This document shows, piece by piece, positions 1 to 64,000 of a DNA stretch of 64,000 bases. This DNA comes from Sinimarinibacterium arenosum (GTDB lineage Bacteria > Pseudomonadota > Gammaproteobacteria > Nevskiales > Nevskiaceae). Below the pieces are notes generated by a model. It made no database searches. It was not told the origin of the DNA and worked only from the letters and a program-made list of their open reading frames with translations. Position 1 is the first letter of the stretch; every line of letters begins with the position of its first letter. The stretch covers positions 62,001-126,000 of the forward strand of contig NZ_SUKF01000003.1 of NCBI RefSeq assembly GCF_005047655.1, in the 5' to 3' direction. A program made the position numbers and the translations under genes.

Positions 1-862
1 ATAACTGCGCCGGGCTCTTCTTGACCCATAGCCACGAGCCCATTTCCAGTGTCAGTGGAATGAACAGATGGTCATTGCTGGCGCGCGATCGATCGTACAG
101 ATAGTCCCAGAGATCGCCATGGGTCGTGTACTGATGCGCCTGCGGCTCGAAGCGGTAAATGCTGTGATAGGGATGGGTGGCCCGGAACATTGTACGCAGG
201 GCATACACCTCGGGCAGACAGGCAATCGGTTCGCGCGTTCGCGCATACGGGAACCAGATACGGTCCTTGACGCCGAAGCCGGAATGACAATCGATCGAGA
301 GGCTGAAGCTGTGTGATTGCAGGCGCTGTTCGACGACGCGCGCGACTGCCGCGGCTTCAGGCTGCAAGCCGCCGTCGGCGCTGCCGCGATACCACGGAAG
401 ATGCCGTGACAGCCGCTGGCCGCCCAGCAGAAACGCGACGCCGTGGTCGGCGTCAACAGGCGCATTGCGCATCAGGTCGACGCCAGCCGGATTGCTGCGC
501 GTGCGTGCCAGCATGCCGCCCGGATTGATCAGCGGCATGAACACCAGCCGCAGATTTTCGAGCTGACGCAGCAGTGATTCGTCCCAGAACAGACGTTCGA
601 CCAGCGACTGCATGTATGACAGCAGCACCTGCGTGCCGATACGCTCGACGCCGTGAATGCCGCCGAAAAATCCAACGGCCGGAGCATTGGGATCAGTGGA
701 ACCGAGCTCGAGGCAATGTACCGGTAGCTGACGCCCGCGCGCGCGGACTTCGCAGACGACTTCGCTGCGCAGCATGCTGCCGGCGCGGCGAATCAGCGTC
801 AGCAGGCTGTCGAGTTCGGGAAACTCGCCCGAGCTGAAGGGTCTGGGAATGAAGGCTTGCAC
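1..862 (-). CDS. M14-family zinc carboxypeptidase-like protein (C-terminus off window)
   Basis: Reading the minus strand from a GTG at 862 gives 287 codons without a stop, running off the left edge. Zinc ligands of the M14 fold are visible: HGVE with H70 and E73, and a third ligand H193 in DCHSGFG. A TLEMG segment near residues 271-275 puts E273 where the catalytic glutamate lies. So the catalytic core is nearly complete and only the tail is missing. The usual GVDLNRN motif reads GVDLMRN, so the substrate-binding Asn is Met. An in-frame stop at 890-892 limits the start, and no ATG lies between. The family removes C-terminal or amino-linked residues from peptides, and some members act on murein peptides or succinyl-amino acids. 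Substrate is unknown. Confidence 0.8.
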   Translation of the reverse strand, partial: MQAFIPRPFSSGEFPELDSLLTLIRRAGSMLRSEVVCEVRARGRQLPVHCLELGSTDPNAPAVGFFGGIHGVERIGTQVLLSYMQSLVERLFWDESLLRQLENLRLVFMPLINPGGMLARTRSNPAGVDLMRNAPVDADHGVAFLLGGQRLSRHLPWYRGSADGGLQPEAAAVARVVEQRLQSHSFSLSIDCHSGFGVKDRIWFPYARTREPIACLPEVYALRTMFRATHPYHSIYRFEPQAHQYTTHGDLWDYLYDRSRASNDHLFIPLTLEMGSWLWVKKSPAQL

Positions 863-880
863 CCGCGCGATGTTAGCGCG

Positions 881-919
881 GATGTCGCGTCAGCTGGATG
901 TCGCGTCAGCTGGATGTCG
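881..919. repeat. 16-bp tandem repeat, about 2.4 copies
   Basis: The unit gatgtcgcgtcagctg occurs at 881-896 and 897-912 and restarts with gatgtcg at 913-919. It lies directly upstream of the GTG start of the carboxypeptidase gene and holds the in-frame stop that bounds its start. It may be slippage-prone; no function is evident. Confidence 0.8.
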
Positions 920-941
920 TGGATCGGCCGCAATGACGCCT

Positions 942-1505
942 TTATCCGCCCGCCGCTTTGATCTGACTGACCAGATGGCGATATTGCTGATCGATGGTGT
1001 CGCTGAACAGCGGGTCTGGTGTATGCGCGAGGGTGTTGTCGATTTCGGCCCAGTCTTCCTTGCTCAGCAAAGCCTTGGCCATTGGCAGCAGATTCGCTTC
1101 TTCGCGCTGCATGTGAGTCAACTGCAGATCGAGATACGCCTTTGCGGCCGCTTCCAGCGTATCGCGGCCGATCATTTCACCGGCCAGCACTTGCTTCAGC
1201 GCCTCCAGCAGCGCGGTTCCGCGCGTGATGATTTCGGCGTGCTCGGCCAGCTGCTGCTCGACGACGTCCGTCAGCGACGGATCGTGCTGAGCGAGCCGCC
1301 GGAAGATCAGGTCTTCGCGGGCGTGATGCACCAGATCCGGATAGTGCGTCATGTAGTACATCAGGTCGTGCATGATGGAGTAATCCGGATCGCCATCGTT
1401 CTGCAGCGTCTGCACGGATCGGGACATCAGGCGCAAGGTGCGTGCAAAGCTTCGATGATCGTCGTGCAGTATCTGGATGTTGTCCGGCATATCACTCTCG
1501 TTCAC
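942..1505 (-). CDS. hemerythrin-like HHE domain protein
   Basis: A 187-residue helical protein with the hemerythrin HHE pattern: H14-D-D-H17 near the N-terminus, H54, then H60-H61-x-x-E64, H89 and a later THMQREE stretch near residue 133. These His/Glu residues normally hold a di-iron centre in a four-helix bundle that binds O2, NO or iron. No signal peptide is visible, so it should be cytoplasmic. It is longer than the minimal domain of about 130 residues and has a C-terminal helix. It stands alone between the M14 gene and a pair of membrane genes. The precise ligand cannot be read from sequence. Confidence 0.88.
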   Translation of the reverse strand: MNESDMPDNIQILHDDHRSFARTLRLMSRSVQTLQNDGDPDYSIMHDLMYYMTHYPDLVHHAREDLIFRRLAQHDPSLTDVVEQQLAEHAEIITRGTALLEALKQVLAGEMIGRDTLEAAAKAYLDLQLTHMQREEANLLPMAKALLSKEDWAEIDNTLAHTPDPLFSDTIDQQYRHLVSQIKAAGG

Positions 1506-1661
1506 GTCATCGGCTGAAGGCGCATCCCGTCATGAACCGCTTCGACTGGAGCGTCGCACGGTTTCACTTTAGTCCGCGCCCTCTGCGGGCGGCATGACTT
1601 GGATCAACGGAGCGGGCAGCGGGGATGCACTTTGACGGGAATCAGTCGCCGTGCGCCGCCG

Positions 1662-2135
1662 CTAGGTCTTCGGCGGTTTCCGCTCGGCATCCGAGTCGCT
1701 TTCGCTGTGTTCCGGGAGCTCGCCGCTGCGGGGGGTCAGCGTGCCGCGTGCGGCTTCGCCAACCTTGCGGTTGATCCCGGCAATCGTGCCGTAGACCGCG
1801 CCGGCGATGAAGTCGTGGGTGCGGCGCACCACCCGTGCTGCATCGCGGGTTGCCGGATACGACTCCAGCAGGTCGAACGGAATGCTGGCGATGCCGAGAT
1901 GGACCGATTGCACCGCGCGGGTACCGGTATCAATGGTGGTCTCGGTGAGGCGCTGTACCTGTGTGAGCTGTTGCTGGATCCGCAACATGCCCTGTGTTTC
2001 GACCAGCACGGCGCCACTGCGGCGCATTCCGGATGAGACGCCGCGCAGCTGTTGCGACAAGCGCGACGATTGGCGAGTCGCCAGCGCGAGCAGCACGCAG
2101 CTCAGCGCCAGCAGGCACGCTTCAAGCCATGCCAT
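1662..2135 (-). CDS. hypothetical single-pass membrane protein
   Basis: A 157-residue product with one N-terminal hydrophobic helix (about residues 3-20). A Gln/Arg-rich stretch (about 22-70) that could be a coiled coil follows, then a Gly/Ala-rich segment and a charged, disordered tail rich in Ser, Glu and Asp. I do not recognise a family. Its start lies 14 nt inside the upstream gene (2122-2496), so the two are probably translationally coupled and work together at the inner membrane. Confidence 0.7.
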   Translation of the reverse strand: MAWLEACLLALSCVLLALATRQSSRLSQQLRGVSSGMRRSGAVLVETQGMLRIQQQLTQVQRLTETTIDTGTRAVQSVHLGIASIPFDLLESYPATRDAARVVRRTHDFIAGAVYGTIAGINRKVGEAARGTLTPRSGELPEHSESDSDAERKPPKT

Positions 2136-2496
2136 GCGTACGAACCTCGGCCTGGACGCCGTATTTGACCAGCTCGTCCTGCAGGATCAATACCGTACGT
2201 TCATAGACTAAGCGCCGGATCACGCTGGGGGCGACGGCACCCAGCGGCGCGGCGAACCGCGATTCCTTGGAGGCCAGTTCCACCGGATTGAGAATCTCGA
2301 TGCTGATCAGCGGCGCTGTCCCCCTGGGCAGCAGGGCACTGGCATCGGGCGGAAGCATTTTCCAGGCTTCGGTCAGCTTGCGGTGGTCCTGCTCCAGCGT
2401 CGCCACCAGCGACTGCAGCTGTCGCAGACGCCACAGTAGCCACCCGGCGACCGCCGCCACCACGAACAGACTTGCCACCATCAGCCATGCGCCCAT
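2122..2496 (-). CDS. hypothetical small membrane protein
   Basis: A 124-residue product with an N-terminal transmembrane helix (about residues 5-24, ending in WLLWRLRQ). A short coiled-coil-like stretch and a cytoplasmic-looking C-terminal domain follow, the latter containing ISIEILNPVELA and VIRRLVYERTVLILQ. No catalytic motif is apparent. It overlaps the following gene by 14 nt, and both share the layout of one helix plus a soluble tail. It has the look of a conserved Gammaproteobacterial hypothetical, but I cannot name a family. Confidence 0.72.
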   Translation of the reverse strand: MGAWLMVASLFVVAAVAGWLLWRLRQLQSLVATLEQDHRKLTEAWKMLPPDASALLPRGTAPLISIEILNPVELASKESRFAAPLGAVAPSVIRRLVYERTVLILQDELVKYGVQAEVRTHGMA

Positions 2497-2536
2497 CGAG
2501 ATCTCCCAGTGGCGATATGTCGTAATCCGATGTCCC

Positions 2537-3610
2537 TCAGCGGCGCCGCACCGTGCCGTCGTCCAGCATCTGCTGAAAGTGATCGGCCAGCGTCTGTTCG
2601 AGCGGATGATAGGTCAGCCCGAGTGCGGTGCGGCTTTTGCTGTTGTCGAAGCGCAGCGGGTAGCCGACATTCAGCGAGACAAATTTTCGCGTGAGTCCGG
2701 CAATCGGTGCGATCAGCCAGATCATGGCCTTGGGCGCTTCCATGAACGGGAACAGATAGCGGTTGCCGAATTTTCGACGCAGCAGGCGCCCCATTTCGAG
2801 GAAAGTCGTGTTGGCGCCGTTGACGATGTGGCGGCCCGACGCGGCAGGGGTGAAGCCTGCACGCACGTGCGCCTCGGCGACATCGCGGACATCGACCACG
2901 CCCATCGCCAGTTTTGGGGCGCCCAGAAACATGGTGCCGTCGACCAGCTGCTTCATGACGCCGAAACTGGCTGAATCGCTGGCGCGGGTCAGGGACGGCC
3001 CGAGCACCAGTCCCGGATTGATCGTGACCAGATCCCAGCGCGACTGACGGTCATGCATCTTCCAGGCTTCACGCTCGGCCATGACCTTGGAGTACGGATA
3101 GGGCTGGTGATCGACACTGCTGGTCGTGTTCCACTGCGCTTCCGTGAAAATCTGCTTCTCCGGGTCGGACGACAGTGCAAGGCTGTCGATATTGTCACCG
3201 TAGATCGAGACCACGCTGCTGGTCAGCACCACGCGCTTGACCGACGGCGTCCGTTCAACGCTCTCGAGCACATTGCGCGTGCCTTCGACGGCCGGGCGCA
3301 CCAGTGCGGTTTCGGCGTCGCTGAATCCACTGATGACGAAGGGTGACGCGGTATGCATCACCAGTTCGCAGCCCTGCATCGCGGCGTCGTAGCTGCCGGG
3401 TGTCAGCAGGTCGGCCTTGAACAGCTGCAGGCGCCCCGGATGCTGCTCTGCGAGGGCGTGAAGATGTTCCATGCCGCGCTTGCGTTGTGGATCGCGCACC
3501 GTGCCGTGAACGGTGTATCCGGCTTCGAGAAGATCGCGCACGATCCAGCTGGCGATATAGCCGCTGGCACCGGTGACCAGAACGGGGGCTTTGGGGTCAA
3601 TTGTCGTCAT
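2537..3610 (-). CDS. extended SDR, dihydroflavonol-4-reductase-like epimerase/dehydratase
   Basis: A 357-residue Rossmann-fold oxidoreductase. The NAD(P)-binding glycine motif TGASGYIA is at residues 13-20, and the catalytic Y171-x-x-x-K175 pair (YPYSK) follows a TSSVVSIYG strand near 130-137. The VHGTVRD segment after strand 2 suggests NADP preference, as in dihydroflavonol reductases and 3-beta-HSD-like proteins. Length fits the extended SDR class. It is transcribed divergently from an ABC exporter 320 bp away and has no pathway neighbours, so its substrate is unknown. Confidence 0.85.
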   Translation of the reverse strand: MTTIDPKAPVLVTGASGYIASWIVRDLLEAGYTVHGTVRDPQRKRGMEHLHALAEQHPGRLQLFKADLLTPGSYDAAMQGCELVMHTASPFVISGFSDAETALVRPAVEGTRNVLESVERTPSVKRVVLTSSVVSIYGDNIDSLALSSDPEKQIFTEAQWNTTSSVDHQPYPYSKVMAEREAWKMHDRQSRWDLVTINPGLVLGPSLTRASDSASFGVMKQLVDGTMFLGAPKLAMGVVDVRDVAEAHVRAGFTPAASGRHIVNGANTTFLEMGRLLRRKFGNRYLFPFMEAPKAMIWLIAPIAGLTRKFVSLNVGYPLRFDNSKSRTALGLTYHPLEQTLADHFQQMLDDGTVRRR

Positions 3611-3929
3611 GCGTAGTCCAGGTCATTGAAACTTCGAGAGGTCGGGCGGGTCAGAGGGCGCGGTGCATGGCACCGGGTCGTCGCTCGGCGCTGTGGGCCA
3701 TCCGGCCGCAGATGTCGCGGTGCTGATTGAGGCGAAAAAATGCATGCGGGGACGGCATCTGCCCGTCGCATTGTGGTTTCAGGGACAATAGACCGCTCAT
3801 GAGCTTACTCCCCCCAATCTTGTCCCTTCCGGCCAGGCCGGACAGGTCGTTCCCCCGTGAATGCCGAGTATCGCAGCAAGCCTGCGCGCGCGGAACCATG
3901 CAGGTCATTCTTCCCACTGGAGCCGTGGT
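3611..3929. other. intergenic region between divergent genes
   Basis: This 319-bp gap separates the SDR gene (leftward) from the ABC exporter (rightward) and must carry both promoters. I see no convincing gene, strong terminator or repeat. Short open frames here lack ribosome sites and family resemblance. The only clear element is a GGAG at about 3919-3922 serving the exporter. Confidence 0.6.
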
Positions 3930-5738
3930 ATGAGCCAGGGTGATTCACAGGTCAGCGCCGGGATCGGTGCCGCGTCCGTTGTCGAGGGTCCGGCGCCGGT
4001 ACCTTCCCGCCGGATCGGTGCCCTGGCGGCGCTGTGGCCGTATCTGCGGCGTTACCGTATGCGCCTGCTGGTTGCGTTCCTGCTGCTGTGCGCCGGTTCG
4101 GTGGTGATGCTGACCGTGCCGCTGGCGCTGCGCGATCTGATCGACAAAGGCTTCAGCGCAAATGCGCCAATGCACGGCCATTTCATGGCCTTGTTCGGTC
4201 TGGCATCAGTCTGGGGGGTGATTGTTGCCGCGCGCTATTACCAGGTCAGCTGGATTGGCGAGCGTGTCACCGCCGACCTGCGCAGCGCGGTCTATTCACG
4301 CATGCTCGGCCAGTCGCCCGAATTCTTCGAAACCACGCAGACCGGTGAAGTGCTGTCACGTCTGACCGGTGACACCACGCTGGTGCAGACCGTGGTTGGG
4401 TCATCGATTTCGATGGGGCTGCGCAGCCTGTTCCAGTTTGCTGGCGGCATGGTGATGCTGGCCGCGACCAGCGCCAAGCTGTTCGCGATCACGGTCGTGC
4501 TGCTGCTCGGGGTGGTGATTCCGCTGGTCGCAATCGGTCGCCGCGTGCGGCGCCTGTCACGTGAATCGCAGGATCGTATTGCCGACACCTCGGCGGTTGC
4601 CGGCGAAGTGCTCAATGCGATTCCGACCGTCCAGGCCTTCACCCACGAAGCCTGGGAGGCGCAGCGTTACGACCGCACGGTCGAGTCCAGTTTCGCCTCG
4701 GCGATCCGGCGCACGCGCATGCGTTCGGCGATGACCGCCGCGATGATCGCCGGTGTATTCGGCGCCATCGTGTTCGTGTTGTGGCTGGGAGCGCAGGCCG
4801 TAGTCGCGGGCACCATGAGTGCCGGCGACCTGGCGGCGTTCGTGATGTATGCCGTGCTCACTGCGGGGGGCGTCGGTGTGCTCGCGGAAGTCTGGGGCGA
4901 CGTGATGCGCGCCGCCGGAGCGACCGAGCGCCTGATGGAACTGCTGTCGGCTGAACCGACGATTCGTGCACCCGCGGCACCGCAGGTGCTGCCGGAGCTG
5001 AGTCAGGCCCGGGTCGAATTCGAGCAGGTGCTGTTCCATTACCCGTCGCGGCCGCTGACCGCGGCACTGGATCACATCGATCTGCAGATCGGGGAAGGCG
5101 AGACGGTTGCGCTGGTCGGCCCCAGTGGTGCCGGCAAGACCACGCTGTTCCAGCTGCTGCTGCGCTACTACGACGTCGGCTCCGGGGTGATCCGTTTCAA
5201 CGGCGTTGACCTGCGCAAGCTGGATCCGCAGGCGCTGCGCGCACACATCGGCATCGTGCCGCAGGATGCCGTGATTTTTTCAGCCGACGCCTACGACAAC
5301 ATCCGCTACGGCAACGAGCATGCGACCGAGGCCGAAGTCATGGCCGCGGCCCGTGCCGCGCTGGCCGACGAATTCATTCAGCGCCTGCCGCAGGGCTATC
5401 GCACTTTCCTCGGCGAGCGTGGCGTGCGCATCAGCGGCGGTCAGCGTCAACGCATCGCCATCGCACGCGCGATTCTGAAGAACCCGCCACTGCTGCTGCT
5501 GGACGAAGCCACCAGCGCACTGGATGCGGAAAGCGAGGCGCTGGTGCAGCGGGGACTGGAAGCGGCCATGCGTGGACGCACGACGCTGATCATCGCGCAT
5601 CGTCTGTCAACCGTGCAGCGTGCCGATCGCATCGTGGTGCTGGAGCACGGACGCATTGTCGAGCAGGGTTCGCCGGCCGAGCTGATGGCGCAGGGCGGTC
5701 TCTACGCGCGCCTGGCCAGTTTCCAGATCGCGCTCTGA
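3930..5738 (+). CDS. MsbA-like ABC exporter, fused permease and ATPase
   Basis: A half-size ABC exporter of about 602 residues. The six-helix permease domain (about residues 30-330) is followed by the ATPase. Walker A GPSGAGKTT lies near residue 397, the signature ISGGQRQR near 501, Walker B LLLLDEATSALD near 521 and the switch histidine in IAHRLSTV near 555. The architecture fits the MsbA-related family of lipid or drug exporters, acting as an inner-membrane homodimer. I chose ATG 3930 because GGAG sits about eight bases upstream; an in-frame ATG at 3861 would add 23 residues of unlikely sequence. No lipid A gene (such as lpxK) is adjacent, so it may not be MsbA itself. Confidence 0.9.
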   Translation: MSQGDSQVSAGIGAASVVEGPAPVPSRRIGALAALWPYLRRYRMRLLVAFLLLCAGSVVMLTVPLALRDLIDKGFSANAPMHGHFMALFGLASVWGVIVAARYYQVSWIGERVTADLRSAVYSRMLGQSPEFFETTQTGEVLSRLTGDTTLVQTVVGSSISMGLRSLFQFAGGMVMLAATSAKLFAITVVLLLGVVIPLVAIGRRVRRLSRESQDRIADTSAVAGEVLNAIPTVQAFTHEAWEAQRYDRTVESSFASAIRRTRMRSAMTAAMIAGVFGAIVFVLWLGAQAVVAGTMSAGDLAAFVMYAVLTAGGVGVLAEVWGDVMRAAGATERLMELLSAEPTIRAPAAPQVLPELSQARVEFEQVLFHYPSRPLTAALDHIDLQIGEGETVALVGPSGAGKTTLFQLLLRYYDVGSGVIRFNGVDLRKLDPQALRAHIGIVPQDAVIFSADAYDNIRYGNEHATEAEVMAAARAALADEFIQRLPQGYRTFLGERGVRISGGQRQRIAIARAILKNPPLLLLDEATSALDAESEALVQRGLEAAMRGRTTLIIAHRLSTVQRADRIVVLEHGRIVEQGSPAELMAQGGLYARLASFQIAL

Positions 5739-5771
5739 GGCGTCCTTCTCGCGGCAACGCCGGCGGCGGAC

Positions 5772-6041
5772 TCAGTCGCCCATGTGCAGATGTGCCTGGA
5801 CCAGACCGTCCGGCGGCATCTGCAGGAAGTAACCGCGTTCGCGCAGCTGTTCGATCACTGCGTTGACGTCCACGCGCGCCAGCTTGCGCGTCGGGCTCAG
5901 CTCGAGCTTCATGACCTCGCTGAGTTCTCCCAGCCGTTTCAGCAGGGGTTCCGGCAGGGTATCCACTGCAACATCGGCGCGCAGATACAGATACATCTCG
6001 GTCTGACGGCTGCTGCGATAGATCAGGCACTCAAGGCTCAT
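5772..6041 (-). CDS. ycgL: YcgL domain protein
   Basis: An 89-residue protein with the YcgL family features: N-terminal CLIYRSSRQTEMYLYL, a central LSPTRKLARVDV, and GYFLQMPP followed by HLHMGD at the end. Length matches the family, which is small, cytoplasmic and confined mainly to Gammaproteobacteria. Function is not established. It lies convergent with the ABC exporter, 33 bp from its stop. Confidence 0.88.
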   Translation of the reverse strand: MSLECLIYRSSRQTEMYLYLRADVAVDTLPEPLLKRLGELSEVMKLELSPTRKLARVDVNAVIEQLRERGYFLQMPPDGLVQAHLHMGD

Positions 6042-6072
6042 GGCTGCAAAGTTCGCTCAGAAAGGGCGGGCG

Positions 6073-7275
6073 TCACTGCCCGGGGCCGGCGCCGCGCAGC
6101 ACGGTGATTTCACCGGCAACGTCGACTTCGCTGTCCCACAGGTAGGACAGATGCGGATGCGCGGTGCGCAGAGTCTGGATAGCCGCAGTATCGCCGCGCA
6201 GATGCAGGTCCATCCACGCCAGCGAGTATTGCGCGGCAATTTCATGGCCCCAGGTTGACGTCGGCAACAACGGATAATTGGTGTGCTGCGCGTGTGAGGA
6301 CGCTTCCGCCACGATGAAGGCGCGATCCGGATTCAGTTTTTCGTAGATAGGCCGCACGACCGCCGGATTGACGAAGGGGATCGGTGCGATCGGACCGTCG
6401 TGATCGCCCGTCTGGATCATGACAGGGATCGGATTGGCATCGAACGGGGCCTGTGCCTCGCTGATCGGTGCGGCGGCGACGGCCGCCTTCAGTCGCGGCT
6501 CGACCGCCTGCAGCGCCAGCGTCGTGATCGCGCCCATGCTGTGCCCGATTACGCCGATATGGTCTGCGTCGAGGGCGTCGACAACCGGGCTCGACGTCAG
6601 CAGCCAGTCCAGCGCGTCGATCGCGTCCTCGACATTGTTGCCGGGATCGCCGCTGACTTCGTCGTCGGACTGACCCTGACCGCTGAAGTCGAACGCGAAC
6701 ACCAGATAGCCGGCGTCGGCAAACACCTGGTGCCACCAGCGGTACATGCCGACGTTGGTATTCAACCCTTCCAGCGCAAGGATGACCGGATAGGGGCCGT
6801 CACTGGGCGGACGGCTGCCGCGATAGGGCAGCACGATTTCGCCATACAGCGGCGTGCCGTAACGGTTGCTGAAATGCACCGGCACCAGTGCAACCTGATC
6901 GTTGAAGTCGGGATGGCCGTAGCGGTGATAGACCTGCTCCAGACGTGAGCCGTCCTGCAATTGCGCCAGGGTTGCGCGGACCTGGAATGCGACCAGTTCC
7001 GGATCGCTGAGATCGCGCACGGTGACGCCCAGTGCGAGCGGATCGAACAGCCGGCTGACCGCATCGGCTGGCAGCATCGCGGCCAGGGCATCCAGGTTGC
7101 CGATCACCGCCTCGACTTCGGCGGGGGCTGGGGGCGGGCTTTCGCCTGGTTGCGAGACAGGCCAGCCCTTGGCGTGGCTGGACGTTCCGGCGTCGCTGCC
7201 GCCGCAGGCGGACAGGGCGCCCAGGCTAACAGCCAGCGTCAGCAAGGCTGCGGTGGCGCGTGTGATGTATCGCAT
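6073..7275 (-). CDS. secreted alpha/beta-hydrolase lipoprotein
   Basis: A 400-residue lipoprotein. The signal peptide ends in a lipobox with C24 (LSAC), so it is probably anchored in the outer or inner membrane facing the periplasm. The alpha/beta-hydrolase core shows the oxyanion-side ALEGLNTN segment, an FSGQGQSDD turn and the nucleophile elbow GHSMG with S246. A late Asp in QTGDHDGP and a His in SSHAQHTNY could finish the triad. It resembles dienelactone hydrolase or chlorophyllase-like esterases. ATG 7275 is preferred because GGAGAG precedes it and the lipobox lies at the right distance; an in-frame ATG at 7515 would add 80 residues of non-signal sequence. Confidence 0.82.
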   Translation of the reverse strand: MRYITRATAALLTLAVSLGALSACGGSDAGTSSHAKGWPVSQPGESPPPAPAEVEAVIGNLDALAAMLPADAVSRLFDPLALGVTVRDLSDPELVAFQVRATLAQLQDGSRLEQVYHRYGHPDFNDQVALVPVHFSNRYGTPLYGEIVLPYRGSRPPSDGPYPVILALEGLNTNVGMYRWWHQVFADAGYLVFAFDFSGQGQSDDEVSGDPGNNVEDAIDALDWLLTSSPVVDALDADHIGVIGHSMGAITTLALQAVEPRLKAAVAAAPISEAQAPFDANPIPVMIQTGDHDGPIAPIPFVNPAVVRPIYEKLNPDRAFIVAEASSHAQHTNYPLLPTSTWGHEIAAQYSLAWMDLHLRGDTAAIQTLRTAHPHLSYLWDSEVDVAGEITVLRGAGPGQ

Positions 7276-7403
7276 CAGGTTTCTCTCCGGGCCCGGTGTG
7301 CGAGGTCGGTCGTCTAGTACGCAGTGCCGACGGTTCGGGTTGCCCCTATGATACGGCCGGGCGCCGCTGCAGGGGGTGTGGCGCGCGCGAATCGCAGGGG
7401 GCG

Positions 7404-8420
7404 ATGATGCGGTCAGTGCAAGTTTCGGGTTGGGGCGGGTTGGGGGTGATTGCGTGCCTGCTGGCGGGCATTGCCGGCTGCGACAACGGTGGCAGCGCCG
7501 CGATGTCAGAGCCACAGGTCCGCGCAGCGGATCTGTGCGTGTCGTCCGAGTGTGGTGAGCGCACGGTGCTGCTGGATATTCCCAGTGCCGAGAATCTGTT
7601 GTTTTCCGATGACGGGCGCCTGTTCGTCAGCAGCGGCGAGGGTGTTCTGGAAATCAAGCAGGCCGGCGACGGCAGCTATTCCACGCACCCGATCTCGCCC
7701 GATTGCGGCTCCGCTCTGGGCTTGGCGATTCGTCATGGAGTGCTCTATGCCGTGTGTTCGGGCCAGCGCCTGTTTGCGGGAAAACTGACGGCCGAGCCAG
7801 TGTTGCAGCAGGTGTTCGAGTTCGTCGGAATGTGTATCCCCAACGGCATGACGGATGGCCCTGACGGCAATCTTTATGTGGTCGACGAGCCCCTGAATGC
7901 CTGCGTTCCGGATCCGAAGATCGTCAGGCTGAACGTCGATCCCGAGGATCCGTTGCATATTCTCGGGCAGGAGACCTGGCTGCAGGGCAGCCCATTGGGG
8001 CAGCTGGCGCTGGGTCTGGACAACGTGCTGCGTTTCCCCAACGGGCTGCAACGCAGCGGCAACCGGTTTTACGGTACTGACGGAGGCAGCGTCTACGCGG
8101 TGGACTGGCTTCCAGGCGGCGGTGCGGATGACGTAATTCCGTTGTATTTCACAGTCACCGCACACGACGATCTGGGCATTGTCAGTGACGGCCTGCTGGT
8201 GGCGGATTTTCTCGAGGGCCGCATCGTACTGTTATCGCGTGAAGGCGAACTGCTGCAGCAGACCGATCGACTGCTGTTCTCGTTTCCGTCGTCGGTGCGT
8301 CTGGGGCGGCCGCCGATGTTCGCGCCGGACGATGTTGTGGTCACCGAAACCGGCGTGCTGACCGACAACTCCCTGCCGCTGGATCATCTCAGTGTATTCC
8401 GGCGCAAGGCCGGCCACTGA
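7404..8420 (+). CDS. lipoprotein with SMP-30/NHL-like beta-propeller repeats
   Basis: About 338 residues. A lipoprotein signal ends at C26 (IAGC). Repeated strands of beta-propeller type follow, such as LLFSDDGRLFVSSGEGVLEI, GPDGNLYVVDEP, GNRFYGTDGGSVYAVDW and GLLVADFLEGRIVLLS. These are typical of SMP-30/gluconolactonase or NHL folds, which bind or hydrolyse small lactones. Metal ligands cannot be assigned with confidence. Paired cysteines in the N-terminal half fit a periplasmic protein. The start is the first of two adjacent ATGs after a G-rich ribosome site. It is divergent from the hydrolase lipoprotein and convergent with the aminotransferase gene. Confidence 0.72.
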   Translation: MMRSVQVSGWGGLGVIACLLAGIAGCDNGGSAAMSEPQVRAADLCVSSECGERTVLLDIPSAENLLFSDDGRLFVSSGEGVLEIKQAGDGSYSTHPISPDCGSALGLAIRHGVLYAVCSGQRLFAGKLTAEPVLQQVFEFVGMCIPNGMTDGPDGNLYVVDEPLNACVPDPKIVRLNVDPEDPLHILGQETWLQGSPLGQLALGLDNVLRFPNGLQRSGNRFYGTDGGSVYAVDWLPGGGADDVIPLYFTVTAHDDLGIVSDGLLVADFLEGRIVLLSREGELLQQTDRLLFSFPSSVRLGRPPMFAPDDVVVTETGVLTDNSLPLDHLSVFRRKAGH

Positions 8421-8426
8421 GGCAAC

Positions 8427-9659
8427 TCAGGCCAGCGCCTGTTCCAGCGCAGCGAGCGCGCGTTCAATATCGCTGCTCGAGTTGTAGTGCGCCAGAGACA
8501 GGCGGACCACGCCACGCGCCGGATCGATGCCTATCGCCTCCAGCAGGCGCACCGAGTAGAAGTGTCCAGCGGCAGCCATCACGCCTTCCGAAGCGAGACT
8601 GCGCACGATGGCCATGGGTTCGGCGTCAGGATGCGGCACGATGGCAATCGTCGCCGCGCGTTTCGTGGCTTCGCTGGGACCGAGGACGCGCAGATCGTGC
8701 CGTGCTGACAATGCGTCGAGCAACTGCTGCACCAGGGGGCGTTCGGCGCCACTGAGCAGGGCACGCACGCGCGCCGGGCGGCCAGCGTCGTCGCCGCCGC
8801 CGTGGTGTGCGTCCAGCGCGTCAAAGTATTCGGCGATGCCGCGCGATGCGGCCACCTGCGCGTGATCGGGGCCGGCAGGCACCAGGCGTTTGCGCGGCTG
8901 CGAGGCATTGAAGTAGTGGCCCTGGTTGCCCAGCTGATCCATCACCGCGCGGCGGACCACCATCAGGCCCTGGTGTGGACCGAAAGTCTTGTACAGCGAG
9001 AACAGGTAGATGTCGGCCCCGAGAGCGGAAACGTCGGGCAGGCCATGCGGTGCGTACGACACGCCGTCGACCACGCTGATGACGCCGGCGGCACGCGCCC
9101 GCGCGGTAATCGTCGCGACCGGATTGATCTGCGCGACGATGTTCGAGCAGTGCGGAAACACCAGCAGCCGCGTACGTTCACCGATCAGTGTCTCCAGCTG
9201 CCCCGGATCGAGGGCTCCGGTTCCGCGATCGACGCTCCACTCCCTGATGACGATGCCACGCGCACCCAGGCGGCGCCAGACGCCGGAATTGGCCTCATGG
9301 TCCTGGTTGGTGACGATGATCTCGTCGCCCGCATGCAGCAGTTCACTGAACGCCTGTGCGAGCACGTAGGTGTTCTGTGATGTCGACGGTCCGAACTGCA
9401 CCTCGTCCGTGGCGACGTTCAGATAACGCGCCAGTGCCTCATGCGCAGCGTCCATCCAGGCGCCGGCTTCGCTGGAGGCGGGATAGGGATAGTAGGGCTG
9501 AACCTTGAGTCGCCGGTAATACTGCTGCAGTCGTTCCAGTACCGGTGCGCAGGCGTAGGAACCTCCCGCATTTTCCAGGAACACACCGTCGCGCAGCGAG
9601 GTTTCGCTGAAGGCGGGAAACTGTGCGCGGACGAAGCCGAGATCAAGCGCGGACGGCAT
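8427..9659 (-). CDS. class V aminotransferase, cysteine-desulfurase-like (VC1184 type)
   Basis: A 410-residue PLP enzyme of fold type I. It opens with FLENAGGSYACAPV, then GPSTSQNTYVLAQAF, the cofactor-stacking NQDHEANSGVWRRLG, the Asp in VVDGVSYAPHG, and the Schiff-base lysine in YLFSLYKTFGPHQG. This organisation matches the cysteine-desulfurase-like subfamily typified by Vibrio VC1184 rather than IscS or SufS. There is no SSGSAC loop of the IscS type, so true desulfurase activity is doubtful. It ends six bases from the stop of the convergent lipoprotein gene. Substrate is unknown. Confidence 0.83.
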   Translation of the reverse strand: MPSALDLGFVRAQFPAFSETSLRDGVFLENAGGSYACAPVLERLQQYYRRLKVQPYYPYPASSEAGAWMDAAHEALARYLNVATDEVQFGPSTSQNTYVLAQAFSELLHAGDEIIVTNQDHEANSGVWRRLGARGIVIREWSVDRGTGALDPGQLETLIGERTRLLVFPHCSNIVAQINPVATITARARAAGVISVVDGVSYAPHGLPDVSALGADIYLFSLYKTFGPHQGLMVVRRAVMDQLGNQGHYFNASQPRKRLVPAGPDHAQVAASRGIAEYFDALDAHHGGGDDAGRPARVRALLSGAERPLVQQLLDALSARHDLRVLGPSEATKRAATIAIVPHPDAEPMAIVRSLASEGVMAAAGHFYSVRLLEAIGIDPARGVVRLSLAHYNSSSDIERALAALEQALA

Positions 9660-9800
9660 GGCATTTCGGGATGATGGATTCCGCGGCCATGGTATGCGTC
9701 GGCGGTTCGGCGATAAAGCCGCCGCAGCGGCGAGCAGACGCGTGGCATCGACGGCGCGGATGGCTCCGTGCCGCCGATGCCGGCGTGGCTTCAGCTGGGT

Positions 9801-10109
9801 TTAGGGAAACCAGTACTCGTCGCGTGAGAGCTTGCCGTCGCCATTCTTGTCCCGACGCTGCAGGCGCGTCGCCCAGCGCGAGCCGGGTTCCACTTCGGTT
9901 GCATCGACAAATCCATCGCCGTTCTTGTCAGGCGAAACTGCGGCTTCGGATGTCGCGTTGACGTCGAGCCCCGACTTGAAGTGAGGCGATCCGACGACAT
10001 TACTGCCGGGGTTCATCAGGTCATGCCCGGGCTCAGGTCGGGAGCCGGCCTGCGCGGCCGACATCGCCGCCAGTGCCAGCACGGGAACCAACAACTTGAC
10101 GAAATGCAT
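9801..10109 (-). CDS. exported EF-hand calcium-binding protein
   Basis: A 102-residue protein with a signal peptide (about residues 1-21, ending SAAQA). Two EF-hand loops of DxNGDGxxxxxE form follow, D61-E72 (DKNGDGFVDATE) and D87-E98 (DKNGDGKLSRDE). It should bind Ca2+ in the periplasm. ATG 10109 is chosen because GGAG lies just upstream; an in-frame ATG at 10133 would add eight residues in front of the signal peptide. The loops are the only recognisable domain. Confidence 0.82.
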   Translation of the reverse strand: MHFVKLLVPVLALAAMSAAQAGSRPEPGHDLMNPGSNVVGSPHFKSGLDVNATSEAAVSPDKNGDGFVDATEVEPGSRWATRLQRRDKNGDGKLSRDEYWFP

Positions 10110-10445
10110 TCCAGATCTCCATAGGTAGCGCATAAGGAAAGGTTGTCGCCTGACCAGACACCCCCGACAGGCTGGATAATTGAATAGTCGTAGGCCGCGG
10201 CGCAGGACGCATCGGCAAGGCTGGTGAGAGCAATTTTCGCGCCGATCTGCGGCGGTATCAGAAATAACGCGTCGTGCACGCTGCGGCGCGGGAGTTGAGC
10301 GGCGATTGATGCTTCGGCAACGGTTGCATTGCGCTGCGGCACGGCTGAGGATGACTCAAACCGGGTCGTCACGGCGTACAGTGGAACGGTGCGCACCGAA
10401 ACGGCGCAAGTTGTTCTGGCTTTTGCGTCAAATGCGGAGACTTCA
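10110..10445. other. intergenic region between divergent secreted-protein genes
   Basis: This 336-bp gap lies between the EF-hand gene (leftward) and the DUF4382-like lipoprotein (rightward). It should hold two promoters. I see no gene, terminator hairpin or copy of the dispersed repeat here. A GGAGA at about 10437-10441 serves the rightward gene. Confidence 0.55.
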
Positions 10446-11387
10446 ATGAAAAATTCCTTGCTGCTGCTGTCTGCGACGTTGTTGCTATGTGCCTGCGGAG
10501 GCGGTGATTCCAAGCTGCATGAGTCCAGACTCAGTCTGTCCGTCACCGATGCCCCGGTCGATCACGCCGATGCCGTGGTCGTCAGCTTTATCAGCGCGGA
10601 GCTGCTGGATGCCTCCGGAGCGGTGAAGGAGAGTTTTGTCCTGGATCCGCCGCTGCAGATCGATCTGCTGTCGCTGCAGGGGGCCAACAGCGCATTTCTG
10701 ATCGACGATGCGGTTGTCGCTCCCGGGGTGTATCAGGAAGTCCGTCTGAAGGTCGATGCCGAAAACGCCAACTGCAACGCGGTATCGCCGCCATACGCCT
10801 CGTACGTGACCGTCGATGGTGTCGACTATCCGCTGATCGTTCCCAGTGGCGGCAGCTCGGGCTTCAAGGTCAAAGGCCCTCTGACCGTTGCGGTCGGCGG
10901 TAGCGTCGCCTATACGATCGATTTCGACCTGCGGCAGTCCATCGCAGAGCGTGGTGCCACGGATTGCTACAACCTCAAACCCGTGCTGCGCGTGGTCGAC
11001 AACGCCACCGTTGGCACGCTCAGCGGCATCATCGACGGTTCGTTGCTCGCAGACAGCAGCTGCACCGCGGATACAGCGACCGGCGCCGGCGCGGCGGTCT
11101 ATCTGTTCGCGGGGGCTGGCGTGACGCCGGATGACGTCGACGGTACGACGCCTGAGCCGCTGACATCGGCCCTGCTGACGGCGACGGGCAATGATCAGTT
11201 CAGCTACGAGGTCGGATTCCTGCCCGCCGGTGCGTATACGGTGGCGCTGACCTGCCAGGCCGGTGACGACGACCCGGAGACCGACGACCCGATCACGTTC
11301 CTGCGCAGCGTTGACGTCCAGGTCGATGCCGACAGTGTGACGACCCAGGATTTCACCGCGCCCAGTCTGGTGGTCCAGGGCTCCTGA
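10446..11387 (+). CDS. DUF4382-like lipoprotein
   Basis: A 313-residue lipoprotein with C17 after LLCAC and a Gly-rich linker. The domain begins LSLSVTDAPVDHADAVVVSFISAELL, the hallmark of DUF4382 proteins: a surface or periplasmic beta-sandwich with a conserved TDAP motif. The C-terminal part (about residues 195-310) has further beta-sandwich-like sequence with AGAYTVALTCQAGDDDPETDDP, perhaps a carboxypeptidase-regulatory-like fold. ATG 10446 follows GGAGACTTCA and gives an immediate signal peptide. Role unknown; members commonly occur with other secreted proteins. Confidence 0.8.
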   Translation: MKNSLLLLSATLLLCACGGGDSKLHESRLSLSVTDAPVDHADAVVVSFISAELLDASGAVKESFVLDPPLQIDLLSLQGANSAFLIDDAVVAPGVYQEVRLKVDAENANCNAVSPPYASYVTVDGVDYPLIVPSGGSSGFKVKGPLTVAVGGSVAYTIDFDLRQSIAERGATDCYNLKPVLRVVDNATVGTLSGIIDGSLLADSSCTADTATGAGAAVYLFAGAGVTPDDVDGTTPEPLTSALLTATGNDQFSYEVGFLPAGAYTVALTCQAGDDDPETDDPITFLRSVDVQVDADSVTTQDFTAPSLVVQGS

Positions 11388-11428
11388 TTCGCGGTTGCAG
11401 GCGCGAATTGCGCCAGGGCTGAACCAGC

Positions 11429-11454
11429 AAAGTCCGCGCTTCGGCGCGGACTTT
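11429..11454 (+). terminator. intrinsic terminator hairpin with TTCG loop
   Basis: A perfect 11-bp stem (11429-11439 with 11444-11454) closes on a TTCG tetraloop and ends in TTT. It lies 42 bp after the DUF4382-like gene. The U tract is short, so termination may be partial. Confidence 0.75.
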
Positions 11455-11470
11455 GCTTGCCAGCCAGGGC

Positions 11471-12664
11471 ATGGACCGAGTTCAAGTTCCCACACCGTTC
11501 CAGCGGTCTTCTCTGACGAAGCATTGCCGTCAGTTCTGGCGGCCGCTGGTGGTCGCCGCGGCTGCGGTGTTTTCGACGCCGGCTCCTGCGTGTGACGCGG
11601 ACGCTGTAGCGGCACTGCAGCAGCAACTGGGGTCGCTGGGTCCGGCATTTACCGCAGACGTTGCGGCCGATCTTCGTCACCGCGCGCTCGCGCTGGTTGA
11701 AGGCGATGCGGATGCAAGCTGTGCGGCCGAGGCGCGTCAGATTCTCACCGGACTGCGCGCGGCGGAGGATCGCGCCGGGGGCCACAGCGTGGATGCCGGG
11801 CGCACGATCTACGAGGGCTTGAGTCGTTACGGTGAGGGTTTCGACTTTGCCCCCGGTGATGTCGTGCTGATCCGCAACAACGAGATCACGTCGTCGGCGG
11901 TGAGTCAGGTGGGTGAGTCCTCCAGCGCGTTTTCGCATGCCGCGATCGTCGGGTTTGACCCACAGTGGAAGACGCTGGAAGTGGTCGAGTCGCTGGTCAA
12001 CAGCGGCGTCAAGGCAACGCCGTTGATGGACTGGGTCGAGCAACCGTTCGTGCGCATGGCGGTCTTCCGCCATCACGATCCGGCATTGGCAAAACAGGCC
12101 GCGATCGCCGCGTTCAGGGATGCATCGGCGCGCCAGCACGAAGCCCGTGACTACGATTTCTCACTGTCTCTCGGTGACGACGGGCGTCAGCTGTACTGCA
12201 CCGAGGTCGTCACGCATGCGTATGCGCGGGCGGCGCCGGAGGCCACGCGGGTGCCCGCGCATCTGTCGACAGTCGGTTCGTTGCTGGAGACGTTTCCGCT
12301 GGCCGAACTGGGTGCGCGCGAGCGCGAGATCTTCCTGCCCGACGACATCGAACTGGATGCGCGCTTCGAGCGTGTGATCGAGCTGCGCGTGCCGTCCTTG
12401 CTGCCGAAGGTTGCACGCATGGACGGCATCCTGCGCGGGCTGTTCGACGCCTTGCGGGGTCCTCAGCGCGCGCAGACCCTGGCGCAGATTGAAGCCGAGA
12501 TTCCGGCCGGCCCGATCGCGCTGCCGTATCTGCTGCAGGGGAGTTTCGCTGCGTATCGCCAGATGCCCGAGGCCGCCAGGCCGGGGGTGGCCGGTCTGGC
12601 CCGACTGGTCGCGCATCAGCTGGAAGCCGAAGCCGCCTCGCTGCGGGCTTCGGCCGGGAGCTGA
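11471..12664 (+). CDS. YiiX/YebB-like NlpC/P60 family cysteine hydrolase, exported
   Basis: About 397 residues with an N-terminal export signal (RQFWRPLVVAAAAVF then PAPAC). The hydrolase core has the circularly permuted order of the YiiX branch: GDVVLIRNN, the histidine in FSHAAIVG (about H156) and later the cysteine in QLYCTEVV (about C243). Such enzymes are papain-like hydrolases acting on amide or ester bonds, possibly peptidoglycan or lipid. A C-terminal extension of about 120 helical residues is not typical. An upstream in-frame TTG at 11453 falls inside the terminator hairpin, so ATG 11471 is preferred. The ribosome site is weak. Confidence 0.75.
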   Translation: MDRVQVPTPFQRSSLTKHCRQFWRPLVVAAAAVFSTPAPACDADAVAALQQQLGSLGPAFTADVAADLRHRALALVEGDADASCAAEARQILTGLRAAEDRAGGHSVDAGRTIYEGLSRYGEGFDFAPGDVVLIRNNEITSSAVSQVGESSSAFSHAAIVGFDPQWKTLEVVESLVNSGVKATPLMDWVEQPFVRMAVFRHHDPALAKQAAIAAFRDASARQHEARDYDFSLSLGDDGRQLYCTEVVTHAYARAAPEATRVPAHLSTVGSLLETFPLAELGAREREIFLPDDIELDARFERVIELRVPSLLPKVARMDGILRGLFDALRGPQRAQTLAQIEAEIPAGPIALPYLLQGSFAAYRQMPEAARPGVAGLARLVAHQLEAEAASLRASAGS

Positions 12665-12686
12665 GCGGCAGGCGTTGCCTTGAAAT

Positions 12687-13307
12687 TCAGGCGCAGCGCG
12701 CCACGCCCCGATAGTTGTAGGTCATGGGTCGGGGACCGCGCAGATAGCGCTGGTCGAGGCTGTCGCAGTGGAAGCCGGCTTCGGTCAGCAGTGAGGGTAC
12801 GTCACGGGTCAGGTGGCAGCCTCCGGCGAAATGTTTCCACACCGGTTCGATCCGCCGTTGCCAGCGCTGCACGTCGGCGTCAGGCGCCAGTCCGTGCTCG
12901 GAAAACAATAGCCGGCCTTCCGGTTTCAGCACGCGCCGGAACTCGCTGAGCGCCTGTTGCGGGTGCGGAATCGTGCAGAGCGTGTAGGTGCAGACGATGC
13001 AGTCGAAGCTGTGGTCTTCCACCGGAATGCGCTCGGCGGACAGCGGCATCAGCTCGATCGGGAACGGCAACGACGCCGTACGCTTGCGCGCCAGCGGATG
13101 CCATTGCAGCGACGGGTCCAGCGCGTCGAGTTGTTCGATGGCCGCACCGTTGTAGTGGGGCAGATTGCGACCGGTGCCGACGCCGATTTCGAGCACGCGC
13201 CCCTGCGCCAGCGGAACCACTGCGGCGCGTTGGCGCTCCACTGCGGGCAGGCCGCAGGCGCAGTCGATCAGATAGGGCAATACGTGTCGTTCGTACCAGC
13301 TCGCCAT
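12687..13307 (-). CDS. class I SAM-dependent methyltransferase
   Basis: A 206-residue methyltransferase. SAM-binding motif I EIGVGTGRNLPHY lies near residues 40-52, an acidic DALDPS near 61-66, and motif IV DCIVCTYTLCTIPHPQQAL with RRVLKPEGRLLFSEHG following. The N-terminal WYERHVLPYLIDCACGL and these motifs resemble the UbiE/thiol-methyltransferase-like group. The start at 13307 gives the standard length; a longer frame to 13496 would add 63 residues lacking family resemblance. Substrate is not predictable. Confidence 0.82.
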   Translation of the reverse strand: MASWYERHVLPYLIDCACGLPAVERQRAAVVPLAQGRVLEIGVGTGRNLPHYNGAAIEQLDALDPSLQWHPLARKRTASLPFPIELMPLSAERIPVEDHSFDCIVCTYTLCTIPHPQQALSEFRRVLKPEGRLLFSEHGLAPDADVQRWQRRIEPVWKHFAGGCHLTRDVPSLLTEAGFHCDSLDQRYLRGPRPMTYNYRGVARCA

Positions 13308-13428
13308 GGCAGTTCGCTCAGCCGTGTCAGGAATGGTCGGCAGTGTACTGTGTGGGGTACCGGCACGCGGCAACGGCCGCAGCCTGATGACGCAGCTGAC
13401 GTACACTGCAGGCATGCCGGAGACTCTG

Positions 13429-13773
13429 ATGCGTGTGCGAAATCTTGCTGCAATCGGTGCATTGGCCGTCGCATGGATGCTGTCGCTGCCAGCCACTGCG
13501 GAAGGACTGGGCCCCTTTGTCGGCGATCAGCCAGTGCAATGGGCGCACGGCGAGATCCGCATCGGCGACGTCCGCTCCCAGGTCCGCAAGCTGGTCGGGC
13601 GCGCACCGGACAATGTCAGCACGCTGTATATCGGCGAAAGCTATGCGGTCGGCGAGCGCTGGATGTATGTCGGCGGTGACGATGACCCGCGGCTGCTGTG
13701 GGTCGAGTTCACGCATGGTCGCGTCACGCGGGTCTGGACCGATCCGATCGGCGACGATGCGGCGCCACACTGA
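13429..13773 (+). CDS. small exported protein, possibly DUF2845-like
   Basis: A 114-residue protein with a signal peptide (about 1-22, LPATAEG). The mature domain contains IRIGDVRSQVRKLVGRAP and WMYVGGDDDPRLLWVEFTHGRVTRVW. This GD-x-x-x-V-x-x-x-x-G-P layout followed by a beta hairpin is typical of DUF2845 or SmpA/OmlA-like periplasmic domains. ATG 13429 is chosen because GGAG precedes it by seven bases. Its 5' end faces the methyltransferase gene. Confidence 0.62.
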   Translation: MRVRNLAAIGALAVAWMLSLPATAEGLGPFVGDQPVQWAHGEIRIGDVRSQVRKLVGRAPDNVSTLYIGESYAVGERWMYVGGDDDPRLLWVEFTHGRVTRVWTDPIGDDAAPH

Positions 13774-13827
13774 GCCGAGCGTGCCGTCGGCGCTACATGC
13801 GCAGTGATGTATCGGCGGAGACGCTGA

Positions 13828-14559
13828 TCAGTTCCAGTCGCCCCACTTGGACTGCAAGGCCGCCAATGCAGCGACCCCGGCGGTTTCAGTGCGCAGCACG
13901 CGCGGTCCCATGCGCATGCCGATGAAGCCGGCAGCGTGCGCATGCTTCAGTTCCATCTCGCTGAGCCCGCCTTCCGGACCCACCAGCAGCGTCACCGGGC
14001 CCTGCGGAGCGGGCAGTTCGCGCAGGCTGTGCGGGGCATCCGGATCCAGGGTCAGACGCGTGCCGCGGGCACTCTCGTCGTCGAGCCAGGTGGGCAGCGC
14101 AATGGGAACCTCGACGGTCGGAACCGCCGTGCGACCGGACTGCTCGCACGCGGAGACCACGATGCCGCGCCAGTGTTCGAGCTTCTTCTCCCAGCGCTCC
14201 TCGTCAAGGCGAACCACGCTGCGGCCGGAAATCAGCGGCACGATGCGGGTGATGCCCAGTTCAACCGCCTTCTGCACCGTGAAGTCCATGCGGTCGCCCT
14301 TGGATACGCACTGAGCCAGGGTCAGGTCCAGCGGCGATTCACGCTCGACGGCGTGGTGCGCGAGGATGCCGACGTTGGCGCTGCGCTTGCTGATCTCGAT
14401 CAACACCGCGTCGTACTCGCCGCCGCGCCCGTCGAAGGCGGTGAACGGATCGCCCTCGCGCAGGCGCAGAACCTGGACCAGATGCCGGAACGCGTTCTCA
14501 GGCAGATCGAGTGTTGCACCCTCGGCGAGGCCTTCGGGAATATGGATTCGAGTGGTCAT
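13828..14559 (-). CDS. rsmE: 16S rRNA m3U1498 methyltransferase RsmE
   Basis: A 243-residue SPOUT methyltransferase that methylates N3 of U1498 in 16S rRNA. An N-terminal PUA-like domain (HLVQVLRLREGDPFTAFDGRGGEY) precedes the knot. Visible motifs are QKAVELGITRIVPLISGRSV, SACEQSGRTAVP, LLVGPEGGLSEMEL and the C-terminal knot RMGPRVLRTETA. Length is normal. ATG 14559 (MTTRIHIPE) matches family starts better than the in-frame ATG at 14595. It lies downstream of bioA on the same strand with a 65-bp gap. Confidence 0.95.
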   Translation of the reverse strand: MTTRIHIPEGLAEGATLDLPENAFRHLVQVLRLREGDPFTAFDGRGGEYDAVLIEISKRSANVGILAHHAVERESPLDLTLAQCVSKGDRMDFTVQKAVELGITRIVPLISGRSVVRLDEERWEKKLEHWRGIVVSACEQSGRTAVPTVEVPIALPTWLDDESARGTRLTLDPDAPHSLRELPAPQGPVTLLVGPEGGLSEMELKHAHAAGFIGMRMGPRVLRTETAGVAALAALQSKWGDWN

Positions 14560-14624
14560 GTCCGGATTGTCGGTCTGCCGCGCCGTGATTGCCATACGGG
14601 CTTGGCGCAGCCGGCAGCAGAAAC

Positions 14625-16022
14625 TCAGTCAGCGGTCGCCAGATTGATGCTTTCGAGGGCGACTTTGCACAGCGTCTCGACCTCGCGCGGGGTGATGACG
14701 TACGGCGGCATGAAGTAGATCACGTTGCCCAGTGGACGCAGCAACACACCGCGCTCCAGCGCGTGCCGGTAGACCCTGAGGCCGCGGCGTTCCTCGGCGG
14801 GATAGGGCTGCTTGCGCGCGGTGCTGCGCGACAGCTCGATCGCCAGGATCATGCCCTGCTGGCGGATTTCGGCCACATGCGGATGTGCGCGCAGCTCCGC
14901 GGTCTGTGACCACAGCAGCTGCGACAGCATGCGGTTGGTCACCAGCGGCTTCTCGGTTTCGAACAGGTCCAGCGTCGCCAGCGCTGCGCGACAGGCCAGC
15001 GGATTGCCGGTGTAGGAATGCGAATGCAGGAACGCCTTGCCGGCGCAGTAGTCGGCGTAGAACGCGGCGTAGATGTCCTCGCGGGTCATCGTCACGGCCA
15101 GCGGCAGAGTGCCGCCGGTCAGTCCTTTGGACAGACAGATGAAATCCGGCGTGATGCCGGGCTGGGCGTCCGGATCGCGCCGCGACGGCGGCGCCCAGTT
15201 GCACGCAAACATCTGCCCGGTGCGGCCGAAGCCGACGGCGATCTCGTCTGCAATCAGATGCACGCCATAGCGGGAGCAGGCTTCGCGCAGCATGGTCAGA
15301 TAGATCGGGTGATACATGCGCATGCCGCCGGCACATTGCACCAGCGGCTCGACGATGACCGCACAGACTTCGTCGGCGTGCTGCGCGAGCATCTGCTCCA
15401 TGTGATGGAACTGCTGGCGCGTGTGGTCTTCCCAGCTCTGGCCGGGCATCCGCTCGTAGCAATCCGGCGAGGGCACGACCAGCGGCTGCAGCAGCAGCGG
15501 CGAATATGTATCGCGATACAGGCCGGTATCGCCCAGCGCCAATGCGCCCAGGGTTTCGCCGTGATAGCTGTTGCTCAGCGTAACGAAGCGGGTCTTGCGC
15601 GGCTGGCCCTGATTGAGCCAGTAGTGAAAGCTCATCTTCAGCGCCACTTCGACGGTCGATGAGCCGTTGTCGGCATAGAAGCAGCGCGTCAGCCCCGGCG
15701 GTACCAGTTTCACCAGACGTTCCGACAGCTCGATCACCGGCTGGTGACTGAATCCGGCGAGCATCACATGATCCAGCGTATCGAGCTGCTGCTTGAGCTG
15801 GTCGACAATATACGGGTGCCGGTGGCCGAAGATATTGGTCCACCACGAGCTGACGGCGTCCAGATAGCGCTTGCCGTCGAAGTCTTCCAGCCAGGCGCCC
15901 TCCGCGCTGCGGATCGGGATCAGCGGCAGCGGCGCGGCGTCGCCGCCCGCGTGGTCGCTCATCTGCGTGCAGGGATGCCAGACGTGTTCGAGCGAACGTT
16001 GCTTCCAGGCGGCGTTATTCAT
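14625..16022 (-). CDS. bioA: adenosylmethionine-8-amino-7-oxononanoate aminotransferase
   Basis: A 465-residue class III aminotransferase making 7,8-diaminopelargonate in biotin synthesis, with SAM as the unusual amino donor. Diagnostic features are VWHPCTQM at the N-terminus, LDAVSSWWTNIFGHRHP, FYADNGSSTVEVALKM, SNSYHGETLGAL, LIADEIAVGFGRTG and the PLP lysine in FICLSKGLTGGTLPLA. No other bio gene is next to it, so the pathway is dispersed. Complete and typical. Confidence 0.95.
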   Translation of the reverse strand: MNNAAWKQRSLEHVWHPCTQMSDHAGGDAAPLPLIPIRSAEGAWLEDFDGKRYLDAVSSWWTNIFGHRHPYIVDQLKQQLDTLDHVMLAGFSHQPVIELSERLVKLVPPGLTRCFYADNGSSTVEVALKMSFHYWLNQGQPRKTRFVTLSNSYHGETLGALALGDTGLYRDTYSPLLLQPLVVPSPDCYERMPGQSWEDHTRQQFHHMEQMLAQHADEVCAVIVEPLVQCAGGMRMYHPIYLTMLREACSRYGVHLIADEIAVGFGRTGQMFACNWAPPSRRDPDAQPGITPDFICLSKGLTGGTLPLAVTMTREDIYAAFYADYCAGKAFLHSHSYTGNPLACRAALATLDLFETEKPLVTNRMLSQLLWSQTAELRAHPHVAEIRQQGMILAIELSRSTARKQPYPAEERRGLRVYRHALERGVLLRPLGNVIYFMPPYVITPREVETLCKVALESINLATAD

Positions 16023-16076
16023 GGTCGGATGCTGTAAGGAATGCGATGCCGGCCATTCCGTGCAGTGGGGTAGCGA

Positions 16077-16556
16077 TCAGAGCAGTTCGGCGATGTCGGC
16101 GTCGATCTTTTCCGGCGTGTCGACGGAGCCGTAGCGCCGGACCACCTTGCCGTTCTTGTCGATCAGGAACTTGGTGAAGTTCCACTTGATGCCCTGGCTG
16201 CCGAGCAGGCCCGGAGCCTCGGACTTGAGGAATTGGTACAGCGGATGAGCGCCGGCGCCGTTGACTTCAATCTTGGCGTACATCGGAAAGCTGACGTCGT
16301 AGGTCAATGAACAGAAGTTCATGATCTCGTTTTCGTCGCCGGGTTCCTGATGTCCGAACTGGTCGCAGGGGAAGCCGAGGATCACCAGGCCACGATCCTT
16401 GTACTTGCGCCACAGCGCTTCGAGCCCTTTGTACTGCGGGGTAAAGCCGCATTTGCTGGCGACGTTGACGACCAGCAGCACCTTGCCGCGGTAGGCATCG
16501 AGTTTCTGCGTCTGGCCGTCGATGGTGGCGGCTTCGAAATCGTAAACCGTGCTCAT
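16077..16556 (-). CDS. glutathione peroxidase family protein (BtuE-like)
   Basis: A 159-residue thiol peroxidase. The peroxidatic cysteine is C36 in NVASKCGFTPQY, the glutamine in FGHQEPG and the Trp/Asn pair in IKWNFTKFLID complete the catalytic tetrad, and a second cysteine C64 sits in GFPCDQF. It reduces hydroperoxides using glutathione or thioredoxin. The Cys form is usual in bacteria. ATG 16556 has a strong AGGAGAGG upstream and matches the usual MS-x-x-YDF start. Confidence 0.93.
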   Translation of the reverse strand: MSTVYDFEAATIDGQTQKLDAYRGKVLLVVNVASKCGFTPQYKGLEALWRKYKDRGLVILGFPCDQFGHQEPGDENEIMNFCSLTYDVSFPMYAKIEVNGAGAHPLYQFLKSEAPGLLGSQGIKWNFTKFLIDKNGKVVRRYGSVDTPEKIDADIAELL

Positions 16557-16685
16557 GCGCCTCTCCTGCAAATTTTGATTGTTCTGAAGCGGCCATTATG
16601 GGCCCGGTGCGTCGGCGGTGTGCAGCGCGCCGCCGTGACGGCTCCGGCCTGCCGCTTCACACCACGCTGGCGCCACCTCTGATTC

Positions 16686-16719
16686 AAAAAAGGCAGCGCG
16701 GCTCAGCCGCGCTGCCTTT
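16686..16719 (-). terminator. intrinsic terminator of the acyl-CoA dehydrogenase gene
   Basis: A near-perfect inverted repeat (16689-16703 with 16705-16719) forms a 13-15 bp GC-rich stem, followed on the minus strand by a run of T residues at 16690-16686. It lies 23 bp after the dehydrogenase stop. Confidence 0.9.
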
Positions 16720-16741
16720 GATCACCGGAGATGCGCCGGCG

Positions 16742-18481
<1,740 letters not shown>

Positions 18482-18573
18482 GATTGCGAATCCGTAAAGA
18501 GCAGTGGCAAAAAAAGGGGCATAAGGCTAGCACAGCGGGGGGCGGAAACGCCTGTTTGAGGCGGCTGTGCGGT

Positions 18574-18680
18574 GTCTCGATACGGCCCCGTTCGGGCCCT
18601 GCTCGACATGAACGGTGGGTGTTTGGGGCAGGGGATTTAATCAGTCCCCGTTCGCACCGAGTAGCGCAGCGTATCGAGGT
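18574..18680. repeat. REPIN-like inverted repeat pair 1
   Basis: One copy (18574-18617) reads gtctcgatacg, a GGCCC/GGGCC stem, then ctgctcgacatgaacgg. After a 30-40 bp AT-richer spacer an inverted copy follows (18656-18680). The gap 18482-18980 between the acyl-CoA dehydrogenase and the UDP-GlcA epimerase holds this pair and the next and no gene that I can see. Confidence 0.85.
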
Positions 18681-18748
18681 GGTGCGCCGATGCTGCTGAA
18701 TTTGCCGGGCCTGGGCTTTCGATCAGGATGCCCGTTGAAGTCAGAGCC

Positions 18749-18855
18749 GTGTCTCGATACGGCCCTGCGGGCCTACTCGACATGAACGGTGGGTGATTGG
18801 GAGAGGGAATTTTAACAATCCCCGTTCACGTCGAGTCGCGCAGCGTATCGAGACG
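18749..18855. repeat. REPIN-like inverted repeat pair 2
   Basis: Left copy gtctcgatac with stem GGCCC/GGGCC then tactcgacatgaacgg. The spacer is similar to that of pair 1 (gggtgattgggagagg). The right inverted copy is ccccgttcacgtcgag followed by gcgtatcgagacg. The shared spacer shows both pairs descend from one doublet element. Confidence 0.88.
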
Positions 18856-18980
18856 CCGCACCGAACCCCCGAGGTTTGGAACGCCGGGCACGCAGCACTC
18901 CCGCGGATACTCCGCACGGACCGCCTTGCTAAAATCACCAAGCACTCTTAAGCGCGCTGCGGCGCTCGACGACGAAGTCC

Positions 18981-19994
18981 ATGAAAATTCTAGTAACCGG
19001 TGCCGCCGGATTTGTCGGCTATTTCTGCATCGAGGCCTTGCTGGCCCGTGGCGATACGGTGCTGGGCATCGACAATCTCAATGATTATTACGACCCGTCG
19101 CTGAAAGATGCGCGGCTGCAGCGGCTGGCGCCGCAGAAGAATTTCACATTTCGAGCGGTGGATCTGGCCGATCGTGCCGCGCTGGAGCAGGCGTTTGTCG
19201 ACTTTGCGCCGGACGTCGTGCTGAATCTGGCCGCACAGGCCGGCGTGCGCTACTCGCTGACCCATCCGCAGGCGTATATCGACAGCAATCTGGTCGGCTT
19301 CGCCAATCTGCTGGAATGCTGTCGGCATCACCCGGTGCGCCATCTGGTCTTCGCGTCGTCCAGCTCGGTCTACGGCGCCAACACCCAGGTGCCGTTTGCC
19401 GTCGGCAATCTGACCGATCACCCGGTCAGCCTGTATGCCGCCACCAAGAAGGCCAACGAGGTGATGGCGCACGCCTACAGCGACCTTTACGCGATTCCGT
19501 CGACCGGGCTGCGCTTCTTTACCGTGTACGGGCCATGGGGCCGACCGGACATGGCGTACTTCTCGTTCACGAAGGCCTTGTTCGAGGATCGTGAGATCGA
19601 CGTCTTCAACAATGGCGACATGGAGCGTGATTTCACCTACATCGACGACATCGTCAGCGGGGTGATTCGCGTCATCGACCAGCCGGCACAAGCCGATCCG
19701 AGCTGGACCGGTGACCCGCCCGTCGCGGGTCGCAGCCGGGCACCGTACCGGCTGTACAACATCGGTAATCATTCGCCGGTTAAATTGCTGCGCTTTATCG
19801 AAGTGCTGGAACAGCTGACCGGGCACAAGGCCAGAATGCGGATGCTGCCGATGGCGCCGGGCGACGTCTATCGCACCTGCGCGGACGTGCAGGATCTGGC
19901 GCGTGATGTCGGCTTTGAGCCGGCGACGCCGATCGAGCAGGGTCTTGACCGGTTTGTGTCCTGGTATCGCGAGTACTATCGGATCGGCACCTGA
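18981..19994 (+). CDS. UDP-glucuronate 4-epimerase-like SDR
   Basis: A 337-residue extended SDR. The NAD motif TGAAGFVG is at residues 7-14, followed by the GIDNLNDYYDPSLKDARL segment characteristic of UDP-glucuronate/UDP-galacturonate epimerases (GAE, LpsL). SSSSVYG and LYAATKKANE give the catalytic Ser/Tyr/Lys, and FTVYGPWGRPDMAYF and DFTYIDDIVSGV follow. It would interconvert UDP-GlcA and UDP-GalA. It precedes ugd by 44 bp on the same strand, so substrate production and epimerisation are co-encoded. A related hexose-uronate specificity is possible. Confidence 0.87.
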   Translation: MKILVTGAAGFVGYFCIEALLARGDTVLGIDNLNDYYDPSLKDARLQRLAPQKNFTFRAVDLADRAALEQAFVDFAPDVVLNLAAQAGVRYSLTHPQAYIDSNLVGFANLLECCRHHPVRHLVFASSSSVYGANTQVPFAVGNLTDHPVSLYAATKKANEVMAHAYSDLYAIPSTGLRFFTVYGPWGRPDMAYFSFTKALFEDREIDVFNNGDMERDFTYIDDIVSGVIRVIDQPAQADPSWTGDPPVAGRSRAPYRLYNIGNHSPVKLLRFIEVLEQLTGHKARMRMLPMAPGDVYRTCADVQDLARDVGFEPATPIEQGLDRFVSWYREYYRIGT

Positions 19995-20037
19995 GCGCAG
20001 CGCCGAGCCATCAAGAAACAACGACGACGGGTAATCA

Positions 20038-21363
20038 ATGAAGATCAGCGTGTTCGGTTCGGGCTATGTGGGTTTGGTCACGGCGGCGTGTCTCGCGGAC
20101 ACCGGCAATTCGGTGGTCTGCGTGGATGTCGACGCCGCCCGTATCGAGACGCTGAACGCCGGCCACTGCCCGTTCTACGAGCCCGGAGTGGATGCGCTGC
20201 TGACCCGCAACGCTCGCGCCGGACGTATCCGCTTCACCACCGATGCCGCGCAGGCGGTCGCGCACGGAGAAATCATCTTCATCGCCGTCGGTACGCCGCC
20301 GCAGGAAGACGGCTCGGCCGATCTGCAGTACGTGTTGCAGGTCGCAAAGACGGTGGGGCAGTACATGACGGATTATCGCGTCGTCTGCACCAAGTCCACG
20401 GTGCCGGTGGGCACTGCGGCCAAGGTACGCGCCGCGCTGATCGAGGCGCTGGCTGCGCGCAATGCCCAGGTCGACTTCGACGTCGTATCCAATCCGGAAT
20501 TCCTGAAGGAAGGTGCCGCGGTCGAGGACTTCATGCGGCCGGACCGGATCATTGTCGGCACCGACAGCGATCGCGCGCTGGAGCAGATGCGCAAACTGTA
20601 TGCGCCCTTCAATCGCAATCACGATCGCGTGATGGCGATGGATATCGAATCCGCGGAGCTGACCAAGTACGCCGCCAATGCGATGCTTGCCACCCGCATC
20701 AGCTTCATGAATGAACTGGCATTGCTGGCCGAAAAGGTCGGTGCCGACATCGAAAGCGTGCGCCGCGGCATCGGGTCCGATCCGCGCATCGGATTCAGCT
20801 TTCTGTACGCCGGCTGCGGTTACGGTGGCTCCTGCTTCCCGAAAGACGTCAAGGCGCTGATACGGACGGGCGCCGAGCAGGGGCAGGACCTCAAGGTGCT
20901 GAATGCCGTCGAGGCCGCAAACGATGTGCAGAAGACCTTGCTGTTCAGCCGCCTGCAGCGGCACCTGGGGTCACTGTCCGGCAAGACCATCGCGCTTTGG
21001 GGGCTGGCATTCAAGCCGAACACCGACGACATGCGCGAAGCGCCGAGCCGCGTCCTGATGGAGGCGATCTGGGCCGCTGGCGGGCAGGTGCGCGCCTTTG
21101 ATCCGATCGCGATGGATGCCACCCGAAGAATCTATGGCGAGCGACCGGATCTGCTCTATGCGGACAGTGCCGAGCACGCCTGTGAAGGTGCCGACGCATT
21201 GGTGCTCGTGACCGAGTGGGCGCAGTTCCGCAGCCCCGACTTCACTGTGGTCAAACGCCTGTTGCGCCAGCCGGCGATCTTTGATGGCCGCAACCAGTAC
21301 GACGGCCATGTGCTCAAGGCGCTGGGCTTTCATTACGAAGGCATCGGGCGCAAGGCCGACTGA
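20038..21363 (+). CDS. ugd: UDP-glucose 6-dehydrogenase
   Basis: A 441-residue enzyme oxidising UDP-glucose to UDP-glucuronate with two NAD+. The NAD-binding [14 protein letters not shown] is at residues 8-21; [17 protein letters not shown] and STVPVGTA follow. The catalytic cysteine C266 lies in [13 protein letters not shown], and the C-terminal domain has [18 protein letters not shown]. Complete and typical in length. It probably forms an operon with the upstream epimerase. The 5' stub of another ugd lies at 34574. Confidence 0.96.
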
Positions 21364-21389
21364 GCGAGTCGTCACCGATTCACCTCAAG

Positions 21390-21417
21390 TGGCGCAGCGT
21401 CTCGAGACGCTGCGCCA
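21390..21417. terminator. perfect 28-bp palindrome between convergent genes
   Basis: The sequence tggcgcagcgtctc is followed at once by its exact reverse complement. It sits 26 bp after ugd and 42 bp before the stop of the convergent yjbH-like gene, so it may terminate both transcripts. There is no T tract. The centre, gtctcgagac, shares letters with the dispersed REP arm and may be a collapsed copy. Confidence 0.5.
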
Positions 21418-21458
21418 CACTGCTGGCTCGAGCCCGAGCCCGAGCCCGCAACCGGATC

Positions 21459-23225
21459 CTAGAGATCCGGTGCCGTCAGCAGGTTCTCCGGTAGCGCACG
21501 GTCTCCATCCAGCACGTCCTTGATCAGGTTGTATTCCGGCAGCGGCTCTACCAGGTCGCCAAAGGTCAGTCGATTGACGCCTGAAGGATGGTTGATCGTG
21601 GTGCCGACCGCATATTCCCAACGCGGCGAACCGTTGATGGCAAACTGACCCGCGCGCAGTCCGCGGCCGACGCCCAGTGGAATGCTCAGGCCAACGCCGC
21701 CACGTTGCAGGTCGTCATCGTCGCGCTGGTAGTAAATGCGGATCGCAAAGTCACTGAAGTAGCGGGTGATTTCCAGCTTGCCGCCGCGGTCGTCATAGAA
21801 GTAGTCGCCGTAGCTGGCACGGATTGCGAGCTGCTTGCGTGGCCAGAAATACCGATACGACGCAATCCTGGTTTCGTGTGGCAGGAAGAAGATGTCGTCT
21901 TCGGGCTCGTACTTGCCGTAGGCAAAGCGCAGCTGGTGGCGTCCGCTGGCATCATGGATGGCCGAATCGATGTGAACGAAGCCGTAGTTCACTTCATCGA
22001 TTTCGGTGAAGCCGGCAGTGGTCAAGGTGAACCAGCCTGGCAGCGGATGCACCAGCCACTGGCCGGCAATGTCGCGCCAGTCGCTGTGGTGCAACAGGTT
22101 CTCGAAGCGCTCGCCTTCGGCAACGTCATCGGAGTGCGCTACCGCGACGTCGTAGGTTCCGTAGACCGCAAGGCCGAACGGAAATTGCAGTCGCGCACTG
22201 GGTTGGATTGCGAGCGAGTAATCAAGAGTGCCGTACTCGGTGGCAACGAGGCTGCGGACATCAGGTTCCAGTCGTATCTCGCCGCCAATCCAGTGGGGCC
22301 AGCGGTAGGCGGCGGGACTGTCGTACAAGGACAGCCATTGCGCCTGGGGCTGTGCCTGATCCACGGTCACGCGGCGGATCGGGACGCCATAGCGGTACTC
22401 GCGGATTTGACCGGCGTCGCTATTGCTTCGAACTGCTTCTGTCAGCGTCTTAGCGCTGCTGGCTGGTGTGTCCGTTGAGGTCACGGCTTTCCACGAACGC
22501 GCGTCACGGTTGCCGACCGCGTTGGATGCGGGGACTGGCGCTTCGCGGCGATGCCCGAACTGGATTGCCAATCCACCGCCGGCCGAGAAGGACTGCTTCG
22601 GGTCCGTGGAGCCCGCGGCGGTGGTATAGACCGTCAGCGCGGGAGTGATATTCCAGAACAGACGGGCGCCATAGCTGCTTTCCTTGCCGTCATAGTCCGC
22701 GAGGATGTCGGCGAACGGCAACACGCGATAGCGGATGCCGCCGAAAGCGCCATCCAGCGTATCGGGGCCGCCACCGCCGCCAACGGTCAGCGCCAGGCCC
22801 TTCCATTTGAAGGTGCCGACGCCGTAGACCGAGCGGAGCTGCTGAGCATCACCGCCAAAGTCCGTGGCGCCGACAGCGACCGAGAACATGTCTGAGGTGT
22901 ACAGCTGAAGCTTGGCGTTGCCCGACAGATCGTGCCTGAGCCGTCTGCCATTGTCGTTCTCGGCCTTGGAGAAGCGTCCTGTGATCTCCAGTTGCCGCCA
23001 AAGCCCGATCGAAAAATACGCGTTTTCGACCGTGTCGAAGCTTTCCGGCGCCGTCGACTCGATGTCGTTGTTGTACTGCAAGTGCAGAGCGCCCTCAGGC
23101 GTCACGTCTGCATCCGGGACAGTCAACAGGCCATGGAAGCCCTGCATCGCGTAATCCGGCGACGCATCGGCCCAGGCGGCACTACTGAAAATGACGGCTG
23201 CTGCGGCGCATGACCTCAAGAACAT
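21459..23225 (-). CDS. YjbH-like outer-membrane exopolysaccharide protein
   Basis: A 588-residue protein with a signal peptide (about 1-19, SSAAWA). GFHGLLTVPDADVTPEGALHLQY is the N-terminal barrel signature of YjbH-type proteins. Long amphipathic beta-strand stretches follow (for example NAYFSIGLWRQLEITGRFS and QLAIRASYGDYFYDD), then a C-terminal barrel part rich in aromatic strand ends. The family contains paired beta-barrels linked to exopolysaccharide secretion (yjbEFGH). It is shorter than E. coli YjbH (about 700 residues), and no yjbE, F or G is adjacent. Its place beside ugd fits a role in export of the polymer made by this locus. Confidence 0.8.
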   Translation of the reverse strand: MFLRSCAAAAVIFSSAAWADASPDYAMQGFHGLLTVPDADVTPEGALHLQYNNDIESTAPESFDTVENAYFSIGLWRQLEITGRFSKAENDNGRRLRHDLSGNAKLQLYTSDMFSVAVGATDFGGDAQQLRSVYGVGTFKWKGLALTVGGGGGPDTLDGAFGGIRYRVLPFADILADYDGKESSYGARLFWNITPALTVYTTAAGSTDPKQSFSAGGGLAIQFGHRREAPVPASNAVGNRDARSWKAVTSTDTPASSAKTLTEAVRSNSDAGQIREYRYGVPIRRVTVDQAQPQAQWLSLYDSPAAYRWPHWIGGEIRLEPDVRSLVATEYGTLDYSLAIQPSARLQFPFGLAVYGTYDVAVAHSDDVAEGERFENLLHHSDWRDIAGQWLVHPLPGWFTLTTAGFTEIDEVNYGFVHIDSAIHDASGRHQLRFAYGKYEPEDDIFFLPHETRIASYRYFWPRKQLAIRASYGDYFYDDRGGKLEITRYFSDFAIRIYYQRDDDDLQRGGVGLSIPLGVGRGLRAGQFAINGSPRWEYAVGTTINHPSGVNRLTFGDLVEPLPEYNLIKDVLDGDRALPENLLTAPDL

Positions 23226-23357
23226 GAATTCCCCCTGTGGGTCGGTGTCGTCACAACCGGATGTTACTGAACTCTACGGCCGAACACGCGATGTTTTCAG
23301 GGCGCTCGCTCTCGGAGTCGAAGCCGAAGTGATGTCGTGGAGCGTCGATCGGGCATG

Positions 23358-23389
23358 AAAAAAGAGCCACGACCTCGGGTCGTGGCTCT
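23358..23389 (-). terminator. intrinsic terminator of the 23424-24203 gene
   Basis: A 12-bp perfect stem (23363-23374 with 23378-23389) with a 3-nt loop, followed on the minus strand by six T residues. It lies 35 bp after the lipoprotein stop. Confidence 0.9.
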
Positions 23390-23423
23390 CTGATCCGCAG
23401 ATCGATACAGACTTTGCGGCGAA

Positions 23424-24203
23424 TCAGTTGCCGCCGGAACCGGTGATCGTGCCGTCGTTACGGTCCGGATCATCCTGGCCGCTGGCCAGTTCGTCCGCTG
23501 CGTCAGTGCCCTCTGCGACGCTGGCTGCTTCATCGTCGATCTCGGACTGGCTGAACTGATCGCCCAGATCGCCGTCGGCAATATCGTCGGCCAACAGGCT
23601 CAGAACGTCCTGAGCATCCAGACCCATGCCTTCAGTCAGATTCGCCAAGGCCGCAAGCACGGCAGCATAGGCGCCCGCGTTGCCCGAAAGCGTGTCGAGG
23701 TCGTCCAGTGAGTTGACAACCTGCGGCAGTGCCAGGAGGTCGCCCAGGCCGAAGAACGAAGCAATATCACCGAGGACGGTATCAACCTGACCGTCGGTCA
23801 CAGTGCCGCCAAGAGCAAGCACCGCTTCGGCAGCAACATCGGTCAACGGCGTTACAGCGAGCGAGGTGGTATCGCTGGGGGCGACTGCCTTCATCGTGCC
23901 GGTGAAGGTTTCAAACTGGCCGGTCGCTTCGTTGAAGTACTGGCCGCCGGTGCAGGAGAGAACATACGGCTCTGACGGAGCCGGCGACAAAGTCATCGTG
24001 AAATTGCCGGAGCCGTCGGTGGTGCCGCTGCCCAACACAGTCCCGCTCAGGGTCGTCACTGTGCAGGTGGCATTCAACAGCGCGCCCAGTGCGGCACGGC
24101 CATCGATGTCAACTTTGGACTTGTGGTGGTTGTTGCCGCAGGCGCTGACTGCAACGGTAATCAGGCCGATCGCGCTGGCCTTCAGAAAGCTGTTCATGTT
24201 CAT
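23424..24203 (-). CDS. acidic hypothetical lipoprotein
   Basis: A 259-residue lipoprotein. The signal MNMNSFLKASAIGL leads to a lipobox ending at C22 (VSAC), followed by a His-containing linker GNNHHKSK. An N-terminal Ig/carboxypeptidase-regulatory-like part (about 30-110) contains GTVLGSGTTDGSGNFTMTL and LSCTGGQYF. The rest is helical and very acidic, ending in DPDRNDGTITGSGGN. No enzymatic motif is present. It is monocistronic, with its own terminator, between the yjbH-like gene and yajC. It could be a cell-surface protein; I cannot assign a function. Confidence 0.7.
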   Translation of the reverse strand: MNMNSFLKASAIGLITVAVSACGNNHHKSKVDIDGRAALGALLNATCTVTTLSGTVLGSGTTDGSGNFTMTLSPAPSEPYVLSCTGGQYFNEATGQFETFTGTMKAVAPSDTTSLAVTPLTDVAAEAVLALGGTVTDGQVDTVLGDIASFFGLGDLLALPQVVNSLDDLDTLSGNAGAYAAVLAALANLTEGMGLDAQDVLSLLADDIADGDLGDQFSQSEIDDEAASVAEGTDAADELASGQDDPDRNDGTITGSGGN

Positions 24204-24605
24204 CGATCAACCCATCCCTTTTGACAATAGAACTTTGCGGAACTGCCGGAGCATTGACTCTAGCCTTGACGCAAAAAATGTACCTTGATTGAAGGTGACT
24301 CAGACCGCCGTGGAGTGCGCGCACGGTGATACGCCGAAACCATATTAAACAAGTGCACTCTTAAATCAACTATACGCTGTCACACGCGCATGGCGCATGG
24401 TGCCCATCGTACCTCGCCCGAACAAGCGAGGGGACAGACTAGCGCATTTAAATGACAAACTGGTGCAGGGCGACCCTTCGTTGTGCATGCATTGGGTTTT
24501 TTGGGCGTCGCCGACGCTGGGGTCAGATTTAAAGTCGGGCTCAGTCGGCGACCGTGGCATAATCCGCGCCTCGCAATTGACCCTAACGACCAACGGAGCT
24601 TTCCT
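24204..24605. other. upstream region of yajC-secDF
   Basis: This 402-bp gap lies between a leftward lipoprotein gene and yajC. Two short motifs, GGGGACAGACTA at about 24430 and GGGGTCAGATTTAAAG at about 24518, resemble sequence tags I associate from memory with REP-type transposon remnants in Gammaproteobacteria; this is unverified. A CATAAT at 24558-24563 is a possible -10 for yajC without a convincing -35. GGAG at about 24595 serves yajC. No gene seen. Confidence 0.45.
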
Positions 24606-24932
24606 GTGCTGGATTTCTTGATCAGTCCCGCCTACGCCCAAGCCGGCGCTGCGCCCAATCCGCTGATGCAGTTCCTGCCGCTCGTGTTGCTGGTGATTCT
24701 GTTCTATTTCATGCTGATCCGGCCGCAGATGAAGCGCACGCGCGAGCACCGCGACATGCTCGGCAGCCTGGCCAAGGGGGATGAAGTCGTCACCTCCGGT
24801 GGCTTGGCCGGCAAGGTCGCCAACATCGGTGAAGCCTATGTCACCGTTGAGATTGCTGAAAACGTGGTGATCAAGGTTCAGAAGTCCGCGATCAGCAGCG
24901 TACTGCCGAAAGGATCCCTCAAGGCCCTGTGA
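24606..24932 (+). CDS. yajC: Sec translocon accessory subunit YajC
   Basis: A 108-residue single-pass inner-membrane protein. A short periplasmic N-terminus (LISPAYAQAG) precedes one helix (about residues 19-38, LMQFLPLVLLVILFYFMLIRPQMK). The cytoplasmic domain has GDEVVTSGGLAGKVANI and VTVEIAENVVIKVQKSAI, diagnostic for YajC. It associates with SecDF and the SecYEG translocon. I chose the GTG at 24606 because GGAGC precedes it and the protein then starts like known YajC; longer frames would place 41 unrelated residues in front. It is first in yajC-secD-secF. The usual upstream tgt and queA are absent. Confidence 0.94.
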   Translation: MLDFLISPAYAQAGAAPNPLMQFLPLVLLVILFYFMLIRPQMKRTREHRDMLGSLAKGDEVVTSGGLAGKVANIGEAYVTVEIAENVVIKVQKSAISSVLPKGSLKAL

Positions 24933-25017
24933 TCGAGGTGGCGCGGCGGCATGCCGCGCCCGCTGTCGCATCCACGCGTTGGAACCTTCCGGGGTTGCGA
25001 CGCACTGAAGCATTGCC

Positions 25018-26871
25018 ATGAAGCCATACGCCACCTGGAAGTACCTCATTCTCGTCGTTGCCATCGTGTTTGGTCTGCTGTACGCAGCACCCAACCTGTA
25101 CGGCGACGATCCCTCGGTGCAGATTTCGCTGGAGAGCGGCGACCCGCTGCCGGCCGAATTTGCCGATCGGGTCTCCAGCATTCTGGCCGACGCTCAGCTG
25201 ACGCCGCTGGCCAGCGATCTCGAGGAAGGACAGTGGATCGTCCGTTACGGCAGCTCCGAGGGGCAGCTCAAGGCAGCCGACGTGCTCAAGCGCGAGTTGG
25301 GCCGCAGCTATGTCGTCGCGCTGAACCTGGCCCCGAAAACGCCGGAATGGCTGCGTGCAATCGGCGCCAAGCCGATGAACCTGGGCCTGGATCTGCGTGG
25401 TGGCGTGCACTTCCTGCTCGAGGTGGATATCAACGATGTGCGCGAGCGCGCGGTTGAGCGCATCGTCAACGACGTGCCGGCTTTGCTGCGCAAGGAAAAC
25501 GTGCGCTACACCGGGCGCCGGCAGGTGGCCGCAGCCGGTGTGCTGGAGTTTGCCGACGCCGAGCATGTCGACGCTGCGCGCCGCGTGATCGCGAGCAATT
25601 TCCCGGAATATCAGCTGTCCTCGCCTCCGGACGCGCCGTTGAGTCTGCAGATCAGCCTGTCCGAGGCTGAAGCCAAGCGCATCGTCGACTTTGCGGTGCA
25701 GCAGAACCTGACGACCCTGCGCAATCGTGTGAACCAACTCGGCGTGGCCGAGCCGCTGGTACAGCGGCAGGGTGCGAACCGCATCGTGGTGCAGCTGCCC
25801 GGAGTTCAGGACACCACGCGGGTCAAGGACTTGCTCGGTGCCACCGCGACCCTGGAATACCGCGCTGTCGCCGAAGATGACGCCGCCTCCGCGGCCCGCA
25901 CCGGCATCATTCCGGTGGGTACGCAGTTGTTCTATACGCGTGACGGCCATCGCCCGTATCTGCTCAAGCGCGAATTGATCGCCGGCGGGGACAATCTGGT
26001 CGATGCCGCGGCCACGGTGGATCAGGACGGTGGCCCGGCGGTGAGCGTCACGCTGGACGGCGCCGGTGCCAAGCGCATGTTCGAGTTCACCGAGAAGAAC
26101 GTCGGCAAGCCGATGGCGGTACTGTTCAAGGAACGCGAGGTCGTCACCAACTACAACGCCAAGGGCGAGCCGATCCGTGAGCATCGCGAGGTCGAGGAGA
26201 TCATCTCGGTCGCCTCGATTCGCGGTGTGTTCGGCAAGCGCTTCCAGACCACGGGCCTGGGCAGCAAGGAGGCCCATGATCTGGCACTGCTGCTGAAGGC
26301 GGGCGCCCTGGCGGCGCCGGTCGATATCGTTGAGGAGCGCACCGTCGGCCCCAGCCTCGGCGCCGACAATATCCGGCAGGGTTTCTCCGCCGCGTTGCTG
26401 GGCCTGACGCTGGTCGTGATCTTCATGGCCTTCTATTACCGCGTGTTCGGCCTGTTCGCGATTTCGGCACTACTGCTGAATCTGGTGATCCTGCTGGCGA
26501 TCCTGTCCGTGCTGCAGGCCACCCTGACCATGCCCGGTATCGTCGGTGTGGTCTTGCACATGGGTATCGCGGTCGATGCCAACGTGCTGATTTACGAACG
26601 TATTCGCGAAGAGTTGCGGGCGGGGGCCAAACCGCATGCCGCCATTGAAGCCGGCTACGAGCGCGCGTTCCTGACCATCGCGGACGCCAATATCACCGGC
26701 TTGATTGCGACGGTGGTTCTGTTCGTGCTCGGCGAGGGGCCGATCAAGGGCTTCGCCATCACGCTGGCCATCGGCATCATGACCTCGCAGTTCACGGCCA
26801 TCGTCGGATCGCGCGCGCTGGCTCAGCTGGTCTTCGCCAAGCGTCAGATGAAGGACGTGCCGATATGGTGA
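25018..26871 (+). CDS. secD: protein translocase subunit SecD
   Basis: A 617-residue RND-family subunit that uses the proton-motive force to help complete protein export. N-terminal TM1 (about 7-26) is followed by a large periplasmic P1 domain beginning GLDLRGGVHFLLEVD (near 123). The C-terminal TM block contains VGPSLGADNIRQGFSAALLGL, GIVGVVLHMGIAVDANVLIYERIREEL and GFAITLAIGIMTSQFTAI. All hallmark motifs and full length are present. It lies 85 bp after yajC and 103 bp before secF. Confidence 0.97.
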   Translation: MKPYATWKYLILVVAIVFGLLYAAPNLYGDDPSVQISLESGDPLPAEFADRVSSILADAQLTPLASDLEEGQWIVRYGSSEGQLKAADVLKRELGRSYVVALNLAPKTPEWLRAIGAKPMNLGLDLRGGVHFLLEVDINDVRERAVERIVNDVPALLRKENVRYTGRRQVAAAGVLEFADAEHVDAARRVIASNFPEYQLSSPPDAPLSLQISLSEAEAKRIVDFAVQQNLTTLRNRVNQLGVAEPLVQRQGANRIVVQLPGVQDTTRVKDLLGATATLEYRAVAEDDAASAARTGIIPVGTQLFYTRDGHRPYLLKRELIAGGDNLVDAAATVDQDGGPAVSVTLDGAGAKRMFEFTEKNVGKPMAVLFKEREVVTNYNAKGEPIREHREVEEIISVASIRGVFGKRFQTTGLGSKEAHDLALLLKAGALAAPVDIVEERTVGPSLGADNIRQGFSAALLGLTLVVIFMAFYYRVFGLFAISALLLNLVILLAILSVLQATLTMPGIVGVVLHMGIAVDANVLIYERIREELRAGAKPHAAIEAGYERAFLTIADANITGLIATVVLFVLGEGPIKGFAITLAIGIMTSQFTAIVGSRALAQLVFAKRQMKDVPIW

Positions 26872-26974
26872 GCCTGCAGCCAGAAATTACCGCTCCGTTC
26901 GGCAGGGATGCAGTGCCGTCTGCATCGGGCCTGAATCTCGAAACCATGCGCACATTCCCTTTCCGGGACATCCA

Positions 26975-27904
26975 ATGAAATTCTTCGCACGCGTTCCCAA
27001 CATTGATTTCATGTCGCAGCGCAAGGTCGGGCTGACGGCTTCGACCCTGCTGACGCTGGGTGCGATCCTGCTGGTACTGGTCCGGGGCCTGAACCTGGGC
27101 ATCGACTTCACCGGCGGCGTGCTGGTTGAAGTGCAGTATCCGCAGACCGTGGAGCTGGACTCGGTCCGCTCCAATCTGGCCGAAGCGGGGTACGAGCGTG
27201 CCGTGGTGCAGTACTTTGGCGCCAGCACCGCGGTATTGATCCGCCTGCCACCCGCGGAGGACGCCTCGTCGGCGCAGGTCAGTACCAACATCCTGCACGC
27301 GCTGAACGCCGAACAGAACGGCATTTCACTTCGGCGCATCGAGTTTGTCGGCCCGCAGGTGGGCGACGAACTGGCTGAAAAGGGCGGCCTGGCGCTGCTG
27401 TTCGCGTTCATGGGCATCATGATCTACATCGCCTTCCGCTTCGAGTGGAAGTTCTCGGTGGGGGCGATTGCTGCGCTGATTCACGATGCGGTGATGGTGC
27501 TGGGCTTGTTGTCCCTGCTGCAGGTTGAATTTGATATCACCACACTCGCGGCCATCCTGGCGCTGATCGGTTACTCAAATAACGAGACCATCGTCATTTT
27601 CGATCGTGTGCGCGAGAACCTGATCAATCAGCGCAAGGGCGACGTGCTGGATATCGTCAACCTGTCGGTCAACCAGACCCTGCTGCGCTCGGTGATCACC
27701 CATTTGACCACGCTGCTGGTGCTGGTCGCCTTGTTCTTCCTCGGCGGCTCCAGCGTCAACAGCTTTTCGATCGCGATGATCTTCGGTGTCATCGTGGCCA
27801 CCTATTCGTCGATTTACGTCTCGACCAATCTGGCGGTCGCGCTCGGCGTCTCGCGTGAAGACCTGTTGCCCTCGCAGGACAAGGAAATCGACGAGCTGCC
27901 GTAA
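26975..27904 (+). CDS. secF: protein translocase subunit SecF
   Basis: A 309-residue partner of SecD in the inner membrane. TM1 lies at about 20-38, then the periplasmic start GIDFTGGVLVEVQYP. The C-terminal TM helices carry VGDELAEKGGLALLFAFMGI, LIGYSNNETIVIFDRVREN and the terminal GVIVATYSSIYVSTNLAVAL. Typical length, complete. ATG 26975 is preceded by a purine-rich segment. Confidence 0.97.
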   Translation: MKFFARVPNIDFMSQRKVGLTASTLLTLGAILLVLVRGLNLGIDFTGGVLVEVQYPQTVELDSVRSNLAEAGYERAVVQYFGASTAVLIRLPPAEDASSAQVSTNILHALNAEQNGISLRRIEFVGPQVGDELAEKGGLALLFAFMGIMIYIAFRFEWKFSVGAIAALIHDAVMVLGLLSLLQVEFDITTLAAILALIGYSNNETIVIFDRVRENLINQRKGDVLDIVNLSVNQTLLRSVITHLTTLLVLVALFFLGGSSVNSFSIAMIFGVIVATYSSIYVSTNLAVALGVSREDLLPSQDKEIDELP

Positions 27905-27909
27905 CCTCA

Positions 27910-27929
27910 GGCGGAGGACAAACTCCGCC
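27910..27929 (+). terminator. small hairpin after secF
   Basis: A 7-bp stem ggcggag/ctccgcc with a 6-nt loop begins six bases after the secF stop. No T run follows, so its role as a terminator is uncertain. Confidence 0.35.
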
Positions 27930-27996
27930 CGCTCCAGTCCCGCAGCGCTGTGGCGCGGCCTGTGTAGGAGCCATCGTTCGCGGTTAAGAGGACACT

Positions 27997-28089
27997 CGTT
28001 CGGGTCGAGTCGCGCGAAGCGCGTATCGAGACCTCGCATCGCAGTCGCTTGGCGGCTCGCGATGGGCTCCGCTCTCGACGCGAACGGCA
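27997..28089. repeat. REP-like copy plus distant inverted half
   Basis: A full copy (27997-28032) reads cgttcgggtcgagt, stem CGCGC-GAA-GCGCG, then gtatcgagac. An inverted half ctctcgacgcgaacgg follows at about 28073-28089. The 368-bp gap 27905-28272 otherwise contains only a hairpin followed by an A run at 28198-28214 and the galE leader; no gene is seen. Confidence 0.8.
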
Positions 28090-28272
28090 AGTTTCACGAG
28101 GCCGTGAGGTGCACGGTCCGGATTTACTACACGGCCAGTCCTCATTTGAGTGTTGCTCTGCAACATACTTGCAGTACCATAATTAAAACGTTCCTGAGTC
28201 CCGCCTGACGCGGGAAAAAAGGGAGCAGTCGCACGGCCAGGCGCATCGGTCAGTACGCAAGAGGCGAGGGTT

Positions 28273-29247
28273 ATGAGGATTCTGGTTGTCGGCGGCGCCG
28301 GATATATCGGCGCTCACATGTGCAAGTTCCTGTCCGAGCATGGACACGAACCGGTCGTGTGCGACAACCTTTCGACCGGACACCGCGCCGCCGTGCGCTG
28401 GGGCAGCCTGTCCGAAACCGATATTGGCAATCCCGAGGCGATTGATCTGCTCCTGGGCAGCATACGTTTCGACGCCGTGATGCATTTTGCAGCGGCATCG
28501 CTGGTCGGCGAATCGGTCGCCGATCCGTTGAAGTACTACCGCAGCAACATCGCCAACACCGTCAACCTGCTTGACGCCATGCGGCGCCACGGCGTCAGGC
28601 GTCTGGTGTTTTCATCGACCGCCGCGGTGTATGGCGAGCCCAAGGCAAATCTGATCGATGAGCGTCATCCGACCAGTCCATTGAACCCCTATGGGCGCAC
28701 CAAACGGGTGATCGAGCAGATGTTGCAGGACTGCGTCTCAGCCTACGGTTTCAAGGCAGTCGCCTTGCGCTATTTCAACGCCGCCGGTGCGGACCCGTCC
28801 GGGTTGATTGGCGAACACCATGAGCCGGAGACGCACTTGATTCCGCGCTTGTTGCGCCGCGCTGCCGGAGATGACCTCGATGTCCGTATCTTTGGTGATG
28901 ATTACGACACCATCGATGGCACCTGCGTCCGGGATTACATCCACGTCAACGATCTCGCCGATGCGCACCTGAGGGCCTTGCAGACGCTGGATCTGCTGCC
29001 GGGCTTCCAGGTTTTCAATCTGGGCAACGGTGCCGGATATACCGTCCGGCAGGTGGTGTCCGCGGTGGAATCGGTGATCGGCCGACCGCTCGGCATTCAG
29101 GTGGGCGCACGTCGGGCAGGGGACCCCAAGGCACTGGTGGCCAGCAGCGTGCGCGCCAGAGAAGTCCTGGGCTGGTCCCCACAGTGGACCGATCTGACGG
29201 CCATCGTGGAATCCGCCTGGCGCTGGCATCAGAAACCGGCGTATTGA
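28273..29247 (+). CDS. galE: UDP-glucose 4-epimerase
   Basis: A 324-residue extended SDR interconverting UDP-Glc and UDP-Gal. The NAD motif GGAGYIGAHM is at residues 7-16, then VCDNLSTGHRAAV, SSTAAVYGEP and YGRTKRVIEQM (catalytic Tyr/Lys). RYFNAAGADPSGLIGEHHEPETHLIP and RDYIHVNDLADAH are GalE-specific. It heads the rightward EPS gene run. Complete. Confidence 0.94.
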   Translation: MRILVVGGAGYIGAHMCKFLSEHGHEPVVCDNLSTGHRAAVRWGSLSETDIGNPEAIDLLLGSIRFDAVMHFAAASLVGESVADPLKYYRSNIANTVNLLDAMRRHGVRRLVFSSTAAVYGEPKANLIDERHPTSPLNPYGRTKRVIEQMLQDCVSAYGFKAVALRYFNAAGADPSGLIGEHHEPETHLIPRLLRRAAGDDLDVRIFGDDYDTIDGTCVRDYIHVNDLADAHLRALQTLDLLPGFQVFNLGNGAGYTVRQVVSAVESVIGRPLGIQVGARRAGDPKALVASSVRAREVLGWSPQWTDLTAIVESAWRWHQKPAY

Positions 29248-29634
29248 TGTGACCGTGCGCACATTGGATTTTGTCGTGCGGCAGGAAGATGCCGTGTGTC
29301 CCGGAGCGCAGCCCGGCGGTCGTTTAACTGCAGAGTCCGATGCGCCGCGTCAGGCAGGATGCCCTTGCACTTAAATTGTGCAAAGTATGTGGTTCGCCGT
29401 AAGCTGCGAACGATGAGTCATTTGGTAACAAGATGTTTACTTTTGGCATGGATAATGCGGGAAGTTGAGCTGCGGAATTTGGATCGCGGGAAAATGGTGC
29501 GAGTGGACAGTGCCTGCAAGCATCTTGGAAACTTAGGTGAAGATGTGCTGTTAAGTCATTGACGACGCTCGAGCAGTCGCCACAGCTTCTCAGGAAGAGT
29601 GAGAGCGAAGCCGGCAGGGATGGGAGGCTCAGGA
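29248..29634. other. intergenic region before the initiating sugar transferase
   Basis: This 387-bp gap becomes AT-richer at about 29370-29560. It contains short open frames in several directions, none with family resemblance. No repeat copy or transposase piece is recognised. It may contain a promoter for the sugar transferase. GGGAGG at 29622-29627 is that gene's ribosome site. Confidence 0.5.
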
Positions 29635-30381
29635 ATGGATGGAAGTAGCGGAGTGTTGGAGTTTCTAGCGACGAAGGAGGGGGGCAAGTCTCCTGAGAAT
29701 CTGCCGAATCCCGGAGGACTTCGCTATGGCCCCAAGGATGATTTTTCGGTTGATTGCGCCGAGACGCCTCAGATTCCTGCGACGTTCTGGCGAGTCCGTG
29801 GCAAGCGCGCATTTGACTTGGCATTCTCTGCGGCCTTTCTGGGAACGGTGGGCATTTGGTTGATCCCAATTATCGGCGCTGCAATCAAGCTGGACTCACC
29901 CGGGCCGGTGTTCTTCAGGCAGCGTCGGACGGGTCTCAACGGGCAGACCTTTACCTGCTTGAAATTCCGCACCATGCGGCATTCCCCTGGCGAGGGATTT
30001 AAGCAAGCCAAGCAGAATGACCATCGCGTTACGCGCGTGGGGCGCTTCCTGCGCAAAACGAATCTGGATGAAATCCCTCAATTCATAAACGTGCTGCTTG
30101 GGGACATGTCCGTCGTTGGGCCACGGCCCCACGTGCCAGAGCTTGACGCAAAGTTCTCGTCCTATGTCCCGGGCTACGCCCAGCGGCACTTGATCAAGCC
30201 CGGTGTTACCGGCTTGGCGCAGGTTTCCGGATGCCGTGGAGAAACCCGCAGCGTGCGGGAAATGCGCAATCGGGTACGGTTTGATTGTTTCTATCTCCGA
30301 AATGCCGCGTTCGGTTTAGACATGCGGATCGTGTTCTGGACCGTGAGCACGATGTTGGGCGGTGACGATCGAGCGTACTGA
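29635..30381 (+). CDS. initiating undecaprenyl-phosphate sugar phosphotransferase (WbaP/EpsL type)
   Basis: About 248 residues, a monotopic PGT. After a poorly conserved N-terminal 50 residues come the re-entrant helix RGKRAFDLAFSAAFLG, LDSPGPVFFRQRRTG, TCLKFRTMR, DHRVTRVGRFLRKTNLDEIPQ, NVLLGDMSVVGPRPHVPEL and YAQRHLIKPGVTGLAQVSG. These define the catalytic Asp-Glu dyad and phosphate-binding region. It transfers a sugar-1-phosphate to undecaprenyl phosphate to start each repeat unit. ATG 29635 has GGGAGG seven bases upstream; 29599 and 29620 are alternatives. No flavin-linked or multi-helix N-terminal domain is present, so it is the short form. Confidence 0.9.
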   Translation: MDGSSGVLEFLATKEGGKSPENLPNPGGLRYGPKDDFSVDCAETPQIPATFWRVRGKRAFDLAFSAAFLGTVGIWLIPIIGAAIKLDSPGPVFFRQRRTGLNGQTFTCLKFRTMRHSPGEGFKQAKQNDHRVTRVGRFLRKTNLDEIPQFINVLLGDMSVVGPRPHVPELDAKFSSYVPGYAQRHLIKPGVTGLAQVSGCRGETRSVREMRNRVRFDCFYLRNAAFGLDMRIVFWTVSTMLGGDDRAY

Positions 30382-30569
30382 TTGGGCCGGTCGACAGTTT
30401 GCAGACCTTGCTCATTTTTCCGCACTGTGTGTGGTCTCGGTGACTAACACCCGAGGTCTATTGTGCCCGGTTCATGCGGTTCAGTTGCCATGAACTGATG
30501 TGATTTGAGCGGTCAGAACAATCACAATGCTTCGCCGGCAGCGGCGACGCAGTCAAATTCGAGCGTACC

Positions 30570-31952
30570 GTGGCACTTTCTTGCTTCAAAGCTTACGACA
30601 TCCGCGGTCGGGTTCCGGACGAGCTCAACGACGAGCTCGCATACCAACTCGGCTTGGCATTCGCGCAAACGCTGAAAGCGCGTCGGGTTGTGGTGGGTCA
30701 CGATGCCCGGCACAGCAGCCGTCCACTGTTGATGGCTCTGACTCAAGGGCTGAATGAGGCGGGCGCAGAAGTGTTGGATATCGGCCTGTGTGGGACCGAG
30801 GAAGTTTACTTCGCCACGTTCCACGCGAAGCTTGACGGCGGCATCATGGTCACCGCCAGCCATAATCCGATCGACTACAACGGCATGAAGCTGGTGCGCG
30901 AAGGCGCACGCCCCATTTCTGGCGATACCGGCCTGCGCGAACTCGAAGCCCGTGTCGCTGCGGCACTGGCTGACAGCGAGACCGCAGGACGGACAAAGTT
31001 TGAAGGCGCTCATGCCAGCCCCCCAATGACATCAACGTCATACCGTAGTGATTACGTACGCCATCTGCTCGGCTACGTGAATGTCGATGAGCTCAAGCCG
31101 CTGAAGATCGTTGTCAATGCCGGTAACGGCACGGCGGGTCTCGTGATTGATGCGCTGGCCCCGCAGCTGCCGTTTGAATTGATCCGAGTCCATCACGAAC
31201 CCGATCCGGATTTCCCCAACGGTATTCCGAATCCCTTACTGCCGGAGAATCGCAGCGCTACGGCGGATGCGGTTCGTGCGCATGGTGCAGATTTCGGTGT
31301 CGCGTGGGACGGTGACTTCGACCGTTGTTTCCTTTTCGACGAGCACGGCGGATTCATAGAGGGCTATTACATCGTTGGCCTGCTCGCCGAAGCTTTGCTC
31401 AAGCGTGAGCCCGGCGGAAAGGTTATCCATGACCCGCGCTTGACCTGGAACACGATTGATATGGTCCAAACTGCAGGCGGCATCCCCGTGCAGTCCAAGA
31501 CCGGCCACGCATTCATCAAGGAACGCATGCGCAAAGAGAACGCGATCTATGGTGGAGAAATGAGCGCGCACCACTACTTCCGCGACTTTGCCTATTGCGA
31601 CAACGGCATGATCCCATGGCTGCTGGTGGCAGGCCTTGTCAGTGAGAAGGGACAAACCCTATCGCAGCTCGTTGGGGATCGCATGCGTAAGTTCCCGGCC
31701 AGCGGCGAGATCAACCGCACCGTGTCCAGCATCCCCAAGGTTCTGGACCGGATCGAGTCCACCTACGGACCGAACGCCATAGCAGTGGACCGCACTGACG
31801 GCATCAGCCTGGAATTCGAGAACTGGCGCTTCAATCTGCGAGGCTCAAACACCGAGCCAGTGCTGCGCCTCAATGTCGAATCCCGCGCAGACGAAAGCCT
31901 GATGCGAACGAAGACCCAGGAACTCCTGGAGCTGATCGACTCATGCAACTAA
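30570..31952 (+). CDS. manB: phosphomannomutase/phosphoglucomutase
   Basis: A 460-residue alpha-D-phosphohexomutase converting Man-6-P to Man-1-P (and possibly Glc-6-P to Glc-1-P). The phosphoserine is S97 in [15 protein letters not shown]. The Mg-binding loop is [12 protein letters not shown], the sugar-binding loop [13 protein letters not shown], and the phosphate-binding loop [16 protein letters not shown]. Translation starts with GTG. It pairs with the ManC-type gene to supply GDP-mannose for Gmd and Fcl. The 188-bp gap upstream holds nothing recognised. Confidence 0.93.
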
Positions 31953-31963
31953 CGGAAACGCCC

Positions 31964-32203
31964 CGCTCGCATCGAGTAGTTCACGCAGTGGACGCTTTGA
32001 GCTTCCCGGGTTCAATGCAAAACATCATCCGTTCGCATCGAGTAGTCCGCGAAGCGGGCGTATCGAGATGCCAAAGGTCCGCCACTACACTCCCGTTCGC
32101 CTCAAATAGCTCACGCATTGAGCGTATCGAGACGTCCAAACACAACCTCAACATCCCTCCGTTCGCATCGAGTAGTCCGCGAAGCGGACGTATCGAGATG
32201 CCT
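31964..32203 (+). repeat. direct array of four REP-like units, about 65-bp period
   Basis: Four units in the same orientation begin near 31964, 32030, 32094 and 32160. Each has an arm like cgttcgcatcgagtag, a short stem, then gcgtatcgagatg. Stems are gttca/tggac, ccgc/gcgg, gctca/tgagc and gtccgc/gcggac. Units are about 40 bp and separators about 20-25 bp, all different. The array fills the 343-bp gap between manB and manC. Confidence 0.88.
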
Positions 32204-32295
32204 CACCTGCAAAGCAAAGACGCTCCCCGTAAGCAGCGGAAATTCCGAACAGAGACCGGAATTACCCGCGCAAGCAACGGAGCGCAAAACCAACC

Positions 32296-33720
32296 ATGAC
32301 CACCATCGTCCCCGTACTCCTGGCCGGCGGTTCAGGCACCCGACTGTGGCCCTTGTCGCGTGAAGCCTACCCCAAGCAGTTTCTCAAGCTGGGTGGCGAA
32401 CACACGCTCATTCAGCAAACTGCACTGCGCGCGCAACAGATCGAAGACGCAGCTCCGCCAATCGTGATCTGTGGCGATACCCACCGATTCCTCGTCGCCG
32501 AGCAGCTGCGTGAAATAGGCATCGAAGACGCCACCATCATCCTGGAGCCGGAAGGCCGTAATACCGCGCCGGCAGCAGCGATCGCCGCACTGCAAGTCAG
32601 CAAACAGTATGGCGGCGAAGCATTGGTATTCTTGATGAGCGCTGACCATGTAGTCAGGGACACAGCGGCGTTCTGCAGGTCAGCGCAAATTGCAGCTGCG
32701 ACCGCGCAAGCCGGCCGATTGATGGTTTTCGGTATCAAGCCAACGAGACCGGAAACCGGATACGGGTATCTCAAACGGGGAGCTGAGCTACCTGGCGGCG
32801 CGTTCGAGCTGGCGCAGTTTGTTGAAAAGCCAGAACTCGAGCTCGCCGAAGAATTCATCAAGAAGGACGACTACTCATGGAACGGGGGGCTGTTTCTGTT
32901 CCCGGCGCGTTTGTTCATCGATGAACTATGCGTATTCGAGCCCGAAATGGTGGCCGCTTGCGAGGGGGCGCTAAACGCAGCCAAGATCGACCTCGACTTC
33001 ATCCGACTGGATGCTGAATCCTTCAAGCAAGCCCGCTCTGAGTCCATCGACTACGCATTGATGGAAAAGACCGACAAGGCCGGGTTGGTGCCAATGGATG
33101 CCGGCTGGGATGACGTTGGTTCGTGGAGCTACATGTCGACATTGCCGAAGGATGAGCGAGGCAACTATTCCTTTGGCGATGTCATGATGGAAGACTGCGA
33201 CAACACAGTCGTCCATTCCGAGTACGGCATGGTGGCTGCACTTGGTTTGAAAGACCAAGTCATCGTCGCGACCAAAGATGCCGTGCTCATTACGACGCAG
33301 GGCCGCGTACAGGATGTAAAGACAATCGTAAGTCGCCTCAAGGCGGCAGAACGTGAGGAGACGAAAAATCATCCTGTAGTGCACCGCCCGTGGGGCAGCT
33401 ATGAGTCAATTGCCGAGGGTGGTCGCTTTCAGGTTAAACGCATTGTGGTCAAGCCTGGGCAGAAGCTCAGCTCACAGATGCATCACCATCGTGCCGAGCA
33501 TTGGATCGTTGTGAAGGGAACTGCCAAGGTGACCTGCAACGGGCAGGAACTACTTCTGGGAGAGAACCAATCCACATTCATTCCCCTCGGGGGCGTACAT
33601 CGTCTTGAGAATCCCGGGAAGGTTCCACTGGAATTGATCGAGGTCCAGTCGGGCACCTATCTCGGAGAGGACGACATTGTGCGGTTTGATGATATCTACG
33701 GACGGGATTCCAAGGGTTGA
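32296..33720 (+). CDS. manC: mannose-1-phosphate guanylyltransferase / mannose-6-phosphate isomerase
   Basis: A 474-residue bifunctional type II PMI-GMP enzyme (AlgA/XanB class). The N-terminal nucleotidyltransferase has LLAGGSGTRLWPLSREAYPKQ, FVEKPELELAEEF and NGGLFLFPA. The C-terminal cupin carries RPWGSYES, GQKLSSQMHHHRAEHWIVV and STFIPLGGVHRLENPG with metal-binding histidines. It makes GDP-mannose from Man-1-P and may also supply Man-6-P. Together with the preceding mutase it feeds the GDP-fucose branch. Confidence 0.95.
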   Translation: MTTIVPVLLAGGSGTRLWPLSREAYPKQFLKLGGEHTLIQQTALRAQQIEDAAPPIVICGDTHRFLVAEQLREIGIEDATIILEPEGRNTAPAAAIAALQVSKQYGGEALVFLMSADHVVRDTAAFCRSAQIAAATAQAGRLMVFGIKPTRPETGYGYLKRGAELPGGAFELAQFVEKPELELAEEFIKKDDYSWNGGLFLFPARLFIDELCVFEPEMVAACEGALNAAKIDLDFIRLDAESFKQARSESIDYALMEKTDKAGLVPMDAGWDDVGSWSYMSTLPKDERGNYSFGDVMMEDCDNTVVHSEYGMVAALGLKDQVIVATKDAVLITTQGRVQDVKTIVSRLKAAEREETKNHPVVHRPWGSYESIAEGGRFQVKRIVVKPGQKLSSQMHHHRAEHWIVVKGTAKVTCNGQELLLGENQSTFIPLGGVHRLENPGKVPLELIEVQSGTYLGEDDIVRFDDIYGRDSKG

Positions 33721-33770
33721 ATCAGACTAAGGGTCCGCGTGACGGGGGCGGAGAATCTGATTGAACATGA

Positions 33771-34018
33771 TCTGCAGCAATAACCTCCATCGACGTCAAA
33801 TGCGGTGAACGCCGCTGGTCCTTCGACAGCGACCTCGGGGTCTCATGCTCGACCAGTTGATCGCCCAGTCGGCGCCGGTCAGCTACTCCTGCCACCGCGG
33901 CGACTGCGGCCAGTGTGCCGTTGACTTTGTCGATGGGCAGGTGGTCGCCATCGACCCAGCTTTCCCACTCTGGCAGGGCGGGTTGCAGTTGTACTTGATG
34001 CTGCCGACCGAAAACTGA
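33771..34018 (+). pseudogene. decayed [2Fe-2S] ferredoxin-like N-terminal domain
   Basis: One frame encodes ITSIDVKCGERRWSFDSD then LGV, and a second frame from 33845 continues MLDQLIAQ, APVSYSCHRGDCGQC and AVDFVDGQVVAI. The CHRGDCGQC stretch is C-x4-C-x2-C, the plant-type ferredoxin cluster motif, in the sequence context seen in reductases and in CDP-sugar reductase N-termini. A two-base frameshift near 33842 separates the halves. The fourth cysteine is lost at a junction, with a stop at 34018. The piece lies between manC and transposase debris, so it appears to be a remnant of a displaced gene. Confidence 0.55.
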
Positions 34019-34166
34019 CCACCTCTGCCGATTGAAAATTGACTAGGGGTGAAAGCCGGGGGCTGGTGCCCCCGGCGTAGTCTGATCGTATCGATTGTCA
34101 GATGATTTCGTCGATTTCCTCCTGTGCTTTGGTCTTGGCCTGCTCGCGGGACTTAATACGTATCTT

Positions 34167-34466
34167 GGCGGCGCGCGTCTCAACGGCGAGATCAAGCGCC
34201 GAACCGATGTCGTCGGCATCTTCCCAAACGAAGCCGCGATTACGCGGCTCGTCGGCGCCATCCTGCTCGATCAGAACGACGAATGGGTGGTCCAGCGGGC
34301 TCGCTACATGACCCGTGAGACGATGATAGAAATGCTCGCCCCCCCCCATCCAACTACCCGCTGTGGCAACCTGAACACCGTAGCCCGACCCAGCCAGCCG
34401 CCCACCGGCAGATCGAAGACCTACACCACGTCGCGGGACACGATCGCTGCTCGTATCCGCTCTTAG
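34167..34466 (+). pseudogene. IS256-family transposase C-terminal remnant
   Basis: The frame encodes [20 protein letters not shown], then [16 protein letters not shown] and [12 protein letters not shown], the conserved C-terminal end of IS256-type (mutator) transposases. The N-terminal and catalytic parts are absent, and the reading breaks after a poly-C run near 34340. Just upstream (34007-34044) is cgaaaactgacc followed by gattgaaaattgac, possibly an end of another element. It marks the left edge of the AT-rich cassette. Confidence 0.65.
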
Positions 34467-34573
34467 CAAGACTGCGTTGCTTGATCATCAACCGTCCGAC
34501 ATCCTTGCCTTGCAATGCCATCTATTCTTTCGCATCACAGAGACTGTGCAGAGCATTCCTAAAGGAAAGAACC

Positions 34574-34672
34574 ATGAAAATCGCCATTGACGGCAACGGC
34601 TACGTCGGCCGGTCCAACGCTATTCATCCCATGCCGCCACGAGATCCGTTTCTGGAACAATTCCGATCATAA
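34574..34672 (+). pseudogene. 5' stub of a second UDP-glucose dehydrogenase gene
   Basis: A 32-codon frame starts MKIAIDGNGYVGRSNAI with a good upstream AAAGGAAAG. This matches the first Rossmann strand of Ugd proteins beginning MKIAIAGTGYVGLSNA. After about 17 codons similarity ends and a stop follows. The original catalytic gene has been deleted or replaced at this point, 55 bp before the flippase start. Confidence 0.55.
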
Positions 34673-34727
34673 TTAAGATTGTTCCACCAAAAACATGATT
34701 GAACCAGCTATCCAGTATAACGGCGTT

Positions 34728-36077
34728 ATGCAACACTCAATAAGAACAAGGCTCCTTTCCGGAACTGCATGGGCTTTAGCAGGCAAAATTATTTCATTGA
34801 TATTGGGCTTGTTAGTAAGTGCGCTATTAGCACGGTTGCTTACGAAAGATGATATGGGAGCCTACTTTTTGGCGCTGAGCTTGGTTAGCATCGTTGCGAT
34901 AATCGGGCAACTTGGCTTGCCCCAAATATTGGTGCGATTCATAGCAGAGGCAACGGCTTGTGATGACTATCAGCAAGCCAGGCAGGTTGTACTAATTTCC
35001 TTCCGAAATGCGGGCATAGCTAGCTTTACGCTCTGCGCCGCAACTTGGTTATTTGGCTCGACCCCTTTAACGACTTTATTGAAATCGCGCACGCTAGAAA
35101 CAGTATTGGGTGCGGTAGCAATTTGGATCTTAGTGTCAGTTTTTCAGAGTCTAGTGTCAGAAACATTTCGGGGTTATCACGACATACGGTTCGCCTCATT
35201 GTTTGGCGGATTATTGGCCAGCTTAGTTTCATTTGTGATGTTATCTTCAATATGGTTCTTTATCGGACACGCAGAACTGGGTGAAGTCATATGGATTGTA
35301 ATTGCAGGAGCGACGTTCAGCCTTTTGATTGCCAGTTTCACAATCGGTAAACGTTTAAATATAAATGTGACTCGAAATGTAAATGCAAGGGCAATACAAT
35401 CAAAAGAGGTAATGCAAGCGGCATGGCCCTTATGGGTAACAGGCATCACTCTTTTTTTTATAACGCAGGCCGATATTTGGGTTCTGGCATTTTTTAAGCC
35501 AACATCAGAGGTCGCAACTTACGCAGCTGCTTCACGTCTGGTTGCTTTGGTATCTATGTCATTGATAGTGGTTAATGCCGTCATTCCGCCAATGATTTCA
35601 GAGTTATATTCACAGAAAAATAAAACGGAGCTGGAAAAACTGCTGCGTACCACCGCGACTGTTGCCGGCATTCCCGCAACATTAGTGCTTGTGTTACTCA
35701 TGTTGAATAGCGAAGCCATTATCAGACTGGTCTATGGTGATAAATATCAAGCAGGAGGAATAGTCATGATCATTTTGGGGGTGGGGCAGCTAGTTAATGT
35801 GTGGGCCGGATCATGCGGAATGGTATTAATGATGACAGGTCACCAGAAATCAATGATGGTGATAACCATAGCATGTGGTGCTATTACCGTCATCGGCGCC
35901 TTATTACTTGTAGTGCCCTACGGGGCTGTTGGTGTTGCGACATCTGCAGCTTTGGGGATGACCTTGCAAAACCTAATGCAACTTATTGAAGCAAAAAGAA
36001 AAACCGGTGTTTGGTCGCATCTTGGTCTCATAAGATTACAACCCATTATTGATTTAATGAAACCGCCAAATATGTAG
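34728..36077 (+). CDS. wzx: Wzx-type lipid-linked oligosaccharide flippase
   Basis: About 449 residues, with a dozen or so hydrophobic segments across the whole length. It opens RTRLLSGTAWALAGKIISLILGLLVSALLARLLTKDDMGAYF, typical of polysaccharide transporter (MOP superfamily) proteins, followed by GLPQILVRFIAEA and ASRLVALVSM. It moves undecaprenyl-PP-linked repeat units to the periplasmic face. ATG 34728 gives the family-like N-terminus; an in-frame ATG at 34695 adds 11 residues. It is the first gene of the AT-rich cassette, with codon use clearly unlike ugd or gmd. Confidence 0.9.
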   Translation: MQHSIRTRLLSGTAWALAGKIISLILGLLVSALLARLLTKDDMGAYFLALSLVSIVAIIGQLGLPQILVRFIAEATACDDYQQARQVVLISFRNAGIASFTLCAATWLFGSTPLTTLLKSRTLETVLGAVAIWILVSVFQSLVSETFRGYHDIRFASLFGGLLASLVSFVMLSSIWFFIGHAELGEVIWIVIAGATFSLLIASFTIGKRLNINVTRNVNARAIQSKEVMQAAWPLWVTGITLFFITQADIWVLAFFKPTSEVATYAAASRLVALVSMSLIVVNAVIPPMISELYSQKNKTELEKLLRTTATVAGIPATLVLVLLMLNSEAIIRLVYGDKYQAGGIVMIILGVGQLVNVWAGSCGMVLMMTGHQKSMMVITIACGAITVIGALLLVVPYGAVGVATSAALGMTLQNLMQLIEAKRKTGVWSHLGLIRLQPIIDLMKPPNM

Positions 36078-36091
36078 AGCGAGTTAAACAC

Positions 36092-37021
36092 ATGCAACCG
36101 ATTTTCATTTTTTCATTGCCGCGCTCCGGTTCAACGTTGCTCCAGAGAATACTGGCGACACATAATAATATTGCGACTGCTTCTGAGCCTTGGCTTCTAT
36201 TACCTTTTTTGTATTCATTAAAAAAGGAGGGTGCCAAAGCCGAATATGACCACGCTGTTGGTGTGCAAGCACTACAAGATTTTATAGCGGAGTTGCCTGC
36301 TGGTCGCCAAGACTTTGATATGGTGTTGCGCGAATTTGCTATCAAGCTTTATCAGAAGGCTGCGTCAAAGAAAGGAGTTATATATTTCCTTGATAAAACA
36401 CCAAGATATAGTTTAGTTGCTGAAGAAGTGATAAACTTGTTCCCTGATGGAAAGTTTATATTTTTATGGCGAAACCCATTGGCGGTGATTGCGTCAATGA
36501 TAGAAACATGGTGTGCAGGGCAGTGGAAAATTTATCGTTTTCATTCCGATCTGAATTACGCCATGCATAGAATGATCAGCGCCTACAAGGCTTACAAAGA
36601 AAATGTCTGTTCGGTCCGTTATGAGGATATTGTGGCAGAAGGCGAAGCTGCGTTTATGGAAATGTTCGAATATTTGGAAATGACCGCGCCAGTAGATATT
36701 ACGACAGCATTTTCAAAGATTAAGCTTAATGGAAGAATGGGCGACCCAACTGGCGTAAAACAATACGATGCTTTGAGCCAATTGTCCATCCAAAAATGGA
36801 AGAACGCTTTGCGAAGCCCGATACGAAAGGAATGGTGCAGAAATTTTTTGTTGGGAATCGGCAAGGATGATTTGAACATGATGGGCTATGATCTGCATGA
36901 TTTATTGCAGGAGTTGGATGAGATACCAACCTCGTTTAATACAATTTTATCTGACGTTTATTTTTCGATGTCAGGCTCAATAAAAAATATGTTAAAACGT
37001 CGTATCAATGGATTTTGCTAG
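36092..37021 (+). CDS. PAPS-dependent sulfotransferase family protein
   Basis: A 309-residue sulfotransferase. The 5'-phosphosulfate-binding loop FSLPRSGSTLLQRIL is at residues 7-21, and the region FLWRNPLAVIASMIETWC carries the 3'-phosphate-binding Arg/Ser. YFLDKTPRYSL and VRYEDIVAEGEA complete a typical layout. It would move sulfate from PAPS to a sugar hydroxyl in the cytoplasm, probably on the lipid-linked repeat unit. It lies 14 bp after wzx in the AT-rich cassette. Substrate is inferred from context only. Confidence 0.88.
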   Translation: MQPIFIFSLPRSGSTLLQRILATHNNIATASEPWLLLPFLYSLKKEGAKAEYDHAVGVQALQDFIAELPAGRQDFDMVLREFAIKLYQKAASKKGVIYFLDKTPRYSLVAEEVINLFPDGKFIFLWRNPLAVIASMIETWCAGQWKIYRFHSDLNYAMHRMISAYKAYKENVCSVRYEDIVAEGEAAFMEMFEYLEMTAPVDITTAFSKIKLNGRMGDPTGVKQYDALSQLSIQKWKNALRSPIRKEWCRNFLLGIGKDDLNMMGYDLHDLLQELDEIPTSFNTILSDVYFSMSGSIKNMLKRRINGFC

Positions 37022-37106
37022 ATTTTTTGAAAAAAAATTAAGACGATATTCGTCATGGAATTAATCATTTAAATAGGAAATTTAAACCACCTGGTGCACG
37101 GCGCAT

Positions 37107-37871
37107 ATGGAAATGCCACCTTTGATTAGTATTGTGATTGCGGTATTCAATGGAGCAAAAACGCTACAGCAGTGCATCGCGAGCATTGAAAGTCAAACTT
37201 ACTCGCATAAAGAGCTAATCATCATGGATGGCGGCTCTACAGATGGAACTGTAGAAATTCTTGAAAGAAATGATGTGGCAATCGACTACTGGGAATCGCA
37301 GAAAGATCGAGGAATTGCCCACGCTTGGAATAAGGCATTAGAGCATGCATCTGGAGACTGGATTATATTTCTCGGCTCAGATGATCGGTTACATGATGTC
37401 GAGGTATTGTCAGATGTGGCAAATATTATTGCAGAGAGTAAAACAGTAGACTTGGTGTACGGCAGAATAATTTTTGAGGGCGGGGCCTATGATGGCTTAG
37501 AATTTGGTAGCCAGAACGACTTGGAAGTGATCAAGCGGCGAATGGCCGTGCCGCATACCGCCACATTTCACAGACGGAAACTTTTTACAGAGATTGGCAA
37601 GTTCGACGAGCAATTTCAGATTGCTATTGACTATGAGTTCTTTCTTAGAAAAAAACTAACAGCTCATTTTATGGACCGCATAGTTTGTGTGATGGGTGGC
37701 GTTGGGATGAGTTCATGCTTGGTTAAAAAATCCCTGAGTGAAAATAGACGGGCTCAAATAAAGAACCGCGCGGATTGGCGAGTCAAGATCGAGCTTTTGT
37801 ATGCTCTTTTCCTGTTGCGACATCAATTATTACATTGGCGCACCAAGGTTCGTATTCATGACAGTAACTAG
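37107..37871 (+). CDS. family 2 glycosyltransferase
   Basis: A 254-residue GT-A enzyme. LISIVIAVFNGAKTLQQCIASIESQTYSHKELIIMDGGSTDGT gives the nucleotide-binding half, and IIFLGSDDRLHD the DxD-like metal site. HTATFHRRKLF and IAIDYEFFLR complete the acceptor half. This is the WcaA/WcaE-like subgroup (DGGSTDGT with SDD). It adds one sugar to the repeat unit at the inner membrane. It overlaps the next gene by 14 nt, with AT-rich codon use. Donor and linkage unknown. Confidence 0.9.
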   Translation: MEMPPLISIVIAVFNGAKTLQQCIASIESQTYSHKELIIMDGGSTDGTVEILERNDVAIDYWESQKDRGIAHAWNKALEHASGDWIIFLGSDDRLHDVEVLSDVANIIAESKTVDLVYGRIIFEGGAYDGLEFGSQNDLEVIKRRMAVPHTATFHRRKLFTEIGKFDEQFQIAIDYEFFLRKKLTAHFMDRIVCVMGGVGMSSCLVKKSLSENRRAQIKNRADWRVKIELLYALFLLRHQLLHWRTKVRIHDSN

Positions 37872-38385
37872 CAGTCTTAAGAATCACAGAAGTGACTACA
37901 GGCAACGTTTAATAATCCGACTTTACCGTATCGCACATTGGGCATCTCAGCTTCGTAAAGTATCAAAGCTCTCGTGGCCTATTGTCTTGCCTATTTTGGT
38001 TGCTTATCGCTTCTTGACAGAATGGATCTTTCACCTTGAGCTTCCAGCTGCAACAAAGATTGGTCAGAGACTAATCATTGATCACGGCTTTGCATTGGTG
38101 GTGAATAAGCATGTATCGATCGGCGATGACTGTCGGTTGAGGCACTGTGTAACTATAGGATGCAAAGTTAATGCTGATGGGTCGCAAGGCGCGTCGCCGA
38201 GAATCGGCAATCGCGTTGATGTTGGTGCCGGTGCCATTATCATAGGCGATATTGTAATCGGGGATGATGTAGTCATTGGCGCCGGAGCAGTTGTGACTAA
38301 GACTGTGCCTCCGGGAGCAGTCGTTGTGGGAAATCCGGCTCGAGTCATCACGCAAAAATCTATGTTGGGGCCTGCGACGACATGA
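37858..38385 (+). CDS. hexapeptide-repeat O-acetyltransferase (CysE-like)
   Basis: A 175-residue left-handed beta-helix acyltransferase. The hexapeptide core IGQRLIIDHGFALVVNKHVSIGDDCRLRHCVTIG, ending in AGAVVTKTVPPGAVVVGNPARVI, is of the serine acetyltransferase type; HGFALVV replaces the usual HGxGIVI. The N-terminal helical part (about 1-60) is short, so it is not a full CysE. Inside a glycosyltransferase operon it more likely acetylates a sugar of the repeat unit. ATG 37858 overlaps the previous stop by 14 nt. The next gene starts at ATGA. Confidence 0.85.
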   Translation: MTVTSSLKNHRSDYRQRLIIRLYRIAHWASQLRKVSKLSWPIVLPILVAYRFLTEWIFHLELPAATKIGQRLIIDHGFALVVNKHVSIGDDCRLRHCVTIGCKVNADGSQGASPRIGNRVDVGAGAIIIGDIVIGDDVVIGAGAVVTKTVPPGAVVVGNPARVITQKSMLGPATT

Positions 38386-39614
38386 AGGTTCTTCATATTA
38401 ATGTTCGCCTTCAAGAAGGAGGTGCGGCGCGTGTTGCGTTAGATTTGCATCGTCATCTGCTAACCCTGAATGTTGAAAGTGTGTTTGCATATGGGTGGGG
38501 TGAAAATGGCGGCAAATCGTCGGGTGAGGCTTCCGTTCCGAAATGCTTTCAGGCTGGTCAACAATTTCAAGTGGCTGCAAATATGTTGCTTCACCGGTTG
38601 ATTGGAGTTGACTCCATTAAACCGCTAGGATTTGGTCGTAAACGCTTACTATGTGCAATCCATTGGGCGGATGTTGTTCACCTGCATGTAATCCATAGTC
38701 ACTTTCTTCCCTTGGATTGGTTGGTGCATGAGTTAGTCAGACTAAAAAAACCAGTGATCTGGACTGCGCACGATTACTGGATGCTGACCGGTCGGTGTGC
38801 TTTTACTGAAGAATGTCAAGGATGGCGTAGAGGATGTGGTGAGTGCCCAACCCAACAAAATTATCCACCGGCTCTTATGAATTATTCTGCCCATGAATTC
38901 AAGCGCAAGCGAAAAATCATTTCGTTGCTTGGTTCGCGGTTGCACGTGGTGACACCATCTGCCTTTGTCGCAAATGCAATTATTGATGGATTGCCAAATG
39001 TTGCGGTTAGTGTGATTCCAAACTGGGTAGATAGCGGGCTTGAGTCGGCGTTGAAGAATGTTCAGTTAAGTAATAGCTCAATCAGCTTCTCCGAAAAGTC
39101 AATTAAGGTGATTTTTATCGCGAGCGATCTATCAGATCCGACAAAGGTAGATCGCGCACTCGTTAATCAGCTCTTGGCCCTTCCACATATTGAGTTGCAT
39201 ACCGTGGGGAGTCAATCTCCTTTTTCTGGATCGAATGTAATCAACCATGGCAGGATTTCCGATCGAAAGCAGATAGTCGACGTCATTGTTCGAGCAGACG
39301 TGGCTTTGTTCACTTCTGAAAAAGACACCTTTGGCTTGGTAATGATCGAGGCTTTAGCTTGTGGCGTGCCGGTATTCGCAGTAAGTAGTATGGCAGCTGA
39401 AGAAGTCTTGTCAGTTTTAAATATTCTTCCTGTCGGCAGTTGCGAAGAAATTTATTGCTGTTTAAGAGACAAAGTCATTCCAGAGTGTTATTTAGGCGCC
39501 AGCCGTGCCAGTCTGCATAGAGATGCGCTGAAGAAGTATAGTCGTACTGTCTTAGCAGACAAGTATATCGACTTGTACAAGGCTGTGACTGGCCAATCGG
39601 ATGCCAATCAATGA
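38382..39614 (+). CDS. family 4 glycosyltransferase
   Basis: A 410-residue GT-B enzyme. The N-terminal half opens KVLHINVRLQEGGAARVALDLHRHL and includes PVIWTAHDYWMLTGRCAFTEECQGW with a Cys-rich patch (CGECPTQ), as in WcaC- and WbaZ-like enzymes. The C-terminal half has FTSEKDTFGLVMIEALACGVPVFAV, the E-x7-E donor-binding motif. It starts in a 4-nt overlap with the acetyltransferase and ends in a 4-nt overlap with the polymerase. Sugar specificity is not predictable. Confidence 0.9.
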   Translation: MKVLHINVRLQEGGAARVALDLHRHLLTLNVESVFAYGWGENGGKSSGEASVPKCFQAGQQFQVAANMLLHRLIGVDSIKPLGFGRKRLLCAIHWADVVHLHVIHSHFLPLDWLVHELVRLKKPVIWTAHDYWMLTGRCAFTEECQGWRRGCGECPTQQNYPPALMNYSAHEFKRKRKIISLLGSRLHVVTPSAFVANAIIDGLPNVAVSVIPNWVDSGLESALKNVQLSNSSISFSEKSIKVIFIASDLSDPTKVDRALVNQLLALPHIELHTVGSQSPFSGSNVINHGRISDRKQIVDVIVRADVALFTSEKDTFGLVMIEALACGVPVFAVSSMAAEEVLSVLNILPVGSCEEIYCCLRDKVIPECYLGASRASLHRDALKKYSRTVLADKYIDLYKAVTGQSDANQ

Positions 39615-40972
39615 TCTATAGATATCATAATAAAATATTGATTCATGAATATTTTATTGTGGGGACTTTTTTTGTATATTTATTTTCGTTCCCGTTTTTC
39701 TTTAGAAATTACGTCGGAATGGTGTACCCGCTTGTGTTGAATGGAATTCTGCTGTTAACTTTCGTTATCAGTGTATTATCAAGTGCGAGACTCAATCTGC
39801 AATGGAAACATCAAATTCCTGGCGCAGTGTGGTTAGGTATAGCTTTGTATTTCATTTATTTTCTTGTTTTGATGGTTGCATCTGCTGCTAATTATTATGA
39901 GCCTATAATCGCCGTATCTGCTATTTATGAGATCAGGGATCTTATTTTTATGCTATCAATAGCTTTGTTGCTTACTGACAATGGACTATTGATCGCATTG
40001 CGCACGTACGTAAATCTTTTAACTTGGTTTTCTGTTCTTGGTTTGTTTCTTATTGCACTTATCTATTTTGGCCTAGCCCGCCCAATAGAAACTGTTAATT
40101 TGGATAACATGTCCGGGGCTAGAGAAAGCATTCGACTATTTTATGGTATAGGCTACGTCTGGCCTGAATCATGGGTAGGCTCGTCATACGGTCTGGAGAG
40201 GTTGCAGTCATTCTCAGATGAGGCGGGAACTTTCGCATTTGCAGTTTTGCCGGCCATTTTTCTTGCCAAACATTGGAAAATGAAATACAAGGTGGCAATT
40301 TTAATTACCGCTCTTTTTTTTACATTCTCCATTGGTGCGATTATTATTTTTCTGATTATTGAAGGTATCAGCGCCATCAGATCATTTGGAATTGGAAGAA
40401 CTGGTACTAAACGAGTTATTAATTTGACTGGTTTTTTGATAATATTGCTTACATCTTTGAACCTAATTTCTATTAGTAATCAACCTATGTTAAGTCAATA
40501 TGTGTCCTCTAAGTACGAAATTAATGGGCGCCAAGAAACATCTATTGGGAATAGACTGGTTGCACTTAATGCTCTGGTGCCGCTAGTTGATAGCAATCCT
40601 TGGGGGTTTGGCTCTAATGCGGTGAGTACTTCGGTTAATCTGGCGGGAGGCGACTTGGCGATTGGCTGGTTTATTCCTGTGATTGAGGCTGGTGTGTTGG
40701 GCTGGTTTATGTATTTAGCTGCGTTCTGTCTTATATTGATGAATGCTCTACGGAACTATATTGCGACTTCTGATATCCGAAGCGTGTGTTCAGTAATTAT
40801 TTTAGTTAATGGCTATGCGGCATTCCAAAGGTCAGGCATTGATGCGAATGTGTGGCAGCTGTTTTGGTTGGTTGTCTACCTGCGAACGATTGGTCTGGGG
40901 CAAAAGGCGGCCAGCCATTTTTCGCTTGACGTAATCAGGCCTGTGAACTACTTGATACAGCGGAATAAATAA
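39611..40972 (+). CDS. wzy: Wzy-like O-antigen/EPS polymerase
   Basis: A 453-residue membrane protein with about ten to twelve hydrophobic segments. A long periplasmic loop at about 150-220 contains a RESIRLFYGIGYVWPESW stretch and SFSDEAGTFAFA. A second loop holds ETSIGNRLVALNALVPLVDSNPWGFGSNAV, with the G-N-R and NPWGFG pattern seen in Wzy/O-antigen ligase proteins. It would polymerise flipped repeat units. Proximity to wzx supports this, since Wzy is poorly conserved in sequence. A ligase function cannot be excluded. Confidence 0.78.
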   Translation: MIYRYHNKILIHEYFIVGTFFVYLFSFPFFFRNYVGMVYPLVLNGILLLTFVISVLSSARLNLQWKHQIPGAVWLGIALYFIYFLVLMVASAANYYEPIIAVSAIYEIRDLIFMLSIALLLTDNGLLIALRTYVNLLTWFSVLGLFLIALIYFGLARPIETVNLDNMSGARESIRLFYGIGYVWPESWVGSSYGLERLQSFSDEAGTFAFAVLPAIFLAKHWKMKYKVAILITALFFTFSIGAIIIFLIIEGISAIRSFGIGRTGTKRVINLTGFLIILLTSLNLISISNQPMLSQYVSSKYEINGRQETSIGNRLVALNALVPLVDSNPWGFGSNAVSTSVNLAGGDLAIGWFIPVIEAGVLGWFMYLAAFCLILMNALRNYIATSDIRSVCSVIILVNGYAAFQRSGIDANVWQLFWLVVYLRTIGLGQKAASHFSLDVIRPVNYLIQRNK

Positions 40973-41718
40973 TGGAATGCAATTTAATTACCGTTATTAC
41001 AATTACCTTCAACAACATAGATGGACTTCTGGCTACAGCCAATTCTGTAAACGACCAAAAAACTGATAAAATTGAATGGGTTGTAATTGATGGCGGCTCG
41101 AATGATGGAACTTCAAAGTTCCTGGATGAATGTGACTTTGTGGCAAGATATATCTCTGAACGTGATAATGGTATTTATGATGCCATGCAAAAGGGACTGC
41201 ATTTGGCTGGAGGCAATAGGATCGTATTCCTGAATGCTGGTGATGTCTTTGCTGATTCTGATGCCGGTGAGTATATTATCAGCCATCACACGGATGCTGA
41301 CGTTTGCTTTTATGCTTGTAGAGTTTCCGGATTGGGCGTGGATTACATACGGAAGCCTAGGCCATTAAGCAGTGCTTCATATTCAGTGCCGGCAGTACAA
41401 CAGGCAACAGTTTATAAGCGTGATGTGTTGCTCAGTATCGAATGGCCTACCCAGTATAGGGTGTGTGGTGACTTCGCCTTGGCTGCGCAGTTGTTGGCCC
41501 GCAATGCAACTTATTATTGCGACAACAGGGTTGTAGCTCAGTTTGAGTTGGGCGGTGTTTCGACTTTGAGGCCTTTGGCTCTGGGGTTGGAGGCATATAA
41601 TATCCAAACGCAGATCTTGGAATTGCCACTATCTTTGAAAATCTTACATTTTTCCCGAAGGTTATTGACTGGATATTTTGTTCTCGCTTCGTATCGTCTG
41701 AGGGCTTTGTTTCATTAA
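40972..41718 (+). CDS. family 2 glycosyltransferase
   Basis: A 248-residue GT-A enzyme with ITVITITFNNIDGLLATANSV, IEWVVIDGGSNDGTSKFL, the YISERDNGIYDAMQKGLHLA segment typical of WcaE/RfbG-like transferases, and FLNAGDVFAD as the metal site. The start overlaps the stop of wzy by one base. It is the last gene of the AT-rich cassette; GC content rises sharply after it. It is distantly related to the GT2 at 37107, and both carry DGGS-x-DGT. Confidence 0.9.
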   Translation: MECNLITVITITFNNIDGLLATANSVNDQKTDKIEWVVIDGGSNDGTSKFLDECDFVARYISERDNGIYDAMQKGLHLAGGNRIVFLNAGDVFADSDAGEYIISHHTDADVCFYACRVSGLGVDYIRKPRPLSSASYSVPAVQQATVYKRDVLLSIEWPTQYRVCGDFALAAQLLARNATYYCDNRVVAQFELGGVSTLRPLALGLEAYNIQTQILELPLSLKILHFSRRLLTGYFVLASYRLRALFH

Positions 41719-41832
41719 CTGCGCACGATATCGATGATTTGGCATAATCAGAATTTGTCCAAATTTCAGTCGCCCGCAGGTTTCCGTGGCCGATTAGCAC
41801 TGGTTGTTGAGCTGACGAAAGGATGGTAATCA

Positions 41833-42080
41833 GTGGTTTTTCGGCAGAAAGCGCATATCGGCGTGGATGGCGAGGCGGGGCTGACGCGCGCCGTGGTGGC
41901 GGCGCCTGCCAACGTCAACGATGTCACGCAGGCGCATGCATGCCTGCATGGCGATGAGATCGATGCGTTCGCGATGTCGGCTATCAGGGCGTGGCCAAAC
42001 GTCCCGAGAGCCGGGACAAGGCCGTCACTTTGCACGTCGCGATTAAGCCGGGCCAACGCAAAGTGTTTCCGGACACGCCA
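41833..42080 (+). pseudogene. IS5-family transposase internal remnant
   Basis: Frame one reads KAHIGVDGEAGLTRAVV and then NVNDVTQAHACLHGDE, the DDE core of IS5-type transposases. After a frameshift near 41971 another frame continues VGYQGVAKRPESRDK and LHVAIKPGQRKV. Both ends are missing and no terminal inverted repeat is seen. It lies at the right edge of the AT-rich cassette. The rest of the gap 41719-42273 contains nothing else that I recognise. Confidence 0.75.
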
Positions 42081-42273
42081 CTCCGCTAGTTGCTTGACGA
42101 GTTGGATTGCTTGTGAATGGAGGTTGCTGATCAATTTCATTCCAAGCTATCGATATATGACACGTCTGGTATAGCCTTCTTGTGGCTATCAAGATCATTG
42201 AAATTGAGGGGTATGGTGGAGGCGATGTCTACGTTATCAAAAAAATATTGAATGACGACCATGGAATCAGGTT

Positions 42274-42855
42274 ATGACTGACTTAGAGGCTGTTCAGAAA
42301 CTCAATGAATTCCGGCTCCCTCCTGGCTTTCGCGGACGCTCTGCGGTAGTTGTACAACTTTGGTGGATGGTGCAGGGCACCTTGTTTGGCCTGTCGCCGC
42401 AATTTATGTACGGATGGAGGCGGTGGCTGCTCAGGCTGTTTGGCGCCCGGGTAGATGCTGGCGCCATCATTCGCCCGACGGTGCGAATCACGTATCCATG
42501 GAAGGTGATAATCGGTGAACGCGCCTGGATTGGCGACGATGTGGTCTTGTACAGCTTGGGTCTGATTACCATTGGCGCTCATGCGGTCGTTTCCCAGCGG
42601 TCGTATTTGTGCACGGGCGGCCACGACTACACGAGGCCTACGTTTGATATTTATGCCGAGCCCATCGTGATTGGCCCACAGGCTTGGTTAGCGACGGACG
42701 TGTTTGTCGCGCCCGGTGTAGTGATTGGTGAAGAGACAGTAGTTGGGGCACGGAGTTCGGTCTTCAAAAGCCTTCCTGCTGGTGTGGTTGCGCGAGGCTC
42801 CCCTGCAAAAGTCGTAGGCGCGCGCAAGAGGGATGATCGGGTGGTGTCTGCATGA
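42274..42855 (+). CDS. WcaF-like colanic acid acetyltransferase
   Basis: A 193-residue hexapeptide acyltransferase. It starts with FRLPPGFRGRSAVVVQLWW, the WcaF-type N-terminus, then RLFGARVDAGAIIRPTVRITYPWKVIIG, a CTGGHDYTRPTFD loop with the catalytic histidine, and ARGSPAKVVGAR at the end. It acetylates a sugar, probably fucose, of the repeat unit. It overlaps the next gene by 4 nt. GC content and codon use are back to the chromosomal norm. Confidence 0.9.
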   Translation: MTDLEAVQKLNEFRLPPGFRGRSAVVVQLWWMVQGTLFGLSPQFMYGWRRWLLRLFGARVDAGAIIRPTVRITYPWKVIIGERAWIGDDVVLYSLGLITIGAHAVVSQRSYLCTGGHDYTRPTFDIYAEPIVIGPQAWLATDVFVAPGVVIGEETVVGARSSVFKSLPAGVVARGSPAKVVGARKRDDRVVSA

Positions 42856-44168
42856 AGCTCTTGATCGCCGGCCTCAACTATTTCCCTGAGCCCACCGGTA
42901 CCGGCAAGTACACCGGTGAAATGGCGGCGTGGCTGGCGTCACGTGGCCACTCCGTTGAAGCAATCTGTGGGTTGCCGCATTACCCGGCCTGGGAGGTGGA
43001 TGCACGGTATGCGCAGCTGCATGCGGATGGCGGCATGCAGGTGGAAACGCTGGATGGGGTGCGGGTGGTGCGTGTGGCGCATCACGTGCCGTCTGCGAGC
43101 GGCCTGACTGCCAAGGCCCGCATATGGATTGAGACGAGCTTTACCTTGTCCGCAGCTCGGTTTTGGCTGCCGCGCCTGTTTTCTCGGGCGAAGCCGGATG
43201 TGATTGTGGTGATGATGCCGCCAATGCAGATGGGTGTGTGGCCGTTGATCTATGGCATGATTCGCCGAGTTCCCTGGGTCTTACACGTTCAGGATTTGCA
43301 GGTGGATGCGGCCCTGCGCCTCAACATGCTCAAAGGGGGCGTGCTGGGGCGTGTGCTGTACTGGGTAGAATCGTTTTTGTTGCGAAGGGCAACGGTGGTT
43401 TCAACGATCACCGAGGCTATGCGCCGGCGGGTGGTGGAGAAGGGGGCAAGTCCCGACCGAGCCTGGTTGTTCCCGAATTGGGCGGACATTGAGACCGTGC
43501 GGCCCCTGCTGCCACAGGCCCCGTCGGTGCAGGCCATGCGCGCGGAGCTCGGTGTGCCGGATGCGGGTGGTGAATGTGAGCAGGCTGCTACGGTGTTGGT
43601 GTTGTACGCCGGCAACATGGGGGAAAAGCAGGGCCTGGATCTGGTCTTACAGGCGGCGGCCCGTCTGCGCGGCGACGCGCGGATTCGCTTTGCGATGGTG
43701 GGCGCGGGTGCAGCGCGCGCGCGGCTGGTGGCGCAGGCAGCGGAGTTGGGTTTGACCAATCTTGTCTTTGCGCCCGTCCAACCTTTGGAGCGCCTGCCGG
43801 TGATGTTGGCGGCCGGGGATGTGCATCTGGTTGTTCAGCAGCGTGCTGCGGCAGACTTGGTGATGCCATCCAAGTTGACGAATATTCTTGCGGCCGGGCG
43901 CGCCTGCGTGGCGACGGCCGATGCGGGGACGGCGCTGGCAGATGTTGTCGCGGGGACGCGAGGCAGCGGTGAGGCGAAGCCCACTGGCGTGATTTGTGCG
44001 GCGGAGGATGTCGACGCGTTGGCGACGGCCATCCGCCGCTTGGCGGACGACGCCGTGCTGCGCGAGATCTGTGGCCGCAACGCGCGCGCGTATGCTGAAG
44101 CGTATCTGGATCGCGATGCGATTCTGGCGAGGTTCGAACAGCAGTTGGCTGAATTGGTTACGCCGTAG
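42852..44168 (+). CDS. wcaI: WcaI-like family 4 glycosyltransferase
   Basis: A 438-residue GT-B enzyme. The N-terminus KLLIAGLNYFPEPTGTGKYT and GLPHYPAWEVDARY segment are specific to colanic acid WcaI-type proteins. Later come WVLHVQDLQVDAALRLNM, SPDRAWLFPNWADIETVRP, LYAGNMGEKQGLDLVLQAA and VMPSKLTNILAAGRACVATA. It acts on the lipid-linked repeat unit; WcaI is usually considered a fucosyltransferase. It sits with gmd and fcl immediately downstream, which make GDP-fucose. Confidence 0.92.
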   Translation: MKLLIAGLNYFPEPTGTGKYTGEMAAWLASRGHSVEAICGLPHYPAWEVDARYAQLHADGGMQVETLDGVRVVRVAHHVPSASGLTAKARIWIETSFTLSAARFWLPRLFSRAKPDVIVVMMPPMQMGVWPLIYGMIRRVPWVLHVQDLQVDAALRLNMLKGGVLGRVLYWVESFLLRRATVVSTITEAMRRRVVEKGASPDRAWLFPNWADIETVRPLLPQAPSVQAMRAELGVPDAGGECEQAATVLVLYAGNMGEKQGLDLVLQAAARLRGDARIRFAMVGAGAARARLVAQAAELGLTNLVFAPVQPLERLPVMLAAGDVHLVVQQRAAADLVMPSKLTNILAAGRACVATADAGTALADVVAGTRGSGEAKPTGVICAAEDVDALATAIRRLADDAVLREICGRNARAYAEAYLDRDAILARFEQQLAELVTP

Positions 44169-44216
44169 ACGTTATTTAGTGCGGTGGGTTCCGAGAAATT
44201 TTCTGGAAGGTTTGGA

Positions 44217-45329
44217 ATGAAGCGAGCGTTGATTACTGGTGTGACGGGGCAGGACGGGGCCTATCTGGCAGAGTTGCTGCTGAAGAAGGGCTATGAGGTG
44301 CATGGCATCAAGCGCCGTGCGTCGCTGTTCAATACGGATCGTGTGGATCACCTGTATCAGGATCCGCATGTCGAGAACCGGCACTTCATTCTTCATTACG
44401 GGGATCTGACCGATTCCACCAACCTGATCCGGCTGGTGCAGCAGATCCGTCCTGATGAGGTGTACAACCTGGGCGCGCAGTCACACGTGGCGGTGTCTTT
44501 TGAAAGCCCGGAGTACACGGCCGATACCGATGCGCTTGGCGCACTGCGGTTGCTGGAGGCGATTCGCATTGCCGGTCTGGAAAAGACGACGCGCTTCTAT
44601 CAGGCTTCGACGTCCGAACTGTACGGTCTCGTCCAAGAAATTCCGCAGAAGGAAACCACGCCGTTCTATCCGCGCTCTCCGTATGCGGTGGCCAAGCTGT
44701 ATGCCTTCTGGATCACGGTGAACTATCGCGAGTCCTACGGCATGTATGCCTGCAACGGCATTCTGTTCAATCATGAATCTCCCCTGCGTGGGGAGACGTT
44801 TGTGACACGCAAGATCACGCGCGCCATTGCACGCATTGCCCTGGGTCTTCAGGATTGCTTGTATCTCGGCAATATGGATTCTTTGCGCGACTGGGGCCAT
44901 GCACGTGATTACGTTGAAATGCAGTGGCTCATGTTGCAGCAGGAACAGCCCGAGGATTTTGTTATCGCCACCGGGGTGCAGTACTCCGTGCGCCAGTTCG
45001 TGGATCGTGCTGCCGCTGAGCTGGGTATCGCTCTGGATTGGCAGGGCCAGGGTGTTGATGAGGTCGGCATCGTTGCGTCGGTATCCCGGCCGGATGTCGT
45101 GGTCAAACCTGGGCAGAAGATCGTAGCGGTGGATCCGCGTTATTTCCGTCCTGCGGAAGTCGAAACCCTTTTGGGTGATCCGACCAAGGCCAAGGAAAAG
45201 TTGGGATGGGTGCCGACAACGTCCTTCGAGGATCTGGTCAAGGAGATGGTGTCTGAGGACTTGCAGTCGGCCAAGCGGGATGCCTTGGTGAAGCAAGCCG
45301 GCTTCAAGGCTTTTGATTATCACGAGTGA
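44217..45329 (+). CDS. gmd: GDP-mannose 4,6-dehydratase
   Basis: A 370-residue extended SDR turning GDP-mannose into GDP-4-keto-6-deoxymannose. The NADP motif [15 protein letters not shown] is at residues 8-22, followed by [53 protein letters not shown] with the catalytic Thr/Glu/Tyr/Lys, and [24 protein letters not shown] 44217 follows GGAAGG; an in-frame start at 44184 would add 11 residues. Its stop overlaps the start of fcl. Confidence 0.97.
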
Positions 45330-46279
45330 GCCGGTCTATGGACTTGGATGCACGCATTTATGTTGCTGGACACCGCGGATTGGCGGGTTCAGCAATCGTT
45401 CGCGCGCTGGGTAATGCGGGCTATCGGAATCTGGTCGTGTGTACGCACGCTGAGCTCGATCTGACGTCGCAAGCCCAGGTCGAGGCGTTTTTCCAATCTC
45501 AGCGCCCTGAGTATGTGTTCCTCGCCGCAGCCAAGGTCGGAGGGATTCAGGCGAACAACAGTTTTCCGGCTGAGTTCATTCGCGATAACTTGGTGATTCA
45601 GACCAACGTGATCCACTCGGCTTGGGCGAGTGGGGTGCGTAAGCTGCAATTTCTCGGCTCGTCATGTATTTATCCCAAGCTGGCGCCGCAGCCGATGCCT
45701 GAGACTTGCTTGCTTACAGGGCCGCTGGAGCCGACCAACGAGTGGTATGCGGTCGCCAAGATCGCTGGTATCAAGATGTGCCAGGCCTATCGTCGTCAGT
45801 ACGGGTTTGATGCCATTTCGCTGATGCCGACCAACCTATACGGCCCCGGGGACAACTTTCATCTCGATAACTCACATGTGATGCCGGCGCTGATTCGAAA
45901 ATTCCACGAGGCAAAGCAGCGCGGCGATCATCAAGTGGTCATGTGGGGTACCGGGACCCCACGACGCGAATTCTTGCATGTTGACGATCTGGGCGCGGCG
46001 GCGGTTTATCTGATGCAGCATTACTCAGGTGAGGACATCGTCAATGTGGGTGTTGGCGATGATGTGACAATCCGCGAGTTGGCGGAGACGATCAAGGCTG
46101 TCGTCGGATATGACGGCGAAATCGTTCAGGATCTGGGTAAACCGGATGGGACTCCGCGGAAATTGATGGATGTCGGGCGGCTTTCGCATCTCGGCTGGCG
46201 TGCGCGGATTGGCTTGCGTGAGGGGATTGAGCAGACGTATCGGTGGTTTTTGGAACACCAAGGGGATTTTCGGGGCTGA
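45326..46279 (+). CDS. fcl: GDP-L-fucose synthase
   Basis: A 317-residue SDR completing GDP-L-fucose synthesis by 3,5-epimerisation and reduction. [18 protein letters not shown] is the NADP motif near residues 11-28. [44 protein letters not shown] and [19 protein letters not shown] carry the catalytic Ser, Tyr and Lys. GTG 45326 overlaps gmd by 4 nt; ATG 45338 is an alternative. GDP-fucose fits the colanic-like character of the locus. Confidence 0.97.
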
Positions 46280-46293
46280 GTGCAGGGGGTGAA

Positions 46294-46338
46294 CGTCTCG
46301 ATACGCCCCGTATCACGGGCCACTCGATGCGAGCGGGT
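46294..46338. repeat. REP-like copy between fcl and wza
   Basis: Reads gtctcgatac, stem GCCC/GGGC around a gtatca-type loop, then cactcgatgcgagcggg. Single copy with a slightly divergent right arm. It lies 15 bp after the fcl stop. Confidence 0.78.
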
Positions 46339-46474
46339 TGGGTGAGGGCGAGCATTGAGGTGTGCCGGGTGGGCGACGTCGATAATTGTTCTTGTAGAAT
46401 GGATCAATAGGGGCGGGTTCTTCGTGGCGGCGTCTGCTTTCGCATGAACTTGCGCGATAAATGAAACAGAGTGG

Positions 46475-47644
46475 ATGGCCACAATGACACGAGCATTGAC
46501 CGCAGGGGCGGTAGCCGTTTTTTTGTCCGGATGCACGATCGTTCCGGGATTGAATGTCAGTCCGTCGGGGACTTCCGGGCTCAATGCTTCCTCTGTTCAG
46601 GAAGTCTCTGATAGTGAAGTGGTCTACACCCTTGAAAACCAGACGGGACCAATTCAGAAGGTTCGCGTGGTGACCCTGGGGCCGCAGACCCTGAATTTGC
46701 GCAAGCTGGGCGATGCCTGGAGCACCGTTGAAGCTGAAGCGGCGTTGTCCAGCGTGAGCGAGAGCGACGCAGTCGTTGAGTACCGTATCGGGCCTGGAGA
46801 CATCCTGAGTATCGTTGTCTGGGACCACCCCGAGCTGACCAATCCGACCGGTGAGTTCCGTGACCTGGCGTCCGGCGGGCGTCTGGTTGCCTGGGATGGG
46901 ACGATGTTCTATCCCTATGTCGGCTCGTTCAAGGTTGCCGGAATGACGCCCGGAGAGTTGCGCGATTTTCTTGCAGACAAGCTTTCGCGTGTCATTACGC
47001 GGCCGCAGGTGGATGTGCGGGTGGCGGATTTCCGTTCCAAGCGCGTGCAGGTGACGGGTGAGGTGCGGACGCCTGGGCTTGTGGTGCTCGATGACACGGC
47101 CAAGGGTGTGATCGAAGCAATCAACGAGCGTGGTGGCTTGGCTGAGGCCGCGAGCCGGCGTGAGGTGGTGCTGCGTCGTGGGGACAAGACGTATCCCATC
47201 GATATGGCCAGCCTGTTGACAGGCAATCTGCCGGGCGCGAATCCGCTGCTGCAGGCGGGTGATCAGATCCATGTGCCGGATCGTTCTGAGGATCAGATTT
47301 TTGTTCTGGGTCGTGTGAAGAAGGAAGGCTCGGTGTTGCTGGAGCGTCATCACACCACCCTGACTCAGGTGATTGCGGAGTCTGCGGGGCTGGAGGCCAC
47401 GTCTGGCGACGATTCCGGGGTGCTGGTGTTCCGGCGGCCGAGTGGCGCTGATGCGGAAGCGACAGTGTTCCGGGTGGATTTGTCATCCAGCATCGGATTG
47501 CTAGCCGCTGGTGAATTTGAGGTTCAGCCACGGGACGTGGTTTACGTGAGCCCGACCAGCTTCTCCAAGTACAACTCTGTGATCAACCAGCTGTTGCCGA
47601 CGATTTCGGCGGTGTTCCAGTTGGATCGTTTGATCAACAACTAA
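46475..47644 (+). CDS. wza: Wza-type outer-membrane polysaccharide export lipoprotein
   Basis: A 389-residue OPX lipoprotein. The signal ends at C20 (FLSGC). The poly_export core has VVEYRIGPGDILSIVVWDHPEL, GGRLVAWDGTMFYPYVGSFKVAGMTPGELRDFLADKL and QVDVRVADFRSKRVQVTGEV. SLBB domains follow, with ANPLLQAGDQIHVPDRS and AGEFEVQPRDVVYV, then a C-terminal amphipathic helix. It forms the octameric outer-membrane channel for the polymer. It lies upstream of wzc; no wzb phosphatase gene is between them. Confidence 0.95.
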   Translation: MATMTRALTAGAVAVFLSGCTIVPGLNVSPSGTSGLNASSVQEVSDSEVVYTLENQTGPIQKVRVVTLGPQTLNLRKLGDAWSTVEAEAALSSVSESDAVVEYRIGPGDILSIVVWDHPELTNPTGEFRDLASGGRLVAWDGTMFYPYVGSFKVAGMTPGELRDFLADKLSRVITRPQVDVRVADFRSKRVQVTGEVRTPGLVVLDDTAKGVIEAINERGGLAEAASRREVVLRRGDKTYPIDMASLLTGNLPGANPLLQAGDQIHVPDRSEDQIFVLGRVKKEGSVLLERHHTTLTQVIAESAGLEATSGDDSGVLVFRRPSGADAEATVFRVDLSSSIGLLAAGEFEVQPRDVVYVSPTSFSKYNSVINQLLPTISAVFQLDRLINN

Positions 47645-47660
47645 TTTGAGCTTTGTGGGT

Positions 47661-47795
47661 TCCGCGGTATTTCGATATGCCCCGCATCGCGGGGCATATC
47701 GATGCCGGGGGCGAGGTTTGGGACGATCGGCAATATCTCGAGACGATCGGAAAATTTCGCGTCTCGATACCTGCGGGGCTTGACCTGAACCTGAT
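47661..47795. repeat. hairpin and degenerate REP-like copy between wza and wzc
   Basis: A 12-bp stem with a 3-nt loop (gatatgccccgc/gcggggcatatc, 47675-47701) lies shortly after the wza stop and may terminate or stabilise its transcript. A decayed arm gtctcgatacctgcggg follows at 47761-47777. The 294-bp gap holds no gene. Confidence 0.6.
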
Positions 47796-47938
47796 CGAAT
47801 GCGCACTTTGCGACTTGAGCGGGTAATGGCCCAGGTTTTCACGGGGCGCTTGATGTGCGATGTGGCACATCGTTTGCCTTGACATGCGAATCGGCTGCTC
47901 GGTGTTGGTCTACCGTTAGCAGCAATTTAACTGGATAA

Positions 47939-50203
47939 GTGGGCGGAAATTACGTGCAGCAAACTCCTGTGATGGACGCGGCGGGCGACGATGAGATCGA
48001 CCTGCGCGAGCTCCTGGGTATTGTGTTGGCTGGCTGGCCGTTGATTGCGATCACGGCAGCTGTCGTTATAGCGCTCGGTGTGTTGTACGCGTGGGCGGCC
48101 CCGCGGATCTATTCGGCCGACGCTTTGATTCAGGTGGAGCAGGACTCCTCCGCGATGGATGCGGCGCTGGGGGATATGTCGGACCTGCTCGGCAAGGAAA
48201 GTCCGGTCACTGCCGAAGTCGAGCTGCTGAAGAGTCGAATGATCGTTGGCCAGGTTGTGGATGACTTGCGCCTGACCATTCATGCGGAGCCCAGCTATTT
48301 TCCCGTCATTGGTCGACCGCTGGCTCGCCGTTACGTGCCAACGCCTGATGCGCCGGTGTCCGAACCGCTGATTGGCGGGCTGCGGCGTTTTGCCTGGGGC
48401 GGCGAGTCGATCGGGATTACGGCGCTGGAGGTTCCGCGAAGTCTGATCGGAAAATCGCTGATTTTGCAGGCATTGATGGATCAGACCTTCCGGATTTTTT
48501 ACGACGGGAATGTACTGCTGCAGGGCAAGGTCGGTGAGCGAGTTCAATCTGCTGATTCAGGGCTGACTGTCTTCGTGCAGTCTTTGGTCGCCGCTCCGGG
48601 AACTGAATTCGAACTGCGCCGAGATGAGCGCATCACCACGATTAGTGGGCTGACTCAACAACTCAAGGTTGTCGAGAAGGGCAAGGACAGCGGCATTTTG
48701 TCCGTGTCGTTGGAAGGGCGGGATCCCGATTTGACCCGCGATATCGTCAATCATCAGGTCAACGCCTATCAGCGGCAGAATGTTGAGCGCAAATCGGCCG
48801 AAGCTGAGCAAACGCTGGAGTTTTTGAACAATCAACTGCCGAATCTCCGCGCTGATGTGGAGTCGTCAGAGGCCGCCCTGAACAATTACCGGCTCAAACA
48901 GGGTTCTGCCGATTTGAGTATGGAGACCCAGCTGGTATTGCAGCAGAGCGTGGAGCTTGAAACCAGCCGGGTTTCGTTGGAGCAGAAGCGCGAGGAGGCA
49001 CTGCAGCGATTCACCGCGAGCCACCCGATGATTCAGGCCATTGACCGTCAGTTGGCCCAAGTCCGCGATGAGCAGAGCAGTATTACCAATCAGGTCAAGA
49101 AGCTGCCTGAGACTCAGCAGGAGCTGCTGCGTTTGTCCCGCGACGTGGAGGTCAACACCACGCTGTATACCCAGCTGCTGAACAGCGCGCAGGAGTTACA
49201 GGTGGTTAAGGCCGGGACCGTGGGCAATGTGCGGATCGTCGATCATGCGCTGACTGCGATCGAGCCGACAAAGCCGAAAGTTGCGCTGGTGCTGGCGTTG
49301 TCTGGTGTGCTGGGTTTGTTTCTCGGGCTGGTGGTGGTTTTCGTTCGGAGGGCCTTGCACTCCGGGGTGGATGATCCGGCTGCAGTCGAGAACGGGCTGG
49401 GGTTGCCAACCTACTGCGCCATTCCGTATTCGCAGCTGCAGCAGCGGATCAATCGGATGATCAAGCGCGGCAGGGCGGTGGGGTCGCGTTTGTTGGCAAC
49501 CACCGATCCGAACGGCACCACGATCGAGGCCTTGCGCAGTTTGCGCACGGCATTGCACTTCGGTCAGATCGAGGCCAAGAACAATATCGTCATGCTGACC
49601 GGGCCTTCGCCGGGGTTGGGTAAATCCTTCGTGGCCTCCAATCTGGGGGCAGTGCTGGCAACCAGCGGCAAACGAATCGTGGTGGTGGATCTGGATCTCC
49701 GGCGCGGCCGCTTGCACGAGTATTTTTCTGGCGATCGTGCCCCGGGCATCAGCGATCTGATTGCAGGTTCAGCATCGTTGACGGATGTCTTGAATCCGAC
49801 GTCGGTGGATAACCTGCACTTTATTCCGACCGGGACGATTCCGCCGAATCCGGCGGAGTTGCTGCTGTCGGATAAATTGGGCGAATTGCTGGCATTCCTG
49901 TCGTCCAAATACGACACCGTCATTATCGACACACCGCCCGTTCTTGCGGTGACCGACGCTGCCGTGGTGGGGCGCTTTGCCGGGACGACACTGCTGGTTC
50001 TTAAGGCCGGGGAGCATCCGTTGCGCGCAATTGACGATACGGTCAAGCGTCTGCTGTCTGCCGGTGTTGCGGTGCGTGGGACGATCTTCAACCAGGTTGG
50101 CCGGCAGGGCCAAGGTCGCTATGGCTATAAGTATGGTTATAGCTATGGATATTATAATTACGATTACAAGCCCAAGGCCTCGAAGAAATCACCCGCGGCA
50201 TAG
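47939..50203 (+). CDS. wzc: Wzc-type BY-kinase and polysaccharide co-polymerase
   Basis: A 754-residue PCP-2a protein. A Wzz domain with TM1 (about 40-60, AGWPLIAITAAVVIALGVLYAW) precedes a long periplasmic coiled coil (about 270-410) and TM2 (about 440-462). The cytoplasmic tyrosine kinase follows, with Walker A TGPSPGLGKSFVASNL, Walker A' VVVDLDLRRGRLHEYF and Walker B VIIDTPPVL. The C-terminal tail carries nine tyrosines within about 25 residues, the autophosphorylation cluster. It controls chain length and couples to Wza. Start is uncertain: GTG 47939, GTG 47954 or ATG 47972. Confidence 0.95.
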   Translation: MGGNYVQQTPVMDAAGDDEIDLRELLGIVLAGWPLIAITAAVVIALGVLYAWAAPRIYSADALIQVEQDSSAMDAALGDMSDLLGKESPVTAEVELLKSRMIVGQVVDDLRLTIHAEPSYFPVIGRPLARRYVPTPDAPVSEPLIGGLRRFAWGGESIGITALEVPRSLIGKSLILQALMDQTFRIFYDGNVLLQGKVGERVQSADSGLTVFVQSLVAAPGTEFELRRDERITTISGLTQQLKVVEKGKDSGILSVSLEGRDPDLTRDIVNHQVNAYQRQNVERKSAEAEQTLEFLNNQLPNLRADVESSEAALNNYRLKQGSADLSMETQLVLQQSVELETSRVSLEQKREEALQRFTASHPMIQAIDRQLAQVRDEQSSITNQVKKLPETQQELLRLSRDVEVNTTLYTQLLNSAQELQVVKAGTVGNVRIVDHALTAIEPTKPKVALVLALSGVLGLFLGLVVVFVRRALHSGVDDPAAVENGLGLPTYCAIPYSQLQQRINRMIKRGRAVGSRLLATTDPNGTTIEALRSLRTALHFGQIEAKNNIVMLTGPSPGLGKSFVASNLGAVLATSGKRIVVVDLDLRRGRLHEYFSGDRAPGISDLIAGSASLTDVLNPTSVDNLHFIPTGTIPPNPAELLLSDKLGELLAFLSSKYDTVIIDTPPVLAVTDAAVVGRFAGTTLLVLKAGEHPLRAIDDTVKRLLSAGVAVRGTIFNQVGRQGQGRYGYKYGYSYGYYNYDYKPKASKKSPAA

Positions 50204-50489
50204 CGCAGTGACGGTATCGGATTTGTTTTCTCTTTGAAACTTTGGGTGTGCGTGACGTCCTTATGCACAGGGCGGGCTATTCGATTTGACCGGGTAGCCA
50301 ACACGTGGATGCAGCATTCAGATTTTCAAAATAAACGCGTACAGGCGAAGTCGTATATTATCTTGCGCGATCGGCTGTATGTGTCGTCGTGCGCATGCCG
50401 AAGCATCACATAATCTGAGCACTTTGAATATCAATATGCTCAGCTGATTGCTCCGATTGTTTGTCCATCTCCAATATGTAGGGATTTAA

Positions 50490-50786
50490 ATGCCGACTTA
50501 TAACGAACTTATTTCCCAGATTGAATCACTGAAAAAGCAGGCTGAGGCGCAGCGCAAGGCTGAGCTCGCCGAGGTGATTCAGGATATCAAGCAGAAGATG
50601 GCCGAGTACGGGATCAAGATTTCTGATCTTTCCGGCAAAGCTCCGGGCAAGCGCTCAACGGTGGCTGCAAAGTATCGGAACGAGGCCACAGGGGAAACCT
50701 GGACCGGCCGTGGCAAGCCGCCGAAATGGCTGGCTGAAGCTGAAGCCAAGGGCACGCCGCGGACGCAGTTTCTGATCAAGGGCTAA
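50490..50786 (+). CDS. H-NS family nucleoid-associated protein
   Basis: A 98-residue protein. An N-terminal coiled coil (about 1-45, LISQIESLKKQAEAQRKAELAEVIQDIKQKMAEYGI) mediates oligomerisation, and the C-terminal AT-hook-like DNA-binding domain has YRNEATGETWTGRGKPPKWL. H-NS family proteins silence AT-rich foreign DNA by binding the minor groove. It is 286 bp after wzc with an AT-rich upstream region, probably its own promoter. The AT-rich cassette at 34.7-41.7 kb is an obvious local candidate target. Length and motif resemble Burkholderia/Xanthomonas-type H-NS paralogs. Confidence 0.92.
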   Translation: MPTYNELISQIESLKKQAEAQRKAELAEVIQDIKQKMAEYGIKISDLSGKAPGKRSTVAAKYRNEATGETWTGRGKPPKWLAEAEAKGTPRTQFLIKG

Positions 50787-50816
50787 CCGAACGGCTGTTC
50801 CGTTTGCGGCGCGGGG

Positions 50817-51014
50817 CTGCGTTTCGACGCACTCCGATGGGGTTGCTCGATGCGCAGGTGAGGGGGGCGTAATGCCCCTTGCTTCAATCGCCCGTTCTGG
50901 TCGAGTAGAACCCGCAAGAGTGAGTATCGAGACCGGCGTTGCGGTTTGGCGCCGTCCGTGAGGGGTTGCGCGACGTTTCGATACGCGCTCGCGGTGCTGC
51001 TCGATGCGAGCGGG
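50817..51014. repeat. three diverged REP-like copies
   Basis: Copies lie at about 50817-50861 (gtttcgacgc, then tgctcgatgcg), 50892-50933 (cgttctggtcgagtag, then gagtatcgagac) and 50974-51014 (gtttcgatacg, then tgctcgatgcgagcgg). Stems here are poorer than in other copies. They fill the gap between the H-NS gene and the GT-C-like gene; no coding sequence is seen. Confidence 0.72.
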
Positions 51015-51070
51015 TGGGTGGGGCTGGTAGGGGATGTTCTGGTGTGCCTGCTGACTGACTCGGATCTCCG

Positions 51071-52921
51071 ATGATCGCCTGGGTTTCGCTGGTCTTGCTG
51101 TTCCTGCTGCCGACGATTGATCTCGGCTTGCGCCTGCTCGGGTTCTCGGCACTGGGCGCGCTGGCGGCAGACGGTATGTTCTTTCTGGGGTTGGTCTTCG
51201 GACTGCCGCGGATGCTGCATTGGTCGCACACGCCGTGGCGCCGTTTGTTGCTGTGGGCGCTGGCGTCGCTGAGTGTGGCGATGGCCTGGTTTGCTCTGCG
51301 GGTATCCAGCTTCGAGTTCTCTCCCTTCGGTGAGAACATTTACGACCTGCACTACATCGCCAGCCTGCTGAGCGCGTCGACGTTGCCGGCGCAGGAGTTG
51401 TGGACGCCCGGCATTGCGCTGAATCACTACTACTATCTGGGTTTCTACATCGTCGCGTTCTACGGGCGTCTGTTGTGCCTGGATGCCGGTCAGGCCTACG
51501 CGATGTTTCTGGTGCTGGTACCGGTAGTCGTGTTTGCCAATTTCTGGGCGGTGATTCCGGGCGGGATGCTTGCCAGGACGCTGACGGCTTTGACGGCGAC
51601 GTTTCCGTCGACGGGATTGTCGGCACTGATTTCCTTGCGTCTGGTGACGGTGCCGGAGCATTTGCGGGCGATGGCGCATGTCCGTCTGACCGAGTGGAGC
51701 GATCTGGCTGCGTCGGGCGGGCCGGCGGCGTGGGCCATCGATGGCCGCGCCTATCCGATCGAAGGATTGACGCATCTGCTCGGCTGGCTGGGCGATTTGC
51801 ACCCTCCTGTCTTCGGGCTGCTGCTGTTGTCGCTGGTTCTGTGTGCGATCTATGTGGACAGAGCCGGGGATACGACCCGCGCTGGTGCGATGGCCGCCGG
51901 GCTCGCGGTGCCGCTTTCATTTGCCATCAATCCCTGGACGCTGCCGTGCTTCGCGGCGGTGGCGGTTTATGCCGCCCTGAATCGGCGCCAGCTGCGTGAT
52001 GTTTTTGCGCTGGGGCTCGCGGCGCTGTTCGGTGCCGCGGCGTTGTGGCCGATGCTGGATCATCTGGACCTGCCAACCGCAACGGTGCAGCTGCGCTGGC
52101 TCGCGGCTGAGCATCGTTCGTCGCTGCCGATCTTTCTGACGATCTGGGGGCCGCTGATCGCGGTCAGCGTCTGGCTGGCCGTGGGTGGCGGACGCTGGGT
52201 GTTGCCGGCATTGTTTGCGGCGATGGTCGTTGGTCTGGAAGTGGTGTTGCTCGACGACCCCTATGCCGACCGCTATGAGCGCTTCAACGGCGTGCTCAAG
52301 GTGGCGAGTTTCGCGCTGGCCGGATGGACTGCGGCCGTCATGCTGGAGGCTGCGCATACCGGCCGTCGTGCCTTGCTGATCTTGATCATGCTGCCGCTAC
52401 TGGCGTTGTCGTTGATGCAGCTGGTCGATGTGTTACGTCCGCGGGTGCAGGGGTCATGGGCCGAACGTAACTGGACCGTGCAGACCCAGCGCATGCTGCC
52501 CGGGGATGATCTGCGTGCGCTTTATGCTTCGCTGCGCGAGCAGTGTCCGGGGCTCACGCTCGAGCGGATGAATGCGCAGGCCTACACGCGCAATCCGGTG
52601 GTGTCGACCGCGCTGGCCTGGCCCACGCTGAGCGGATGGCCATCGCATCTGGCGCAGATCGGCGCACTGAGCGATGCAGCGGGTCAACGTCAGCGCCAGG
52701 CACAGGCCTGGTTCGAGACCGCGGATCCGCAGGCGCTGCACACGGAGCAGATCGGGTATGTGCTGATTGACCGCTCGCTGAACTGGGACCTGGCGGAGAT
52801 CACGCGCCGCGCTGCGGCGCTGGCGCCCGACTATCAATTCAAGCGGGTTGAGGTCGCCGGTGAGGGTCCGGTTGTCGGCTACTTTGTATCGACCGGAGCC
52901 TGTGCTTCCCGCGAGCGCTGA
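51071..52921 (+). CDS. DUF2298-like multi-spanning GT-C-type membrane protein
   Basis: A 616-residue protein with about a dozen membrane helices. A first periplasmic-type loop contains SPFGENIYDLHYIASLLSAS, TLPAQELWTPGIALNHYYYL. The C-terminal soluble part includes NAQAYTRNPVVSTALAWPTL and SGWPSHLAQIG. The E-x3-D pair and the YYYL and GWPSH motifs parallel the protein at 53978-55999. The arrangement matches DUF2298, a presumed GT-C glycosyltransferase family using lipid-linked sugars. It is encoded toward the GtrB-type gene, and the last 43 nt overlap it on the other strand. Activity not established. Confidence 0.7.
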   Translation: MIAWVSLVLLFLLPTIDLGLRLLGFSALGALAADGMFFLGLVFGLPRMLHWSHTPWRRLLLWALASLSVAMAWFALRVSSFEFSPFGENIYDLHYIASLLSASTLPAQELWTPGIALNHYYYLGFYIVAFYGRLLCLDAGQAYAMFLVLVPVVVFANFWAVIPGGMLARTLTALTATFPSTGLSALISLRLVTVPEHLRAMAHVRLTEWSDLAASGGPAAWAIDGRAYPIEGLTHLLGWLGDLHPPVFGLLLLSLVLCAIYVDRAGDTTRAGAMAAGLAVPLSFAINPWTLPCFAAVAVYAALNRRQLRDVFALGLAALFGAAALWPMLDHLDLPTATVQLRWLAAEHRSSLPIFLTIWGPLIAVSVWLAVGGGRWVLPALFAAMVVGLEVVLLDDPYADRYERFNGVLKVASFALAGWTAAVMLEAAHTGRRALLILIMLPLLALSLMQLVDVLRPRVQGSWAERNWTVQTQRMLPGDDLRALYASLREQCPGLTLERMNAQAYTRNPVVSTALAWPTLSGWPSHLAQIGALSDAAGQRQRQAQAWFETADPQALHTEQIGYVLIDRSLNWDLAEITRRAAALAPDYQFKRVEVAGEGPVVGYFVSTGACASRER

Positions 52922-53898
52922 GGCGGATCGTTCTTGATCTGCGCGTGGGTTCCGGCGATCCCCTCGATCAGATACAACGGTCGCTGCTTGGCTTCGCCGT
53001 AGATGCGTCCGACGTACTCGCCGATGATGCCGATGCACAGCAGCTGCACCCCGCCTAGAAACAGGATGCTGGCGATCAGCGTCGGGAATCCGGCTACCGG
53101 GTCGCCGTACAGCGCGGTGCGAATGACGACGGCGATGCCGTAGGCGAACGCCAGTAACGACACCAGCAGCCCCAGGTAAGTCGCAATGCGCAGCGGCATC
53201 GTCGAGAACGAGGTGATGCCATCGATGGCGTGATTCAGCAGCTTCAGAAAGTCGAACTTGGACGTGCCGCTGTAGCGCGGGTCGCGCTCGTAGGACACCT
53301 TGCTGGTCGGAAAGCCGATCCAGGCAAAGATGCCTTTCATGAAGCGATTGCTTTCGCGCAGACGCGCCAGTGCTGCGATTGCGCGGCGTGACATCAGGCG
53401 ATAGTCGCCGGTATCTGTCGGCAGGTCGAAGCCCGGATTGAGGATGCCCATCAGCCGGTAGAACAAGTGCGAGAAGAACTGCTTGTGCCAGGATTCACCG
53501 TGGCGACTGGTGCGGTGGGCGAGCACCACGTCGTAGCCGTCGCCGGCGCGACGCAGCATCTCGGGAATCAGCTCGGGCGGATCCTGCAGGTCGGCATCGA
53601 TGATGACGGTCCAGTCGGCATCGGCGTAGTCGATGCCTGCGGTCATCGCGGCCTCTTTGCCGAAGTTGCGCGAGAAGCGGATTGCACTGACGCGGGCGTC
53701 ACGCGCAGCGATCTCCTGCAGGATGGCGAAGCTGCGATCGCGACTGCCGTCATCCACGAAAATTGCGTGGAAGCGGAAACCCGTCGACGCCTGCATGACG
53801 GCTTCCAGTCGACGCCAGAACTCCGGCAGCACCTCGGCCTCGTTGTATACCGGCACAACGATGGCGACGCTGGCTTGATCAGATCCGGATTTCAACAT
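52879..53898 (-). CDS. gtrB: GtrB/DPM1-like polyprenyl-phosphate glycosyltransferase
   Basis: A 339-residue GT2 enzyme. The catalytic domain has VAIVVPVYNEAEVLPEF, FVDDGSRDRSF, IRFSRNFGKEAAMTAG and IDADLQDPPELIPEM. GDYRLMSRRAIAALARLRESNRFMKGIFAWIGF and YSGTSKFDFLKLLNHAIDGI follow, with two C-terminal transmembrane helices (about 230-300). This group moves a hexose from a nucleotide sugar to undecaprenyl phosphate, giving a donor for GT-C enzymes in the periplasm. It is flanked by two DUF2298-like GT-C candidates, the likely users. No GtrA-type flippase is visible. Gene name by family, not proven. Confidence 0.9.
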   Translation of the reverse strand: MLKSGSDQASVAIVVPVYNEAEVLPEFWRRLEAVMQASTGFRFHAIFVDDGSRDRSFAILQEIAARDARVSAIRFSRNFGKEAAMTAGIDYADADWTVIIDADLQDPPELIPEMLRRAGDGYDVVLAHRTSRHGESWHKQFFSHLFYRLMGILNPGFDLPTDTGDYRLMSRRAIAALARLRESNRFMKGIFAWIGFPTSKVSYERDPRYSGTSKFDFLKLLNHAIDGITSFSTMPLRIATYLGLLVSLLAFAYGIAVVIRTALYGDPVAGFPTLIASILFLGGVQLLCIGIIGEYVGRIYGEAKQRPLYLIEGIAGTHAQIKNDPPQRSREAQAPVDTK

Positions 53899-53977
53899 GC
53901 TGAGTCATCGGTCGAATGAGGCGTTGACCGGAGCGGTGACATCCCGGCGTTGAATTCCGGCATGAGGGCGATGAATC

Positions 53978-55999
53978 TCATGGCGCCGGCAGCCGAGTCC
54001 AGACGCCGACCGGGCATTGACCGTACCAGCCGTTGATGCGGAAGCGGTATTGGCGGCGGATCTGATCATTGAGTTCCCATGCGCCCTTGTCGCCGTAGGT
54101 CCGGCAATCGCGGGCCAGCCACAGGATGTATTCGATCTTTTGCGAGGTTAGCCATTCCAGCGCATCCGGCAGCTGACGCTTGTACAGCTTGCCGGTCTGG
54201 TCAACGCGGCTGGCGACTTCACCGAGACCGCCGCGCCAGGTGTATTCGTGGTCCGGCCAGCCCAGGTAGGACGGTTTGTTGCCGAACAGCGTCAGCACGC
54301 CGGTGTCGGTGTAGGCGTTGCCGGCGATCGATTCCAGTGCGATGCCGGGTGGCGCGCTTTGCAGGTACTGCACGATCTCGCGCTGCGCCTGATCGCGCGT
54401 GTACAGGTACATGCCGTTGAGCTGCCCCGCTTCCGCGGGCTGGAAGCTGAGCCAATGGCGTGCATACCAGTAGCTGCTGGTCAGCGTCGGCGCCAGCAGG
54501 ACGGCAACCAATGCCAGCGTGAGTTTACGGCGGTCTGCCAGCAGCGCTGTGCCCAGGCCGAACATCGACACCGACCAGATCCAGCCCCACCACTTCAGGA
54601 CGCTGTTGGTGCGCTCGTACTGATTGATCGACAGGTCGTTGATATAGGCCAGTTCGGAGAAGGCCAGCAACAGGAGGGTGTTGAGCGCCAGGAATACTCC
54701 CAGCGAACGGCGCGGGAGCAGAACCAGCGCGAGGATGGCCAGGCCGACAATCGGCCACCACTGCAGCAGCCAGGGCACCAGCGGGCTGTGCAGCTTGCCC
54801 GAGACCCACAGCATTGGCGTCGCGAGTTGACGCGACGCCAGCCCCATCAGGATCGGCAGCGAGACCACCAGTGCAGCGGCGCCGCCAATTGCGACGTGGG
54901 TGATCAGCGTCGGGCCGGGGAGGGGCGGTGGCGGCATATCACTGCTGCGTCCGATGCCGCGCAGCAGATTCCACCCGCACCAGAATGCGACCGTGAGTGC
55001 GGCCAGCGGAAAGATCCAGGTGTTGGCGGAGATGCAGATGACCGGCAGTGCGCCCAGCGCTAGGGCAAGGCGTTTGCGCAGTGTTGGCGATGTGGCTGTG
55101 GATTCGAAGGCGAACATTGCGGCGATCAGGGCGAAGCCGATCAGCAGCCCCAGCAAAGTCGGATGAAAATCGCCGAGATAGAACTGATACGCGAACGGTT
55201 CCAGCGGCAACTCGGGCGGAATCGGCGCGTTGGCGGCAGGCGCCTGAGTCTGCAGTCCGGTGCCACCACCTCCGCTGAAGCGTGCATCGGCCGTGACGGC
55301 GCGAAGCGTGATCTGACCTGCGTCGATATGCGGGTGGCTGGTGATCTTGACCGCGATGTACGGCGCGGCGCCGCTGCCGCCGAGGATCAACGCAGCCGTG
55401 ATCAGCGCGGCCCGCGCGCGTCCGCCGCTCTGCGTCCGTGCGACATGCCAGATCAGATAGGCCGCAGCGCCCATCAAGATCACTGCACCCAGGTTGTAGG
55501 CGTAGCCGGGCGAAAACTTCAGCACGCGCACCAGCAGGCCGGCCCAGTAGTACTGCAACGGGTAGTAGAAATCGAAAGCGAACGGTGGCAGCCAGCGATC
55601 GATGCCGGGCAGGCGGCCGCTGTCGATGAAATGGGTGATGAAGAACAGGTCGGTGACGCGCTCGGACGTCGGGCTGATGCTGGGGAAGGCCCAGCGCCAG
55701 GCCAGCGGATACAGGAAAAAGGCTGCGGCCACGAGTACTGCGCCGGGCCGCAGCGTGCTGGCGTACGCGGTCTTCAGTAGCCAGACGCTGTAACCGCCGA
55801 GCGCTATCGCGGCGGCGAACAGCAGCGGTTGCGGAATCGCGATGTAGTGCTCGAGCCCCAGGCCCAGCATTGCGGCGAAGATCGCCAGCAGCACGGCGCC
55901 CAGCACGCGGTCGCCGAATACACGCTCGCCCCAGTGGCATGCAGCCACCACTGCCACGCCGGCTGCGAGCAGTATCGAGATCAGAAACAGTGTGGCCAT
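53978..55999 (-). CDS. DUF2298-like multi-spanning GT-C-type membrane protein
   Basis: A 673-residue protein with about twelve hydrophobic helices. The first loop has SERVTDLFFITHFIDSGRLP, GIDRWLPPFAFDFYYPLQYY. The C-terminal segment has AGNAYTDTGVLTLFGNKPSY, LGWPDHEYTWRGG, matching the pattern of DUF2298 (YYY) proteins. A Gly-rich loop follows TADARFSGGGG near residue 245. It is a paralog of the 51071 gene. With the GtrB-type gene it forms a leftward pair separated by 79 bp. It probably transfers a lipid-phosphate-linked sugar to a surface glycan; substrate unknown. Confidence 0.75.
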   Translation of the reverse strand: MATLFLISILLAAGVAVVAACHWGERVFGDRVLGAVLLAIFAAMLGLGLEHYIAIPQPLLFAAAIALGGYSVWLLKTAYASTLRPGAVLVAAAFFLYPLAWRWAFPSISPTSERVTDLFFITHFIDSGRLPGIDRWLPPFAFDFYYPLQYYWAGLLVRVLKFSPGYAYNLGAVILMGAAAYLIWHVARTQSGGRARAALITAALILGGSGAAPYIAVKITSHPHIDAGQITLRAVTADARFSGGGGTGLQTQAPAANAPIPPELPLEPFAYQFYLGDFHPTLLGLLIGFALIAAMFAFESTATSPTLRKRLALALGALPVICISANTWIFPLAALTVAFWCGWNLLRGIGRSSDMPPPPLPGPTLITHVAIGGAAALVVSLPILMGLASRQLATPMLWVSGKLHSPLVPWLLQWWPIVGLAILALVLLPRRSLGVFLALNTLLLLAFSELAYINDLSINQYERTNSVLKWWGWIWSVSMFGLGTALLADRRKLTLALVAVLLAPTLTSSYWYARHWLSFQPAEAGQLNGMYLYTRDQAQREIVQYLQSAPPGIALESIAGNAYTDTGVLTLFGNKPSYLGWPDHEYTWRGGLGEVASRVDQTGKLYKRQLPDALEWLTSQKIEYILWLARDCRTYGDKGAWELNDQIRRQYRFRINGWYGQCPVGVWTRLPAP

Positions 56000-56187
56000 A
56001 GAGGGTTCGTATGCGCCCCGGATGCGGCGCCGCGATGTTGGAGTTGGAAACGGCCTGCGCCGCTACCCTACACAGGCCGATTTATCGCGTAAAGGGAGCG
56101 ACGGCGCAGCGTGCCTGCAGAGGTGCACGTCGATACCGTGCCTTGCAGCCTTGCCAGTTCGGCGCTCTGCCGCCCCGTCAGCGTGGC

Positions 56188-56271
56188 GTCTCGATACGTC
56201 CCGCTGGGACTACTCGACGTGAACGGGAGTGTTTTTGGGGAGATCACCTTCGCGCCCCCGTTCGGGTCGAG
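56188..56271. repeat. REPIN-like pair just upstream of the GIY-YIG gene
   Basis: Left copy gtctcgatac with stem GTCCC-GCT-GGGAC then tactcgacgtgaacggg (56188-56231). A short AT-richer spacer is followed by an inverted half copy ccccgttcgggtcga (56257-56271). The start codon of the GIY-YIG gene is 47 bp further on. The 318-bp gap 56000-56317 contains no other gene that I can support. Confidence 0.85.
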
Positions 56272-56317
56272 GGGGCCACAATGGCTATATCGGGACCGCG
56301 CACTGCGGGTGAAGTAG

Positions 56318-56605
56318 ATGGCATTCTGGACTTACATGCTGCGCTGTCGTGACGACAGCTACTACGTAGGACATACCGACGACCTTGATCGCCGCATCGG
56401 GGAACATCAAAGCGGAGCGATTCCCGGGTACACCTGCATGCGCCGTCCGCTGGTGCTGATGTGGTCGCAGGACTTTGCCAGCCGCGAGGAAGCGCTATCC
56501 GCCGAACTGCAGATCAAGCGCTGGAGTCGCGCCAAGAAAGAGGCATTGATCCAGGGTGACTGGAAGGCTTTGAGCCAAGCAGCGCGGAAGCCGACGCGAC
56601 GGTGA
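56318..56605 (+). CDS. single-domain GIY-YIG nuclease-like protein
   Basis: A 95-residue protein that is almost entirely the GIY-YIG domain. WTYMLRCRDDSYYVGHTDDLDRRIGEHQ supplies the YM-x10-YVG signature (residues 5-17), the catalytic Arg (R26) and the helix Glu/His. YTCMRRPLVLMWSQDFASREEALSAELQIKRWSRAKKEALI supplies the conserved Glu in the A-x-x-x-E-L-Q-IK-x-W segment. This is the YhbQ/UPF0213-like group, whose biological role is mostly unknown. It is bordered on both sides by copies of the window-wide palindromic repeat and has no other partner. A solitary repair-type role is the alternative. Confidence 0.9.
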   Translation: MAFWTYMLRCRDDSYYVGHTDDLDRRIGEHQSGAIPGYTCMRRPLVLMWSQDFASREEALSAELQIKRWSRAKKEALIQGDWKALSQAARKPTRR

Positions 56606-56647
56606 TGGTCCAACAGAGCGCTTTGATTGCGCTGACTCAAGTCCTGC

Positions 56648-56893
56648 GGCCACTCAATGCGAACAGCAGGTTCCCGGGGATCCGCCCCTAACACCGCCCG
56701 TTCGGGTCGAGTAGCGCCTGCCAAGGCGTGTATCGAGACCGTGCGCCAGTCCCGAACCCTCAGCCACTCACTGATGCGCTGTGTCTCGATACGCCCCTAC
56801 GGGGCTACTCGACGTGAACGGTTGTGCGTTTTGGGGATCACATCCAGCGCCACCCATTCGGGTCGAGTAGCGCCTGCCAGGGCGTGTATCGAG
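56648..56893. repeat. cluster of three REP-like copies and one half after the GIY-YIG gene
   Basis: A half copy (56648-56664, cactcaatgcgaacagc) is followed by cgttcgggtcgagtag-CGCC/GGCG-tatcgagac (56699-56739). Next is the inverted gtctcgatac-GCCCC-TAC-GGGGC-tactcgacgtgaacgg (56782-56822), then cattcgggtcgagtag-CGCC/GGCG-tatcgagg (56856-56893). They fill the 307-bp gap to suhB, the densest cluster in the window; no gene is present. Confidence 0.88.
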
Positions 56894-56912
56894 GCCGCGC
56901 AACCTCAGCGGC

Positions 56913-57704
56913 TCAGGCGTCAGCGGCGGGCCGGCGCTGCGGGAAAAGGTTTTCCAGGTCGGCCATCAGCTTGGTGGTGCTTGCGACGATGTTGCCGGTT
57001 GCCAGCACATCGTCGCCGCCGTCGAGTTCACGCACGACGCCGCCCGCTTCCTGCACCAGCACGATGCCTGCGGCGATGTCCCAGGGGTTCAGGTTGAGTT
57101 CCCAGAACCCGTCGAGCCGGCCGGCAGCAACGTAGGCCAGATCCAATGCAGCCGCGCCAGCGCGACGAACGCCGGCGGTGTTGGCGGCGACATTGCGCAT
57201 CATCGGCATATAGCGGTCGAGATGTTCTTCACGCAGCGGCACGCCCGTACCAATCAGCGCGGAGCCAATTTCCTTGCAGCCGCTGACGCGAAGCTTGCGG
57301 TTGTTCAGCGTGGCGCCATCGCCGCGGCTGGCGCAGTACAGGTCCTGCGTGCAGGGCGCGTAGATCACGCCATGTTCCAGGCGTCCGCGAACCTGGATGC
57401 CGATCGATACCGCGAAGTGCGGCAGCCGGTGCAGGAAATTGGTGGTGCCATCGAGCGGGTCGATGATCCAGACCACGTCATTCTTGCCGTGCTCACCGGA
57501 CTCTTCAGCCAGGATCGCATGGTCGGGGTAGTTCTTGTGAATCGTGCGGATGATCTCGGCTTCGGCGCCGCGATCGACCATGGACACGAAATCATTGCGG
57601 CTCTTGCGCTCGACCTGCAGCTGATCCGCGCGGTCGTAGTGGCGCATGATGAAGTTGCCGGCTGAGCGCGCAGCCATGACGGCGATATTGACCAGCGGTT
57701 GCAT
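56913..57704 (-). CDS. suhB: inositol monophosphatase family protein SuhB
   Basis: A 263-residue Mg-dependent phosphatase. Metal-binding motifs are ILAEESGE near 66-73 and WIIDPLDGTTNFLHRLP, with the C-terminal WELNLNPWDIAAGIVLVQEAGG. SuhB hydrolyses inositol phosphates and in Enterobacteria also assists rRNA transcription antitermination. ATG 57704 gives the normal start (MQPLVNIAVMAARSAG); an in-frame start at 57755 would overlap trmJ. It is divergent from trmJ with only 39 bp between, the usual Gammaproteobacterial arrangement. Confidence 0.95.
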   Translation of the reverse strand: MQPLVNIAVMAARSAGNFIMRHYDRADQLQVERKSRNDFVSMVDRGAEAEIIRTIHKNYPDHAILAEESGEHGKNDVVWIIDPLDGTTNFLHRLPHFAVSIGIQVRGRLEHGVIYAPCTQDLYCASRGDGATLNNRKLRVSGCKEIGSALIGTGVPLREEHLDRYMPMMRNVAANTAGVRRAGAAALDLAYVAAGRLDGFWELNLNPWDIAAGIVLVQEAGGVVRELDGGDDVLATGNIVASTTKLMADLENLFPQRRPAADA

Positions 57705-57743
57705 GAGAAAAAGAGCCTGGAGGAAGCGAATAGAATACCACGC

Positions 57744-58535
57744 ATGGCCTCCCAAACTCTTCCCGAAACGCCGGTCGATCCCCTGGCGCGCATCCGCGTG
57801 GTTCTGGTTTCAACGCAGCACCCGGGCAATATTGGCGCCGCGGCACGTGCGATGCTGACCATGGGGCTGACCGATCTGGTACTGGTCAGCCCCGATCGTT
57901 ACCCCCATCCGCAGGCGCGGGCGTCCGCTGCGCACGCCTCGCCGGTGCTGGACCGGGCGCGAGTGGTTGCGAGTCTCGACGAGGCGGTCGCGGACTGCGG
58001 CTGGGTTGTCGGATTGTCGGCGCGCCAGCGCACGCTCGGGGACGAACCGATGAAGCCCTGGGAATCCGCGGCCCGCGCGCTGTCGATCGTGCCGCAGGCT
58101 CCCGTGGCTTTTGTCTTCGGCTGTGAGCGCACTGGCTTGACCAATGAGCAGATCGATCGCTGTCACGCGACCACACTGATTCCGGCCAATCCCGGCTATA
58201 CCTCGCTGAATCTGGCGCAGGCAGTCCAGGTGATCGCGTACGAGCTGCGGCGCACGGTTCAGCCGGACGTGCCGGCCGTTTCCAGCAAGCGCGATCACCC
58301 CTGGTACGCGCCGCCCGCCGCCGAGGAGATGGAGCGGTTCTACGAGCATCTGCAGCGGGTGCTGCTGGCCACCGGCTTCATTGATCCGACCAATCCGCGG
58401 CAGTTGATGCGCCGGCTGCGGACTTTCTTCAATCGCTCCGCGCCGGATCGCAACGAGCTGGGCATCTTGCGCGGCATCCTGACTTCGGTCGAAAAGCCGA
58501 AGCAGCGGCGGATTCCGTTTACGGACGCGGAGTAG
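57744..58535 (+). CDS. trmJ: tRNA (cytidine/uridine-2'-O-)-methyltransferase TrmJ
   Basis: A 263-residue SPOUT enzyme methylating the 2'-O of position 32 in tRNA. Motifs: VVLVSTQHPGNIGAAARAMLTMGL near the N-terminus, VAFVFGCERTGLTNEQIDRCH and IPANPGYTSLNLAQAVQVIAYEL forming the knot, then a C-terminal helical extension ending KPKQRRIPF. ATG 57744 gives the usual N-terminus. It is first in the rightward run leading to cysE and the isc-type genes. Confidence 0.95.
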   Translation: MASQTLPETPVDPLARIRVVLVSTQHPGNIGAAARAMLTMGLTDLVLVSPDRYPHPQARASAAHASPVLDRARVVASLDEAVADCGWVVGLSARQRTLGDEPMKPWESAARALSIVPQAPVAFVFGCERTGLTNEQIDRCHATTLIPANPGYTSLNLAQAVQVIAYELRRTVQPDVPAVSSKRDHPWYAPPAAEEMERFYEHLQRVLLATGFIDPTNPRQLMRRLRTFFNRSAPDRNELGILRGILTSVEKPKQRRIPFTDAE

Positions 58536-58564
58536 CGACGGCGTGTGCTGAGGGCTTGGTGCCC

Positions 58565-58604
58565 GGTTTCGATACGCCGACGCGGCCAGCTGCTCGACCC
58601 AAGC
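58565..58604. repeat. REP-like copy between trmJ and cysE
   Basis: Reads gtttcgatac, stem GCCG-ACG-CGGC, then cagctgctcgaccc. The right arm is diverged. It is the rightmost copy found. Confidence 0.75.
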
Positions 58605-58739
58605 GTGTGGTGCTGGACAACGCGGCAAGCCGCACGCGTTATGGGCTAGCGTGAATGTCATCATCAAGCTGGCGCCCGAATCCGGACCGCAACGGTCTAC
58701 AATGCGCATCCCGTAGCCATCAGGTCGATCGAGCAGCCC

Positions 58740-59537
58740 ATGTTCGCCCGCATTCGAGAGGACATCGCCAGCGTTTTCGAGCGCGATCCCGCCGCGCGCA
58801 ACACCTGGGAAGTGCTGACCTGTTATCCGGGCCTGCATGCGATCTGGGCGCACCTGATCAGCCACTGGCTCTGGACCCACGGCCTGCGCTGGTTGGCGCG
58901 GCTGAATTCGAATCTTGCGCGCCTGATTACCGGGATCGAAATCCATCCGGGCGCGCGCATCGGCCGGCGTTTCTTCATCGATCACGGCATGGGCGTGGTG
59001 ATCGGCGAGACCGCCGAGATCGGCGACGACGTGACCTTGTATCAGGGCGTCACCTTGGGTGGCACCAGCTGGAACAAGGGCAAGCGTCATCCGACGCTCG
59101 GCAACGGTGTCGTGGTCGGCGCCGGTGCCAAGGTCCTCGGTCCGTTCACCGTCGGTGACAATGCACGCATCGGTTCCAATGCCGTGGTGGTCAAGGAAGT
59201 GCCGCCGGGTGCGACCGCGATCGGCATCCCGGGGCGCATCGTGCGCGAGCAGGCGCCGTCGGAGCATGTGCAGAATCTGGCGCAGCGCTACGGCTTCGAT
59301 GCGTATGGCCTGTCCAAGGACATGCCCGACCCGGTCGCGAACGCGTTTTCGGCGATGGTGGAGCACATCCACAAGCTCGATGAACGCGTGGGACAGCTGT
59401 GCAAGGCAATGCATCAGCTCGATGCGCGCATGCCGGAGAATGGGTTGCCGGAACTGGATGTGCCGGCGGAGTTCGGTGGCGAGCCGGATGCGCCCGTGGC
59501 CAAGGGCTCTGAAGAGCACTGCGAAGACGGGAAGTAG
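58740..59537 (+). CDS. cysE: serine O-acetyltransferase
   Basis: A 265-residue hexapeptide acyltransferase, first step of cysteine synthesis (serine plus acetyl-CoA to O-acetylserine). The N-terminal helical domain has [35 protein letters not shown]. The catalytic core is [41 protein letters not shown] with the active-site His, ending [12 protein letters not shown]-terminal tail of about 80 residues is longer than in E. coli. It ends 5 bp before a cysteine desulfurase, so cysteine supply and sulfur use are adjacent. Confidence 0.95.
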
Positions 59538-59542
59538 GTTTC

Positions 59543-60673
59543 GTGCCGGTCTATTTCGACCACAACGCCACCACGCGGCTGGATCCGCGCGTGCTTGAGG
59601 CGATGATGCCGTACCTGACCGGGCCTTACGCCAACCCCTCGTCGCTGCATCGATTTGGCCGTTCCGCACGCGATGCGATCGAGCGCGCGCGCCAGCAACT
59701 GGCGGATCTGGTCGGCTGTCAGCCGCAGCAGGTCACATGGACTTCGGGCGGCACCGAAGCCAACAACCTTGCACTCAAGGGGGTCGCCGACGCGCAGCCG
59801 GGCGGACGTGTGCTGTACGGCGCGACCGAGCACCCCGCCGTGATGGAGGCGGCTGAGTCGCTGCGTTCGCGTGGACGCGCGGTCGAGGCAATTGCTGTGG
59901 ATCATCAGGGCTTGTTGGACTGGCCCGCGTTCGCTGCCCAGCTGGCGTCGTCGCCGGTGCGACTGGTTGCATTGATGCGGGCCAACAACGAAACCGGCGT
60001 GATCCAGGATGTCACGCGTGCTGCACAGATGGCGCATGAAGCGGGTGCGCTGATGCATGTCGATGCGGTGCAGGCTGCCGGCAAGATTCCGCTGGATTTC
60101 TCTGCGCTCGGCGCCGATCTGATGAGCCTTTCGAGCCACAAGCTGTATGGGCCCAAGGGCATCGGCGCGCTGGTCAAGCGCGCGGAAGTGGACCTGAGCC
60201 CGCTGCATCACGGCGGTGCGCAGGAGCGTGGTCTACGTGGCGGTACCGAGAATGTTGCTGCGATCGTTGGTTTCGGCGCTGCCGCGGCCCTGGCCGTGAG
60301 CGAACTGGCCATGCGCGCTGAGTGCGCCAGCCAGTTGCGTGACCGGCTGGAACGGGCGGTGCAGCAGCTTCCGGGTGCGACGATCTTCGGCGCTGGCGTC
60401 GAGCGCCTGCCGAATACGCTGCAATTCGGGCTGGCCGGATACGAGGGCGAGGCGCTGCTGATGCAGCTGGATCGGCGCGGCTTTGGCGTGTCCAGCGGAT
60501 CGGCCTGCGCCAGCGGCAAGGGCGAGCCCAGCCACGTGTTGCTGGCGATGGGCTATCCGCGTGATGTCGCCTATAGCGCGATTCGGGTCAGCCTCGGGCG
60601 TGACAACACTGTGGATGACATTGATCGCTTTGTTGCGGTGTTGCGCGAGCTGGTGGCGGCAGGGAAATCATGA
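59543..60673 (+). CDS. cysteine desulfurase, IscS/NifS family (first copy)
   Basis: A 376-residue class V PLP enzyme that removes sulfur from cysteine. Motifs: YFDHNATTRLDPRV, TSGGTEANNLALKG, the PLP lysine K200 in SLSSHKLYGPKGIGAL, RGGTENVAAIVG, and the sulfur-accepting C322 in VSSGSACASGKGEPSHVLLAMG. The Cys loop is closer to NifS than to E. coli IscS. The start is GTG, five bases after cysE. The final four bases overlap the start of the second desulfurase. No adjacent iscR. Confidence 0.93.
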   Translation: MPVYFDHNATTRLDPRVLEAMMPYLTGPYANPSSLHRFGRSARDAIERARQQLADLVGCQPQQVTWTSGGTEANNLALKGVADAQPGGRVLYGATEHPAVMEAAESLRSRGRAVEAIAVDHQGLLDWPAFAAQLASSPVRLVALMRANNETGVIQDVTRAAQMAHEAGALMHVDAVQAAGKIPLDFSALGADLMSLSSHKLYGPKGIGALVKRAEVDLSPLHHGGAQERGLRGGTENVAAIVGFGAAAALAVSELAMRAECASQLRDRLERAVQQLPGATIFGAGVERLPNTLQFGLAGYEGEALLMQLDRRGFGVSSGSACASGKGEPSHVLLAMGYPRDVAYSAIRVSLGRDNTVDDIDRFVAVLRELVAAGKS

Positions 60674-62259
60674 TCTACCTCGACCATGCTGCGACGACGC
60701 CGCTGGATGCACAGGTCCGGGCGGCGATGCTGCCCTGGCTGGATGATGTCGATGGCTACGGCAACCCGGCGTCGGACCATCGGCTGGGGCGGCGCGCGCG
60801 GGCTGCGGTCGAGTCGGCGCGAGCGCAAGTGGCCGCGCTGATCGGGGCCGAAGCCGGTGAGATCGTGTGGACTTCCGGAGCGACCGAGGCCAACAACCTG
60901 GCGCTCAAAGGGGCGCTGGAGTTCCGCGGTCTGAAAGGCGCCCATGTCGTCAGCAGTCGCATCGAGCACAAGGCTGTGCTGGATACCTGCCGCTATCTCG
61001 AAACGCAGGGCACGCGCGTCACCTACCTGACGCCGGACGCGGACGGCCGGATCGCGGTCGAGCAGGTCATGTCGGCATTGCAGCCGGACACTGCGCTGGT
61101 GTCGTTGATGTGGGTGAACAACGAGACCGGCGTCATCAATCCGGTCGTTGAGCTGGCGCCGCTGCTGCGTGCCCGTGGTGTGCTGTTTCATGTCGATGCG
61201 GTGCAGGCGGCCGGCAAGCTGGCGATCGATCTGTCGCAGGTGCCGATTGACCTGCTGTCGCTGTCGGCGCACAAGCTGTATGGCCCCAAGGGTGTTGGCG
61301 CGCTGTTCGTGCGCAAGCGTCCGCGCGCACGGCTGGCGCCGCAGATTCACGGTGGCGGCCACGAGCAGGGCATGCGTTCGGGCACTCTGGCGACGCATCA
61401 GATCGTCGGCATGGGCGCGGCATTCGCGCTCGCGCAGTCGCAGGTGGACGCCGAGGCGGCGCGTCAGCACCGTTTGCGTGAACGATTGTGGCAGCGGCTG
61501 CAGCGGCTTGCGCAGATTCATCGAAATGGGGATGCAGCTCATTGCGCGCCGCACATCCTCAACGTCAGTTTCGAGGGGGTGGAAGGCGAGGCGCTGCGCG
61601 CGAGCCTGCCGGAGCTTGCCGTCTCCAGCGGGTCGGCGTGTTCGTCGGCGACGCGCGAGCCCTCTTATGTCCTGCGGGCACTGGGTCGCGATGACGAACT
61701 GGCCGGTGCATCGCTGCGCCTGTCGCTGGGACGTTCGACATCGGCGGAACAGGTCGATTGTGCGGCCGACCAGATCATTGCAGCGGTCCATCGGTTGCGC
61801 GCTTTGTCGCCGACGTGGGGTGGCTCAAGTGTCGCGACGGACGTTGAAACGACAACCGCGTTTGCTGGCGACGACAATGTTTATATGTATCCGGCGCCGG
61901 TGTGGGCTGCCTTCGGCGCCGTGCGGCACGCCGGGACCTTGCCTGCAGCCGACAACGTTGTCTGCAGCCAGGTCGGAAGCCCGGCTGCCCGCGCGCAACT
62001 GGAGCTGAGTGCGCGCTGTACTCCGGAAGGTGTGGTTGAGGCGGCGCGATTCCGCGCCTACGGCTGTCCGACGTCGATTGCGGTGGGGGAATGGCTTGCC
62101 GGTCGGATCGAAGGCTGCAGCACTGCCGTTGCCATCCCGCCAACCGCCGCCGATATCCGTGCCGCGCTTGAAATCGGTGAGGACAAGGCCCATTGTGCGC
62201 TGATGGGCGAGGACGTCCTCCGCGCCCTGTTTGACCAGATCCATAGAATTCGCAGATGA
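60670..62259 (+). CDS. cysteine desulfurase fused to a degenerate IscU-like domain
   Basis: A 529-residue two-domain protein. Residues 1-380 are IscS-like: YLDHAATTPLDAQV, TSGATEANNLALKG, PLP lysine K202 in LSAHKLYGPKGVGAL, RSGTLATHQIVG and C324 in VSSGSACSSATREPSYVLRALG. A linker (380-400) leads to an IscU/NifU-N-like domain. YGCPTSIAVGEWLAG aligns with IscU Cys63 (C466) and KAHCALMGEDVLRALF with Cys106 (C509). The Cys37-Asp39 site is changed: where IscU has APACGD this has SPAARA, so two of the cluster-site residues are gone. It overlaps both neighbours by 4 nt. The IscU domain may be a docking or sulfur-relay domain rather than a full scaffold. Confidence 0.88.
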   Translation: MIYLDHAATTPLDAQVRAAMLPWLDDVDGYGNPASDHRLGRRARAAVESARAQVAALIGAEAGEIVWTSGATEANNLALKGALEFRGLKGAHVVSSRIEHKAVLDTCRYLETQGTRVTYLTPDADGRIAVEQVMSALQPDTALVSLMWVNNETGVINPVVELAPLLRARGVLFHVDAVQAAGKLAIDLSQVPIDLLSLSAHKLYGPKGVGALFVRKRPRARLAPQIHGGGHEQGMRSGTLATHQIVGMGAAFALAQSQVDAEAARQHRLRERLWQRLQRLAQIHRNGDAAHCAPHILNVSFEGVEGEALRASLPELAVSSGSACSSATREPSYVLRALGRDDELAGASLRLSLGRSTSAEQVDCAADQIIAAVHRLRALSPTWGGSSVATDVETTTAFAGDDNVYMYPAPVWAAFGAVRHAGTLPAADNVVCSQVGSPAARAQLELSARCTPEGVVEAARFRAYGCPTSIAVGEWLAGRIEGCSTAVAIPPTAADIRAALEIGEDKAHCALMGEDVLRALFDQIHRIRR

Positions 62260-62579
62260 GTATTCAACTGACCGAAAACGCCGCTCGCAGGATTCGTGAC
62301 CAGCTCAACCAGCGTGGTCACGGTCTCGGTCTGCGTGTGGGTGTCAAGAAGTCCGGCTGTTCCGGCTTCGCCTATACACTCGACTATGCCGACACTCTGG
62401 GTGCCAACGACGCGGTGTTCGAGCAACACGGCGCGACTGTGGTTGTGGCGCAGGATGATCTTGGAGTGCTCGACGGCATGACCCTGGATTTCCAGAAGCA
62501 GGGTCTGAATGAGGCATTCAAGTTCATGAATCCACAGGCAAAGGCGTATTGCGGCTGCGGCGAGAGCTTCACCGTCTAG
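62256..62579 (+). CDS. iscA: A-type Fe-S carrier, IscA/ErpA family
   Basis: A 107-residue protein with the three conserved cysteines: one in GVKKSGCSGFAYTL near C35 and two in AYCGCGESFTV near C99 and C101. The fold has LTENAARRIRDQL at the N-terminus and VLDGMTLDFQKQGLNEAFKFMNPQ before the CxC. It receives and delivers Fe-S clusters or iron. By position it is IscA; ErpA or SufA function cannot be excluded. Its start overlaps the fusion gene by 4 nt. Confidence 0.93.
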   Translation: MSIQLTENAARRIRDQLNQRGHGLGLRVGVKKSGCSGFAYTLDYADTLGANDAVFEQHGATVVVAQDDLGVLDGMTLDFQKQGLNEAFKFMNPQAKAYCGCGESFTV

Positions 62580-62615
62580 GGCTCGCGGCAACCCCCGGGC
62601 CGCCGTGGCGCTTCA

Positions 62616-62645
62616 TTGCCGCGTTGCAGCAGAACCGGCTATAAT
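62616..62645 (+). promoter_or_regulatory. candidate promoter upstream of ndk
   Basis: A perfect TATAAT lies at 62640-62645, with TTGCCG at 62616-62621, a spacer of 18. Transcription would begin near 62652, directly before the hairpin at 62660. The -35 matches only four of six bases. Confidence 0.5.
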
Positions 62646-62659
62646 TTACTGATTTCATT

Positions 62660-62698
62660 GGGCCTAGCGGGAAACCCGCCGGGCCTCACTTTTCTTTT
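62660..62698 (+). terminator. intrinsic terminator or attenuator before ndk
   Basis: A 12-position stem (62660-62671 with 62675-62686; two wobble pairs, one mismatch, AAA loop) is followed by CACTTTTCTTTT. It may end transcripts from the isc-type genes. Because a good -10 lies just upstream, it may also attenuate transcription entering ndk. Confidence 0.7.
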
Positions 62699-62718
62699 GC
62701 TTTTGAAGGAGTTCCGCT

Positions 62719-63150
62719 GTGTCGGTCGAACGTACGCTGTCCATTCTCAAGCCGGATGCTGTTGCCAAGAACGCGATCGGTGAAATCATCGCTCGCCTCG
62801 AAAAGGCCGGCCTGAAGGTTGTTGCCGCACGCATGAAGCATCTGAGCAAGGCTGAGGCCGAAGGCTTCTACGCGGTGCATAAGGAGCGTCCGTTCTTCGG
62901 CGATCTGGTCAGCTTCATGATCAGCGGTCCGGTGCTGGTGATGGCGCTGGAAGGCGAGAACGCCGTGGCCAAGTATCGCGACGTCATGGGTGCGACCGAT
63001 CCGAAGAAGGCGGCGCCGGGCACGATTCGCGCTGACTTCGCCGAGTCGATCGACGAGAACGCATGCCATGGTTCGGACAGCCTGGAGAATGCTGCGATCG
63101 AAATCGCGTACTTCTTCAGCACCACCGAGCTGTGCCCGCGGACGCGCTGA
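62719..63150 (+). CDS. ndk: nucleoside diphosphate kinase
   Basis: A 143-residue NDP kinase moving the gamma phosphate from ATP to other NDPs through a phosphohistidine. Motifs: [20 protein letters not shown] at the N-terminus, [26 protein letters not shown] and the active histidine in [22 protein letters not shown] (near H117). GTG start at 62719 with AAGGAG at 62706-62711. Followed by rlmN, as in many Gammaproteobacteria. Confidence 0.97.
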
Positions 63151-63176
63151 GCGCCACGGACTTCTTGATCGGGCAC

Positions 63177-64000
63177 ATGAGCACGGATTCCGTCACTCAG
63201 ACCAGCAGCCAGGACGTCAACGACGTCCTGGCTGCTGCGCGTCGCCCGGCCAAACGCGTCAACCTGTTCGGACTCGATCGGCAGCAGCTGCGGGCACGTT
63301 TTGCCGAGCTCGGTGAAAAGCCGTATCGGGCCGATCAGGTGATGCAATGGATCTATCGTCGGGGCAAGGATTCCTTCGACGATATGACCAATCTGTCGAA
63401 AGACCTGCGCACGCGGATGATCGAGCATTTCGAGATTCGCACGCCGGAGCTGGTTACCGAGCAGGTCTCCAAGGACGGTACCCGCAAGTGGGTGCTGCGG
63501 CTCGATGGCGGCAATGCGATCGAGACGGTCTATATTCCTGAAGAATCGCGCGCGACGCTGTGCATTTCGTCGCAGGTCGGCTGTGCGATGGATTGTTCGT
63601 TCTGCTCGACTGCGCAGCAGGGCCTGAACCGCAACATGACCACGGCCGAGATCATCGCCCAGGTCTGGTTTGCGGCGCGCACGCTGGGGGGCGATTTCCA
63701 GAACGAGCGCGTGATTTCCAACGTGGTATTCATGGGTATGGGCGAGCCGCTGGCGAATTACAACGCCGTGCTGCCCGCGATCCGTATTCTGCTGGACGAC
63801 TTCGGTTTTGGCCTGTCGAAGCGTCGCGTCACCGTCTCGACCTCGGGTCTGGTGCCGTTCATCGATCGACTCAGCGATGACGTTGACACCGCATTGGCCG
63901 TGTCGCTGCATGCGCCCAACGATGCGCTGCGCAATGAGCTGGTTCCGGTCAATCGCAAGTATCCGGTGGCCGAGCTGATCGAGGCCTGCCGGCGCTACAC
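63177..64000 (+). CDS. rlmN: 23S rRNA/tRNA m2A methyltransferase RlmN (C-terminus off window)
   Basis: The first 274 residues of a radical-SAM methyltransferase that makes m2A2503 in 23S rRNA and m2A37 in tRNAs. Visible: [14 protein letters not shown] and [22 protein letters not shown] in the N-terminal domain. The cluster motif C-x3-C-x2-C is in [20 protein letters not shown], followed by [28 protein letters not shown] and [14 protein letters not shown] 63177 is 27 bases after the ndk stop. The C-terminal catalytic cysteine lies beyond the edge. Confidence 0.96.

Follow-up and report, generated by a model that had tools for sequence, protein, structure and literature searches.

Palindromic repeats are widespread in bacteria, and in the open-access literature, as far as its accessible text goes, the only class with a described mobilising enzyme is the GTAG-tagged one, which is served by the RAYT transposases. 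The cleavage and strand-transfer chemistry of RAYTs, which serves here as the basis for comparison, is treated in the accessible part of PMC8266576, and the persistence of repeats after the loss of their RAYT is reported in the available sections of PMC6006769. The 2013 survey of Di Nocera et al. (PMC3733652), in its accessible portion, presents the CGTC-tagged REPs as a class without a dedicated transposase, supposes that the relevant enzyme vanished or was replaced, and names Neisseriae, Sinorhizobium meliloti, Azospirillum lipoferum and Novosphingobium aromaticivorans among the hosts. Our search of open-access full-text literature found no link of bacterial GIY-YIG genes to such repeats, although one may have appeared in print elsewhere; in the accessible part of one paper (PMC9465073), a GIY-YIG gene and a RAYT gene merely share one table.

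The window analysed here is a stretch of 64,000 nucleotides from Sinimarinibacterium arenosum, in which a short GIY-YIG gene lies among copies of a palindromic unit (Table 1). Members of the GIY-YIG superfamily are characterised by a motif with catalytic Tyr, Gly, Arg and Glu residues. The product of the window gene, recognised in the earlier note as a 95-residue GIY-YIG protein, has PF01541 as its sole Pfam match (E 8.7e-19; 68.1 bits vs. the curated cut-off of 22.6). The residues of the YM and YVG signature given in that note are present, but they are separated by eight residues and not by ten (Y6-M7, eight residues, then Y16-V-G18). Among 119 sequences of the subfamily to which this protein belongs (sub1), Y6 is retained in 117 (with gaps in the other two), Y16, R26 and E63 in all 119, and G18 and H30 in 118 each. 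Thus, both the Pfam cut-off and the catalytic residues assign the window protein to the GIY-YIG nuclease superfamily, with a predicted nuclease activity. The nearest solved structures are PDB 1zg2 (E 1.8e-21) and PDB 1ywl (E 2.3e-17), of the UPF0213 / YhbQ-YazA type. Chains with WD repeats that were also returned by the structure search, with E values down to 1.9e-7, were rejected as spurious, with no stretch of them passing alone.

Table 1. Coordinates of the GIY-YIG gene and of the palindromic units in the window
Feature	Position	Strand	Basis
Hairpin unit CGTTC-ACGTC-GAGTA-stem-GTATCGA-GACG, upstream of gene	56187..56225	-	pattern and fold
Decayed partner unit, starting with CCCGTTCGGGTCGAG	56257..56300 (right end approximate, by eye)	+	repeat family D3
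GIY-YIG nuclease gene (sub1; activity predicted), 95 aa, one catalytic domain	56318..56605	+	ORF list; PF01541; catalytic residues conserved
Hairpin unit downstream of gene	56699..56740	+	pattern; fold z -2.7
Hairpin unit, left half of downstream doublet	56782..56820	-	pattern at lower pairing threshold; fold
Hairpin unit, right half of downstream doublet	56855..56896	+	pattern at lower pairing threshold; doublet fold
Dispersed doublet	18573..18681	- (18573-18614), + (18649-18681)	pattern
Dispersed doublet	18750..18855	- (18750-18788), + (18823-18855)	pattern
Dispersed single unit	27997..28033	+	pattern
Dispersed units 32030-32070 and 32160-32200	32030..32200	+	pattern; accompanied by two weaker 45-nt family copies, one between and one before them
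Dispersed unit	46294..46335	-	pattern at lower pairing threshold
Dispersed unit	50893..50934	+	pattern
Dispersed unit	58565..58605	-	pattern at lower pairing threshold

The general build of the unit is CGTTC-NNNNY-GAG-[apical part]-TCGA-RN'N'N', and its window variant reads GAGTA-stem-loop-stem-GTATCGA. The claim that palindromic repeats border the GIY-YIG gene is confirmed, and the repeats exceed chance expectation: the pattern TCGATACGN{4,20}CTACTCGA occurs 14 times in the source genome, and its reversed control does not occur at all. The arrangement described in the earlier note, a pair of repeats before the gene and three and a half after it, holds for the upstream side, where one of the two is decayed, but the downstream side has three. 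Of the proposed distances, up to 50 bp upstream and 100 bp downstream, the latter agrees with the 93 bp between the stop codon and the next full unit, but the nearest full unit upstream is about 92 bp from the start codon. The downstream doublet forms a single long hairpin when folded as DNA (z -5.4, equalled by none of 200 shuffles), and the four single units tested have z values of only -0.9 to -2.7. No Rfam match at the gathering level was found between positions 55000 and 58000, and no site was found in the promoter and terminator scans of this region. We also considered the window repeat as a CGTC-tagged REP, that is, one with a CGTC-like tag, an 8-9 bp stem starting AT/AT, and a loop of 4-5 nt, and rejected this assignment: the units read CGTTC...GAGTA-stem-GTATCGA, and the pattern of a true CGTC REP gave only two chance-like matches in the window.

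The arms of the repeat covary. In the outer stem of 33 distinct units of type B, 91.5% of the cells are paired vs. 67.6% after shuffling, and 39 cells are changed on both sides vs. 11.4; neither value was reached in any of 500 shuffles, and the signal is lost when the partner is shifted by 1-3 columns. Of the five covariation measures applied to these units, two are not clearly above the shuffles, namely the coarser counts of pairs with a double change (4 vs. 2.7; 45 of 500 shuffles) and of further pair types (12 vs. 9.9; 30 of 500 shuffles). For 48 distinct arm pairs, almost only of types B and C, the Watson-Crick fractions add up to 3.98 of 5 vs. a shuffled mean of 2.38 (0 of 2000 shuffles). 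The GAG and TCGA elements are conserved in the units, and the stem and the apical part are variable.

A search of 58 genomes of the same family revealed seven other close copies of the gene (59-67% identity, E 7.5e-35 or better) in five genomes (G040, G044, G048, and two copies each in G047 and G049). All seven have palindromic units on their flanks that share the build but not the letters, and, with the window copy included, a unit lies within 300 bp of 8/8 orthologues vs. 0/24 other GIY-YIG loci of the family; the unit-like match beside the UvrC domain of the source genome (L017) we take to be chance. The check proposed in the earlier note, that close homologues should be flanked by the hairpin, therefore turned out in its favour. 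The opposite outcome named there, homologues free of the repeat, is found to the letter and not in its sense: the exact hairpin TCGATAC...TACTCGA is missing from L020-L024, where units of the same build with lineage-specific letters are present. We therefore abandoned the exact hairpin as a criterion and kept it solely as the local variant of the window.

A profile of the eight orthologues was searched against GTDB contigs, and the best 80 of at least 568 relatives were analysed; these originate mainly from Sphingomonads, but also from Solimonas, Methylobacter, Thiocapsa, Burkholderiales, and one Chloroflexi MAG. In 72 of these best 80, a core composed of CGTTCNNN followed by CT, TC or CC and by GAG occurs within 300 bp of the matched segment. 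Among the same 80 loci, the density of the core is 8.2 per kb at 0-100 bp, 2.6 per kb at 100-200 bp and 0.05-0.10 per kb beyond 1 kb, and the reversed core does not occur within 2 kb. As a general criterion, the CGTTC core was replaced by the GAG/TCGA unit with a pairing stem: since tags vary between lineages, the core is found in only 11/38 copies of the phylum set described below.

The same association is general across a sample of 398 proteobacterial genomes drawn evenly from the phylum. The profile splits this sample into the sub1 clade, with 38 further matches (E 2e-22 or better), and the rest (E 9e-21 or worse). Of the 38 further sub1 copies, all of which were examined, 33 have a GAG/TCGA unit with a pairing stem no more than 300 bp away, vs. 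none of 21 of the matches outside sub1 (L180 and 20 others; Fisher 1.3e-11). With rougher gene positions the count is 33, 32 or 31 of 38, and with located genes it is 33. One of the 21 loci, L209, encodes a sub2 protein (see below) according to the tree and has no CGTC match. The relation to the repeats, which the earlier note had derived from position only by analogy to RAYTs, is thereby supported. The units are seen, for instance, in Sphingomonas parapaucimobilis and Methylobacterium bullatum, and several copies have CCTCATCCTGAGG...CTCGAAGGA versions of the unit. No unit was detected at L158, L171, L177, L178 and L179, nor at the 44%-identical sub1 copy of S. paeninsulae.

A further group of GIY-YIG genes outside sub1 has a repeat association of its own. 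With a pattern that follows the definition of Di Nocera et al. (CGTCATTCCCGCGAANGCGGGAATCC and variants of the stem), a CGTC REP was found within 300 bp of 16/25 such loci of the family of the source genome (16/24 without the mis-located L036), among them the second GIY-YIG gene of the source genome (C4, L016). There are 43 of these REPs up to 200 bp away, none at 200-1200 bp and four farther out, and neither class of repeats was found at the seven YhbQ-like copies. A profile built from 12 proteins of this second subfamily (sub2) has matches in 99 of the 398 genomes at the threshold of E 1e-20. Of the 29 sub2 loci of the phylum with flanking sequence, to which this count refers, 23 have a CGTC REP within 300 bp (23 or 22 with rougher positions), the exceptions being L221, L231, L233, L234, L237 and L239. 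The two associations do not cross over: GAG/TCGA units and CGTC REPs are present, respectively, at 33/38 and 0/38 sub1 loci, and at 0/29 and 23/29 sub2 loci, and both are absent from the 21 loci outside sub1. The repeats beside sub2 genes fit the CGTC REP class by their CGTC, TGTC or CCTC tag and a pairing stem starting with AT. The sub2 gene of Neisseria gonorrhoeae has dRS3-like CGTC units on both sides, CGTC REPs are also near the sub2 genes of the S. meliloti plasmid pSymB, A. lipoferum and Aeromonas caviae, and in Photobacterium the nearest one is at +176. In N. aromaticivorans and Planktothrix, hairpins with other stems, missed by the CGTC expression, are visible by eye on both sides of the gene.

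In plasmid AZO_p3 of A. lipoferum 4B (L251, 1489-1782), the sub2 gene and its CGTC REPs are located between sufB and sufC, within the suf operon. A sub2-like gene of Planktothrix agardhii plasmid p1 (L256) lies between a restriction gene of MmeI type and the DISARM gene drmA, and the TGTCATTCTGAG...AAGAATCTC hairpins on both its sides represent a further kind of repeat. This locus and the Chloroflexi locus L109 resemble those of the Proteobacteria. Another sub2-like gene (L025, G010) is preceded by a CTGTCATTCTGAGCGCAGCGAAGAATCTC inverted repeat unmatched by the CGTC expression.

In a tree of 113 proteins, labelled by subfamily and not by detected repeats, and with the mis-located L036 dropped, both repeat-bearing subfamilies are on one side of a branch with support of 100/97. 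Sub2 forms one group (100/100), and the other side comprises the remaining proteins together with L178, a sub1 match without units. For the 45 proteins of sub1, the class of the unit closest to the gene tracks the enzyme tree, with 17 changes vs. 29.6 after shuffling (0/200 as low), a pattern to which the kinship of species contributes. L178 was left out of this test because the tree groups it with repeat-free proteins, and it was retained among the 38. Paralogues provide a control for species kinship. In the ten genomes with at least two unit-bearing sub1 copies, the classes of units differ in seven (G047, G049, G073 by the majority of units, G271, G286, G358 and G406), agree in two (G085 and G380) and overlap in one (G081). 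For instance, in G047 and G049 one paralogue has GAGT...GTATCGA units and the other GAGCYTGTCGA units. The copies of the CGAAG class in G271, G286, G358 and G406 cluster in the tree (100/96), separately from the remaining copies of these genomes.

At the level of genomes, at least 20 matches to CCTGAGN{4,30}TCGAAGG are present in 24/28 phylum genomes with sub1 vs. 17/369 without it (source genome excluded). At least 15 matches to the CGTC pattern are found in 62 genomes, of which 40 have sub2 (of the 99 with it) and 22 have no sub2 match at E 1e-20; among the other 336 genomes 59 have sub2. The thresholds of 20 and 15 were chosen after the counts had been seen, and the counts as well as the presence lists were extracted manually. 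The expectation that genomes without the gene lack the repeat is thus borne out statistically, but it has clear exceptions: G050 lacks a sub1 gene and yet has 116 matches to the general unit pattern, and in the genus of the window G039 has 48 matches without the gene and G000 has 31 with it. In G008, a member of the family with 61 matches, many of them regular CGTTCCTCCCGAGTAG hairpin doublets, there is likewise no sub1 gene; its GIY-YIG gene L030 is of sub2 and has CGTC REPs. The earlier note saw no RAYT in the window. As regards a RAYT elsewhere in the source genome bordered by the window hairpin, the finding of which the earlier note had held to speak against its proposal, none was found: the genome has one weak Y1_Tnp match, with no hairpin units in its 1.5-kb flanks.

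The tags of the nearest units point outward in 106/118 cases of the GTDB-contig set and in 31/41 and 23/30 of two sub2 sets, and in only 34/53 (p 0.05) of the sub1 phylum set. In Solimonas, a pair of genes identified by eye as encoding DUF1330 and RtcB brackets the cassette, which is forward in G049 and inverted in G047. At the corresponding site of G050, likewise a Solimonas genome, a segment of about 620 bp that contains the gene in G049 is replaced by about 160 bp of other sequence, and the 4-kb stretch at this site contains no units (L242) vs. four in G049. Thus, G050 represents an empty site together with repeats that outlived their enzyme. We found no clean empty site for the location of the window itself; in G043 the two genes that neighbour the window gene are separated by different sequence, which includes a small ORF, H-NS-like by eye, and in the other genomes of the genus the second neighbour was not seen in the stretch covered. 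The phylum genomes with sub1 have one to three copies of it and tens to more than 100 repeat matches, and many Sphingomonad copies occupy one place (on the nrdR side), which means that movement of the gene itself is rare in this group. In many of the best 80 loci (of at least 568), the GIY-YIG frame continues through the repeat into the next gene, which in five loci scanned encodes a SpoU-type RNA methyltransferase (two), MeaB (two) or JAB (one). The linkers of the run-on frames contain repeat-encoded peptides, e.g., PVRPEVSKG and PAHPEPVEG. Such frames of Sphingomonads and Burkholderiales (L056-L135) may be real fusion proteins or read-through ORFs.

Taken with the specificity of repeat types for subfamilies and paralogues, these results make it probable that the locus represents a REPtron-like unit whose enzyme, in place of a tyrosine (HUH) transposase, is a GIY-YIG nuclease that processes its cognate palindromes. 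The enzyme would recognise the cognate palindrome extruded as a single-stranded DNA hairpin or a cruciform, through the conserved GAG/TCGA bulge, and would nick it, and repair of the break would then copy the doublet to new places; binding, nicking and copying are what we infer from the genomic patterns. GIY-YIG enzymes cut DNA by hydrolysis, without a covalent link between protein and DNA, and for this reason the joining step, unlike that of RAYT, would have to be done by host repair. Several observations argue against this reading: the sub1 (5/38), sub2 (6/29) and S. paeninsulae copies at which units were not detected, the repeats without sub1 in G050 and G039, the 22 of 62 CGTC-rich genomes without sub2, the weak polarity of sub1 tags, the two unclear measures of covariation, and the single place of the Sphingomonad copies.

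Three other explanations were weighed against the one above. The nuclease could be a caretaker, which resolves or cuts hairpins and cruciforms of the palindromes for the passage of replication and is retained next to them for this purpose, with the repeats spreading by other means. Such an enzyme would likewise co-occur with the repeats, and the GIY-YIG relatives ANKLE1 and HIGLE of the SLX1 lineage cut branched DNA, according to the accessible part of the literature; even so, we regard this role as unlikely, since it leaves unexplained why units occur tens of bp away on either side of the gene itself and why paralogues of the same genome have different repeat classes at their own flanks, and since the repeat-rich, enzyme-less G050 indicates that resolution by the enzyme is not essential. 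Transposition of the whole repeat-gene-repeat segment as an autonomous element, with the dispersed doublets as its short non-autonomous derivatives, appears less probable still. The empty site of G050, the inversion in G047, the different neighbours among genomes and the insertion between sufB and sufC would all suit it, but one to three gene copies stand against tens to more than 100 repeats, many Sphingomonad copies stay in place, and the inversion could stem from recombination between inverted repeats.

That ordinary intergenic repeats or terminators, at an insertion hot spot or in a regulatory role, merely adjoin a nuclease gene with no functional tie to it seems to us very improbable. REP-like repeats are mainly intergenic, the units are placed immediately outside the ORF, and the reading frame of two copies extends into a unit, all of which a coincidence would allow. 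It is contradicted by two subfamilies having two kinds of repeats without crossover, while other GIY-YIG genes have neither, by the drop of the core density of about 100-fold within 1 kb (best 80 of at least 568 relatives), and by the window region having no terminator-like site and no Rfam match. The REPtron-like reading thus remains the one we prefer. We further incline, with somewhat less assurance, to the view that bacterial palindromic repeats without RAYT have their missing mobilising enzymes in the GIY-YIG nucleases, sub2 serving CGTC REPs (including Neisseria dRS3) and sub1 the bulged GAG/TCGA class with the window repeat, and that these nucleases constitute a second, independently evolved class of REPtrons operating by hydrolytic cutting and host repair. 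The repeat-flanked GIY-YIG genes span several proteobacterial classes, and the question of the CGTC enzyme raised by the 2013 survey becomes testable. If true, this view would point to a function for numerous small proteins whose only annotation is 'GIY-YIG nuclease family protein' and would explain the repeat-encoded peptide linkers in fused ORFs.

Among the known systems, UPF0213 / YhbQ-YazA proteins are similar in size to the window protein, and the YhbQ-like copies have neither class of repeats (0/7). GIY-YIG homing endonucleases of the I-TevI type have the same catalytic fold. Homing endonucleases are selfish nucleases that spread DNA by provoking repair, and the same logic is proposed here. 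Unlike them, the window gene is free-standing and intergenic, not in an intron (the intron check being the Rfam search of positions 55000-58000), encodes 95 aa with the catalytic domain only and no DNA-binding extension, and is flanked by a dispersed palindrome and not by one cognate site. The CGTC REPs, including Neisseria dRS3 and Rickettsia RPE-4/6, are exactly the class that flanks sub2 genes; the HH doublets of the window unit are similar to the dominant dimer type of the survey of these REPs, as given in its accessible portion (PMC3733652), and the window repeat differs from them by its GAG/TCGA bulge. The REPtron of RAYT, GTAG-tagged REPs and REPINs differs from the present locus in its enzyme, which here is of GIY-YIG type by its sole PF01541 match and not a Y1/HUH tyrosine transposase, so that joining through phosphotyrosine is not expected, and in its tags, which here are CGTTC, CCTC or CGTC and not GTAG. 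The two systems are alike, as far as the accessible text of PMC6006769 and PMC3733652 describes the REPtron, in a small nuclease gene located between copies of its own palindrome, here at 33/38 sub1 and 23/29 sub2 loci with further copies dispersed in the genome, in dispersed inverted doublets, in several types of repeats matched to several enzymes, and in the occurrence of repeat-bearing genomes without the enzyme.
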